This document shows positions 1-42,012 of a stretch of 42,012 bases of DNA, piece after piece. Every line of letters begins with the position of its first letter. The stretch's first letter is position 1. The notes below the pieces were generated by a model that had not been told where the DNA came from, ran no database searches, and saw nothing but the letters and a program-made list of their open reading frames with translations. The stretch is from NCBI GenBank assembly GCA_025774805.1, contig JALGZR010000031.1, positions 1 to 42,012 of the forward strand, given 5' to 3'. Both the position numbers and the translations under genes were made by a program. Source of the DNA: a bacterium (GTDB lineage Bacteria; ARS69).

Positions 1-1
1 G

Positions 2-2125
2 CTCGAGGTGCAGCGGGGCGCTCCGAAGAACCGTGGCTTCATGAAGCTCCTCGCCGAGACCGGCGTGAAGAAGCTCATCCAGGACGTCGAGTCGGACTAC
101 ATGCGGGACAAGCGCCTCCACGAGATCGACGAGGAGCTGTTCTTCACGATTGACGAGCGGCGGCACAACTGCGATCTGACGGAAAAGGGTCGGCAGGCCA
201 TCTCGCCGAAGAATCCCGAGCATTTCATTCTTCCCGACCTCGCCGACGAGCTGACGAGGATCGACGGCGACGAGTCGCTTGACGAACAGAACCGGGCGCG
301 GGCGCGCGAGGACCTCCACCGCACTTACGACGATCGGGCGGAGCGGCTCCAGAACCTCAGCCAGCTCCTGCGGGCCTATTCCCTGTACGAGAAGGACGTG
401 AACTACGTCATGCAGGAGGGGAAGGTGATCATCGTCGACGAGTTCACCGGCCGCATGATGCCCGGGCGCCGCTTCTCGGACGGGCTGCACCAGGCGCTCG
501 AGGCGAAGGAGAACGTGAAGGTCGAGAGGGACAATCAGACCCTCGCGACGATCACCCTGCAGAACTACTTCCGGATGTACGACAAGCTGGCGGGCATGAC
601 CGGGACCGCGGAGACCGAAGAGGGAGAGTTCGTCGACATCTACGATCTCGAGGTCGTGATCATTCCGACGAATCGACCGGTGGTTCGAGACGACCACGAG
701 GACCAGTTGTTTCGGACGAAGCGTGAGAAGTTCGCGGCGGTCATCGAGGAGATCGACGAGATGCACCGGGCGGGGAGACCGGTGCTCGTCGGAACGACCT
801 CGGTGGAGACGTCGGAGCTGATCTCGCGGATGCTCAAACGGACGAAGATCCCGCACGCGGTTCTGAACGCGAAGTACCACGATCGCGAGGCCGAGATCGT
901 CGCGAAGGCCGGACTGGGTGGCGCGGTGACGATCGCCACGAACATGGCCGGTCGCGGCACGGACATCAAGCTCGGTGAGGGGGTCCGGGAGGCGGGCGGA
1001 CTGCACATCATCGGAACGGAACGACACGAGGCACGGCGCATCGACCGCCAGCTCCGCGGACGCTCGGGACGCCAGGGGGACCCCGGCTCTTCCCGGTTCT
1101 ATCTGTCGCTCGAGGACGACCTCATGCGCCTCTTCCAGAGCGAGAAGATGGCGCGCATCATGGATCGGCTCGGGGTGGAAGAGGGCGAGGTCATCGAGCA
1201 CAGCTTCATGACGAAGGCGATCGAGCGCGCCCAGAAGCGGGTCGAGGAGCAGAACTTCAGCATCCGGAAGCACCTGCTCGAGTACGACAACGTGATGAAT
1301 CGGCAACGGGAGATCATCTACAAGCGCCGTCTTCAGAGCCTCGAGGGAGAGGACCTCGCGGAGGAGTGCAAGAACCTGGTCCAGGACATCGCGGCGGCCA
1401 CGGTGTTCGAGCACACGACCGAGTCGGGCAGTCCCCACGCCGACGACTGGGACTTCGCGAAGCTGCGGCAGGAGTTCGGCCAGCGGCTCGGAGTCGATCT
1501 GGACTTCGAGAGCCTCGCCCTGGAGGGTCGGAAGCCGGAGGACCTGCGGGACGTCGCCACGAAGGCGGTTCTCGACCGCTACGAGGAGCGGGAGGCGCTC
1601 GTCGGTCCGGCCGTCTATCGCCAGTTCGAGCGATTCGTGACCCTCACGACGATCGATCAGAACTGGAAGGATCACCTGTACAGTCTCGATCGGCTGCGCG
1701 AGGGAATCGGCCTGCGGGCCTACGGCCAGAAGGACCCCCTGCTGGAGTACAAGAAGGAGGCCTTCCAGCTCTTCGCGGACCTGACGGACCGCCTCGATCT
1801 CCAGACCGCCGAGCGGCTTCTGAAGACCGAGATCCGAGCCGAGTCACCCACGGCTCCACCTCCCCCCGTCGGAGTGGCTCACCGACCCTCCCTGGTCGGG
1901 GCGGGAGCCCCGGCCGGCCCCGCGGGGCCCGGACGGGGGCCCGCTCCGCCTCCTCCGCCTACGGGACGGGGCACGCCCGCCGGGAGGGCGGCGGGGGCCC
2001 CGGGATCGTCCGCCGACCGGAGAGGACCGGCGGGCGGAGGGAAGGTCCAACGCGTCGGCCGGAACGAGCCGTGCCCCTGCGGGAGCGGCAAGAAGTACAA
2101 GAAGTGTCACGGGCGAAACGCCTAA
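2..2125 (+). CDS. secA: Preprotein translocase ATPase SecA, 3' part
   Basis: SecA is the cytoplasmic ATPase that pushes secretory proteins through SecYEG. The frame is open from the first base, so the 5' end, with Walker A and the DEAD box of the first motor domain, lies outside the window; 707 residues remain. Visible parts in order are the preprotein cross-linking region (IDERRHN, LTEKG), the conserved GRMMPGRRFSDGLHQ block, MTGTAETEE (about 595-620), the second motor domain with NMAGRGTDIK (about 941-970) and RQLRGRSGRQGDPGSS (about 1045-1092), the helical scaffold, a Pro/Gly/Ala-rich linker (about 1850-2045), and a terminal zinc-binding CPCGSGKKYKKCHG motif (about 2072-2113). The KNRGFMKLLAE...YM...IDEELFF start of the cross-linking region resembles Bacteroidota-type SecA more than the E. 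coli protein. It ends in TAA about 55 bases before the topA promoter. Confidence 0.98.
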   Translation, partial: LEVQRGAPKNRGFMKLLAETGVKKLIQDVESDYMRDKRLHEIDEELFFTIDERRHNCDLTEKGRQAISPKNPEHFILPDLADELTRIDGDESLDEQNRARAREDLHRTYDDRAERLQNLSQLLRAYSLYEKDVNYVMQEGKVIIVDEFTGRMMPGRRFSDGLHQALEAKENVKVERDNQTLATITLQNYFRMYDKLAGMTGTAETEEGEFVDIYDLEVVIIPTNRPVVRDDHEDQLFRTKREKFAAVIEEIDEMHRAGRPVLVGTTSVETSELISRMLKRTKIPHAVLNAKYHDREAEIVAKAGLGGAVTIATNMAGRGTDIKLGEGVREAGGLHIIGTERHEARRIDRQLRGRSGRQGDPGSSRFYLSLEDDLMRLFQSEKMARIMDRLGVEEGEVIEHSFMTKAIERAQKRVEEQNFSIRKHLLEYDNVMNRQREIIYKRRLQSLEGEDLAEECKNLVQDIAAATVFEHTTESGSPHADDWDFAKLRQEFGQRLGVDLDFESLALEGRKPEDLRDVATKAVLDRYEEREALVGPAVYRQFERFVTLTTIDQNWKDHLYSLDRLREGIGLRAYGQKDPLLEYKKEAFQLFADLTDRLDLQTAERLLKTEIRAESPTAPPPPVGVAHRPSLVGAGAPAGPAGPGRGPAPPPPPTGRGTPAGRAAGAPGSSADRRGPAGGGKVQRVGRNEPCPCGSGKKYKKCHGRNA

Positions 2126-2180
2126 CTCGTTGATATGAAGAGCGCTCCCGCGCCCGCCGAGATTCGACGCCTTCTTGGGC

Positions 2181-2210
2181 TTGCCCTCGAGGGGCCGTCG
2201 GTGCTAGCGT
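2181..2210 (+). promoter_or_regulatory. Candidate sigma-70 promoter for topA
   Basis: TTGCCC (2181-2186) and TAGCGT (2205-2210) are separated by 18 bases, with the extended form GTGCTAGCGT at the -10 side. The same layout (TTGnCn, 18 bases, TGCTAGnnT) occurs before the HU-type gene (11453) and the YcgR-like gene (32322), which makes it more credible. Transcription would start near 2217 and give a leader of about 145 bases. The -35 match is weaker than at the other two sites. Confidence 0.5.
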
Positions 2211-2218
2211 GCCCGACT

Positions 2219-2247
2219 CCCGCGCCGGAGATCGGGATCGGCGCGGG
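2219..2247 (+). repeat. 9-bp inverted repeat at the start of the topA leader
   Basis: CCCGCGCCG (2219-2227) and CGGCGCGGG (2239-2247) are exact complements around an 11-base loop. The hairpin begins almost exactly where transcription from the promoter at 2181-2210 should start, so it would form the 5' end of the topA mRNA. There is no T-run, so it does not look like an intrinsic terminator for secA. It might stabilise the transcript; its function is unknown. Confidence 0.5.
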
Positions 2248-2361
2248 GATTCCGAAAGGGTCGGGGTCCCGGAAGCGATTCTGGGGCGTTTTGGCTCATC
2301 TCGACCAAACGGGTCGACGATGAGGCGCAACAGACCCTTCTTCCGCGGAAGGTACGCATCG

Positions 2362-5094
2362 ATGCGGACGTCCCTGGTCATCGTGGAGTCCCCGACGAAG
2401 GCCCGGACCCTGAAGCGGTATCTGGGCGAAGGCTACCTCGTGGAGTCGAGCGTGGGCCACGTCCGGGATCTGCCCGCCAAGGCCTCCGAGATCCCCGCGA
2501 AGCACAAGAAGGAGCCGTGGGCCCGGATGGGGGTCGACATCGAGAGAGACTTCGCCCCCCTCTACGTGATCCAGCCCGCCAAGAAGAAGACGATCACGAA
2601 CCTGCGCAAGCTCGTCGGCCAGGTCGATGAGCTCCTGCTGGCCACCGACGAGGATCGCGAGGGGGAGGCCATCAGTTGGCACCTCGTGGAGGTCCTGAAG
2701 CCGAAGGTCCCCGTGAAGCGGCTCGTGTTCCACGAGATCACGAAGAAGGCCATCCTCGAATCGCTCGAGCACCCGCGGGACATCGACGACGATCTGGTCA
2801 CGGCCCAGGAGACGCGTCGGATCATCGATCGGCTCTTCGGCTACGAGGTCTCGCCGATCCTCTGGAAGAAGATCGCGCCCCGGCTGTCGGCCGGTCGCGT
2901 GCAGAGCGTGTCCGTGCGGCTCCTCGTGGAGAGGGAGGAGGCGCGGATGCGCTTCCGTCCCGCCCCCTACTGGGATCTCACGGCGGACTTCCGTCCCGAG
3001 AGCGGAGCCGAGTTCCCCGCCCGCCTGACGTCGCTCGACGGAAAGCGGATCGCCGCGGGGAAGGACTTCGATCCCGACACCGGTTCGCTGCAGCGGAACG
3101 GGGTGGTCCATCTGGAGGCGGAGGACGCCCGGAAGCTTCGGGACGATCTTCAGGACCGGCCTTTCCGGGTCGTCTCCGCGGAAGAGAAGCGCTTCACGCG
3201 ATCTCCGGGCCCTCCCTTCATCACCTCGACGCTCCAGCAGGAGGGGAACCGGAAGCTCCGGTTCGACGCGAAGCGCACCATGCGGGCCGCCCAGCGGCTC
3301 TACGAGAACGGGCTCATCACGTACATGCGGACCGACTCGGTGCACCTGTCGGACGAGGCGATCCGTCTCGCGCGCGGCGTGATCGAGGCGAGGTACGGTC
3401 GGGAGTACCTTCCCGACCGGCGGCGGACGTACCGCCACAAGGTCAAGAACGCGCAGGAGGCCCACGAGGCGATCCGCCCCGCCGGGGATCGTGTCGTGCC
3501 CGGGGACGAGGTCCGCTCCCGCCTCGGGCCGGATGCGGCGAAGGTCTACGACCTCATCGTGAAGCGGACGCTCGCGTGCCAGATGAGGGATGCGAAGGGG
3601 CGGCGGATGACGCTCAAGGTCGCGCCGGAGGATACGGCGGACGCGTTCACCGAGCGGGGAGCGGTCTTCACGGCGACCGGCAGCGTGTTCGATTTCGCCG
3701 GCTTCCTCCGGGCGTACGTCCAGGGCTCCGACGATCCGGAGGCGAGCCTGTCCGAGCGCGAGACGATCCTGCCTCCCCTGCGGGACGGCGACGGGGTCGA
3801 GGTGGTCGAGATGCGGGAAGATGAGCACGTGACCACGCCCCCCGCCCGGTACACGGAGGCCTCGCTCGTCAAGGAGCTGGAGGAGTCGGGCATCGGGCGA
3901 CCGAGCACGTACGCCGCGATCATCGACACGATTCAACGCCGCAACTACGCGTTCAAGAAAGGAACCGCTCTCGTGCCGACGTTCACCGCTTTCGCGGTGG
4001 TGCGGCTCATGAAGGAGCACTTCACCGATCTGATCGACGTGGACTTCACAGCGAAGATGGAGGATGCGCTGGACGCGATCTCGCGCGGCGAGGCGGCGTC
4101 GCTCGAGTACCTCCACGACTTCTATTTCGGGAACGGGCTACCCGGGCTCCGCCCCCTGCTCGAGCGGAAGGTCGAGGAGATCGATCCCCGGCAGATCTGC
4201 CAGATTCGAATCGGAGAGACGGCCGACGCTGGCGCGATCGTGGTGCGGGTCGGTCGCTACGGCCCGTTCCTCCAGGCGGGGGAGAGCACCGCGCCCGTGC
4301 CGGAGACGATGTGCCCCGACGAGCTGACCGTCGAGGAGGCGGAGCGGCGCCTGGCGGAGGCCGCGCGCGGGGACACTCCGCTCGGTGAGGACCCGGAGAC
4401 CGGAGAGCCGATCTTCGTGAAGAACGGGCGGTACGGACCCTACGTCCAGCGTGGACCGAACGGAAACGGGGAGGGAAAGAAGCCGAAGACCGCATCCCTC
4501 TTGCCCCATATGTCCCCGGACACCCTCACCTTCGAGCAGGCGCTGGCCCTCCTCTCCCTTCCCCGGGAGCTCGGCACCGATCCCGACGGGGTCGAGGTCG
4601 TCGCGCACAACGGACGGTACGGACCCTACGTGAAGCGGGGAGACGATACGCGGAGCCTCGCCCCCGAGGACGACGTGCTGGCGATCACGCTCGAGCGGGC
4701 GCTCGAGCTCCTCTCGCAGAAGAAGCGGAGCGGAGGGTTCCGCCGCCGGGCGGAGCCGCTCAAGGTCTTCGAGAACGTCGAGGAGTTGGACGGCGCCGAT
4801 CTCCGGGTCCTCGACGGCCGCTTCGGGCCGTACGTGACGGACGGGGACGTGAACGCCTCGCTCCCCCGGGGAATGGCGACTCCTACCGATCTCACCCTCG
4901 GCGAGGCTGTCGAGCTCATCCGGGCGAAGCGCGAGCGGGGCGGCGGACGCCGTACGCGGAAGCGCACCTCCCGGGCGAAGAGCGGGGCCCGGACTCCGGG
5001 GAAGAAGGGCACGGCCCGAAAGAAGACCGCGGCCAAGACGAAGAGCAAGCCGCGAGCGAAGACGAAGCGGAAGTCGAGCTCGAAGGCGGCGTGA
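2362..5094 (+). CDS. topA: DNA topoisomerase I (type IA)
   Basis: It relaxes negatively supercoiled DNA through a transient 5'-phosphotyrosine bond. The 910-residue product opens with the Toprim domain (LVIVESPTKA; acidic motif DEDREGEAISWHL) and carries the active-site segment ITYMRTDS with Tyr321, close to Tyr319 of E. coli. After the core come at least four C-terminal repeats marked by GRYGPF/GRYGPY/GRFGPY (about 4250, 4430, 4615 and 4820), then a Lys/Arg/Ala-rich tail. No Cys4 zinc ribbons are visible, unlike E. coli. I chose ATG 2362 because GGAAGG lies 9 bases upstream and the protein then starts right at the Toprim strand. In-frame ATG codons at 2320 and upstream would add a non-conserved, leader-like extension. 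The stop overlaps the trmFO start (GTGA). Confidence 0.97.
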   Translation: MRTSLVIVESPTKARTLKRYLGEGYLVESSVGHVRDLPAKASEIPAKHKKEPWARMGVDIERDFAPLYVIQPAKKKTITNLRKLVGQVDELLLATDEDREGEAISWHLVEVLKPKVPVKRLVFHEITKKAILESLEHPRDIDDDLVTAQETRRIIDRLFGYEVSPILWKKIAPRLSAGRVQSVSVRLLVEREEARMRFRPAPYWDLTADFRPESGAEFPARLTSLDGKRIAAGKDFDPDTGSLQRNGVVHLEAEDARKLRDDLQDRPFRVVSAEEKRFTRSPGPPFITSTLQQEGNRKLRFDAKRTMRAAQRLYENGLITYMRTDSVHLSDEAIRLARGVIEARYGREYLPDRRRTYRHKVKNAQEAHEAIRPAGDRVVPGDEVRSRLGPDAAKVYDLIVKRTLACQMRDAKGRRMTLKVAPEDTADAFTERGAVFTATGSVFDFAGFLRAYVQGSDDPEASLSERETILPPLRDGDGVEVVEMREDEHVTTPPARYTEASLVKELEESGIGRPSTYAAIIDTIQRRNYAFKKGTALVPTFTAFAVVRLMKEHFTDLIDVDFTAKMEDALDAISRGEAASLEYLHDFYFGNGLPGLRPLLERKVEEIDPRQICQIRIGETADAGAIVVRVGRYGPFLQAGESTAPVPETMCPDELTVEEAERRLAEAARGDTPLGEDPETGEPIFVKNGRYGPYVQRGPNGNGEGKKPKTASLLPHMSPDTLTFEQALALLSLPRELGTDPDGVEVVAHNGRYGPYVKRGDDTRSLAPEDDVLAITLERALELLSQKKRSGGFRRRAEPLKVFENVEELDGADLRVLDGRFGPYVTDGDVNASLPRGMATPTDLTLGEAVELIRAKRERGGGRRTRKRTSRAKSGARTPGKKGTARKKTAAKTKSKPRAKTKRKSSSKAA

Positions 5095-6428
5095 CCGGAC
5101 ACGTCACCGTCATCGGCGGAGGATTGGCCGGCACGGAGGCGGCCCTCCGACTCGCGGACCGGGGTCACGCCGTCGAGCTCCACGAGATGCGCCCCGTCGT
5201 GAAGACCCCCGCCCATCGGACCGACCGCCTCGGTGAGATCGTCTGCTCGAACTCCCTCAAATCGACCGCGCGACACCGTCCCTCCGGTCTTCTCAAGCGA
5301 GAGCTCACGGCCCTCGGGTCATTTCTGATCCGGATCGCCGGCGAGTGTCGGGTCGAAGCGGGCACGGCGCTCGCAGTCGATCGCGAGGCGTTCGCCGCCT
5401 CGGTGACGCGGCGCATCGAGAGCGGGGAGAGAATCCGGGTCCACCGAGGAGAGGTGAAGGGAATCCCTCCCCGGGGTCTGGTGATCGTCGCGACGGGACC
5501 CCTCACCTCGGACCCGCTCTGTCGCTCGCTCACCGATTTTCTCGGCGTCGACCGGCTCTTCTTCTACGACGCGACCGCTCCCGTGGTGGCGGGGGAGTCG
5601 ATCGACCGGTCCGTCGCGTTCGCAGCGACACGCCGGGGGGAGGGCGAGGGCCACTATCTCAACTGCCCGATGACGCGGGAGGAGTACGAGGCGTTCGTCG
5701 CGGCCGTCGTCGCCGCGGACCCGTTCCCGCGACGCGACTTCGAGGCGGTGAGCTTCTTCGAGGCCTGCATGCCGATCGACGAGCTCGCCCGGCGGGGGCC
5801 GGAGACGCTGGCCTTCGGGCCGATGCGTCCGGTCGGCCTCGTCGATCCGCGCACGGGAGAGCGTCCGTACGCGGTGGTGCAGCTCCGCCCGGAGAACCGG
5901 GAGGCCACGGCCTACAATCTCGTGGGGTTCCAGAATCGCCTGCGCCACTCCGATCAGCGGCGGATCTTCCGGACGATCCCGGGCCTCGCCCGCGCGGAGT
6001 TCTTCCGTCTCGGGCGGGTTCACCGAAACACCTACCTGGAGGCGCCCCGGGTGCTCGACGACAGGCTCGCGGTCCGCGCGCAGGATCGAGTGTTCATCGC
6101 GGGGCAGCTGACCGGCCTCGAGGGGTACGTCGAGGCCATCGCGACCGGGATGCTCGCCGGAATGCACGCCGCCGCCCGTCTCGAGGGCCGTTCCCTCGAG
6201 CCCCTCCCGGCGGAGACCGCCCTCGGCTCGCTCCTCCGTTTCGTCAGCGGCCACGAGGGCGTCGAGTACCGTCCGACGAACGTGAGCTTCGGTCTTTTCC
6301 CCCCCCTGCCCGACCCGGCGCCGCGGGGACACGCTCGGGGCGAGGCGATGGCGCGTCGCGCCGAGGACGCGCTCGCCGGTTGGGCCCGGCGCAACGCCGA
6401 AGCGCTCGGGACCTTTCCGGTCGGGTGA
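5091..6428 (+). CDS. trmFO: Methylenetetrahydrofolate-tRNA-(uracil-5-)-methyltransferase TrmFO
   Basis: It makes m5U54 in the tRNA T-loop with methylenetetrahydrofolate and FAD. The 445-residue protein starts with an FAD-binding Rossmann motif (VIGGGLAGTEAA). It has both cysteines linked to catalysis in the B. subtilis enzyme, here Cys52 in CSNSLKS and Cys226 in EACMPIDE. YDATAPVV, LNCPMT, GPMRPVGL and GQLTGLEGYVE are further family signatures. The GTG start overlaps the topA stop by 4 bases, indicating translational coupling. TrmFO was long called Gid, and the topA-gid neighbourhood is conserved in Bacillota. Confidence 0.97.
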   Translation: MTGHVTVIGGGLAGTEAALRLADRGHAVELHEMRPVVKTPAHRTDRLGEIVCSNSLKSTARHRPSGLLKRELTALGSFLIRIAGECRVEAGTALAVDREAFAASVTRRIESGERIRVHRGEVKGIPPRGLVIVATGPLTSDPLCRSLTDFLGVDRLFFYDATAPVVAGESIDRSVAFAATRRGEGEGHYLNCPMTREEYEAFVAAVVAADPFPRRDFEAVSFFEACMPIDELARRGPETLAFGPMRPVGLVDPRTGERPYAVVQLRPENREATAYNLVGFQNRLRHSDQRRIFRTIPGLARAEFFRLGRVHRNTYLEAPRVLDDRLAVRAQDRVFIAGQLTGLEGYVEAIATGMLAGMHAAARLEGRSLEPLPAETALGSLLRFVSGHEGVEYRPTNVSFGLFPPLPDPAPRGHARGEAMARRAEDALAGWARRNAEALGTFPVG

Positions 6429-6513
6429 GGGCGCGGTATCCTCCTCGCGGTCGATCCCGGGAGCGGGGGCGAAGGTCGCCTCTGACGAGGGGCCGGGGAG
6501 GGGGCCGCGACGG

Positions 6514-7463
6514 ATGGCGAAAGCCACGAAACTCGCCCGGGAGCGGGCTCGACTGCTCGAGGGCTTCGCCGCGCACCTCGAGTTCGAGGCGGGGCTCGCC
6601 CCCTCGACGGTGGCGCTGTACCGCCGGGACGCCCGCGGCTTCCTGGACTTCCTCTCCGGCTTCGAGGAGATCGAGGAGGCGATTCCCCCGCGCCTCGACC
6701 GCGCGCTCGTGGGCGGTTACCTCGCCCGACTGCGGGATCGCGGCGCCGGGCGGCGCACCCTGGCGCGGGTCGCATCCGGTCTGCGCCGCTTCTTCCGGTT
6801 TCTCCGATTCCGGGGGACCCTGGAGGGAGAGCCCGAGATCCGTCTCCGCGAGAAGGTGCGGAGCCGGCCCCTTCCGCGGGCCATCGCCGAGGACCGCTTG
6901 GCCGACGTGCTGGACGGCCGCGGCGGCGGGACGATCTCCGACCGCGACCGGTCCATTCTCGAACTGCTGTACGGGTCGGGCCTCCGCGTCTCGGAGGCCG
7001 CGGCGCTCCGCCTGGAGGACATCGATCCGTGGAACCGGACCCTGCGCGTGCGGGGCAAGGGGGGGCGGGAGCGGATCGTTCCGCTCACCGAGACGTCGCT
7101 CGAGACTCTGGAGAGGACGTTCGCGCCGCGCGGCGTCTCGGCCGGTCCCGGTCTCGACGGCCGTCTTCCGGTCTTCGTCAACGCGCGGGGAGGGCGACTG
7201 ACGGCGCGAACGATCCACCGCATCGTGCGGCGTCACATGCCCCCGAGCGCGCAGCGCGGCGGGGCGTCGCCCCACGCGCTCCGGCACAGCTTCGCGACAC
7301 ACCTCCTCGACCACGGCGCCGACCTCCGGGCGGTCCAGGAGCTGCTCGGGCACGCGCGTCTCTCCACCACCGCGATCTACACGCACGTGACCACGTCCCG
7401 CCTGCGGGAGTCCTACGATCGGGCGCACCCCCGCTCCGGGTTCGAAGAGGAAAGGAAGGAAGA

Positions 7464-7467
<4 letters not shown>
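6514..7467 (+). CDS. xerC: Tyrosine recombinase XerC/XerD family
   Basis: It is a site-specific recombinase that likely resolves chromosome dimers at a dif site. The 317-residue protein has the N-terminal SAM-like core-binding domain (about residues 12-105) and the catalytic domain with the full residue set: Arg158 (GSGLRVSE), Lys182 ([10 protein letters not shown]), His254 and Arg257 ([12 protein letters not shown]), His280 (LGHARLSTT) and nucleophile Tyr289 (AIYTHV). The start is ATG 6514 behind a G-rich GGGGAGGGGG. The position between trmFO and hslV matches codV of Bacillus, so I call it XerC rather than an integrase; no attachment sites or cargo flank it. Its stop overlaps the TTG start of hslV. 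Confidence 0.93.
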
Positions 7468-7996
<529 letters not shown>

Positions 7997-8000
<4 letters not shown>

Positions 8001-9388
8001 CGGCTCTCCTCCCGCTCCCGGGCGACCGGAGCCCGTTCTCGCTCACCCCCCGACAGATCGTCCGGGAGCTCGATCGGTACATCGTCGGCCAGTCGGACGC
8101 CAAGCGGGCCGTCGCGGTGGCGCTCCGCAACCGCTGGCGGCGCCAGCAGGTGGAGGGAGATCTGCGCTCCGAGATCAGTCCCTCGAATCTGATCCTCGTG
8201 GGGCCGACCGGGGTCGGCAAGACCGAGATCGCGCGACGCGTCGCCCGTCTCGCCGGCGCGCCCTTCGTCAAGGTCGAGGCGTCGAAGTTCACCGAGGTCG
8301 GCTACGTCGGACGGGACGTCGAGTCGATGGTCCGCGATCTTCTCGAGGTCGCGATCGAGGTCGTGCGCGAGGAGTTCCACGCGATCCACGCCGACAAGGC
8401 CCGCGAGCGCGCGACCGAGCGGCTGCTCGACGTTCTCTTTCCGGCGCCGCCCGCATCGCCGCGGCCCGCGGGGGAGACGACGGACTCGGAGCGCGAGGTG
8501 GCGGAGCGGCGAGAGAGGAGCCGCGACAAGCTCCGCGTCCGCCTGCGCAACGGAGACCTCGACGATCGGGAGGTCGAGATCGACGTCACGCCGCGGGGCT
8601 CGGGAACGATCGACATCTTCACGCCCCAGGGCATGGAGCAGATGGGAATCAACCTCCGGGACATGATCGGCGGGGGAGCGCGAAAGACCCGGCGCCGCGT
8701 GACGGTTGCGGAGGCCCGCCGGATCCTGGAGGAGGAGGAGCTGGGGAACCTCCTCGACGACGACAAGATCCTGGTCCAGGCGAAGGAGAGGGCCGAGTCG
8801 TCCGGAATCATCTTCATCGACGAGCTCGACAAGATCATCGCCTCCTCCTCGAAGCACGGCCCCGACGTCTCCCGCGAGGGAGTCCAGCGCGACCTCCTGC
8901 CGATCGTCGAGGGGAGCTCGGTCGGGACGAAGCACGGCGTGATCAAGACGGACCACATCCTCTTCTTGGCGGCCGGAGCGTTTCACGGCACCAGTCCCAC
9001 CGACCTCATTCCCGAGCTCCAGGGGCGGTTCCCGATCCGGGTCGAGCTCTCCTCTCTCGGCGTCGACGAATTCGTGCGGATCTTGACCGAGCCCGAGACC
9101 GCGCTCACGAAACAGTACCAGGGACTCCTGGCCTCGGAGAGCATCGAGCTGACGTTCACCGAGGAGGCCGTGCGCGAGATCGCCCGGGTGGCCTGCGAGG
9201 CCAACGAGTCCTCGCAGGACATCGGGGCGCGGCGACTCCAGACGGTGATGGCCAAGCTGCTCGAGACCTTTCTGTTCGACGTTCCGGACGCGTTCGAGGA
9301 GACGTCGATCCGCGTCGACGCGGATCTCGTCCACGAGCGTCTCGACGCGTTGCTCAAGGACGACGACGTGAGGCAGTACATCCTTTGA
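7997..9388 (+). CDS. hslU: ATP-dependent protease ATPase subunit HslU
   Basis: It is the AAA+ unfoldase that feeds HslV. The 463-residue product has Walker A (GPTGVGKT, Lys75), Walker B (FIDELDK, about residue 272-279), an intermediate (I) domain between them that is rich in charged residues, and sensor-2-type ARRLQTVM near the end. The C-terminus DVRQYIL fits the family tail that docks into HslV. The start ATG 7997 overlaps the hslV stop as ATGA; an upstream in-frame extension through hslV is not conserved. Its own stop overlaps the TTG start of the following lipoprotein gene. Confidence 0.97.
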
Positions 9389-10557
9389 GCCCGCGCCATC
9401 CCGTTCCGGCTCGCCGGGTGGCGGTCCTCGGCGCGGTGCTGGCCGGGCTGGGGAGCTGCGCCAAGGTCGGGCCGCCGCCGGGCGGTCCGGAAGACCGCGA
9501 TCCTCCGCAGATCACCGAGGTCGTGCCCCCGAACGGAGCGGCGGGGGTCGCCCCCGACTCCGCCGTCACTATCATCTTCTCCGAGCGGCCGGACCGCCGC
9601 AGCGTGATGCGCTCCCTGCTGATCTTCCCCGCCGTCGACTTCGCCGAGTCGGCCTGGGAGGAGAACCGTCTCCGGCTCCGTCCCGAGACCGGCTGGACGG
9701 TGGGCCGCAACACGCTGATCCGCGTCGGCCGGGAGGCGAAGGACCGCCGCGGGAATCGGATCTCGAAGCCCTTCGGCACCCGGTTCACGACGAAGGCCCT
9801 CCCCGATACCGGAGTGGCCTTCGGGCGGGTCTGGATGGGACGGGAGGCCGAACGGCGGAAGCACCCGACGGTTCTGGCGTTCGCGGTCCGCGGGGATTCC
9901 CTGGGCGATCCCGACGTCGACGCGCCCGATGCGGCGGCGGACGCGTCCGAGAAGGGGAAGTACCGGCTCGAGGGATTGGACACGGCGGAGACGTATCGCA
10001 TCGTGGGGATCCTCGACGCAGACGACGATCTCCGCGCCACGTCCGGGGGCGAGGCCCGCGGCGAACCCCCCGCCCCCATCGCGTTCGGGGAGAGCGCCCG
10101 GGAAGTGGAGGTCCCCGACTTCCTCATCGGGACTCTCGACTCGCTCGGAGTCGTCGGAGGCACCGTCGCCGGCGACTCGGGCCGTGTCGCGTTCGTGCGT
10201 CTCGAACGCATCGACGGGCAGGAGCCGGACCGCCCGCGCATCGTCCGGGTCCCCGACGACGGGAACTTCTCGGTCGAAGTCGAGACCGGAGCGAGCTACC
10301 GTGTGAGCGCATTCGTCGACGTGGACGGAGACTCGCTGCCCGGTCCGGACGAGACCCTCGTCGAGCGGGACGAACCGGTCTCTCTCGAGTTCGTCCCGGA
10401 GCAGACCGGGGTGAGGTTCGACCTCACGACCGGGGACGGTGAGGAGCCGGTACCCACCGATCCGGTCCCGAAACCGACCCCGGAGGATCCGGCTCCGCCC
10501 GCCGATCCGGAAAGGGCCGCGGAAGAGCCCGGACCGCCCCGAGGCGGGGAGAGGTGA
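9385..10557 (+). CDS. Lipoprotein with N-terminal bacterial Ig-like domain
   Basis: A 390-residue protein of unknown role. It has an Arg-containing n-region, a hydrophobic segment and a lipobox LGSC, so Cys25 is the likely lipidated residue. It continues with the motif PPGGPEDRDPPQI and a Big_5/SbsA-type Ig-like fold (about residues 40-140: VPPNGAAGVAPDSAVTI, FTTKALPD). Two further beta-rich segments (RLEGLDTAETYRIVGILDADDD and YRVSAFVDVDGDSLPGPDE) look like carboxypeptidase-regulatory or prealbumin-like repeats. The last 50 residues are Pro/Glu-rich. The domain order resembles outer-membrane lipoproteins common in the Bacteroidota and relatives. TTG 9385 overlaps the hslU stop, which supports translation from this codon. 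Confidence 0.75.
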   Translation: MSPRHPVPARRVAVLGAVLAGLGSCAKVGPPPGGPEDRDPPQITEVVPPNGAAGVAPDSAVTIIFSERPDRRSVMRSLLIFPAVDFAESAWEENRLRLRPETGWTVGRNTLIRVGREAKDRRGNRISKPFGTRFTTKALPDTGVAFGRVWMGREAERRKHPTVLAFAVRGDSLGDPDVDAPDAAADASEKGKYRLEGLDTAETYRIVGILDADDDLRATSGGEARGEPPAPIAFGESAREVEVPDFLIGTLDSLGVVGGTVAGDSGRVAFVRLERIDGQEPDRPRIVRVPDDGNFSVEVETGASYRVSAFVDVDGDSLPGPDETLVERDEPVSLEFVPEQTGVRFDLTTGDGEEPVPTDPVPKPTPEDPAPPADPERAAEEPGPPRGGER

Positions 10558-10596
10558 CGGAAGATCTCGGAGGGGGAGCCGAGCGGGAGGAGGGGA

Positions 10597-11433
10597 ATGA
10601 AGGTCCGCTACGTGAAGATGTCGGGCGCCGGAAACGAGCTGGTCCTCGTGGATCATCGCGAGCCCTTCGCGGCGGGGCGCGAGAGCGATCTGGCCCGCCG
10701 CGCGTGCAATCCCGACCGAGGCCCCGGAGCGGACGGTCTCCTTCTCGTTGAACGGGACGAAGAGAGCGACTTCCGGATCCGTTTCTTCAATCCGGACGGA
10801 GGAGAATACGGCCTCTGCGGAAACGGAGTCCGATGCGTGGCGTTCTTCGCCCCCGAGATCGGCATCCCCGGACCGCGCTACGAGTTCCGGAGCGAGTCGG
10901 GCTCTCACGTCGCCGAGCGGACCGGGCCCTCTTCGGCCCGCGTGCGACTCACTCCCGTGCGGGAAGTCCGACTCGGGATCCCGGTCGATCTGGAAGGTCG
11001 CCCCGCGACCATGGATTGGGGCGACATCGGAGTGCCGCACGGGGTCCTCTGGGTGGAGGACGTCGACGCGGTCCCGATGCCGGTCTGGGGCGCCCACCTT
11101 CGGGCCCACCCGGCCTTCGGTCAGGAGGGGACGAACGTGAGCTTCGTCCAGCTCGCGCGCGAGGACACTCTGGCGATCCGCACCTTCGAGCGGGGAGTGG
11201 AGGGGGAGACGTTGGCCTGCGGGAGCGGGTCGGCGGTCGCCGCCACGATCGCGCGACGGAGGGGGCGGGTCGGGGACCGGGTCGATCTCCGCGTCCGGAG
11301 CGGCGACACCCTGACCGTCCATCTCCCGGCGGTGGACGGGGAGGGGGCCCCCACTCTGGAGGGACCGGTGACCCGGCGGGGCGACGGAGGCTTCGAGTTT
11401 CCGGAGGCCGTCCCGAGGAGGGTGAACCGGTAA
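10597..11433 (+). CDS. dapF: Diaminopimelate epimerase
   Basis: It interconverts LL- and meso-diaminopimelate for lysine and peptidoglycan synthesis, without cofactors. The 278-residue protein has both catalytic cysteines: Cys74 in NPDGGEYGLCGNG and Cys208 in ETLACGSGSAV. KMSGAGNELVLVD near the N-terminus, GVPHGVLWV and GTNVSF are other family motifs. GGGAGGAGGGG lies directly before ATG 10597. A 39-base gap separates it from the lipoprotein gene, so it is probably the last gene of the topA operon. It is followed by a sigma-70 promoter for the next gene. Confidence 0.96.
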   Translation: MKVRYVKMSGAGNELVLVDHREPFAAGRESDLARRACNPDRGPGADGLLLVERDEESDFRIRFFNPDGGEYGLCGNGVRCVAFFAPEIGIPGPRYEFRSESGSHVAERTGPSSARVRLTPVREVRLGIPVDLEGRPATMDWGDIGVPHGVLWVEDVDAVPMPVWGAHLRAHPAFGQEGTNVSFVQLAREDTLAIRTFERGVEGETLACGSGSAVAATIARRRGRVGDRVDLRVRSGDTLTVHLPAVDGEGAPTLEGPVTRRGDGGFEFPEAVPRRVNR

Positions 11434-11452
11434 GGGATTGAAATGAAAACCT

Positions 11453-11482
11453 TTGACACCCCTCCGATCGCTCTGCTAGGTT
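11453..11482 (+). promoter_or_regulatory. Sigma-70 promoter of the HU/IHF-type gene
   Basis: A perfect TTGACA (11453-11458) and TAGGTT (11477-11482) are 18 bases apart, with CTGCTAGGTT at the -10 side. The start would fall near 11489, giving a leader of about 70 bases. This is the best housekeeping-type promoter in the window and serves as the reference for the similar ones at 2181 and 32322. Confidence 0.75.
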
Positions 11483-11558
11483 CGCTCCCGACACGCCTCG
11501 GTCCGGAATTCGGGCCGTTGAGCCCGGATGCCGGCCACCTTCGGGAAAGGGGCCTCGC

Positions 11559-11909
11559 ATGACGAAAGCCGATCTCGTCGATCGCGTGACCGCCGCCACG
11601 GGACTCACGAAACGGGACGTGGCGGTCGTCGTTGACCGTTTCATCGAAGCCGTGGGGAGCGCCCTGGCGAGCGGGCTGCACATCGAGATCCGTGGCTTCG
11701 GGAGCTTCAAGGTGAAGTCCCGGCGGGCCCGGATCGCCCGCAATCCCCGGACGGGAGCCACGGTACACGTCCCGGAAAAGGTAGTTCCCTACTTCAAGGT
11801 GTCAAAAGAGCTCAAGAAAGTGATAGAAGATGCCAATCCGATGATCGAATCCCGGAAGTCCGGAGCCGCGGCCGGGGCGACGGGGTTCTCCTCACCGGAC
11901 GCGTCCTGA
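11559..11909 (+). CDS. HU/IHF family DNA-binding protein
   Basis: It is a nucleoid protein that bends DNA as a dimer. Of 116 residues, the first 90 form the classic fold: MTKADLVDRVTAATGLTK, the FIEAV helix, then IEIRGFGSFKVK, RRARIARNPRTG with the beta-arm, and VPYFKVSKELK. The Pro of the intercalating arm is in RNPRTG. A 25-residue Ser/Ala/Gly tail (SGAAAGATGFSSPDAS) extends beyond the usual 90-100 residue length. The arm region (GATVHVPEKVVPYFK) reads more like IHF than HU, but the subunit type cannot be decided by eye. A dedicated promoter lies at 11453-11482. Confidence 0.93.
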   Translation: MTKADLVDRVTAATGLTKRDVAVVVDRFIEAVGSALASGLHIEIRGFGSFKVKSRRARIARNPRTGATVHVPEKVVPYFKVSKELKKVIEDANPMIESRKSGAAAGATGFSSPDAS

Positions 11910-11944
11910 GGACCCGCCCGGGGAATTCAAGGAGTCATCGCTCC

Positions 11945-12040
11945 ATGCCGAGTGGAAAGAAGAGAAAGCGGGCGAAGATCGCCACGCACAAGCGGAAGAA
12001 GCGGCTGCGCAAGGACCGTCACAAGAAGAAGAAAAAGTAG
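11945..12040 (+). CDS. 31-residue Lys/Arg-rich ribosomal-type protein
   Basis: ATG 11945 to TAG 12040 encodes 31 residues, starting MPSGKKRKR and ending RHKKKKK; about two thirds are Lys, Arg or His. AAGGAG (about 11929-11934) sits 10 bases upstream, so translation is well supported. I recall very similar short basic proteins in the Bacteroidota and relatives, grouped with the AURKAIP1/COX24 (bS22-like) ribosomal proteins, but could not check. It lies 35 bases after the HU/IHF-type gene and is probably cotranscribed with it. A role in the ribosome is an inference from composition and that resemblance. Confidence 0.75.
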   Translation: MPSGKKRKRAKIATHKRKKRLRKDRHKKKKK

Positions 12041-12079
12041 CCGGCCGCCGTCCATCGCGTCCTCGAACCGGGGGTGGTC

Positions 12080-12463
12080 ATGAGCAGCCCGAGGCCTGAA
12101 CGCCGGAAAGATCCCCGTGCTCACGCCAAGTTGGAGGTCCGCCTCGGGAGATCGAAGGACGGGGCGGAGCCACTGTCCGTCTCGACGATCAACATCGGGG
12201 CGGGCGGGGTCTACGTCGAGGTCCCCCGCTTCATCGCGCCGCTCACCAAGCTCGCCCTCGAGATGATGATCCCGGGACCCACTCCGGAGGAGGAGTCCTT
12301 CTTCCTCGACACCGATGCCATCGTGGTACGCACGATTCCGGAGACCCCGCGGGACGACGTCGAGCAGTACGAGATCGCCTGTGCGTTCATGAATCTCTCG
12401 GACGAGCATCGCGACGCGATCAACCGGTACATACTGACCCATCGGATCAAGGCTCCCGCCTGA
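12080..12463 (+). CDS. PilZ domain protein, single domain
   Basis: A 127-residue protein made of one PilZ domain, the usual receptor for cyclic di-GMP. The first binding motif is intact (RRKDPR, an RxxxR match within residues 8-14). The second, normally (D/N)xSxxG, reads NIGAGG with Gly in place of Ser, so ligand binding is plausible but not certain. The C-terminus DEHRDAINRYI has the helix seen at the end of many PilZ proteins. ATG 12080 is preferred over GTG 12074, which sits only six bases upstream in the same frame. A strong terminator follows immediately. Confidence 0.85.
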   Translation: MSSPRPERRKDPRAHAKLEVRLGRSKDGAEPLSVSTINIGAGGVYVEVPRFIAPLTKLALEMMIPGPTPEEESFFLDTDAIVVRTIPETPRDDVEQYEIACAFMNLSDEHRDAINRYILTHRIKAPA

Positions 12464-12486
12464 TCGCGATCGCGTCTACAACTCCG

Positions 12487-12534
12487 CCTCCCGTCTGCCG
12501 ATTCTCCGGTATCGGCGGGCGGGAGGTTTTCTTT
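12487..12534 (+). terminator. Intrinsic terminator after the PilZ gene, overlapping the cheA start
   Basis: Two stacked stems are exact complements: CCTCCCG (12487-12493) with CGGGAGG (12520-12526), and GCCGAT (12497-12502) with ATCGGC (12511-12516), around a short loop. TTTTCTTT follows. The 3' arm GGGAGG is also the ribosome binding site of cheA, and the TTG start codon of cheA lies in the T-run. Confidence 0.85.
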
Positions 12535-14656
12535 GGCCGAGTCCTTCAAGCGGTTGCGAGCGGAGTTCCTCGCCGAGACCGAGGAGACGCTCGAGACCCT
12601 TCAGCGGGATCTGGACCGGCTGGAGGTGGGGATCGCGAGCGGCACCCCCGAGCCCGAGATCGTCGACCGCGTGTTCCGCACAACGCACTCCCTGAAGGGG
12701 GTCGCGGGCATGTTCGGTCTCGAGGACATGTCCGCGGTCTCCCACGCCCTCGAGAACGCCCTTGACGGTCTGAGGGGGGAGACCCTCCGCCTCGACGCCG
12801 CGCTCGTCGACCTTCTTCATCAGGGGAACGAGGCGCTGCACCGGCTGCTCGCCGCCGCGGCGAAGGGGGACGATCCCAACGCGTCGCGCATCGCCCGGGG
12901 CGTCATCGTGGCTCTCGACGATCACCTCGCCGCCCATACGCTCCGGGCTCCCGAAGAGGACGAGGAGGCGGACACTCGGGCCTCCACCTGGGCCCGGCTC
13001 GACGCGGGGGAACGGGACGACGTCCGCCGCGCCGCCCGGGAGAGGCGAACGGTCGCGATCGTCCGGTGGGAGATCGGAAGCGGGGACTTCGAGGGGTCGT
13101 TCCGCGATCTGCTGACCCGGGTGCGCACCTGGGGGACGGTTCACGGGGCGGCCGTGATCGAGAGGGACCCCGAGTCGGGACACGGGGATGTGCGGGTCGT
13201 CGCCTCGAGCGAGGAGGGGATCTTCCACCTCCTGAAGGCCGTGGGCCCGCTCGACGCCGAGGTGATCGGCTGGGATCTGGACGAACGACTCCGCGGCGAG
13301 CCCTCGGAGATCGAATCCGAGACCGAAGCGGTGTCCGACGCCCCGGGAGGGGAGCCGCTCGGCGCGGATCGTACGGGCTCCCCGTCTTCGGAGCAGGGTC
13401 CCGCGGAGACGGGCTCGCTCCCGATCGGGGACGGGGCCCCCGGCGCCTCTCTTTCGCGCGAGATTCTGCGGGTTCCGGTGGAACGGATCGATCGTCTCTT
13501 CTCCGAGCTGACCGATCTGATGCAGGCGAACCTGGGATTGGAGGCGACGGCGGAGGGGATCCTGGACTGGGTTCCCGATCGGATGCGCCGGACCCTGCTG
13601 ATCCAGTCGTTGCGGAACCTCGACCGGCGAATCCGAACGATGCAGAACGAGATCCTCCGCATGCGCATGGTGACTCTGAGCCCCATGTACCAGAAGCTCG
13701 AGCGGACGGTGCGGGAAACCGTTCGCCTGACGGGGAAGGAGGCACGCCTCGTGTCCAGCGGGGGGGAAGAGGAGTTGGACAAGCGTGTCGTGGACGCCTT
13801 GACCGAGCCGCTCATGCACCTCGTCCGCAACGCCGTGGATCACGGAATCGAGGACGCGCCCACGCGGGAGCGGGCGGGCAAGGACGCCACGGGAACGGTC
13901 CGGGTCACGGCCCGCCCCGACGGGAGCCACACCGTGATCGAGATCGCCGACGATGGTGCCGGGGTCGACTTTCCGAAAGTCAGGGAACGCGCGGTCGCCC
14001 TCGGCCTGGTGCCGGAAGGGGGCGAGCCCTTGCGCGACGAGCTGGTCGACTTCCTGTTCCGACCCGGGTTCTCGCTCCGGAAGGAGGTGACCGAGGTGTC
14101 GGGGCGCGGAGTCGGGCTCGATGCCGTGCGCGATTCGGTGTCCCGCCTCGGAGGACTCCTGGAGGTCGAGTCGGGGAAGGGCGGAACGCGATTCCGCGTT
14201 CGTCTCCCCTCGATCCTCACGATCTCGCAGTGCCTCCTCGTCGAAGCGGGGGGGGACCCCTTCTTCATTCCGCTCGGGAGTGTCGCCCGCGTGGAGCGCA
14301 TCTCGCCCGAACGGATCGAACGGGTGGGGACCGGGGAGATCGTCCTCCACGGCGAACGCGCCGTCCCCGTTCGGGACCTCGGCGCCCTTCTCGGTCTGCG
14401 AGGGGTGGATCGAAATCTCGATCGGATCCCGGCCGTGATCCTGGGGGTGGCCAACCGCCGTCTCGTTCTGCTCGTCGACCGCCTGTGCGGGCAGAGAGAG
14501 GTCGTGGCGCGCTCGCTCGGGGACGTGCTGCCGCCGGTCGCCGGGATCTCCGGAAGCGCGCAGCTCGGGGACGGACGCACCGTTCTCATCCTCGATCCGG
14601 CGACGCTTCTCGAGCCCTCGTCGGGGGCGAGCCCCGTTCTCGGAGGGAGATCATGA
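12533..14656 (+). CDS. cheA: Chemotaxis histidine kinase CheA
   Basis: It is the cytoplasmic kinase of the chemoreceptor array. The 707-residue protein has an Hpt domain with phosphorylated His52 (RTTHSLKG), a P2-like domain (about residues 165-250), an acidic variable linker, the P3 dimerisation helices (REILRVPVERID onward), the ATPase domain (N box LVRNAVDHGIE, G1 DDGAGVD, G2 GRGVGLDAV) and a C-terminal CheW-like domain (from about residue 562). No ATG is possible before the Hpt core, so TTG 12533 is taken as the start; GGGAGG lies 6 bases upstream. The stop overlaps cheW (ATGA). No cheY, cheB or cheR is visible in the window, so the phosphorylation target is encoded elsewhere. Confidence 0.97.
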   Translation: MAESFKRLRAEFLAETEETLETLQRDLDRLEVGIASGTPEPEIVDRVFRTTHSLKGVAGMFGLEDMSAVSHALENALDGLRGETLRLDAALVDLLHQGNEALHRLLAAAAKGDDPNASRIARGVIVALDDHLAAHTLRAPEEDEEADTRASTWARLDAGERDDVRRAARERRTVAIVRWEIGSGDFEGSFRDLLTRVRTWGTVHGAAVIERDPESGHGDVRVVASSEEGIFHLLKAVGPLDAEVIGWDLDERLRGEPSEIESETEAVSDAPGGEPLGADRTGSPSSEQGPAETGSLPIGDGAPGASLSREILRVPVERIDRLFSELTDLMQANLGLEATAEGILDWVPDRMRRTLLIQSLRNLDRRIRTMQNEILRMRMVTLSPMYQKLERTVRETVRLTGKEARLVSSGGEEELDKRVVDALTEPLMHLVRNAVDHGIEDAPTRERAGKDATGTVRVTARPDGSHTVIEIADDGAGVDFPKVRERAVALGLVPEGGEPLRDELVDFLFRPGFSLRKEVTEVSGRGVGLDAVRDSVSRLGGLLEVESGKGGTRFRVRLPSILTISQCLLVEAGGDPFFIPLGSVARVERISPERIERVGTGEIVLHGERAVPVRDLGALLGLRGVDRNLDRIPAVILGVANRRLVLLVDRLCGQREVVARSLGDVLPPVAGISGSAQLGDGRTVLILDPATLLEPSSGASPVLGGRS

Positions 14657-15129
14657 GCGAATCCGCCCTCGTGACGTTCCAGCTCCAGAACGAGCTCTTC
14701 GCCTTCGACGTCCGGGACGTGGAGGAGGTTCTCGCCACCCGGGAGGTGACCCGGCTTCCGGGCATGGCGGCCCATGTGGTGGGAGTCGCGTCCTGGCGCG
14801 GGGGAACGATTCCCGTCGTCCAGCTCACGCTCCTTCTCAAGCCGGGGGAAGCCCCGCCCGACCTCAAGAGGAGAATGCTCGTCCTCCGCCGGCCGGGCCC
14901 GATCGGCGTGCTGATCGATCGGCCGGGTCGGGTGCTCGCCCCCGGGGAGTGGGCGACCGTGTCCCGCCCCACCGGCGAGGATGCCGATCCGTCCGGCGAG
15001 GGGATCCGGTTGGTGAAGACGAGCGAGGGGATCGTCCGGGTGCTCGATCCGGGCCTGATTACCGGAGTCGGGCCGAATCGGGTCGACCGGCCGGGCGCCC
15101 TGCTACCCACGGGGGAGGACGGCGTTTGA
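14653..15129 (+). CDS. cheW: Chemotaxis adaptor CheW
   Basis: It couples CheA to chemoreceptors. The 158-residue product is a single CheW domain: FQLQNELFAFDVRDVEEVLATREVTRLPG at the N-terminus (with the usual strand pattern), GVASWRGGTIPVVQL in the middle and GVLIDRPGRVL later. GGAGGGA precedes ATG 14653, which overlaps the cheA stop by 4 bases. Its own stop overlaps the TTG start of the receptor gene. The tight coupling suggests CheA, CheW and the receptor are made in fixed ratio and work together. Confidence 0.94.
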   Translation: MSESALVTFQLQNELFAFDVRDVEEVLATREVTRLPGMAAHVVGVASWRGGTIPVVQLTLLLKPGEAPPDLKRRMLVLRRPGPIGVLIDRPGRVLAPGEWATVSRPTGEDADPSGEGIRLVKTSEGIVRVLDPGLITGVGPNRVDRPGALLPTGEDGV

Positions 15130-16586
15130 GCGAACGAGGACGGATCATCCCGAGAGTCGTCGCCGCCGCCGTCCTTCCCGGAGCGGCCGCCGTCGGGATC
15201 ACCCTTCTCCTCCTGGGACCCGAGGCCCGGTCGGATCGGTCCCTCGTGCCGGTGGTCCTCGCCGGCCTCGGCGCGGCCCTGGCGGTGGGGGCCCCGATTC
15301 TCGTGCCCGTCTACCGGCGGATGTCCTGGTGGCGACGGCGCCTCGGGGCGGTCTCCCGCCGGCTCGGCGGTCTGGAGGGGGACGGGGACGGCACCGCCGA
15401 CCTCGATGCCTCGGCGTTCGAGCTTCCCGAGCTCTCCGCGTCGAGCCCGGACGAGACGCTCGAAGAGGCCCTGACGGAGCTCGAGGCGGCCCTGAACGAC
15501 GAGGAGCGGCTCCGGGAACTCCGCCGCGGCGCGGAGACGGATGTCCGGGAGGCGATTCGCGCGGGGCGGACGCTCGCGGAAAGCGCGTCGGACGCCTACC
15601 CGGTCCTGGAGCGGCTGTCGGGCCTCCTGGATCACCTGGACGGGACCACCGAGGGGGTGCGCGAGTCGGGGGACGCCGTTCTCCAGGGATCCATCGCCTG
15701 TGACGAGGTGTCCGGCCTGCTCTCCCGCCACGGGGGAACCGGCGGGGAGTCCTGCAAGCGCGCCACCCGCGGGGCGGAGGGCCTCGACGGGCAGATGGAG
15801 GTGATCACGAAGCTCGTGCGCCGCCTCGCGGCCCGGAGCCGGGAGATCGGTCAGGTCCTCATCGTCCTCAACGACATCACCGAACAGACGAACCTGCTCG
15901 CACTCAACGCCGCGATCATCGCCGCGCAGGCCGGAACGGAGGGGAAGGGCTTCGGCGTGGTGGCCGACGAGATGCGCAATCTCTCCGAGCGGGCCTCGAG
16001 TTCGACCAAGGAGACCGAGATGCTCGCGCAGACCCTCCACGACGACGTCTCCCAGGCCGTCCGGGCGATGGAGGAGGCCGGCGAGACGCTTCGCGGGCTC
16101 CGGGTGACCATCGGGGAGGTCAGCGAGGCGAACGGAATGCTCTTCGACCTCGGAGAGAAGACCCGCGAGTCGGCGCACGCGCTCGTCGGACACGCGGAGA
16201 GACAGGCGGGTCGGGTCGCCGAGCTCGCCGGACGCGTGCGCCAGGCCATCGACGAGAAGGAGTCCGTGCTCCGCCTGCAAGACGAGGTTCTCCTTCCGAC
16301 CCGGCAGATGCTCCTCCGGGCGGTCACGCTCTTGGAGGGACAGTGGCAGACGGGGGCGGTGCGGGAGACCCTGAGGACCCGCCTGGACGGCGCCGTCCAC
16401 GCGATCCGGGCGCGGCGGGGTCGGGATCGCCAGGAGCTCGAGATGCTCGATCGGAAGATCCGCGAGCTGCGGGAGTCGGGCCGCCGGTGGGCCCACGCCC
16501 TCGAGGAGGGGAGACGGCGCACGCACCTCGTGACCGAGGTCGGTCGCGACCTCCGGGAGCTGACCTCCTCCGCGTCTCCCAAATAG
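15126..16586 (+). CDS. Methyl-accepting chemotaxis protein without a ligand-binding domain
   Basis: A 486-residue receptor. Two hydrophobic helices (about residues 7-30 and 39-61) are joined by only about 8 residues, so there is no periplasmic sensing domain. The rest is cytoplasmic and mostly helical. The signalling tip is clear: EQTNLLALNAAIIAAQAG followed by GKGFGVVADEMRNLSERAS. Relative to the common NAAIEAARAGE, the Glu, Arg and final Glu are Ile, Gln and Thr. No NWETF-type CheR tether is seen at the C-terminus. TTG 15126, overlapping the cheW stop, is chosen because GGGGGAGG lies about 7 bases upstream; the frame is open further up inside cheW but is not conserved there. It may sense membrane or cytoplasmic state; this is inference. 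Confidence 0.9.
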   Translation: MSERGRIIPRVVAAAVLPGAAAVGITLLLLGPEARSDRSLVPVVLAGLGAALAVGAPILVPVYRRMSWWRRRLGAVSRRLGGLEGDGDGTADLDASAFELPELSASSPDETLEEALTELEAALNDEERLRELRRGAETDVREAIRAGRTLAESASDAYPVLERLSGLLDHLDGTTEGVRESGDAVLQGSIACDEVSGLLSRHGGTGGESCKRATRGAEGLDGQMEVITKLVRRLAARSREIGQVLIVLNDITEQTNLLALNAAIIAAQAGTEGKGFGVVADEMRNLSERASSSTKETEMLAQTLHDDVSQAVRAMEEAGETLRGLRVTIGEVSEANGMLFDLGEKTRESAHALVGHAERQAGRVAELAGRVRQAIDEKESVLRLQDEVLLPTRQMLLRAVTLLEGQWQTGAVRETLRTRLDGAVHAIRARRGRDRQELEMLDRKIRELRESGRRWAHALEEGRRRTHLVTEVGRDLRELTSSASPK

Positions 16587-16691
16587 TCGCCGGCTGGGCA
16601 GAGAGCGCCCGGCCCCCGGCAGGAACTGCCCCCGCCCGAGACCCCGACCCCTCGAACCCCCCCGGAGAGCCCCTCTCCATCCGCCCCCTTC

Positions 16692-16706
16692 TGGCACGAC
16701 GCTTGC
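16692..16706 (+). promoter_or_regulatory. Sigma-54 (-24/-12) promoter of the flgF operon
   Basis: TGGCAC (16692-16697), five bases, then TTGC (16703-16706) matches the RpoN consensus; the invariant GG and GC are exactly 10 bases apart. It lies 36 bases before the flgF start, giving a leader of about 24 bases containing GGAGGA. Two NtrC-type activators encoded in this window (35084 and 39521) are natural candidates to act here. Confidence 0.85.
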
Positions 16707-16741
16707 GGCGTCCCTTCCGGTACCCGTGTCCGGAGGAGCCG

Positions 16742-17449
16742 ATGACCGGAGGCCTGCACGTCGCCGGTCGAGCGATGTCGAACTTCGCCGCTCGCCATGA
16801 CGTGATCTCGAACAACCTCGCGAATGCGTCCACCCCCGGCTTCGCCCGGGAGGACACTTTTCTGGAACGGCTCGAGGCGGAGGGCGCGAAGCCCTTCACG
16901 GGTCCGCGCGTCGAGACGCGCACGGTGTTCGTGCCCGGCGACCCGATCCTCACCGAACGCCCGCTCGATCTCCTGCTCGAGGGCTCCGGATTCTTCACGG
17001 TGCACACCGCCCGGGGAGAGCGGTACTCGCGTCTCGGCTCGCTGCAGGTGGACCGGGACGGGTACGTGCGGTCGAGCGACGGCCACCTCGTCCTCGGAGA
17101 GAACGGTCTGCTGCACGTCGGGGACCGATCCGTCACCGTCGAGAAGGACGGTTCGATTCTCGCCGCCGGCACGTTTCTGGACCGGCTCCGAATCACCACG
17201 TTCGCACGGGCGGACGACCTGGAGCGCGAGAGCGGCGGGCTCTACGCGCCCCGGCCCGGACGACGCCCGGATCCGTCCCTGCCGCGTCCCGATCTCCAGA
17301 TCGGCCAGCTCGAAGGTTCTTCCGTCCGGCCGATCGCCGAGCTCGTACGCATGATCGAGGCGGTCCGCTCCTACGCGACCGCCGCCCGCGCCGTGCGCGC
17401 GACGGACAACACGTTGCAGCGCGCCGTGAACGACATCGCCCGGATCTGA
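16742..17449 (+). CDS. flgF: Flagellar proximal rod protein FlgF
   Basis: A 235-residue axial protein of the basal-body rod. It has the N-terminal rod signature (HDVISNNLANASTPGF), the central FlgE/F/G-like strand motif (LLLEGSGFFTV, YSRLGSLQVDRDGYVRSSDG) and the C-terminal coiled segment (AELVRMIEAVRSY...NTLQRAVNDIARI). The size and position just before flgG favour FlgF, which is about 251 residues in E. coli, over a second FlgG. ATG 16742 follows GGAGGA and the sigma-54 promoter. An open frame continues upstream through the receptor gene but is not conserved. Confidence 0.88.
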   Translation: MTGGLHVAGRAMSNFAARHDVISNNLANASTPGFAREDTFLERLEAEGAKPFTGPRVETRTVFVPGDPILTERPLDLLLEGSGFFTVHTARGERYSRLGSLQVDRDGYVRSSDGHLVLGENGLLHVGDRSVTVEKDGSILAAGTFLDRLRITTFARADDLERESGGLYAPRPGRRPDPSLPRPDLQIGQLEGSSVRPIAELVRMIEAVRSYATAARAVRATDNTLQRAVNDIARI

Positions 17450-17472
17450 CCGACCACCGAGGAGCCCAGACC

Positions 17473-18255
17473 ATGATGAGATCCCTCTCCACGGCGGCCA
17501 CGGGCATGAAAGCCCAGCAGCTGAACGTGGACACGATCGCGAACAATCTCGCCAACGTAAACACGCCGAGCTTCAAGCGGACCCGGGTCCGGTTTCAGGA
17601 CCTGATGTACCAGAATCTCCGCCCGGCGGGGGACCCGGCCCGACTCGGGCCTCCCACGGGGATGTCCATCGGACACGGCACGCGCCTCGCCGCCACCGAG
17701 CGGAACTTCGCCCAGGGTACGACGGAGCAGACGAACAACCCGCTCCACCTGTTGATCGAGGGGGACGGTTTCTTCCAGATCCGGCGCACCGACGGCACGA
17801 TCGCCTACACCCGGGACGGATCGTTCTTCCGCTCCTCGGAAGGCGCCCTCGTGAACACGGACGGCCTCTACCTCGAGCCGCAAACCTTCCTGCCCGAGGA
17901 CGTCATGCAGCTCCTCGTCTCCGCCGACGGCGTGATGTCGGCGACGTTCGTGGACGGCGGTCTGCCGGAGGAGATCGCGCAGATCGAGGTTGCCCGCTTT
18001 CTCAATCCCGCGGGGCTCGAGTCCCTCGGACGCAACACGTTCGCTCCGACCATGGCCTCGGGGGAGGCAATCCTGGGAACGCCCGGCGCGGAGGGCTTCG
18101 GCACCGTTCTGTCCGGTTTCCTGGAGGGATCGAACGTCGAGGTCGTCGAGGAGATGGTGGCCCTCATCACCGCGCAGCGCGCCTACGAGATCAACTCGAA
18201 GTCGATCCGCACCGCCGACGAGATGCTCGCGCAGGCGACTCAACTCGTGAGGTAG
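17473..18255 (+). CDS. flgG: Flagellar distal rod protein FlgG
   Basis: At 260 residues it has the same length as E. coli FlgG. It begins MMRSLSTAATGMKAQQLNVD with the rod motif IANNLANVNTPSFKR. The middle carries LLIEGDGFFQI and YTRDGSFFRSSEGALVNTDG, and the end has the family hallmark EGSNVEVVEEMVALITAQRAYEINSKSIRTADEML. GAGGAG lies 8 bases before ATG 17473; the second ATG (17476) could also serve. It is 23 bases after flgF in the sigma-54 operon. Confidence 0.97.
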   Translation: MMRSLSTAATGMKAQQLNVDTIANNLANVNTPSFKRTRVRFQDLMYQNLRPAGDPARLGPPTGMSIGHGTRLAATERNFAQGTTEQTNNPLHLLIEGDGFFQIRRTDGTIAYTRDGSFFRSSEGALVNTDGLYLEPQTFLPEDVMQLLVSADGVMSATFVDGGLPEEIAQIEVARFLNPAGLESLGRNTFAPTMASGEAILGTPGAEGFGTVLSGFLEGSNVEVVEEMVALITAQRAYEINSKSIRTADEMLAQATQLVR

Positions 18256-18258
18256 CCC

Positions 18259-19005
18259 GTGCCCCTGCCCCTGCGGATCGCGTTCGGCCTGTTCCTCTTC
18301 GGCCTGGTCCCCCCGGCGGCCCCGAGCGAGGCGCCGCCCCTCGTGCCCGTGGACCCGGCCCGGATTCGGGAGGCGATCCGGGCGGAGTGGAATCGGATCG
18401 CTCCCGACAACGCCACGCTCGAGATCCGGGCGGTGCCGTCGCTCCGCTGTCGAAGCGAGAGCTCAGTCCTCGAGGCGAGGCTGATCGGGGATCCCGGCCG
18501 GCCCGGTCCGCGCGCCGTTCCCGTCGCGTGCCGGGTCGGAGAGCGCACGGCGGTGCGGGGCCTGGCCAGCGTCCTGGTCCGCGTGCGCCTGCCCGTGCGG
18601 GTCACGACCCGCCCGCTCCGTCGCGGAGAGGAGCTCGAGCCGACCGCCCTCCGGGTCGAGGAGCGGATCTTCGACCGCATGCCCCGTCGCCTCTTCCACC
18701 CCGAGGCCGGCCGGCGATGGCGCGCGGCCCGGGACGTTTCGGCGGGAGCACCGCTCCGCCGGACCGACGTGAGACCCGTTCCCGACGTGGAGGCCGGAAG
18801 CCCGATCCTCCTCGTCGCCCGGGCGGGGTCCGCGAGCGCCGCGGTCCCGGGCCGGGTGCGACGGGGCGGAGACGTCGGCGACGTGGTGCGGGTTCACAAC
18901 CCGGTCACCGGAGTCATCGTGAAGGCGAAGCTGGTGGATCGGAGCACCGCCGTCGTCCTCGGACCGGTCTCCGCCATCCGCGATCGGAAGAGAGGTGAGT
19001 CGTGA
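18259..19005 (+). CDS. flgA: Flagellar P-ring assembly chaperone FlgA
   Basis: It is a periplasmic chaperone needed to assemble FlgI into the P ring. The 248-residue precursor has a signal peptide (LRIAFGLFLFGLVPPAAPS, cleavage near residue 23) and a C-terminal SAF domain (about residues 118-240). The conserved parts are RPLRRGEELEPTAL, ARDVSAGAPLRRTDVRP and the terminal beta segment GDVGDVVRVHNPVTGVIVKAKLVD. The start is GTG 18259, three bases after the flgG stop. The stop overlaps the GTG start of flgH (GTGA). Confidence 0.9.
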   Translation: MPLPLRIAFGLFLFGLVPPAAPSEAPPLVPVDPARIREAIRAEWNRIAPDNATLEIRAVPSLRCRSESSVLEARLIGDPGRPGPRAVPVACRVGERTAVRGLASVLVRVRLPVRVTTRPLRRGEELEPTALRVEERIFDRMPRRLFHPEAGRRWRAARDVSAGAPLRRTDVRPVPDVEAGSPILLVARAGSASAAVPGRVRRGGDVGDVVRVHNPVTGVIVKAKLVDRSTAVVLGPVSAIRDRKRGES

Positions 19006-19580
19006 CGACGTTGAGATCCGGGACGGGGGTGGGCACGGCGATCTTCGCCCTGCTCCTCGCGGGAGCCGCTCCGGCCGATACGATCGTTCCCGCGGGAGGA
19101 TCGCTGTTCGCCGACCACGAGGCGAGACAGGTGGGCGACGTGCTCACGATCCTGATCGTGGAGTCGACCCAGGCCGCGAAGTCGACCGTGACGAAGACGA
19201 AGTCCGAGACCCAGAACGACGCCGCGAGCTTCGGTCGACTGGACTTCATGGACGTCTGGAATCTCGACGCGAAGAACCGCTCCCTCGGCGAGGGAAGCAC
19301 GGCCCGGCGCGGCGACCTCCAGGCGCGCATCACCGCGCGGGTGACGGAAATCGAGGCGAACGGCCTGTTGACGATCGAGGGGACCCGTTCGGTGCTCGTG
19401 AACGGCGAGGAAGAGGAGATCAAGCTCAAGGGGTCCGTGCGTCCCCAGGACATCCGGGCGGACAACACCGTCGTGTCGACGTATCTGGCCGACGCGTCCA
19501 TCGAGTACACGGGGGAGGGGGTCCTCGCCAGCGCCGAGAGTCCTGGGTTCCTCACCCGGCTCATGAACTGGCTGTTCTAG
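19002..19580 (+). CDS. flgH: Flagellar L-ring protein FlgH, apparently not lipidated
   Basis: It forms the outer-membrane ring around the rod, so the cell should have an outer membrane. The 192-residue protein shows GGSLFADHEARQVGDVLTILIVE, the Ala/Ser/Lys-rich strand, ITARVTEIEANGLLTIEGTRSVLVNGEEE and VRPQDIRADNTVVSTYLADA..Y.GEG, all typical of the family. The signal sequence AIFALLLAGAAPADT has no cysteine, and I see no Cys in the whole protein. The lipobox that anchors E. coli FlgH is therefore absent; cleavage is predicted at a signal peptidase I site instead. The start GTG 19002 overlaps flgA. Confidence 0.94.
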   Translation: MTTLRSGTGVGTAIFALLLAGAAPADTIVPAGGSLFADHEARQVGDVLTILIVESTQAAKSTVTKTKSETQNDAASFGRLDFMDVWNLDAKNRSLGEGSTARRGDLQARITARVTEIEANGLLTIEGTRSVLVNGEEEEIKLKGSVRPQDIRADNTVVSTYLADASIEYTGEGVLASAESPGFLTRLMNWLF

Positions 19581-19623
19581 CGCGTTGCGTCACGCAGGCT
19601 GAGGAAGCGGAGGGGAGGAAGAC

Positions 19624-20763
19624 GTGAGAATGAGCGCACGGGCTCAAGTCGTCGCGGCCGTGCCGGTGGCGCTGACCATCGCGCTCGGCGCCGTCGCCGA
19701 CACGGGGCGGGCCGCCCCGGTGCGGGTCAAGGATCTCGTCACGATCGAGGGGACCGATCCGGTCGAGGTCTACGGGTACGGACTCGTCATCGGCCTCAAC
19801 GGGACCGGCGACGGGCGGACGATCACCTACACCCGTCAGTCGATCCGGAACCTCCTGGAGCGGATGGGGCTGACCGTGAACGACGACCGGATTCGGGCCC
19901 GGAATGTCGCGTCGGTCATGGTGGCCGCGACGGTCACGCCGTGGGACCGGGCCGGGTCCCTCGTCGACGTGGTCGTCTCGTCCATCGGAGACGCGACGAG
20001 CCTCGCCGGCGGCTTCCTGCTGCTCACCGAGCTGCACGGCCCGGACGGGAAGCTCTACGGCACCGCACAGGGAGCCCTGTCCGTCGGAGGGTTCGACGTC
20101 TCGACGCTGAGCGGCTCCCGCATCCGCCGCAACTACGTGACGTCGGGGCGCGTGCCCGAAGGAGGCCGGATCGTGGCCACACCGGAGGCGAGCATCCCCA
20201 CGCGCGGCAATCTCCACCTCCTTCTCGACGAGCCCGACTTCGCGGAGGCAGATCGGATCTCTCGCGCGCTCAACTCGTTCTGGAACGACGAGGATCTGAC
20301 CACGACGCTGGACGCCGGGCGGGTCGCGATCGCGGTCGAGCGTCTCGAGTCGATCGGGGGCTTCGCGCGGGCGATGGCCGCGCTCGATTCGGTGCGGGTC
20401 GAACCCACGACCGTGGCGAAGATCGTCATCAACGAGAGGACCGGCACGCTCGTCGCGGGAGGAGACATCCGCATTCAGCCGACCACCGTCTCGCACGGAA
20501 ACCTCCAGGTCCGCGTGGAGTCCCTGAACCAGGTGTCGCAACCGCCGCCGTTCGCGCGGGTCGGAGAGACGCTTCCGGTTCGGAACCAGACGATCGGGTT
20601 CGAGACCGGTCGGCCCGGCGTGGTCTCCCTCCCGCCGACGACCACGGCGGACGAGCTGGCGACCGCCCTGAACGCCCTGGGGGTCGAGCCGCGGGACCTC
20701 ATCGCGATCTTCCAGGCCCTGAAAGAGGCCGGATCGCTCCCCGCGAAGATGGAGATCCTGTGA
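19624..20763 (+). CDS. flgI: Flagellar P-ring protein FlgI
   Basis: It forms the peptidoglycan-level bushing around the rod. The 379-residue precursor has a signal peptide (about residues 1-30) and family signatures VRVKDLVTIEG, YGYGLVIGLNGTGDG, NVASVMVAATVTPW, GSLVDVVVSSIGDATSLAGG, VVINERTGT-like IVINERTGTLVAGGD and LNALGVEPRDLIAIFQALKEAGSL at the end. Either GTG 19624 (5 bases after GGGGAGG) or ATG 19630 (11 bases after it) may be the start; both give the same mature protein. The stop overlaps the flgJ start. Confidence 0.97.
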   Translation: MRMSARAQVVAAVPVALTIALGAVADTGRAAPVRVKDLVTIEGTDPVEVYGYGLVIGLNGTGDGRTITYTRQSIRNLLERMGLTVNDDRIRARNVASVMVAATVTPWDRAGSLVDVVVSSIGDATSLAGGFLLLTELHGPDGKLYGTAQGALSVGGFDVSTLSGSRIRRNYVTSGRVPEGGRIVATPEASIPTRGNLHLLLDEPDFAEADRISRALNSFWNDEDLTTTLDAGRVAIAVERLESIGGFARAMAALDSVRVEPTTVAKIVINERTGTLVAGGDIRIQPTTVSHGNLQVRVESLNQVSQPPPFARVGETLPVRNQTIGFETGRPGVVSLPPTTTADELATALNALGVEPRDLIAIFQALKEAGSLPAKMEIL

Positions 20764-21098
20764 CGACGCCGGAGCTGTCCGGACCGGGGTTTGCCGGCCT
20801 TTCCGAGCGGGCGAAGCTCGAGCGGGCGGCCCGGGAGCTCGAGGCGATCGTGGTCACCCAGCTCCTGTCGACGATGCGACGTACCGTTCCTGACGGCGGG
20901 CTGCTGGAAAAGTCGGCCACCGAGGATCTCTTCCGCTCGCTGCTCGACGGGGAGATGGCGAGGGTGACGGGGGAGAAGAGCCCTTTCGGTCTCGCCAAGA
21001 CGGTCCTGGCGCAGTTCGAGAATCGGTTCAAGGAAGAGCCCGCCGGAACCGAAGGGCCGGGCGAGAGCTCGGCCCTCGGGAAGGCCCGGAGGATTTGA
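20760..21098 (+). CDS. flgJ: Rod-binding protein FlgJ, N-terminal domain only
   Basis: It caps and organises rod assembly. The 112-residue product corresponds only to the rod-binding domain: ERAARELEAIVVTQLLSTMRRTVPDGGLLEKSATEDLFRSLLDGEMA, matching the FlgJ_N helices. The muramidase domain of enterobacterial FlgJ is absent, as in many other phyla, so a separate lytic enzyme must open the peptidoglycan. GTG 20760 overlaps the flgI stop as GTGA, with GGAG upstream. The last 20 residues are low-complexity. Confidence 0.88.
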   Translation: MTTPELSGPGFAGLSERAKLERAARELEAIVVTQLLSTMRRTVPDGGLLEKSATEDLFRSLLDGEMARVTGEKSPFGLAKTVLAQFENRFKEEPAGTEGPGESSALGKARRI

Positions 21099-21517
21099 TG
21101 CCCGAAACGTTCGCGGACCGACTCGAGCGCTTCCGCGCTCTGGTCTCCGATCAGATCGTCGGCTACCGGCGACTGCTCGAGACGACCCGCGCCGGGACCC
21201 GGGCCCTGGAGCGCCAGGACGCGGACGAGTTCGACCGGATCCTGGCGGAGCAGGTCGACATCCTCCGCCGACTGAAGGAACACGAGAGAGAGCGTCGGAG
21301 CATGGTCCGGGAGGTCGGTTCCGGGGACCATGACAACGATCTCGGGCAGCTCCAGCGGGATCTGCGCCGGCTCGCCGAGGAGGTCAGTCGGGCGAACCGG
21401 GCCCACCGGCTCGTGATCGAGCGCAACGGAGCTCTCGTCGACGCGCGGATCTCCCTCCATCGACGGGTGGGAACCCTCGACCGGGTCGGGAAGCCGGGCA
21501 TCAATCAGTTCGCCTGA
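21098..21517 (+). CDS. flgN: Flagellar export chaperone FlgN
   Basis: It is a cytoplasmic helical chaperone for the hook-filament junction proteins FlgK and FlgL, which are encoded next. The 139-residue product is nearly all helix, with FlgN-like periodicity (YRRLLETTRAGTRALERQDADEF, EQVDILRRLKEHERERR) and a C-terminal helix NGALVDARISLHRR. ATG 21098 is favoured over the preceding TTG 21095 because GGAGGA would be too close to the TTG. It shares one base with the flgJ stop. Sequence conservation in this family is low, so the call leans on position and length. Confidence 0.82.
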   Translation: MPETFADRLERFRALVSDQIVGYRRLLETTRAGTRALERQDADEFDRILAEQVDILRRLKEHERERRSMVREVGSGDHDNDLGQLQRDLRRLAEEVSRANRAHRLVIERNGALVDARISLHRRVGTLDRVGKPGINQFA

Positions 21518-21538
21518 GGGCGGGAGAGGAGACGTCGC

Positions 21539-22903
21539 GTGCCGGGTCTCTTCGGGATCTTGAATCTGGCCACTCGATCGCTGCTGTCGTACCAGACGGC
21601 GATCAACACCACCGGCCACAACGTGGCCAACGCCGGAACCGAAGGCTATCACCGCCAGCGGGTCGACCTGCGCCCCAACCCTCCCGAGCGGACCGTCTTC
21701 GGGGCTCTGGGAACGGGGGTGCGCATCGACAGCGTGCAACGCGTGGAGGACCGATTCATCGAGTACGCGATCCAGCGGGAGATCCCGATACTCTCCCGTT
21801 ACGAGTCGCGGGCCGATCAACTCTCCCGTTCCGAGCTCGCCTTCGGGGAACCGTCGGACGCAGGGCTGACCGCGCTTCTCGACGAGTTCTTCGACGGCTG
21901 GGACGACCTGGCCTCGAACCCGGAGGACCCCGGTGCGCGGGAATCGGTCGTGCGTCTGGCGGTTTCCCTCACCGACGCCATCCAAAACGCCCGATCGCGG
22001 ATCGCCGACCAGCAGGCGGCGATCACCGGGGAGATCGCCCGGACGGTGGACGAGGCGAATCGCGTCACGCGAGAGCTCCAGCTTCTCAACCGGACCATTC
22101 TCGTCTCTCAGCGCGACGGCAATATCCCGCCCGATCTGGAGGACCGCCGCGATGCGCTGGTCGAAGAGCTCGCGGAATTGGTCGGTGCCAGCGCGATGGT
22201 CGAGGAAAACGGTACGGCGACGGTTCGGATCGGCGGCCGGGTCTATCTGCAGCAGGAGACGATGGCCGAGATCTATTTCGATCCCGCCTTCAATGATCAG
22301 CCATCCCTGTACGGGCGTGAGCTCTCGCTGGGAGAGATGGACGGACGCATCGAGGGATTGATCCGGGTTCGCGATGAGGATCTGGCCGCCATAATCCGTC
22401 GACTCGACGAGTTCGCCTTCGAGCTCGCCGAGAACGTGAACGCGATCCACGCGCAGGGGGTCGATCCGTTCGGTGACCCCACGGTGCCGTTCTTCGTGAT
22501 CGAGACGGCAGAGGAGCTGGGAGTCACCCGGGCGGCGGGCTCCATCGCCGTCCACCCGGCGCTGCTGGCGGATTCGGCCCGGGTCGTCACCGGGACCACG
22601 GGGGCTTCGGCCGACAACTCGATTGCGCTCGACATCGCCGCTCTGCGCAACGAGCCTGCGGGCGTGGTCTCGATGCTGCGATCGATGGTGGTGGACGTCG
22701 GCTCGCGGGCCCGGGAGTCGGAGAACCAGGCGAGAGCCCAGGGAGTGGTGGTCGACGCCTTCCGGGCCCAGCGGGAGTCGATCTCCGGCGTATCGCTCGA
22801 CGAGGAAGCCGCGAATCTGATGCGCTTCCAACGATCCTATCAGGCGGCGGCCCAGATCATCACGATGGTGGACGAGCTGACCGAGACGATCCTGTCAATG
22901 TAG
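21539..22903 (+). CDS. flgK: Flagellar hook-filament junction protein FlgK
   Basis: A 454-residue axial protein (547 in E. coli). The N-terminus LLSYQTAINTTGHNVANAGTEGYHRQRV is the FlgK form of the rod/hook motif. The helical domain includes FFDGWDDLASNPEDPGARESVV, DRRDALVEELAELVG and GEMDGRIEGLIRVRDE. It ends with the conserved SGVSLDEEAANLMRFQRSYQAAAQIITMVDELTETIL. GTG 21539 follows a GGGAGAGGA-type site. The shorter length reflects a reduced middle domain. Confidence 0.97.
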   Translation: MPGLFGILNLATRSLLSYQTAINTTGHNVANAGTEGYHRQRVDLRPNPPERTVFGALGTGVRIDSVQRVEDRFIEYAIQREIPILSRYESRADQLSRSELAFGEPSDAGLTALLDEFFDGWDDLASNPEDPGARESVVRLAVSLTDAIQNARSRIADQQAAITGEIARTVDEANRVTRELQLLNRTILVSQRDGNIPPDLEDRRDALVEELAELVGASAMVEENGTATVRIGGRVYLQQETMAEIYFDPAFNDQPSLYGRELSLGEMDGRIEGLIRVRDEDLAAIIRRLDEFAFELAENVNAIHAQGVDPFGDPTVPFFVIETAEELGVTRAAGSIAVHPALLADSARVVTGTTGASADNSIALDIAALRNEPAGVVSMLRSMVVDVGSRARESENQARAQGVVVDAFRAQRESISGVSLDEEAANLMRFQRSYQAAAQIITMVDELTETILSM

Positions 22904-22936
22904 CCCGATCGTTGGGTCGGGAGCGGAGGTGACATC

Positions 22937-24508
22937 GTGCGCGTGACCGAGAACCTGATCGTACGGAACTTCTTGGCCCGCTCCGCCCGGACTCTCTCCG
23001 ACATGGCCTGGTGGCAGGAGCGGATCGCCTCCGGAAGAAAGGTCCTTCGTCCGTCGGACGACCCCCAGGACCTGCAGAAGATCCTGGCGCTCCGCACCGA
23101 CATCCGCCTGACGGAGGCCTACCGGGACAACGCCTCCTCCGCCACCGCGCACATGAGCCTCACCGAAAGCTCGCTCCAGGAGATCTCGGACCTGCTCTCC
23201 CGGGCAAAGGAGATCGTGCTAGAGGGGATGAACGCTCCGTCGGAAGGGGTCGGCACGGAAGCTCTCGTGAGGGACTTGCGGGCGATGATCGAAGAGCTAC
23301 TTCTGATCGCGAATCGCTCCGTCGGCGGGCGCTACCTGTTCGCGGGACAGCAGACGCGATCACCGGCCTACGTCCAGCACGGAGGCCGTCTCGTCTATCA
23401 AGGAGACATGGGGGACATCGTCGAGGAGCTCGGTCCCGGCCTCCGGGTCGTCATCAACCTCACCGGTCCGGGAGCGTTTCAGACCGTCCCGTCCCGCATC
23501 CTCGGATCCGTCGATCTCGACCCGTCCGTCTCCCGGATCACGGAGCTCGCCGATCTGTTCGGCGGCCGGGGGGTCACGCCCGGGCACATCCGCATCACCG
23601 ACTCGAACGACGTCTCGGCCACGCTCGACCTGATGTCCGCCACGAACCTCGGGCAGGTCGTCGACGCGATCAACAACGCGGGGACCGCCATTGTCGCCTC
23701 CTTCTCGGCCGACGGAAGCACGATCGAGCTGACCGACACCGGGGGCGGATCCTCGTTCCGGGTGGAGGACGCGGTCGATGGGAACTTCGCCAGGGCCCTC
23801 GGCCTCGCCACCACGTCCGAGACCGGGACGATCACCGGAGTGGATCTCGATCCCGCCGTGACCGAGAACACGGCGATCGCCCTCCTGCTCCGGGGCGCGG
23901 GGCTGCCCCCGGGGACGTGGTCGGTGCGCAACAACGCCGACGGCGAGGAACGTCTCGCGGTGATCGACCCGACCGAGGCGAACACGGTCGGGGACCTCAT
24001 CGACATGCTGAACACGGCCCGTACGCCGGACGGGCGGGACCTCGGGATCCGGGCCACCCTGGAGGACGCCTACCTGTCCCTCCGCAGCACACGGCTGCAC
24101 ACGTCGCTCTCCGTCTCGGACGACGGGGCTGGCACGAGCGCGATGGAATTGGGAATCGCCGGCGTGGGGGAGGCGAGGGATCTCTTCCAGCTTCTGGAAG
24201 ATGCGGCCGACGCCCTCGAAGGCAGGGATGCGGACAGGATCGACTCCATGATCGAGGCCCTCACGACCGCGATCGAGCGGACGGCGGGCGTCCGTGGGAC
24301 GTACGGAGCCCGCGCCCGTCAGGTCTTGGCCGTGGCCGCGAATCTCGACGACCAGACCGTGGACCTCACGATCCGCCTCTCCGACGTGGAGGACACCGAT
24401 CTGGCCCTCGCGGTTCTCCAGCTCAGGAAGGCCGAAACCGTGTACAATGCCTCACTGGCCTCGGGGACCCAGCTCCTCGGGGTGAATCTCTTCAACTACA
24501 TCCGGTGA
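22937..24508 (+). CDS. flgL: Flagellar hook-filament junction protein FlgL, enlarged
   Basis: It links FlgK to the filament and is flagellin-like at both ends: MRVTENLIVRNFLARSARTLSDMAWWQERIASGRKVLRPSDDPQD, and at the C-terminus LRKAETVYNASLASGTQLLGVNLFNYIR. At 523 residues it is far longer than the 317 of E. coli. The extra length (about residues 195-430) is beta-rich and contains flagellin-IN-like repeats (GHIRITDSNDV...LGQVVDAINNAGTAIVASFSADGSTIELTD), similar to segments in the flagellin and FliD of this window. GTG 22937 has GGAGGTGA six bases before it. Confidence 0.95.
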   Translation: MRVTENLIVRNFLARSARTLSDMAWWQERIASGRKVLRPSDDPQDLQKILALRTDIRLTEAYRDNASSATAHMSLTESSLQEISDLLSRAKEIVLEGMNAPSEGVGTEALVRDLRAMIEELLLIANRSVGGRYLFAGQQTRSPAYVQHGGRLVYQGDMGDIVEELGPGLRVVINLTGPGAFQTVPSRILGSVDLDPSVSRITELADLFGGRGVTPGHIRITDSNDVSATLDLMSATNLGQVVDAINNAGTAIVASFSADGSTIELTDTGGGSSFRVEDAVDGNFARALGLATTSETGTITGVDLDPAVTENTAIALLLRGAGLPPGTWSVRNNADGEERLAVIDPTEANTVGDLIDMLNTARTPDGRDLGIRATLEDAYLSLRSTRLHTSLSVSDDGAGTSAMELGIAGVGEARDLFQLLEDAADALEGRDADRIDSMIEALTTAIERTAGVRGTYGARARQVLAVAANLDDQTVDLTIRLSDVEDTDLALAVLQLRKAETVYNASLASGTQLLGVNLFNYIR

Positions 24509-24512
24509 TCCG

Positions 24513-24995
24513 ATGGGTGAGTCTGCGCAGTCCACGATTCGAATCGAGCATCCTCTGGCGAACGGGGAGGTGGTGGAGGCCGACGAACTCTGGGACTTCC
24601 CCGAGGGGTTGATCGGTCTTCCCGACTACCGGCGGTTCGCGCTTCTCCCGCTCCGCGGGGCCGAGCCCTTTCGGCTTCTCTGCTCCGCGGACGACGCCTC
24701 CTTCGGACTCGTTCTCGTGGACCCGTGCGCATTCGTGCCCGGGTACCGGCTCGCCCTCACCCCCGGGGATCTCACGCCCCTGGCGGACGAGAATCCGGAT
24801 CACCTGGAGATCCTCGTGCCCGTCGTCCTGCCGTCCGACGACACCGCCCTGACTCTGAACCTGAAGGGACCGATCGTCCTCTCGCTCCGGAGGCGGACGG
24901 GAGTGCAGCGCGTCTCTCCCGACGAGTCGCATCCGATTCGTTACGACCCCAGGGCCGCGCGGAGCGACCGCTCTTCTCCGGCATGCTCGTCCTGA
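24513..24995 (+). CDS. fliW: Flagellar assembly factor FliW
   Basis: FliW binds CsrA and also flagellin; in B. subtilis this partner switch ties flagellin translation to export. The 160-residue protein shows WDFPEGLIGLPDYRRFALLPL, FRLLCSADDASFGLVLVDP and LTLNLKGPIVLSLRRRTGVQ, typical of the family. ATG 24513 is four bases after the flgL stop and has only a weak Shine-Dalgarno (GGTGA). The last 13 bases overlap csrA, so the two are translationally coupled. The last 20 residues are not conserved. Confidence 0.94.
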   Translation: MGESAQSTIRIEHPLANGEVVEADELWDFPEGLIGLPDYRRFALLPLRGAEPFRLLCSADDASFGLVLVDPCAFVPGYRLALTPGDLTPLADENPDHLEILVPVVLPSDDTALTLNLKGPIVLSLRRRTGVQRVSPDESHPIRYDPRAARSDRSSPACSS

Positions 24996-25216
24996 CCCGC
25001 CGCACCGGGGAATGGATCTCCATCGGCGACGGCGTCACCGTCAAGGTGCTCGCGATCCGGGGCGATCAGGTCCAGCTCGGGATCGACGCCCCCCGTGAGG
25101 TCCGCGTCGACCGGGGCGAGATCCGGGAACTGATCCTCGCCGAAATGGAGGCGGCGCGGCGCTCCGCCGCCGATCCGGCGTCCCTGGCGCGGTGGATCGA
25201 CCGCAAAAAAGACTGA
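24983..25216 (+). CDS. csrA: Carbon storage regulator CsrA
   Basis: A dimeric RNA-binding protein that blocks translation by binding GGA motifs in hairpin loops. The product is 77 residues. Leu4 and Arg44, the main RNA contacts in E. coli CsrA, are both present (MLVLTRRTGEWISIGD; EVRVDRGEIREL). It is longer than the 61 residues of E. coli and carries a C-terminal helix extension (MEAARRSAADPASLARWID), the type of tail found in CsrA proteins paired with FliW. ATG 24983 lies inside the end of fliW. The most likely local target is the flagellin leader at 27214-27260. Confidence 0.95.
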   Translation: MLVLTRRTGEWISIGDGVTVKVLAIRGDQVQLGIDAPREVRVDRGEIRELILAEMEAARRSAADPASLARWIDRKKD

Positions 25217-25227
25217 CCTGGCCCCAA

Positions 25228-25263
25228 TTCGCGCAAAACTTCCCCGCGCGAACGCCCGATAGA
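25228..25263 (+). repeat. Inverted repeat and possible sigma-28-type -10 between csrA and the glycosyltransferase gene
   Basis: TTCGCGC (25228-25234) and GCGCGAA (25246-25252) are exact complements around an 11-base loop. No T-run follows, so it is not a clear terminator. Just downstream CCCGATAG (25255-25262) resembles a flagellar sigma-28 -10 element (GCCGATAA), with AAAAC about 16 bases before it. The promoter reading is weak. The 93-base gap does separate the flgF-csrA operon from the filament genes. Confidence 0.35.
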
Positions 25264-25309
25264 CCAAAGAAACGGAATCGAAACCCACCCTTCGCAAAGG
25301 GGCCCCATC

Positions 25310-27028
25310 ATGTCCGCGGCCGGACTCACCGTCGCGATGATCGTCCGGGACGAAGAGAGCAACCTCCGGGAGCTCCTGCCCGGCCTGGTCGACGTCGCCG
25401 ACGACGTCGTCATCGTCGACACGGGATCGTCCGACGGCTCGGTGAACCTGGCTCGCTCCCGGGGAGCCCGGGTGTTCGCGGCGCCGTGGGAAGACGACTT
25501 CGCAAAGGCCCGCAACCGGGGGCTGGAGGAAGTCCGGACCTCGCACGTCCTCTGGCTCGACGCCGACGACCGCATCGATCGGGAAGCCCTCTCGTCCGTG
25601 CGGCGAGAGGCCCTCGCGCGCCCCCAGACGGGGCTCATGCTCCTGCTCGTGAACGAGAGCGCCGACCCCAATGCGGTCTCCTCCTGTTGGCAGCTCCGGG
25701 TCTTCCCCTCCCGCCCCGAGCACCGTTTCGAAGGACGGATCCACGAGCAGATCCTGCCCGGGCTCGCGGCCACGGGGACTCCGGTGGAGAAGCTCGACGT
25801 GACCGTTCGGCACACCGGGTACGTGGATCCGGGGGAAGTCGCTCGCAAGTCCCGGAGGAACTTCGAGATGCTCCGGCGGGAGATCGCCGGGGGCCGCGAG
25901 AACGATGTCTCCGTTCTCCTGCACTACGTCAAGGCGGCCACGATGTGCGGGGAGATAGAGGAGGCCCTCGCGACCGCCCGCCGGTGCGTCGAGAGTCCGC
26001 CCCCCGAGACGCCGGCCGAGATCATCCAGTCCGCCGCCGTCACGTGGGCGCGCATCGAGTACGGGAGGAGGCGTGCGGACGAAGCTCTCCGCATCCTGGG
26101 CGAGGCGGTCGAGCGCGTGCCGGACGACCCCATCGTGCGGTTCTTCCGGGCCGACGCGCTCCGCCGTTCCGGTGATCTCACGGGAGCGCTGCGGGACCTG
26201 GAGGTGGCCCGCGCCGCCCCCGTGCGGTGCACGCTGCTCCCGCTGCCGGTGGCCGGCCTGGGTCGGGCCATCCGTCTGGAGATGGGGGAGCTGCAGGAGA
26301 TCTTCTGCCGACCGGCGGACGCGGCCGCTCTCTACCGGGAAATCCTCGATGATCAGCCGGAGGACCGCGCCGCCCGCCGCGCCCTGGCCCGCGCGCTCAT
26401 CGGGGCCTTCGCCCTGCGCGAGGCTCGGGAAGTGCTCGACGGGCTGGAGGACCGGCACGAGGACGCCGGCGAGGTCTGCCTCCTGCGAGCCACCCTGGCT
26501 TTTCAGGAGGGTCGGGACGCCGAGGCGGACGCCCTCTACGAGCGGGCCCTGGCGCTCCATCCCGGGGCCTGGGCGGCGTCGCTCCACCGGGGTCACATCG
26601 CGCTTCGCGGAGGCCGATTGGACGAGGCGCGGAGGCACTACGAGCGGGCCCTCTCCGTCGCGGACAACCCCGAGACGCGGGTGGGCCTCGCCGCGAGCCT
26701 CCTGGAGGGGGGACGGCTCACCGAGTGCCTCGACCACCTGGCCGAGGCGGTGGGCGCCTGTGTCGGCCGGCCCCTCCCCAGGGGAACCGAGGCGCTCTCG
26801 GGTGAGGCCCTCTATCGCATTGGGCGGTATATGGAAGCGGTCGGTGCCTTCGAAAACCACTTGAAGCGATGGGGAGCCGAAGCCCGGATCGTGAAGCGCC
26901 TGGCGGACTGCTATCGGAATCTCGAGGCCCCCGCGGCCGCCCGTCTGGGGTACGAGGAGGCCCTCCGGCTCGATCCCGGTCTCGTGGAGGCCAGCGAGGG
27001 CCTCCAGGCCCTGGAAACCGTCCACTAG
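25310..27028 (+). CDS. GT2 glycosyltransferase with TPR repeats, candidate flagellin glycosyltransferase
   Basis: A 572-residue soluble protein. Residues about 6-210 are a GT-A fold family 2 glycosyltransferase: AMIVRDEESNLRELL, VVIVDTGSSDGS, DDFAKARNRGLE and the nucleotide-sugar motif LDADD (Asp84 and Asp86). The remainder is a run of TPR-like helical hairpins (for example AEADALYERALALHPGAWAASL, RRHYERALSVADNPETRVGLAASLL, ARLGYEEALRLDPGLVEASEGL). The gene sits between csrA and flagellin, and TPR glycosyltransferases in that position commonly modify flagellin. The target and sugar here are inference. AAAGGGG precedes ATG 25310. No membrane segment is visible. Confidence 0.85.
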   Translation: MSAAGLTVAMIVRDEESNLRELLPGLVDVADDVVIVDTGSSDGSVNLARSRGARVFAAPWEDDFAKARNRGLEEVRTSHVLWLDADDRIDREALSSVRREALARPQTGLMLLLVNESADPNAVSSCWQLRVFPSRPEHRFEGRIHEQILPGLAATGTPVEKLDVTVRHTGYVDPGEVARKSRRNFEMLRREIAGGRENDVSVLLHYVKAATMCGEIEEALATARRCVESPPPETPAEIIQSAAVTWARIEYGRRRADEALRILGEAVERVPDDPIVRFFRADALRRSGDLTGALRDLEVARAAPVRCTLLPLPVAGLGRAIRLEMGELQEIFCRPADAAALYREILDDQPEDRAARRALARALIGAFALREAREVLDGLEDRHEDAGEVCLLRATLAFQEGRDAEADALYERALALHPGAWAASLHRGHIALRGGRLDEARRHYERALSVADNPETRVGLAASLLEGGRLTECLDHLAEAVGACVGRPLPRGTEALSGEALYRIGRYMEAVGAFENHLKRWGAEARIVKRLADCYRNLEAPAAARLGYEEALRLDPGLVEASEGLQALETVH

Positions 27029-27094
27029 GCGGCCCGTGCGGCGGCCTCCGGCAGGCCCCGACCGCGCCTCCGATTCGGAGGAGGGGAAAATTCC

Positions 27095-27122
27095 TCAAGC
27101 ACACGGCTTGATTCGTCGATCT
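27095..27122 (+). promoter_or_regulatory. Possible flagellin promoter (sigma-28-like)
   Basis: TCAAG (27095-27099) and GTCGATCT (27115-27122) are 15 bases apart and loosely fit the flagellar sigma-28 pattern (TAAA/TCAAG, then GCCGATAA). A degenerate -24/-12-like AAGCAC...TTGA overlaps it at 27097-27111, but both invariant sigma-54 dinucleotides are broken. Neither is strong. Transcription from here would give a leader of about 135 bases containing the two hairpins listed next. Upstream, CCTCCG/CGGAGG (27067-27081) forms a short hairpin after the glycosyltransferase gene. Confidence 0.3.
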
Positions 27123-27213
27123 TTCCGCCAGAGGGGATCCACCCTTCGACCTCCCCCGTCCCGTGCTTACGCGCGGGGCCGGTTCGGCTCCCGCCGGCCG
27201 GGGGGTGAGGAGC

Positions 27214-27231
27214 GCGGGCACGGAAGCCCGC
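27214..27231 (+). promoter_or_regulatory. Candidate CsrA site 1 in the flagellin leader
   Basis: GCGGGC (27214-27219) pairs perfectly with GCCCGC (27226-27231), leaving the hexaloop ACGGAA with a central GGA. A GGA presented in a hexaloop is the preferred CsrA binding form. An alternative stem GGCACG/CGTGCC (27218-27223 with 27231-27236) uses overlapping bases and would hide the GGA, so the two structures exclude each other. Confidence 0.6.
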
Positions 27232-27243
27232 GTGCCGATCAGA

Positions 27244-27260
27244 GGAACACGGAGGTTTCC
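27244..27260 (+). promoter_or_regulatory. Candidate CsrA site 2 covering the flagellin Shine-Dalgarno
   Basis: GGAAC (27244-27248) pairs with GTTTCC (27255-27260) with one bulged T, giving the hexaloop ACGGAG. The GGAGG Shine-Dalgarno (27251-27255), 10 bases before the flagellin ATG, lies in the loop and the first paired base. Bound CsrA would therefore block ribosome entry. Its GGA is 29 bases from that of site 1, a spacing one CsrA dimer could bridge. The layout parallels the two-site hag leader of B. subtilis. Confidence 0.65.
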
Positions 27261-27265
27261 CAGAA

Positions 27266-28981
27266 ATGAGTCTCCGAATCAACCACAACCGGGGAGCGCT
27301 GAACGCCTGGCGCCACCTGACGAACAACGATTTCCGGATGAACCGGTCCCTGGAGCGGCTTTCGTCCGGACTGCGGATCAACTCCGCCGCCGACGATCCG
27401 GCGGGGCTCTCGATCTCGGAGAAGCTGCGGGCTCAGGTGGCCAGCCTGAACCAAGCGGTCGAGAACTCCGAGCAGGCCATGTCGATGATCAACACGGCCG
27501 AGGCCGCTCTGAACGAGATTCACAACCTGCTGACGACGATGCGCGAGCTCTCGATCCACGCCGCCAACGAGGGCGTGAACGACGAGACGGCGCTGAACGC
27601 CGACCAGCAGCAGATCCAGTCCTCTCTCGACACGATCACGAGGATCGCGAACACCACGCAGTTCGGCACGAAGAACCTCCTGGACGGGTCGACCGACAAC
27701 AAGGTCTACACTCTGGGCGGGGCCGCCATCGGCCTGACGCAGGCGTCGAACTCCACGCTGGCCAGCGGGACCCACACGCTGACCGTCGCGAACGTGACGG
27801 CGGCCGCGGGTAGCTACGTCAGCGAGGTCACGGCCTCGAACGCGGGGCTGGACAACACCGTCGATCCGACCCCTTCGGGCCTGACCGCCGGAACCCACAT
27901 CGTGACCGTGAGGGCGGCGACCTCCGCGTTCATTGAGAGTGACCAGACGCTCGGCGAGACGATCATCGAGTCGGGCGCCATCATGACCGTGACGGACGGC
28001 ACGAACTCTGCGGGCATCACGTTCGCCAGTGACACCGTCAATACCGCCCAGAACATCGCGGACGCGATCAACGCGGGCACGGCCTTGTTCGTGGCTTCCG
28101 TCGGACTCGACGGGTCGCTCAAGGTCGAGACGGCCGACGTCGGTGGTACCCAGCAGATCGCCATCACCGTCGACGGGACGAACATCACGCGGGCCGACCT
28201 CGGGATGAGCACTCTGACCGGATCCAACGGCACCACCGCCACGATCCAGCTCGGTGCCGGAGAGACCCAGGAGCTCTCGAACACCGCGGGCACGATCACG
28301 CTGACCGACGGTCTCGGCGGGCAGCTCGTTCTCGATACGGCGGCGACCTCCCAGGCGGCGTTCGCCAGCGCGACGCTGGAAATCAGCGTCAGTTCGGCGA
28401 CGTTCGACGTCTCCCTCGACAACGGGGACTCGGTCACGATGCGTTCCGACGTGGCCGGTACCGTCCAGTCCGGACTGGCCTCGGGCGGTCAGCTCAGCGT
28501 CGTCTTCGGCAGCGGGGTGACGGCGGGCAGCGGCAGCATCTCGGTGCTGGACAACGCCCTCGTCTTCCAGGTCGGAGCGAACTTCGGACAGAGCGTGAAG
28601 ATCGGCGTTCAGGACATGGAGGCGTCTCAACTCGGGACGGGAGTCGCCAACATCTCGAACTTCTCGAACCTGAACGAGATCGACGTGACCACCGCGCAGG
28701 GGGCGGCCGACGCGTTGCTCCTGATCGACGATGCGATCGACGCGGTGTCGAGCGCCCGGGCCGAGCTCGGTGCGTTTCAGCGGAACACGCTGGAGTCGAA
28801 CCTGGCCAACCTGCGGATCGCCGCGGAGAACCTCTCCTCGGCGGAGTCGACCTTCCGCGATGCCGACCTGGCCCTCGAGATGGCGGAGTTCACGAAGCTC
28901 CAGATTCTCGCCCAGACCGGTGTCGCCATGATGGCGCAGGCGAACCAGATTCCGCAGACGGTTCTCCGTCTGATCGGGTAG
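27266..28981 (+). CDS. fliC: Flagellin
   Basis: The filament protein, 571 residues. The D0/D1 ends are classic: MSLRINHNRGALNAWRHL, RSLERLSSGLRINSAADDPAGLSISEKLRAQ and IHNLLTTMRELSIHAANE at the N-terminus; FRDADLALEMAEFTKLQILAQTGVAMMAQANQIPQTVLRLIG at the C-terminus. The middle (about residues 145-455) is a surface-exposed, beta-rich part full of Thr, Ser, Ala and Gly, with at least one flagellin-IN-like segment (about 28000-28150). Its many Ser/Thr residues could carry O-glycans, consistent with the upstream glycosyltransferase. It is the only flagellin gene here. The leader contains two candidate CsrA sites. Confidence 0.97.
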   Translation: MSLRINHNRGALNAWRHLTNNDFRMNRSLERLSSGLRINSAADDPAGLSISEKLRAQVASLNQAVENSEQAMSMINTAEAALNEIHNLLTTMRELSIHAANEGVNDETALNADQQQIQSSLDTITRIANTTQFGTKNLLDGSTDNKVYTLGGAAIGLTQASNSTLASGTHTLTVANVTAAAGSYVSEVTASNAGLDNTVDPTPSGLTAGTHIVTVRAATSAFIESDQTLGETIIESGAIMTVTDGTNSAGITFASDTVNTAQNIADAINAGTALFVASVGLDGSLKVETADVGGTQQIAITVDGTNITRADLGMSTLTGSNGTTATIQLGAGETQELSNTAGTITLTDGLGGQLVLDTAATSQAAFASATLEISVSSATFDVSLDNGDSVTMRSDVAGTVQSGLASGGQLSVVFGSGVTAGSGSISVLDNALVFQVGANFGQSVKIGVQDMEASQLGTGVANISNFSNLNEIDVTTAQGAADALLLIDDAIDAVSSARAELGAFQRNTLESNLANLRIAAENLSSAESTFRDADLALEMAEFTKLQILAQTGVAMMAQANQIPQTVLRLIG

Positions 28982-28992
28982 TCAGCAGCTTC

Positions 28993-29022
28993 GGGGGGAG
29001 GGTCCTTCACGGCCCTCCTCCC
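28993..29022 (+). terminator. Strong hairpin after the flagellin gene, without a T-run
   Basis: GGGGGGAGGG (28993-29002) pairs with CCCTCCTCCC (29013-29022) over 10 positions with a single G-U pair, around a 10-base loop. It starts 12 bases after the flagellin stop. The tail is not T-rich, so rather than a full intrinsic terminator it may protect the flagellin mRNA end and reduce read-through into flaG. Confidence 0.5.
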
Positions 29023-29050
29023 GACTCGCCCCGATTGACGGAGGTTCGCC

Positions 29051-29476
29051 ATGAGCACTCAACCCGTCTCCCAGCCGGGAGCGAACCTGACCGGAGGGGT
29101 CCCCCGGGTCCCTCCCTCGGGGGAGCGGGGTGCCGCCGGGACGAAGGGAGTGAGCGGAGGAAGGGTGACGGCGACGCCTCAGGAGATCGCCGGGGACATC
29201 CAGAACGCCCGCGACGAGACCGACCGCCTCACGCGTCCCGATCGCAAGGTGACGCGGGAACGGCTCGAGGAGGTCGTCCGGGTCGCCGCCGCGGACATCG
29301 AGGCGCTGAATCAGGACCTGGGTTTCCGGGTGCACGACGGCTCGGGACAGCTCATGGTCGAGATCGTGCAGCGGGAAACGGGAGAGGTCATTCGGACGCA
29401 GCCCCCGGAGGAGTTCCTGGACCTCGCGGTCCGAATCCGGGAAATGGTCGGGCTCTTCATCGATGAGACGACATAG
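29051..29476 (+). CDS. flaG: FlaG family flagellar protein
   Basis: FlaG proteins influence filament length and often lie next to fliD. The 141-residue product has a low-complexity Gly/Pro-rich first third and the FlaG core at the C-terminus: LNQDLGFRVHDGSGQLMVEI, QRETGEVIRTQPPEEFLDLAVRIREMVGLFID. The (I)RTQPPEE segment corresponds to the conserved IRQIPPEE of the family. ATG 29051 has GGAGG about 10 bases upstream. The biochemical role is unclear even in well-studied bacteria. Confidence 0.9.
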   Translation: MSTQPVSQPGANLTGGVPRVPPSGERGAAGTKGVSGGRVTATPQEIAGDIQNARDETDRLTRPDRKVTRERLEEVVRVAAADIEALNQDLGFRVHDGSGQLMVEIVQRETGEVIRTQPPEEFLDLAVRIREMVGLFIDETT

Positions 29477-29478
29477 CG

Positions 29479-29508
29479 GCCCGGCCTCTCCCGGCCGAAG
29501 TGCCGGGC
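29479..29508 (+). repeat. Inverted repeat between flaG and fliD
   Basis: GCCCGGC (29479-29485) and GCCGGGC (29502-29508) are exact complements around a 16-base segment that itself contains CCGGCCG. It begins two bases after the flaG stop and ends just before the G-rich ribosome binding region of fliD. It may modulate read-through or fliD translation; no T-run is present. Confidence 0.4.
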
Positions 29509-29524
29509 GGGGATGGGGGGAATC

Positions 29525-31534
29525 ATGAGCACGAACTACATCGCGGGGCTGGTCTCCGGGGTCGACACGACCAGCCTCATCGACGCCCTGGTCGCATCAC
29601 GCTCCGCCACCGTTCGCCTCATCGAGGCGCGGCAGGCCGAGAAGACGGCTCAGCTCAGTGCGTGGAAGTCGTTCGAGGCGATCCTCGTCTCTCTGAAGGT
29701 GGAGAGCGATCGTCTCACCCGCTCCTCGCTCTGGGAGACCCCCCACGTCACGACCAGCGACGAGGAGATTCTCCAGGTCACGGCGGACTCAGACGCGGTG
29801 CTCGACTCGTACGAGTTCTTCGTCGGGAGCCTCGCCCAGGCCCACCAGGTCCGGTCGGTGGCCTTCGATGCGAAGACCGAGCTCGTGGGGAGCGGTACGC
29901 TCTCCATCACGGTGGGGAGTGACACGACGGACCTCACCGTGAGCTCGGACGTCTCGGCCGAGGACCTCGTCGAGCTCATCAACAACAGCGACCTCGCGGC
30001 GACGGCGTCGCTCGTCCGCAGCGTCGATGCGGGGGCGGACTCCTACACGATCGTCCTGACCGCCGACGAGACGGGGGTGACCAACGCGATCAGCGTGACC
30101 TCCACCCTGACCGGGGGAACCGATCCCGTATTCGACGAAACGGTGCGCGAAGCCCAGGACGCCGTCCTCCACTTCGGGGGGGAAGGCGGTCTCGAGCTGA
30201 AGTCGCCCACGAACGTGTTCGAGGACGTCATCGAGGGTGTCGACATCACCGTGCTCCGATCCCAGCAGACCCAGGACCCGAGCGTGACGGTGACCGTCGC
30301 GAGGAATACGGAAGCGGTCGAGTCGGCTCTCGCCGACTTCGTGGACCGCTACAACACGGCGGTGGGATTCGTGAACGACCAGTTCCGCTACGATCCGGAG
30401 ATCGGCACCCGCCCGGTGCTCATGGGGAGCGGAACACTCACGATGATCGCCGGCAACCTCCGCTCCGAGCTCTTCGGAGCGATCGAGGGCCTCGCCGGGG
30501 ATGCGACGTTCCGCTCGCTGGCGGCCATGGGGATCTCGTCGACGGCGGACGGAACACTTTCGATCGACTCCGACGACCTGCACGCGGCCTTGGAGGAGGA
30601 CTTCGAAGCGGTCGCGAATCTCTTCCGGGTGAACGCCTCCTTCGATCTCGAGGGAATCGAGTTCCTCGGAGCTCCCGACGGGGCCGACCTCGCCGCACGG
30701 GAGGTCGCGATCTCGGTCACGCAGGCCGCGACCCGGGCGACCGTCACCGGGGATCTCTTCGATCTGGGGGCCGGCGGTCTCACGATCGACGCCTCGAACG
30801 ACTCCTTCCAGATCGCGATCGACGGACGGCTCTCGGAGGTGCTGACCGTCGCGCACGGCACGTACTCGGACGGGGACAGCCTCGCCGGGGCCATCCAAAA
30901 CGCGATCGAGGCCAGCGACGACCTCGGACAGCTCGGAGTTCAGGTCGTATTCGAAGCCGGATCGGGCACCACCGGACAGCTCGTCTTCACCTCGAACCGG
31001 TACGGGTCGGACGGCACGATCCGTCTCCAGCCCGGCGGCGGGGGAAGCTTCCTCTCCGATCTGGGGCTCTCCTCGGTCAGCAGCATCGAGTTCGCCGGCG
31101 AAGACCTGATCGCGACCGTCGACGGCGTATCGGTGACGGGGCAGGGAAGGGTGATCACCGTGCCGGACGAACTGGAAGACCTGGCCGGAGCGAGGTTCCA
31201 GATCCTTCTCCCCGAGGGAGACGTTCCGGCCACGGTGACCGCGACCTTCACCGAAGGGCACGCTCGATCCCTGACGCGCGCTCTCGCGACGCTGACCGAC
31301 GCGAACGAGGGGACCCTGGCCCGGATGGGAACGAGTCTCCGGGCGCAGATCGATCGTTACGACCGCGACATCGAAGTGAGGATGGAACAGCTGGAGAAGT
31401 ACCGGGCGTCTCTGCAACGCCGGTACGCCGAACTGGAGTCCACCCTGGGACAGCTTCAGAATCAGAGCCTATTTCTGAGCTCGCAGCTCCAAGCGATGCG
31501 ATCCCTGGGCGGCTTCGGCCTGACGGAAACCTAG
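29525..31534 (+). CDS. fliD: Flagellar filament cap protein FliD
   Basis: It caps the growing filament and folds exported flagellin. The 669-residue protein starts YIAGLVSGVDTTSLIDALV (FliD_N) with a following helix (RLIEARQAEKTAQLSAWKSFEAIL), then beta-rich domains, then FliD_C: FVDRYNTAVGFVNDQFRYDPE, LMGSGTLTMIAGNLRSELF, LAAMGISSTADGTLSID, and the final coiled coil EVRMEQLEKYRASLQRRYAELESTLGQL. It is longer than the 468 residues of E. coli; the extra part (about 30750-31150) is a further beta domain with flagellin-IN-like repeats. ATG 29525, directly behind GGGGGGAA, is preferred to ATG 29513 in the same frame. Confidence 0.96.
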   Translation: MSTNYIAGLVSGVDTTSLIDALVASRSATVRLIEARQAEKTAQLSAWKSFEAILVSLKVESDRLTRSSLWETPHVTTSDEEILQVTADSDAVLDSYEFFVGSLAQAHQVRSVAFDAKTELVGSGTLSITVGSDTTDLTVSSDVSAEDLVELINNSDLAATASLVRSVDAGADSYTIVLTADETGVTNAISVTSTLTGGTDPVFDETVREAQDAVLHFGGEGGLELKSPTNVFEDVIEGVDITVLRSQQTQDPSVTVTVARNTEAVESALADFVDRYNTAVGFVNDQFRYDPEIGTRPVLMGSGTLTMIAGNLRSELFGAIEGLAGDATFRSLAAMGISSTADGTLSIDSDDLHAALEEDFEAVANLFRVNASFDLEGIEFLGAPDGADLAAREVAISVTQAATRATVTGDLFDLGAGGLTIDASNDSFQIAIDGRLSEVLTVAHGTYSDGDSLAGAIQNAIEASDDLGQLGVQVVFEAGSGTTGQLVFTSNRYGSDGTIRLQPGGGGSFLSDLGLSSVSSIEFAGEDLIATVDGVSVTGQGRVITVPDELEDLAGARFQILLPEGDVPATVTATFTEGHARSLTRALATLTDANEGTLARMGTSLRAQIDRYDRDIEVRMEQLEKYRASLQRRYAELESTLGQLQNQSLFLSSQLQAMRSLGGFGLTET

Positions 31535-31555
31535 AAAGGCGAGCGCGAGGGTTTC

Positions 31556-31969
31556 ATGAGCGCATCCATCGACACGTATCGATCCGTGGACCTGGGGACG
31601 GCCAGTCCCCGGCAGATCATCATCCGGCTCTTCGAGGCGGCCGGGCGCTATCTCGACGAGGCGGTGCGGGCGTTCGAGAGAGATGAACCGGCCCTCGAGG
31701 CACTGGGAAGCGCCCGGTCGGTCGTCGGAGGTCTCATGATCTCCCTCAACTTCGAGGCGGGCGAGATGGCCCGGAATCTCCTCCGAATCTATCTGTTCGC
31801 ACTCGATCGGATCCACACGTCGATCACCGAGAACCGGGACGCGGGACTGGAGGAGGCGATTCAGGTTCTCGGCGTTCTCCGTTCGGCCTGGCAGGAGATG
31901 CCCGCGGAGGCGGCGCGTCAGAGCGCTCCCGCCGCCGGACGTACGGCCGGCGTCGACCTGCGGGGCTGA
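31556..31969 (+). CDS. fliS: Flagellin export chaperone FliS
   Basis: It binds the flagellin C-terminus and prevents premature polymerisation. The 137-residue protein has the family's start (YRSVDLGTASPRQIIIRLFEAAGRYLDEAV, compare Y....v.tasp..Li..LyeGa), GLMISLNFEAGEMARNLLRIYLFALDRI, and EEAIQVLGVLRSAWQEM. It ends in a non-conserved Ala/Arg tail. GCGAGG precedes ATG 31556; it is 21 bases after fliD. Confidence 0.95.
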   Translation: MSASIDTYRSVDLGTASPRQIIIRLFEAAGRYLDEAVRAFERDEPALEALGSARSVVGGLMISLNFEAGEMARNLLRIYLFALDRIHTSITENRDAGLEEAIQVLGVLRSAWQEMPAEAARQSAPAAGRTAGVDLRG

Positions 31970-31972
31970 GCG

Positions 31973-32338
31973 GTGGCCGGCGCAACCGGGCTCGGGCGTC
32001 TCGAGCACTTTCACTCGTTGGCCTGCGAGTTCCGCGACGCCGCCCGGGACGGCGACCTGCCCCGGATGGATGCGCTCCTGGCCGAACGCCGGGGGCTCGT
32101 CGCGAACTGGGGCCAGCCCGGTCCGGACCGGCGGCCCGCCGGGGGAGACGAGACCCGCCGTCGCCGCGAGCTGCTGGAGGCCATCCTGAACCTGGACCGG
32201 GAGGCGGAGCTCCACCTCGCCGCGTTCCGGGAGGAGGCGAAGGAGGAGCTCTCCCGTCTCGAGGAGGCGCGCCGGGGGCTCGCGGCCTACGGAGGCGGGG
32301 CTCCCCGCGCGGCCAAGTGGATTGACGCCCGCGGCTGA
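31973..32338 (+). CDS. FliT-like flagellar chaperone
   Basis: A 121-residue, helical, charged protein directly after fliS, where fliT usually lies. Two helical blocks are visible (FHSLACEFRDAARDGDLPRMDALLAERRGLV and RRRELLEAILNLDREAELHLAAFREEAKEELSRLEEARRGLAAYG). The ILNLDREAE...L..L...R.....Y pattern fits the FliT family, which chaperones FliD. Conservation is low, so the name rests partly on position. GTG 31973 is four bases after the fliS stop, with GGGG seven bases upstream. The YcgR promoter overlaps its 3' end. Confidence 0.7.
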   Translation: MAGATGLGRLEHFHSLACEFRDAARDGDLPRMDALLAERRGLVANWGQPGPDRRPAGGDETRRRRELLEAILNLDREAELHLAAFREEAKEELSRLEEARRGLAAYGGGAPRAAKWIDARG

Positions 32339-32351
32339 CCGTTGCTAGCTT
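32322..32351 (+). promoter_or_regulatory. Sigma-70 promoter of the YcgR-like gene
   Basis: TTGACG (32322-32327), 18 bases, then TAGCTT (32346-32351), with the extended GTTGCTAGCTT. The layout equals the HU-type promoter at 11453. The -35 lies within the end of the FliT-like gene. The start near 32358 would leave a leader of about 37 bases with GGAGGGG before the GTG start. The kinase/activator pair downstream is probably transcribed from here. Confidence 0.7.
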
Positions 32352-32394
32352 CGCGTCCGAGAGGGCTTGAGGTGGTGGGGAAGGAGGGGAACTC

Positions 32395-33105
32395 GTGAAC
32401 GGAACCGGACCGGAGGGGCCGGGACCGTCGCCGACGGTCAACCAGAGGATTCTTCTCGCGATCCCCACCGGCGCCTTCGAGGGATCGTACGTCACGAAGG
32501 TCCTGGAGCAGAGGGAAGAGGGCTTCAAGGTCTACGCCCCCTCGTTCCGCGGCTCGATCCTCCCCATTCCGCCGGGCGAGCCGCTCCGGGTCCACTTCAC
32601 CCGCAACGAAGCCCACTACGAGTACGACTGCCGGATCCTGGAGAGGTATCCCGGACCGATCCCCACCGTGCTCATCTCCCCTCCGGACGGAAAGGCGCGC
32701 CGCGTCCAGCGGCGCAGCTTCTTCCGCCTCGGAGCGAACATCCCGCTGGAGATCGATCCGGTCTCGCCCCTCCCCGGAACGCCTCCCCCCGGTCCTCCGG
32801 CCCGCGGGGTCTCGGTGAACCTCAGCGGAGGCGGACTGCTCCTCGAGTCCCCCGAGCTCTACCCGGAGGGCTCGATCCTCGATCTGAGTCTCGACCTTCC
32901 GGACGGGCGACCTCCGGTGCCCGTGCGGGTGGAGGTCATCCGGGACGCCGGACGGGCCTCGCCGGGGGCCCGGGCGACGTGGTTTCTCGCCGTGGAGTTC
33001 CTCCGCATCGACGAGGCCTCTCAGGACCGCATCACCCGCTACATCTACCTCCTGCAGCGCGCGGTCCAGGAGAGACCGGTCGACCCCGAGCAGGAGGAGG
33101 CATGA
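32395..33105 (+). CDS. YcgR/FlgZ-like flagellar brake protein (PilZ)
   Basis: A 236-residue two-domain protein. The N-terminal half (about residues 18-95; VNQRILLAIPTGAFEGSYVTKVLEQ, GSILPIPPGEPLRVHF) fits the YcgR N-terminal domain, and the C-terminal half (from about 100) is a PilZ domain. Both cyclic di-GMP motifs are complete: QRRSFFR (RxxxR) and NLSGGG. In enterobacteria YcgR slows the motor when cyclic di-GMP is high; a similar role is likely here given the flagellar context. GTG 32395 has a good GGAGGGG site. The stop overlaps the kinase start (ATGA). Confidence 0.87.
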   Translation: MNGTGPEGPGPSPTVNQRILLAIPTGAFEGSYVTKVLEQREEGFKVYAPSFRGSILPIPPGEPLRVHFTRNEAHYEYDCRILERYPGPIPTVLISPPDGKARRVQRRSFFRLGANIPLEIDPVSPLPGTPPPGPPARGVSVNLSGGGLLLESPELYPEGSILDLSLDLPDGRPPVPVRVEVIRDAGRASPGARATWFLAVEFLRIDEASQDRITRYIYLLQRAVQERPVDPEQEEA

Positions 33106-35099
33106 CCGAGCGGGAGCGGGTCGCGGTCGTCTCCCCCCGGGAAGAGCGGAGGCACTCCGCCGAAACGTGGGCTCCGCTCCTGTCCGACCGGGCCGATCTG
33201 CGTCTCTGTTCCTCCCCGGGCGAGGAGGAGGTTCGCGACGCCGACGTCGTCGTGGTGGACGAGGCGTGCCCCGACCTCGATCTCTGGATCGCGCAGGCCT
33301 CGTCGGCCGGGCGCGAGTCCGGCTCGATCGTCGTCTTCGGGACCGAAGGGAAGTCCCTGCGGGGGGCCGTTCCCTGGGGGGACGAGGGGACGGACGTCCT
33401 GGCCACGATCGCGGATCTGCTCGACCGCCGGCGGCTCCTCCACGAGTCGGACTCGTTTCTCGAAGATCTCCGTCTGTCGAACGAGCGCCTGGAGGGGGAG
33501 CGGCGTCGATTCGCGAAGCTCGTCCTGGCCCAGGCGGAGGCCCTGCGGGGCACGAACGTCTCGCTCTCGCGCGAGGTCGAGGAGCTGGGTCGACTCCAGT
33601 CCCTCACCCGCTTCTTCGCCGCCCCCGGTCCGGAGGACACCTACGCCGCCCGACTGGCCGAGGTGCTCGGCGGCGTCCTCAGCGCCTCCGGCGTCGCGAT
33701 CGCCCGCCGAAGCGACGGGACCTGGTCCCTCTGGGGACAGTGGAGGATCTCCCGACGAAACGCGCTCGGCATCGTTCCCGAGCGAGACGGGGGATCGAGC
33801 GTCGTCGGACCCCGGGCGTCCACGCGGAAGGGCACCGACGGATGGTGGATCCCGCTCGGAGCGCCGAACGACGTCGAAGTCGGCGTCGTGGTCGTGCTGC
33901 GCCGGGGAGAGCCGATCCACCGGGGTCTCGGCGACCGGTTCCTGGAATCGGTGCGATCCCTCCTGGGCGAGGGCATCGAGGCGCGCATCCGGGCCGAGGA
34001 CCTCGTGTCGCGACAGACTCAGAGCGAGCGCATCGTGCAGACGCTGCGCGGCGGATTGCTGCGCGTCGACGGCCGGGGGCGAATCCTCCTGAGCAACCCC
34101 GCCTGCGAGTCGATCCTGGGACGTCCCCCGTCCTCCCTCGAGGATCGGACCCTGGACGAGGCGTTTCCCGACGATCCCCACTTTCGCGAGCTTCTCGCGG
34201 CGGCCGCGCGCACCGGGCGTGCGCTCGACGACCACGAGACGTACGTGACCTGGCCGGGGGGACGCCACGTCTCCGTCTCGGTGCGGATCTCTCCGCTCCT
34301 CGAGGGAGGAGGGGAGGGAATCCTCGTTCTCCTCTCCGATCTCTCCTGGCGCAAGCAGGTGGAGGCGGAGATGCGCAAGGCGGATCGGCTCGCCGCGCTG
34401 GGCCGACTGTCCGCGGGAGTGGCGCACGAGATCCGCAACCCCCTCGCGGGGATCCGGACCACCGCGGAAGTCCTCCGCAATCGCATCGAGTCCGATGACG
34501 AGCTGCATCGTTTCGTCGACGTGATCCTCGAGGAGACCGCCCGACTCGATCGGATCGTGGGCAGTCTGCTCCAGTTCGCGAAGCCGCCCCGACCTCGCCT
34601 CGGTCCACTCGACGTGCCCGGAGTCCTCGACCGTGCACGCCGGCTCGCCGAAGGTCGAGCGGCGGATCGTCGAGTCACGATCCGGGTCGACGAGACGCCT
34701 GACGTGCCGCGTCCCCTTGCGGATCGTGACCAGATTCTGCAAGTTCTCCTCAACCTGCTGCTCAACGGGATCGAAGCCACCCCGGAGGGCGGCGAGGTGC
34801 GGCTTTCGGCGGAGCGGGAGACGACGGACGGGGAATCGGGGGTGAGGATCGTCGTGCGGGATCAGGGAGAGGGCGTCCCCACCCACATTCGCGATCGCAT
34901 CTTCGATCCCTTCTTCACGACGAAGCCGGGAGGGACGGGACTCGGTCTCTCCATCTCCCAGAACATCCTCCGCCAGCACGGGGGCACTCTCCGGGTCGAG
35001 AGCGGATCCGACGGGGCCACGCGGGCCGTCGTCACTCTACCCGTCCGAAGGGCCGCTTCCCGGCCCGAAACGGGAGGGAATCCATGGCGCACATCCTGA
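33102..35099 (+). CDS. Soluble hybrid-sensor histidine kinase, NtrB/FlrB-like
   Basis: A 665-residue cytoplasmic kinase with no membrane segment. In order: an N-terminal segment resembling a degenerate receiver domain (about residues 5-95; DVVVVDEACPDLDLW), a coiled coil, a GAF-like domain (about 165-300), a PAS domain (about 310-420; LRVDGRGRILLSNPACESILG), HisKA with phospho-acceptor His442 (AHEIRNPLAG), and HATPase (NLLLNGIEAT, DQGEGVP, GGTGLGLSI). The start overlaps the YcgR-like gene, and the end overlaps the activator gene by 16 bases, so kinase and activator are a cognate pair. The signal is unknown. Confidence 0.92.
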   Translation: MTERERVAVVSPREERRHSAETWAPLLSDRADLRLCSSPGEEEVRDADVVVVDEACPDLDLWIAQASSAGRESGSIVVFGTEGKSLRGAVPWGDEGTDVLATIADLLDRRRLLHESDSFLEDLRLSNERLEGERRRFAKLVLAQAEALRGTNVSLSREVEELGRLQSLTRFFAAPGPEDTYAARLAEVLGGVLSASGVAIARRSDGTWSLWGQWRISRRNALGIVPERDGGSSVVGPRASTRKGTDGWWIPLGAPNDVEVGVVVVLRRGEPIHRGLGDRFLESVRSLLGEGIEARIRAEDLVSRQTQSERIVQTLRGGLLRVDGRGRILLSNPACESILGRPPSSLEDRTLDEAFPDDPHFRELLAAAARTGRALDDHETYVTWPGGRHVSVSVRISPLLEGGGEGILVLLSDLSWRKQVEAEMRKADRLAALGRLSAGVAHEIRNPLAGIRTTAEVLRNRIESDDELHRFVDVILEETARLDRIVGSLLQFAKPPRPRLGPLDVPGVLDRARRLAEGRAADRRVTIRVDETPDVPRPLADRDQILQVLLNLLLNGIEATPEGGEVRLSAERETTDGESGVRIVVRDQGEGVPTHIRDRIFDPFFTTKPGGTGLGLSISQNILRQHGGTLRVESGSDGATRAVVTLPVRRAASRPETGGNPWRTS

Positions 35100-36535
35100 T
35101 CGTCGACGACGAAAAGAACCTTCGCTGGTCTCTCCGTCTCGCCCTCGAGGAGCAGGGGCACCGGGTCGAGGACGTGAACTCGGGAGAGGAGTGTCTCGAG
35201 AGCCTCCGCAAGGAGCCCAAGGACCTGGTCTTCCTGGACGTGCGGCTTCCCGGGCGGGACGGGATGGACGTCCTGCAAGAGATCCAACGCCGGTACGCGG
35301 ACTGCATCGTGATCATGATGTCGGCCTACGGCGAAGCCGACTCCGTGTCGGACGCGATCCAGCGGGGCGCCTATTACTTCCTGCCGAAGCCGTTCGAGCT
35401 GAAGAAGGTCATCGCGCTCGTGGCCGACGCGATGGTCAACGTCGAGACCGCGAGAGAGGCGAGGACCACGCGCCAGATCCGCATCGGAAGCCGGGAAAGC
35501 GATCGCTTCATCGTGGGGAACTCCGCCTCGATGGCGGCCGTCGTCGACATCATCGACAAGCTCGTGTCGAGCACGGCGTCCACCGTGCTCATCCAGGGAG
35601 AGAGCGGGACGGGCAAGGAGCTGGTCGCCAAGGCGATTCATCACCAGTCCCACGGAAGGGAGCGCCGTCCGTTCCTGGCGATCAACTGCGCGGGGCTCCC
35701 CGAGAACCTCCTGGAGAGCGAGCTGTTCGGACACGAGCGAGGAGCGTTCACCGACGCGCGCGAGCGGAAGCGGGGGCTTCTGGAGATCGCCAACACGGGC
35801 ACTCTCTTCCTCGACGAGATCGGAGAGATGCCGATGGGCCTGCAGGCGCGGCTGCTGCGCGTCCTGGAGACGAAAACCTTCCGGAGGATCGGGGGAGTGC
35901 AGGACATCGAGGTCGGCCTCCGGATCGTCGCCGCCACGAACCGGGATCTGAAGCGGGACGCGCAGGAGGGACGCTTCCGGGAGGATCTCTTCTTCCGGCT
36001 CAACGTGGTTCCGATCGACATCCCGCCGCTTCGCGATCGGGTCGAGGACATCCCGATCCTGGCGAGCTACTTCGTGCAGCACTTCAACCTCGAGCTGAAC
36101 CGCACGGTCCGCGGATTCGACGAGGACGCCCGCAAGCTTCTCAGGGCGTACCACTGGCCGGGAAACGTGCGCGAGCTCAAGAACGTCGTCGAGCGCGCCA
36201 TCCTTCTGGAGTCCGCCGACATCATTCTGGCGAGTCATCTCCCGATCGAGGTGGCTCCCCGAAAGCCGGCTCCGGAGCGGGGCGAGGAGCGGGAGTTCGT
36301 TCCGCGTCCGCTGCGCGAGGTCGAGCTGGCCTACATCCGTAGGACGCTCGAGCACTTCGGGGGCAACAAGTCGCAGGCCGCGAAGTGCCTCGGCATCTCC
36401 CGGCAGACGCTCCGGGACAAGCTCCAGGCCGCACAGCGCCTCGAGGACGAGAGGTCGGCCCGCCTGCTCGAGGACACAGTGGACGGAATGCCTCCACCCC
36501 CTGGTCAGATTTCGGTCACTTCGACCAAATCCTAG
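35084..36535 (+). CDS. NtrC-type sigma-54-dependent response regulator (first)
   Basis: It is an enhancer-binding activator of 483 residues. The receiver domain has VDDE and phospho-acceptor Asp52 (FLDVRLPG). The AAA+ domain has Walker A (GESGTGKE) and the sigma-54 contact loop in the variant form GAFTDA instead of GAFTGA, followed by Walker B (TLFLDEIGEM), VAATNRDL and FFRLNVVPI. The C-terminal Fis-type helix-turn-helix is GGNKSQAAKCLGISRQTLRDKL. GGGAGGG precedes ATG 35084. It probably activates the sigma-54 promoters at 16692 and 36677. The tail after the helix-turn-helix (about 25 residues) is not conserved. Confidence 0.95.
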   Translation: MAHILIVDDEKNLRWSLRLALEEQGHRVEDVNSGEECLESLRKEPKDLVFLDVRLPGRDGMDVLQEIQRRYADCIVIMMSAYGEADSVSDAIQRGAYYFLPKPFELKKVIALVADAMVNVETAREARTTRQIRIGSRESDRFIVGNSASMAAVVDIIDKLVSSTASTVLIQGESGTGKELVAKAIHHQSHGRERRPFLAINCAGLPENLLESELFGHERGAFTDARERKRGLLEIANTGTLFLDEIGEMPMGLQARLLRVLETKTFRRIGGVQDIEVGLRIVAATNRDLKRDAQEGRFREDLFFRLNVVPIDIPPLRDRVEDIPILASYFVQHFNLELNRTVRGFDEDARKLLRAYHWPGNVRELKNVVERAILLESADIILASHLPIEVAPRKPAPERGEEREFVPRPLREVELAYIRRTLEHFGGNKSQAAKCLGISRQTLRDKLQAAQRLEDERSARLLEDTVDGMPPPPGQISVTSTKS

Positions 36536-36544
36536 GCAATCCTC

Positions 36545-36586
36545 CGCGTCTCTTCGGGGGATCCGCCCCCGCCCGACGCGGATCCC
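36545..36586 (+). repeat. Nested inverted repeats after the first activator gene
   Basis: Three overlapping complementary pairs lie in 42 bases: CGCGTC (36545-36550) with GACGCG (36575-36580), GGGGG (36556-36560) with CCCCC (36566-36570), and GGGATCCG (36558-36565) with CGGATCCC (36579-36586). The first two can stack into one hairpin; the third is an alternative. Located between a stop codon and a sigma-54 promoter, the site could end transcription without a T-run or bind a protein. Confidence 0.45.
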
Positions 36587-36676
36587 GCCCGCGCACCACC
36601 GCCAGGAGGGGGCGGAGGAGCGCCGCAAATCCTCCCGAGGAGCGTCCTTTCCGCAGCGAGCAGGTTTTGCCGATCT

Positions 36677-36691
36677 TGGCCCTCGGCTTGC
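36677..36691 (+). promoter_or_regulatory. Sigma-54 (-24/-12) promoter of the AMIN/TPR-kinase-flgB operon
   Basis: TGGCCC (36677-36682), five bases, TTGC (36688-36691) followed by AA; the GG and GC are exactly 10 bases apart. A start near 36703 leaves a leader of about 31 bases with GGAGGA before ATG 36734. The second kinase/activator pair and flgB-flgC-fliE lie downstream without a further gap, so they are likely under this promoter. Confidence 0.8.
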
Positions 36692-36733
36692 AATCCGAAG
36701 CATCGAACCCGACTTCCGGGAGGAAGATCGCCG

Positions 36734-38309
36734 ATGCTTCGATATCGTGGCCTTCGCCGAGGTCTGCTCGCCGGGCTGCTTCTCGCCCTCACCGTGACCC
36801 CGTTTGTCTCGGGTCGGGCGGCGGACGTCGCGCGAGACGGTGAAGAGGAGCCCTCCGCTCGAATCGTGAAGACCCGCTTCGGTCGGACCCCGAAGGGAGC
36901 GACCCGGATCGTCTTCGAGACCGACCGGGTCGTGCAGTACCGTCCCGCAGAGTCGGCGCCGGGCCGAGAGCACGAGATCCGCCTGCTCGCGACCGCGCCC
37001 GGAACGGCTCCAAGCGTGATGTCCGTCGGAGACGATCTCGTCGACCGGGTGACGTTCGGTCGGGAGGCGTCCGACATCATCGTCCGGATCGTGGGCGCGG
37101 GTCCGCCGCTGCGCGCCAAACTGTTCCCGTTGACCGGTCCCGCGCGAGTCGTCGTCGACCTCTACCCGGTGGCGCGGGAGACCGGCTCCCGGCCGGAGAG
37201 GGCGGCGAAGACCGAGACGGCCGCGGGTGAGCCCGCGACCTCCACGGTCGACGCTCCGGCCGCCGAGATCCTCGCGTCCGATGCGCCGACGGTGTCACCC
37301 ACCGACCCCGCGCTCGTCCGCAAACCGTACCGATCCGTTCGGCAGGAGAGTCCCCGGGCGCTCGAGGTCGCGTCCGCTCCCTCGGAAGACGCGGAGGAGA
37401 GCGCCGAAGGGCGACCGACGGCGGATGCCGGCCGAGAGCGCGAGGCGCCGGTTCCGTCGGCTCCTCCGCCTCCGATCGGGCTGGCGACTCCGAACTCCGC
37501 CCGCGTCGAGACGCCGGAGAACAAGGCCGAGTTCGAGGAGCTGGTCCTCTGGATCCACGCGCTGCGCACCCGAGTGGACGGGATCCAGGCCGTCGAAACC
37601 GAGGCCGAGCGCTGCCGGCTGAGGCGGGAGCTCGCATTCCTGCTCGCGGCGAGGGGAATCCTCACCGAAGCGGAGAAGGCGCTCGTCACGAGTCTGAGGT
37701 CGGAGGGTCGGGACACGACGACCGCGTTCGCCGACTCTCTCTTCCTCGGTGAGCTGCGTCTCCAACAGGGGAAACGCGAGGAGGCCTCCGAGCTCGCCCG
37801 TGCGCTCGACCCGACCGGAGCTGCGGTAGGAGAGAGGTTCCGTCTGGCCCGGCTCCTCGGGGAGTGCGGACACGTCGTGGAGGCGATGACGCTCCTGGAG
37901 CGGGTGGTCCCCGAGCTGTCGGAGCCGCAGCTCTCACACGGACGGCTCCTCCTGGCCCGCTATCACTGGGAGCAGGGAAACCGGGAGACCGCGCTGTCGA
38001 TCACGCGGACGCTCACGGAGGGACGGTTCACTCCGCCCGCCGTCCTCTCCTCGGCCCTGATCCTCCAGGCGGATTGTCTCTGGGCGACCGGAAACATCAG
38101 CGCCGCCGAGACCCACTATCGGAGGGCCGCGGGGCTCGACCTCCCACCGGAGGAGGCCTCCTGGACGCAGCTCCAGCTCGGAAACCTCGCGCGCCGGGCG
38201 GGTCGAATGGACGAGGCGAAGAGCCATTACCGCGCCTCGCGCGAGAACTGGCCGAAGACGTTCTTCGGAGCGCAGGCCGATTGGTTCCTGCGACTGGCGG
38301 AGTCTCCTC
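36734..38309 (+). CDS. Secreted AMIN-domain and TPR protein; 3' end disrupted
   Basis: An exported protein of about 525 residues. It has a signal peptide (RRGLLAGLLLALTVTPFVSGRAA), an AMIN-like domain (about residues 40-152; TRIVFETDRVVQYRP, VVDLYPVA) that may hold it at the cell wall, a Pro/Ala/Glu-rich linker, and TPR-like repeats from about residue 265 to the end (LGNLARRAGRMDEAKSHYRASRENWPKTFFGAQADWFLRLAE). Convincing coding ends near 38300 with no stop codon in this frame. The frame stays open but reads Arg/Gly/Pro-rich nonsense through the next gene and re-enters coding only in the kinase at 38735. The end coordinate is therefore where the coding signal changes frame. A role at the flagellar base is inferred from context. 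Confidence 0.75.
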
Positions 38310-38738
38310 ACGAAGACGTACCGCACGCTGCTGGAACGCTACCGGGCCATCGAGGCGCTTTCGGAGTCCGAGCGGCGGATCCTCGAGGAGCGAGGCTCGA
38401 TCGTCGAGGTGAACGGAATTCTGCAACGCAAGAGGGAGCTCCTGCGGGAGATTCGCGACGAGGAGGAGAGGGCGGTGGAGGCACGGGAGTGGTGGAAGAG
38501 GGCGCGCCGGTCCCTGCCGGCGGACGCCTGTCGGGAGCTGCTCTCCCTCCTCGACGCGATCTCTCGCCGGGTCGAACGCTCGCTCGAGCTGGAGGCCGAG
38601 TGCCGTTCGCTCCTCTCCCGGAACGTGGCCTGGGGGAGTCCGGCGACGGTCCCGACCGCGACGGACGCCTCGTCCCTCCGGGCAACGGCCGCCTACGACC
38701 GCGCGGGGTCGGTTCCCTCGAGGGGGCTCCGGCGATGA
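38310..38738 (+). CDS. Coiled-coil FlgN/FliT-like reading frame lacking a normal start
   Basis: From about 38301 to TGA 38738 the coding signal lies one frame over from the TPR gene: TKTYRTLLERYRAIEALSESERR, ILQRKRELLREIRDEEERAVEAREWW, RELLSLLDAISRRVERSLELEAECRSLLSR. It is about 142 residues, helical and charged, and resembles FlgN-type export chaperones. The strongly GC-rich third positions and the ATGA overlap with the kinase gene show it is real. No ATG or TTG precedes it; the first usable codon is GTG 38409, which would cut off the first helix. GGAG at 38299 is 7 bases before ACG 38310. A frameshift or small deletion at the junction, fusing or truncating it, is the simplest reading. Confidence 0.6.
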   Translation, partial: TKTYRTLLERYRAIEALSESERRILEERGSIVEVNGILQRKRELLREIRDEEERAVEAREWWKRARRSLPADACRELLSLLDAISRRVERSLELEAECRSLLSRNVAWGSPATVPTATDASSLRATAAYDRAGSVPSRGLRR

Positions 38739-39517
38739 CGCCCTGCGACACCCGGCGCCCGAACGAGCAGGCCGTCCTCTCCGGGGTCCTGCGCACGTTC
38801 GACGAGGGCGCCCGCGTCCTGGAGGATGCCTACCGCGAGCTCTGGGCGGCGCGCGAATCCGAACGAGGTCAGCGAGATCTGGACGCGAGCGAGCGGGTTC
38901 GGGATCTCTGTCACGAGATCAAGAATCCGCTCGGCGGAGTGCGCGGACTGGCCGCGCTCCTCGATCGCGAGCTCTCCCGCCTCGCGGACTCGGAGCGCGC
39001 CCGACGGCTTCTCGCGAAAATGATCCGCGGGCTCGAGGCGGCGGAAGGGGTTCTCCGCGAGGCGGCCGATCCGCAGGAGGACCCCGCCGACTGCGGTCGC
39101 GTGGCGGAAGAGGTCGTCGGCCTCGCCCTCGCCGAGAACCGCGCCCAGGGAAGGGACGTCCGCTTCCGCGTCGAAGCGCCGGACGGAATCGAGCTTCCTC
39201 TGTCGGCGGTCCGGTTCCGGGAGATCCTCGCGAATCTCGTCCGGAACGCGGCGGAGGCCGGCGGGGCGGGAGGCACCGTGACCGTCACTGTCCGCTCCGA
39301 TCTCGACGGAGTCACCGTCTTCGTCGAGGACGACGGCGTGGGTCTGCCTCGCGTGCCGGACGCGGTGCTCTTCGGTCGCGGATTCAGCACGAAGGGAAAG
39401 GGAAGGGGCCGCGGGCTCGCGGTCACGGCGGAGCGCGTGGAGGCGGCCGGCGGCACTCTCATGTACGGACGGCTCGAGCGGGGCACAATCGCCCGAGTCC
39501 GGATTCCGCGGAGATAG
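38735..39517 (+). CDS. Small soluble histidine kinase, FlrB/FleS-like
   Basis: A 260-residue kinase with HisKA (phospho-acceptor His60 in LCHEIKNPLGG) and HATPase (N box LVRNAAEAG, G1 DDGVGLP, G2 GKGRGRGLAV) and almost no sensor region beyond a short N-terminal helix. It has no membrane segment. It directly precedes an NtrC-type activator and flgB, like flrB-flrC of Vibrio or fleS-fleR of Pseudomonas. ATG 38735 overlaps the stop of the coiled-coil frame, and AGGGGG lies about 9 bases upstream. An in-frame open stretch joins it to the TPR gene, but I take the ATG as the true start. Confidence 0.88.
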   Translation: MTPCDTRRPNEQAVLSGVLRTFDEGARVLEDAYRELWAARESERGQRDLDASERVRDLCHEIKNPLGGVRGLAALLDRELSRLADSERARRLLAKMIRGLEAAEGVLREAADPQEDPADCGRVAEEVVGLALAENRAQGRDVRFRVEAPDGIELPLSAVRFREILANLVRNAAEAGGAGGTVTVTVRSDLDGVTVFVEDDGVGLPRVPDAVLFGRGFSTKGKGRGRGLAVTAERVEAAGGTLMYGRLERGTIARVRIPRR

Positions 39518-39520
39518 CGA

Positions 39521-40846
39521 ATGAGAACTCAGCGCGGACGCGTCCTGGTCGCCGACGATGAGCGGACGATGCTCGACCTCTTCCGGGAAACCCTGGCGGA
39601 CGAGTGGGACGTGAGCCTCGCCCGCGACGGGGAAGAGGCGTCTTCCCTCCTGGAGCGGGAGGACTTCGATCTCGTCTTCCTCGACCTGCGAATGCCCGGC
39701 GCCGACGGGGCCGAGCTGTTGCGCCGCATTCGGGAGTCCGGGAAGCGGGTCCCCACGGTCCTGATGTCCGCGCACGCGGGCGAGGGGCGTCGGGAGGAGC
39801 TCCTGCGCGGCGGGGCCGTCTGCTTTCTCGAGAAGCCGGTCCTGCCCGAGTTGATCGAGGAGACCACTCGGGACGTGCTCGGTGCGACGAACGCCCCCGC
39901 GGAGGTGCACCTCGTGGCCCGGGATCCTCTCACGCAGGACGTGCTCGAGGTCATCGACCGGGTCGCGCCCACGCGGGCGACGGTGCTTCTCCAGGGCGAG
40001 ACGGGAACCGGCAAGGAGCTTCTCTCCCGGGAGATCCACCGCCGGAGCGGGCGGAAGAATCGTCCCTTCGTCCGGGTAAACTGTGCCTCCCTCGCCCAGG
40101 GGCTTCTCGAGAGCGAGCTGTTCGGCCACGAGCGGGGATCGTTCACCGGAGCCGTGCGCACCACGCGCGGCCTCTTCCAGGAGGCGCACGGGGGGACCCT
40201 CCTCCTCGACGAGATCAGTGAGATCCCGCCCGGTCTCCAGGCGAAGCTCCTGCGAGCGCTCCAGGAGCGCGAGATCCGCCGCGTGGGAGGATGCGCGGCC
40301 ATCTCCGTCGACGCCCGCGTCGTCGCCACCACGAACCGGGTTCTGGCCACCGAGGTTCGCGAGGGGCGCTTCCGAAGCGATCTCTTCCACCGGCTGAACG
40401 TGGTGCGGATCGACGTGCCCCCGCTGCGCTCGCGCTCCGGGGACCTCGAGCCCCTCGTCCACGCGATCCTCGACCGCAAGGCCGAAGAGCACGAGCTGCC
40501 GCGTTCCCGCCTCACCCCGGCAGGGCTGGACCGCCTGCGCCGGCACTCCTGGCCCGGCAACGTGCGAGAGCTCGAGAACGTGCTGGAACGGGCTTTGCTT
40601 CTCTGCAAGAGGGGGGTGATCGACGCCGGCGACCTCGTCCTGGAGGCGACCCCGACCGCCACGGTCGGGAGTGTTCCGGTCGGAGCCACCCTGCGGAACG
40701 TGGAGAGGACTCTCATTCTCGAGACCCTCCGGTCGGTGGGCGGAAACCGCACGCGGGCCTCGCGCATCCTCGAGATCAGCGTTCGCACGATGCGAAACAA
40801 GCTCCGGGAGTACCGCGAGGCCGGACTCATCTCGGAAAAGGAATAG
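39521..40846 (+). CDS. NtrC-type sigma-54-dependent response regulator (second), FlrC/FleR-like
   Basis: A 441-residue activator. The receiver domain has ADDE and Asp55 (FLDLRMPG), the AAA+ domain Walker A (GETGTGKE), the sigma-54 loop GSFTGA, Walker B (TLLLDEIS), VATTNR and FHRLNVVRI, and the C-terminal helix-turn-helix GGNRTRASRILEISVRTMRNKL. The EIPPGLQAKLLRALQEREIRRVGG segment and the flanking kinase fit FlrC/FleR, which activate mid-class flagellar genes. It starts four bases after the kinase stop and ends two bases before flgB, so it is cotranscribed with its likely targets. Confidence 0.94.
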   Translation: MRTQRGRVLVADDERTMLDLFRETLADEWDVSLARDGEEASSLLEREDFDLVFLDLRMPGADGAELLRRIRESGKRVPTVLMSAHAGEGRREELLRGGAVCFLEKPVLPELIEETTRDVLGATNAPAEVHLVARDPLTQDVLEVIDRVAPTRATVLLQGETGTGKELLSREIHRRSGRKNRPFVRVNCASLAQGLLESELFGHERGSFTGAVRTTRGLFQEAHGGTLLLDEISEIPPGLQAKLLRALQEREIRRVGGCAAISVDARVVATTNRVLATEVREGRFRSDLFHRLNVVRIDVPPLRSRSGDLEPLVHAILDRKAEEHELPRSRLTPAGLDRLRRHSWPGNVRELENVLERALLLCKRGVIDAGDLVLEATPTATVGSVPVGATLRNVERTLILETLRSVGGNRTRASRILEISVRTMRNKLREYREAGLISEKE

Positions 40847-40848
40847 AC

Positions 40849-41271
40849 ATGATCGACCGCATTCTCTTCTCGAGCGAGGCCCTGCGCGTGCAGAAGCGCG
40901 CGCTCGACGTCTACGCCCAGCGGGGACGGGTTCACGCGCGCAACGTCGCGAACGCCGAGACGCCGGGCTATCGCGCGGAGCAGGTCCGCTTCGAGGAGGA
41001 TCTCCAGCTCGCGCTCCGGACCACGGGGGAGGGGCGGGTGGCGCGCACGGACGAGCGCCACCTCGGAGCCGCGGAGGACCTGCCGCGCGGCGTCCTCGAG
41101 CGGCGCAATCCCGCCTCGGCGTGGACCGGCACCGGGGTGAACGACGTGGAGATCGACCGCGAGATGGCCGACATCGCCGCGAACACGATGCGCTATACGG
41201 TGTCGGCCGACCTCGTCCGCCGCGCCTACTCGGGGCTGCGCAAGGCCATCCACGGACGGCCGAGCGTCTAG
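40849..41271 (+). CDS. flgB: Flagellar proximal rod protein FlgB
   Basis: A 140-residue rod subunit. It starts MIDRILFSSEALRVQKRALDVYAQRGRVHARNVANAETPGYRAEQVRFEE in the family pattern, and ends with NDVEIDREMADIAANTMRYTVSADLVRRAYSGLRKAI. The ANVAN-type motif reads ARNVANAETPGY. ATG 40849 has AAAAGGA upstream and lies just after the activator stop; the frame is open further upstream within that gene but is not conserved there. FlgB heads the classic flgB-flgC-fliE order. Confidence 0.95.
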   Translation: MIDRILFSSEALRVQKRALDVYAQRGRVHARNVANAETPGYRAEQVRFEEDLQLALRTTGEGRVARTDERHLGAAEDLPRGVLERRNPASAWTGTGVNDVEIDREMADIAANTMRYTVSADLVRRAYSGLRKAIHGRPSV

Positions 41272-41286
41272 GAAAGGACGATCCGC

Positions 41287-41802
41287 ATGAGTGACGGGAA
41301 TCTGTTCCGCGCGTTCGACGTCAGCGCCGCCGGCCTCACCGCCCAGCGCGTGCGGCTGAACGTTCTCAGCGCGAACATCGCGAACGCGCAGACGACGCGC
41401 ACACCGGAAGGCGGGGCGTACCGTCGCCGAGTGGTCACGCTCTCCTCTCCCGGGCCGGTCGCGGCACCTCGGCTGTTCGAACGGCTGCTCGCCGCGAAAC
41501 GCGCGCTCGAACTCGATGTGGCGAAGACGTCTCCGCGTCATCTCGACGAAACCCGGCTGGCGAGCTTCGCCGATCGGCCGGAGGAGATCGACCATTCCGT
41601 GACCATCGACGTGGTCACCCCGACGCGGCTCGAGTACGACCCCGGGCATCCCGACGCGAACGCCGAGGGCTACGTTGAGTACCCGAACGTCGACATCATC
41701 CGTGAGATGGTCCAGCTCCTCGCCGCGACCCGAGCGTACGAGGCGAACGTGACGGTGCTGAACTCGACCAAGACGATGCTGAAAAAGGCCCTCGAGATCT
41801 AG
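41287..41802 (+). CDS. flgC: Flagellar proximal rod protein FlgC
   Basis: A 171-residue rod subunit, longer than the 134 of E. coli. It has FRAFDVSAAGLTAQRVRLNVLSANIANAQTTRTPEGGAYRRR at the N-terminus and the end motif GYVEYPNVDIIREMVQLLAATRAYEANVTVLNSTKTMLKKALEI. The extra 35 residues lie in the middle (about residues 50-110) and carry no recognised domain. It is 15 bases after flgB. Confidence 0.96.
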   Translation: MSDGNLFRAFDVSAAGLTAQRVRLNVLSANIANAQTTRTPEGGAYRRRVVTLSSPGPVAAPRLFERLLAAKRALELDVAKTSPRHLDETRLASFADRPEEIDHSVTIDVVTPTRLEYDPGHPDANAEGYVEYPNVDIIREMVQLLAATRAYEANVTVLNSTKTMLKKALEI

Positions 41803-41810
41803 GAGGGGAG

Positions 41811-42012
41811 ATGAGCGACCTGCGTATCGATGGATCGAATCCGCTGCGGTACACGCCGCTGGGGCGGCCCGCACCGGCTCCGACTGAGGCGCCCGACTTC
41901 CGGGAGACGCTGAAGACCGCGCTCTCCGAAGTCAACGATCTTCAACTCGAGGCCGGTGCGCTCACGAAGGGGATGGTCGCCGGGGAGCCGGTCGATCTGC
42001 ACGAGGTGATGA
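41811..42012 (+). CDS. fliE: Flagellar hook-basal body protein FliE, 5' part
   Basis: FliE joins the MS ring to the rod. The first 67 residues are in the window; the rest lies past the right end. A Pro-rich N-terminus is followed by FRETLKTALSEVNDLQLEAGALTKGMVAGEPVDLHEVM, matching the FliE pattern F...L..ALs.VN..Q..a..l......GE..dLHevm. GGAGGGGAG is directly before ATG 41811, eight bases after the flgC stop. Confidence 0.93.
   Translation, partial: MSDLRIDGSNPLRYTPLGRPAPAPTEAPDFRETLKTALSEVNDLQLEAGALTKGMVAGEPVDLHEVM

Follow-up and report, generated by a model that had tools for sequence, protein, structure and literature searches.

Within the papers that could be searched, studies of the RNA operator of flagellin genes that is bound by CsrA are confined to a few Bacillota and Campylobacter, and no survey of this operator across phyla was found in the searched literature, most subscription papers lying outside it. 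In the Hag-FliW-CsrA system of Bacillus subtilis, the flagellin leader has two CsrA sites, one of them over the Shine-Dalgarno sequence, and the CsrA protein has a long C-terminal tail, all of which is also seen in the locus described here. The gene order of B. subtilis, which we take to be flgK-flgL-...-fliW-csrA before flagellin with fliW and csrA adjacent, is likewise similar. In Campylobacter jejuni the flaA leader has two ANGGA stem-loops, the second over the ribosome-binding site, with compensatory changes (PMC4894983). In Clostridioides difficile, hairpins are predicted for both CsrA sites of fliC (-45 to -34 and -20 to -9), of which only the Shine-Dalgarno site was required in a reporter (PMC11898703). 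The sequence selected by CsrA in SELEX experiments, RUACARGGAUGU, has a six-base loop that is closed by the pairing of AC with GU (PMC7652899).

The present leader shares with that of C. jejuni flaA a pair of stem-loops that display ANGGA in their loops and of which the second is at the ribosome site, and its loops, which start at -46 and -17 from the flagellin ATG, fit the site positions of C. difficile fliC. It differs from B. subtilis in having a glycosyltransferase/TPR gene between csrA and flagellin, and from C. jejuni in lineage and sequence; unlike both, its CsrA is without Asn55. The CsrA/RsmA systems of the Gammaproteobacteria share the loop motif and the RNA-binding protein family, but there the antagonists are small RNA sponges of the CsrB/RsmY type, whereas this locus has fliW; BarA-UvrY is anti-correlated with FliW (PMC4682653).

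The flagellar locus and its leader hairpins

The window, i.e., the whole stretch of DNA that was analysed, is an entire 42-kb contig of a 5.1-Mb genome in 284 contigs. Its flagellar cluster runs in the order flgF/G-type rods, flgA, flgH, flgI, flgN, flgK, flgL, fliW, csrA, the glycosyltransferase/TPR gene, flagellin, flaG, fliD and fliS, followed by two-component systems with sigma-54 activators. The features that concern the proposed switch are:

24513 to 24995, + strand: fliW, putative CsrA antagonist (PF02623, E 1.2e-25)
24983 to 25216, + strand: csrA, 77 aa (PF02599, E 3e-21)
25310 to 27028, + strand: glycosyltransferase family 2 and TPR protein (PF00535, E 3e-14; TPR families)
27095 to 27122, + strand: candidate sigma-28-type flagellin promoter, TCAA-N16-GTCGATCT, read by eye
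27212 to 27233, + strand: site 1, upstream CsrA-type hairpin, 8-bp stem, hexaloop ACGGAA closed by C-G
27244 to 27260, + strand: site 2, second CsrA-type hairpin, 5-bp stem, hexaloop ACGGAG holding the Shine-Dalgarno sequence
27266 to 28981, + strand: flagellin (fliC/hag), the proposed regulated gene (PF00669, E 9e-35; PF00700, E 1e-22)

A search of the genome returned this flagellin as the only one besides FlgL, and a single CsrA. FliW is encoded beside CsrA, the two genes overlapping by 13 nt (24983-24995); it matches the solved FliW 5dmb_A (E 1.9e-11), while residues 2-70 of CsrA match 5dmb_D, the CsrA of the FliW complex (E 4.2e-13). The RNA-binding residues Leu4 (start MLVL) and Arg44 of CsrA are present and the C-terminus is extended. 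The original prediction had claimed a CsrA with these two residues and a long tail, overlapped by FliW, together with the same parts as the B. subtilis FliW-CsrA-hag switch. The Pfam matches and the alignment bear out the first claim, and two leader sites, fliW, csrA and flagellin were all found.

The gene between csrA and flagellin, in which a family 2 glycosyltransferase is fused to TPR repeats, might serve flagellin glycosylation, and any part of it in the switch would be conjectural. A counterpart of the candidate promoter, TCAA-N16-GCCGATGA, stands at a comparable place 5' of the flagellin gene of a relative in the same family (G003). Rfam covariance models gave no match to 24400-29600 up to E = 1.

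The core of site 1, GCGGGC-ACGGAA-GCCCGC at 27214-27231, extends to 8 pairs, the outermost a G.U; in folding calculations the hairpin alone reaches -16.3 kcal/mol, and the leader ensemble leaves its GGA unpaired with probability 0.97. Site 2, GGAAC-ACGGAG-GTTTC(C), forms 5 pairs if one G.U or a bulge is accepted and is predicted to be weak (-2.7 kcal/mol, closing pair probability 0.29 in the ensemble); despite this weak stem, its GGA is unpaired at 0.85-0.88. Its loop contains the Shine-Dalgarno sequence GGAGG (27251-27255). Both sites read the full CsrA consensus C-ANGGAN-G, with a hexaloop closed by C-G in each, and both match the SELEX consensus; the two loops are spaced by 29 nt. The original prediction had thus placed both hairpins correctly (27214-27231 and 27244-27260, with GGA in each hexaloop) and had rightly assigned the Shine-Dalgarno sequence to the second, whereas the perfect 6-bp stem that it described for the first is real but extends further.

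The Shine-Dalgarno CGGAG is also complementary to CTCCG in flagellin codons 3-5 (27250-27276), and a GGAG/CTCC complementarity recurs in the two related members of the family; pairing of this kind might form an alternative structure in which the ribosome site is hidden. It could be argued that such RNA structure is all there is, the Shine-Dalgarno sequence pairing with codons 3-5 and the upstream stem merely stabilising the message. The minimum-energy fold of 27150-27300 (151 nt) indeed makes the CGGAG/CTCCG pairing, but the fold of 27205-27300 disfavours it, and structure alone leaves unexplained why ANGGAN loops occur upstream of flagellin far above shuffles and together with FliW. This explanation is regarded as highly improbable.

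Another explanation is coincidence, since GC-rich DNA abounds in GGA hexaloops and every Shine-Dalgarno sequence contains GGA. The window holds 34 looser hexaloop hairpins (NNGGAN, any closing pair, stem of at least 5), so that in such GC-rich DNA a GGA in a hexaloop is by itself unremarkable. The full consensus is rare, however: C-ANGGAN-G hexaloops on stems of at least 5 bp number 4 on both strands (84 kb; 3 on the + strand, 1 on the - strand), two of them within the 50-nt flagellin leader, and with a stem of at least 7 bp the only one on either strand is site 1. What stands out is that the consensus is complete, that two sites lie together at the start codon, and that they are conserved. 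A third C-ANGGAN-G hairpin (21025-21040) has a 5-bp stem and the loop AAGGAA; situated some 65 nt upstream of the flgN ORF (21095-21517), it may be a further CsrA site or a product of chance.

Conservation of the leader in relatives and across bacteria

The closest flagellins, at 77% identity, are those of G001 (L032, 'Gemmatimonadetes' HKST-UBA01) and G003 (L033, 'Gemmatimonadota' DHS20C21), followed by those of Poribacteria at 44-45%. The pair of sites is kept in all three flagellated members of the window's family and in two Poribacteria (L038, and G028, which is taken as a poribacterium from its likeness to L038), and the stem sequences differ. Site 1 reads CGTGGGC-AAGGAA-GCCCGCG in G001, GCGAGC-AAGGAT-GCTCGT in G003 and TGCGGGC-AGGGAG-GCCCGCA in G028; each of these three has C-AAGGAG-G at the Shine-Dalgarno sequence, on stems unlike that of the window. 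Two family members that are devoid of flagellin (G002 and G004) are also devoid of FliW and CsrA, a pattern of loss that has been noted in non-flagellated Campylobacter (PMC4894983). A further genome, L171 / G121, encodes a flagellin with 66% N-terminal identity to that of the window, and FliW; CsrA was not found in it (the genome is 84% complete), and a 9-bp C-AAGGAC-G hairpin lies far upstream, at -125.

The survey was extended to 145 genomes, about one per family. FliW is present in 48 of them, CsrA in 51 and both in 46 (p about 1e-29, a value that, like the other p-value given here, is indicative only, as cells and leaders count sequences and not independent events). Flagellin was found in 46 of the 48 genomes with FliW versus 9 of 80 without it. 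Site 1 was defined as C-ANGGAN-G on a stem of at least 4, between -120 and -19, and was sought in 65 leaders, taken from the 43 FliW-bearing genomes in which the start of flagellin could be read. It is present in 29 of the leaders and 27 of the genomes, against a mean of 0.14 and a maximum of 2 in dinucleotide shuffles; the remaining 16 genomes do not satisfy this strict rule. In flagellates devoid of FliW it was seen in none of 10 leaders (8 genomes). The rule was framed after the first leaders had been read, and among the genomes read only afterwards 12 of 21 have the site. It was also found in 30 of 63 flagellin leaders versus 4 of 786 other gene starts.

In 40 sites that were chosen by the loop motif only, 71.6% of the stem cells are paired, compared with 49.0% when shuffled and 29-39% when slid, and the covariation score is 0.538 versus 0.176 for shuffled sites. 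At the Shine-Dalgarno sequence, C-ANGGAN-G occurs in 52 of 63 flagellin leaders of FliW-bearing genomes, the figure for control genes that have a strong Shine-Dalgarno sequence being 11 of 107; the motif is accompanied by a perfect stem of at least 4 in 17 of the 63, or in 27 if one bulge or mismatch is allowed. As a selected structure, the site 2 stem thus appears less well supported than that of site 1. Among the 26 leaders with both sites, the loops are a median of 26 nt apart.

Site 1 together with FliW was seen in named Poribacteria, SAR324, Desulfatibia and other deltaproteobacterial MAGs, as well as in Acetomicrobium, Muiribacterium, Thermaerobacter, Clostridia and Bacillus. Within this named set the contrast is weaker, the site being present in 20 of 34 genomes with FliW and 3 of 16 without (p = 0.014), the latter all Planctomycetes. 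These planctomycetal leaders with CsrA-type hairpins (L054, L060 and L062) raise the possibility that CsrA may use such flagellin-leader sites in the absence of FliW. In SAR324 and related MAGs (L034, L041, L042), unusually strong hairpins surround the flagellin Shine-Dalgarno sequence (TAATCTAC-AGGGAG-GTAGATTA), and each of several flagellin paralogues has such a site.

A chance origin of the leader hairpins was rejected on the window counts, the shuffles, the covariation and the gene-start controls; a pair that is conserved in relatives with compensatory changes and is linked to FliW makes coincidence scarcely credible. The original prediction would have been undermined by a failure of the hairpins to persist in relatives, and the two-site leader is kept both in the family and in distant phyla. 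The test that it suggested, for co-variation in the two stems, came out in favour at site 1, which shows compensatory changes, whereas at site 2 it is the motif that is enriched and the stem is less supported. It had also suggested that the circuit would reach well beyond Bacillota and Campylobacterota. This is so for the two-hairpin operator, found in many lineages, but the conservation of the switch proteins in deep branches had already been stated (PMC6529632; PMC4682653).

The putative contact between FliW and CsrA

FliW binding requires Asn55 of CsrA in both B. subtilis and C. jejuni, and this residue was reported to be identical across all FliW-containing species examined (PMC7829508). 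In the alignment made here it is present in 44 of 50 FliW-linked CsrAs. All three members of the window's family are among the six that lack it, with Met (window, where a one-residue helix deletion could also explain the sequence, with no Asn there either way), Thr and Thr (L215, L216). Ile51, the other FliW-binding position of CsrA, is retained in the family. On the other side of the contact, the FliW of the window departs from the consensus at three well-kept positions (C57 for Q, L66 for F and S124 for N), and across the three family members Q57 is changed to C, V and A and N124 to S, A and S. The family FliW proteins score 79-90 bits against the Pfam model versus 95-138 for most others. 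No link between the loss of Asn55 and changes at Q57 and N124 of FliW was seen outside the family, where the other three genomes without Asn55 keep Q/Q/H and N/D/N at these positions.

Asn55 is found in the members that have been studied and is not known to be indispensable to the wider family of switches; its loss by itself does not show that FliW binding is lost, the contact having been defined in two species. The original prediction had overlooked this loss, which makes the FliW arm of the switch less certain than the RNA arm. From these substitutions, the contact in the family may be compensated, looser or uncoupled. In an uncoupled variant, CsrA would repress through the two hairpins and the family FliW would no longer control it by the known contact, acting as a flagellin chaperone only, or CsrA would be relieved otherwise. 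The missing Asn55, the low Pfam scores and the changes at Q57 and N124 speak for such a variant. Against it, fliW still overlaps csrA and comes after flgL as in other genomes, G002 and G004 have lost FliW along with CsrA and flagellin, and Ile51 is kept; moreover, a joint change in both partners fits a compensated interface as well. Full uncoupling in this sense is considered unlikely. The broader idea, that the CsrA-flagellin operator was kept while the FliW-CsrA contact was either rebuilt, through the changes at Asn55, Q57 and N124, or given up, is put forward tentatively, as a possibility clearly short of even.

A proposed flagellin homeostasis switch

The leader is, with good probability, an operator of the hag/flaA type through which CsrA controls translation, within a FliW-controlled flagellin homeostasis switch. 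The DNA itself shows two consensus sites that are conserved and covary, and the genes for FliW, CsrA and flagellin, which across genomes tend to be present or absent together; the RNA half of the switch is well supported, resting on direct signs of selection, and the FliW half is likely, perhaps by way of an altered interface. Binding, bridging, repression and release by FliW are carried over from B. subtilis, C. jejuni and C. difficile. By this analogy, a CsrA dimer would grip the high-affinity upstream hairpin and bridge to the weaker second site, where CsrA over the Shine-Dalgarno loop would block ribosomes from the flagellin message. FliW, produced alongside CsrA from the overlapping gene pair, would remove CsrA as long as flagellin is exported and FliW is free; unexported flagellin would occupy FliW and leave CsrA free, so that flagellin synthesis would shut itself off. 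Since C. difficile needs the Shine-Dalgarno site only, the cooperation of two sites should not be taken for granted.

The proposed flagellin-FliW-CsrA homeostasis switch of this locus belongs to a known type, with broad comparative support and one unexplained departure, that of Asn55. Flagellar control has been proposed to be the ancestral job of CsrA-FliW (PMC4894983), and a two-hairpin operator that shows covariation and occurs in step with FliW in many families supports this role; judged from the sequence comparisons, the site pair across many lineages supports an ancient flagellum-assembly switch. The two-hairpin operator gives a sequence signature by which the switch can be found. If the contact has indeed been rebuilt or given up, FliW would control flagellin in this family by a route unlike any in the species studied so far. 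In either case, a family without Asn55 is a natural setting in which to test the recognition of CsrA by FliW.
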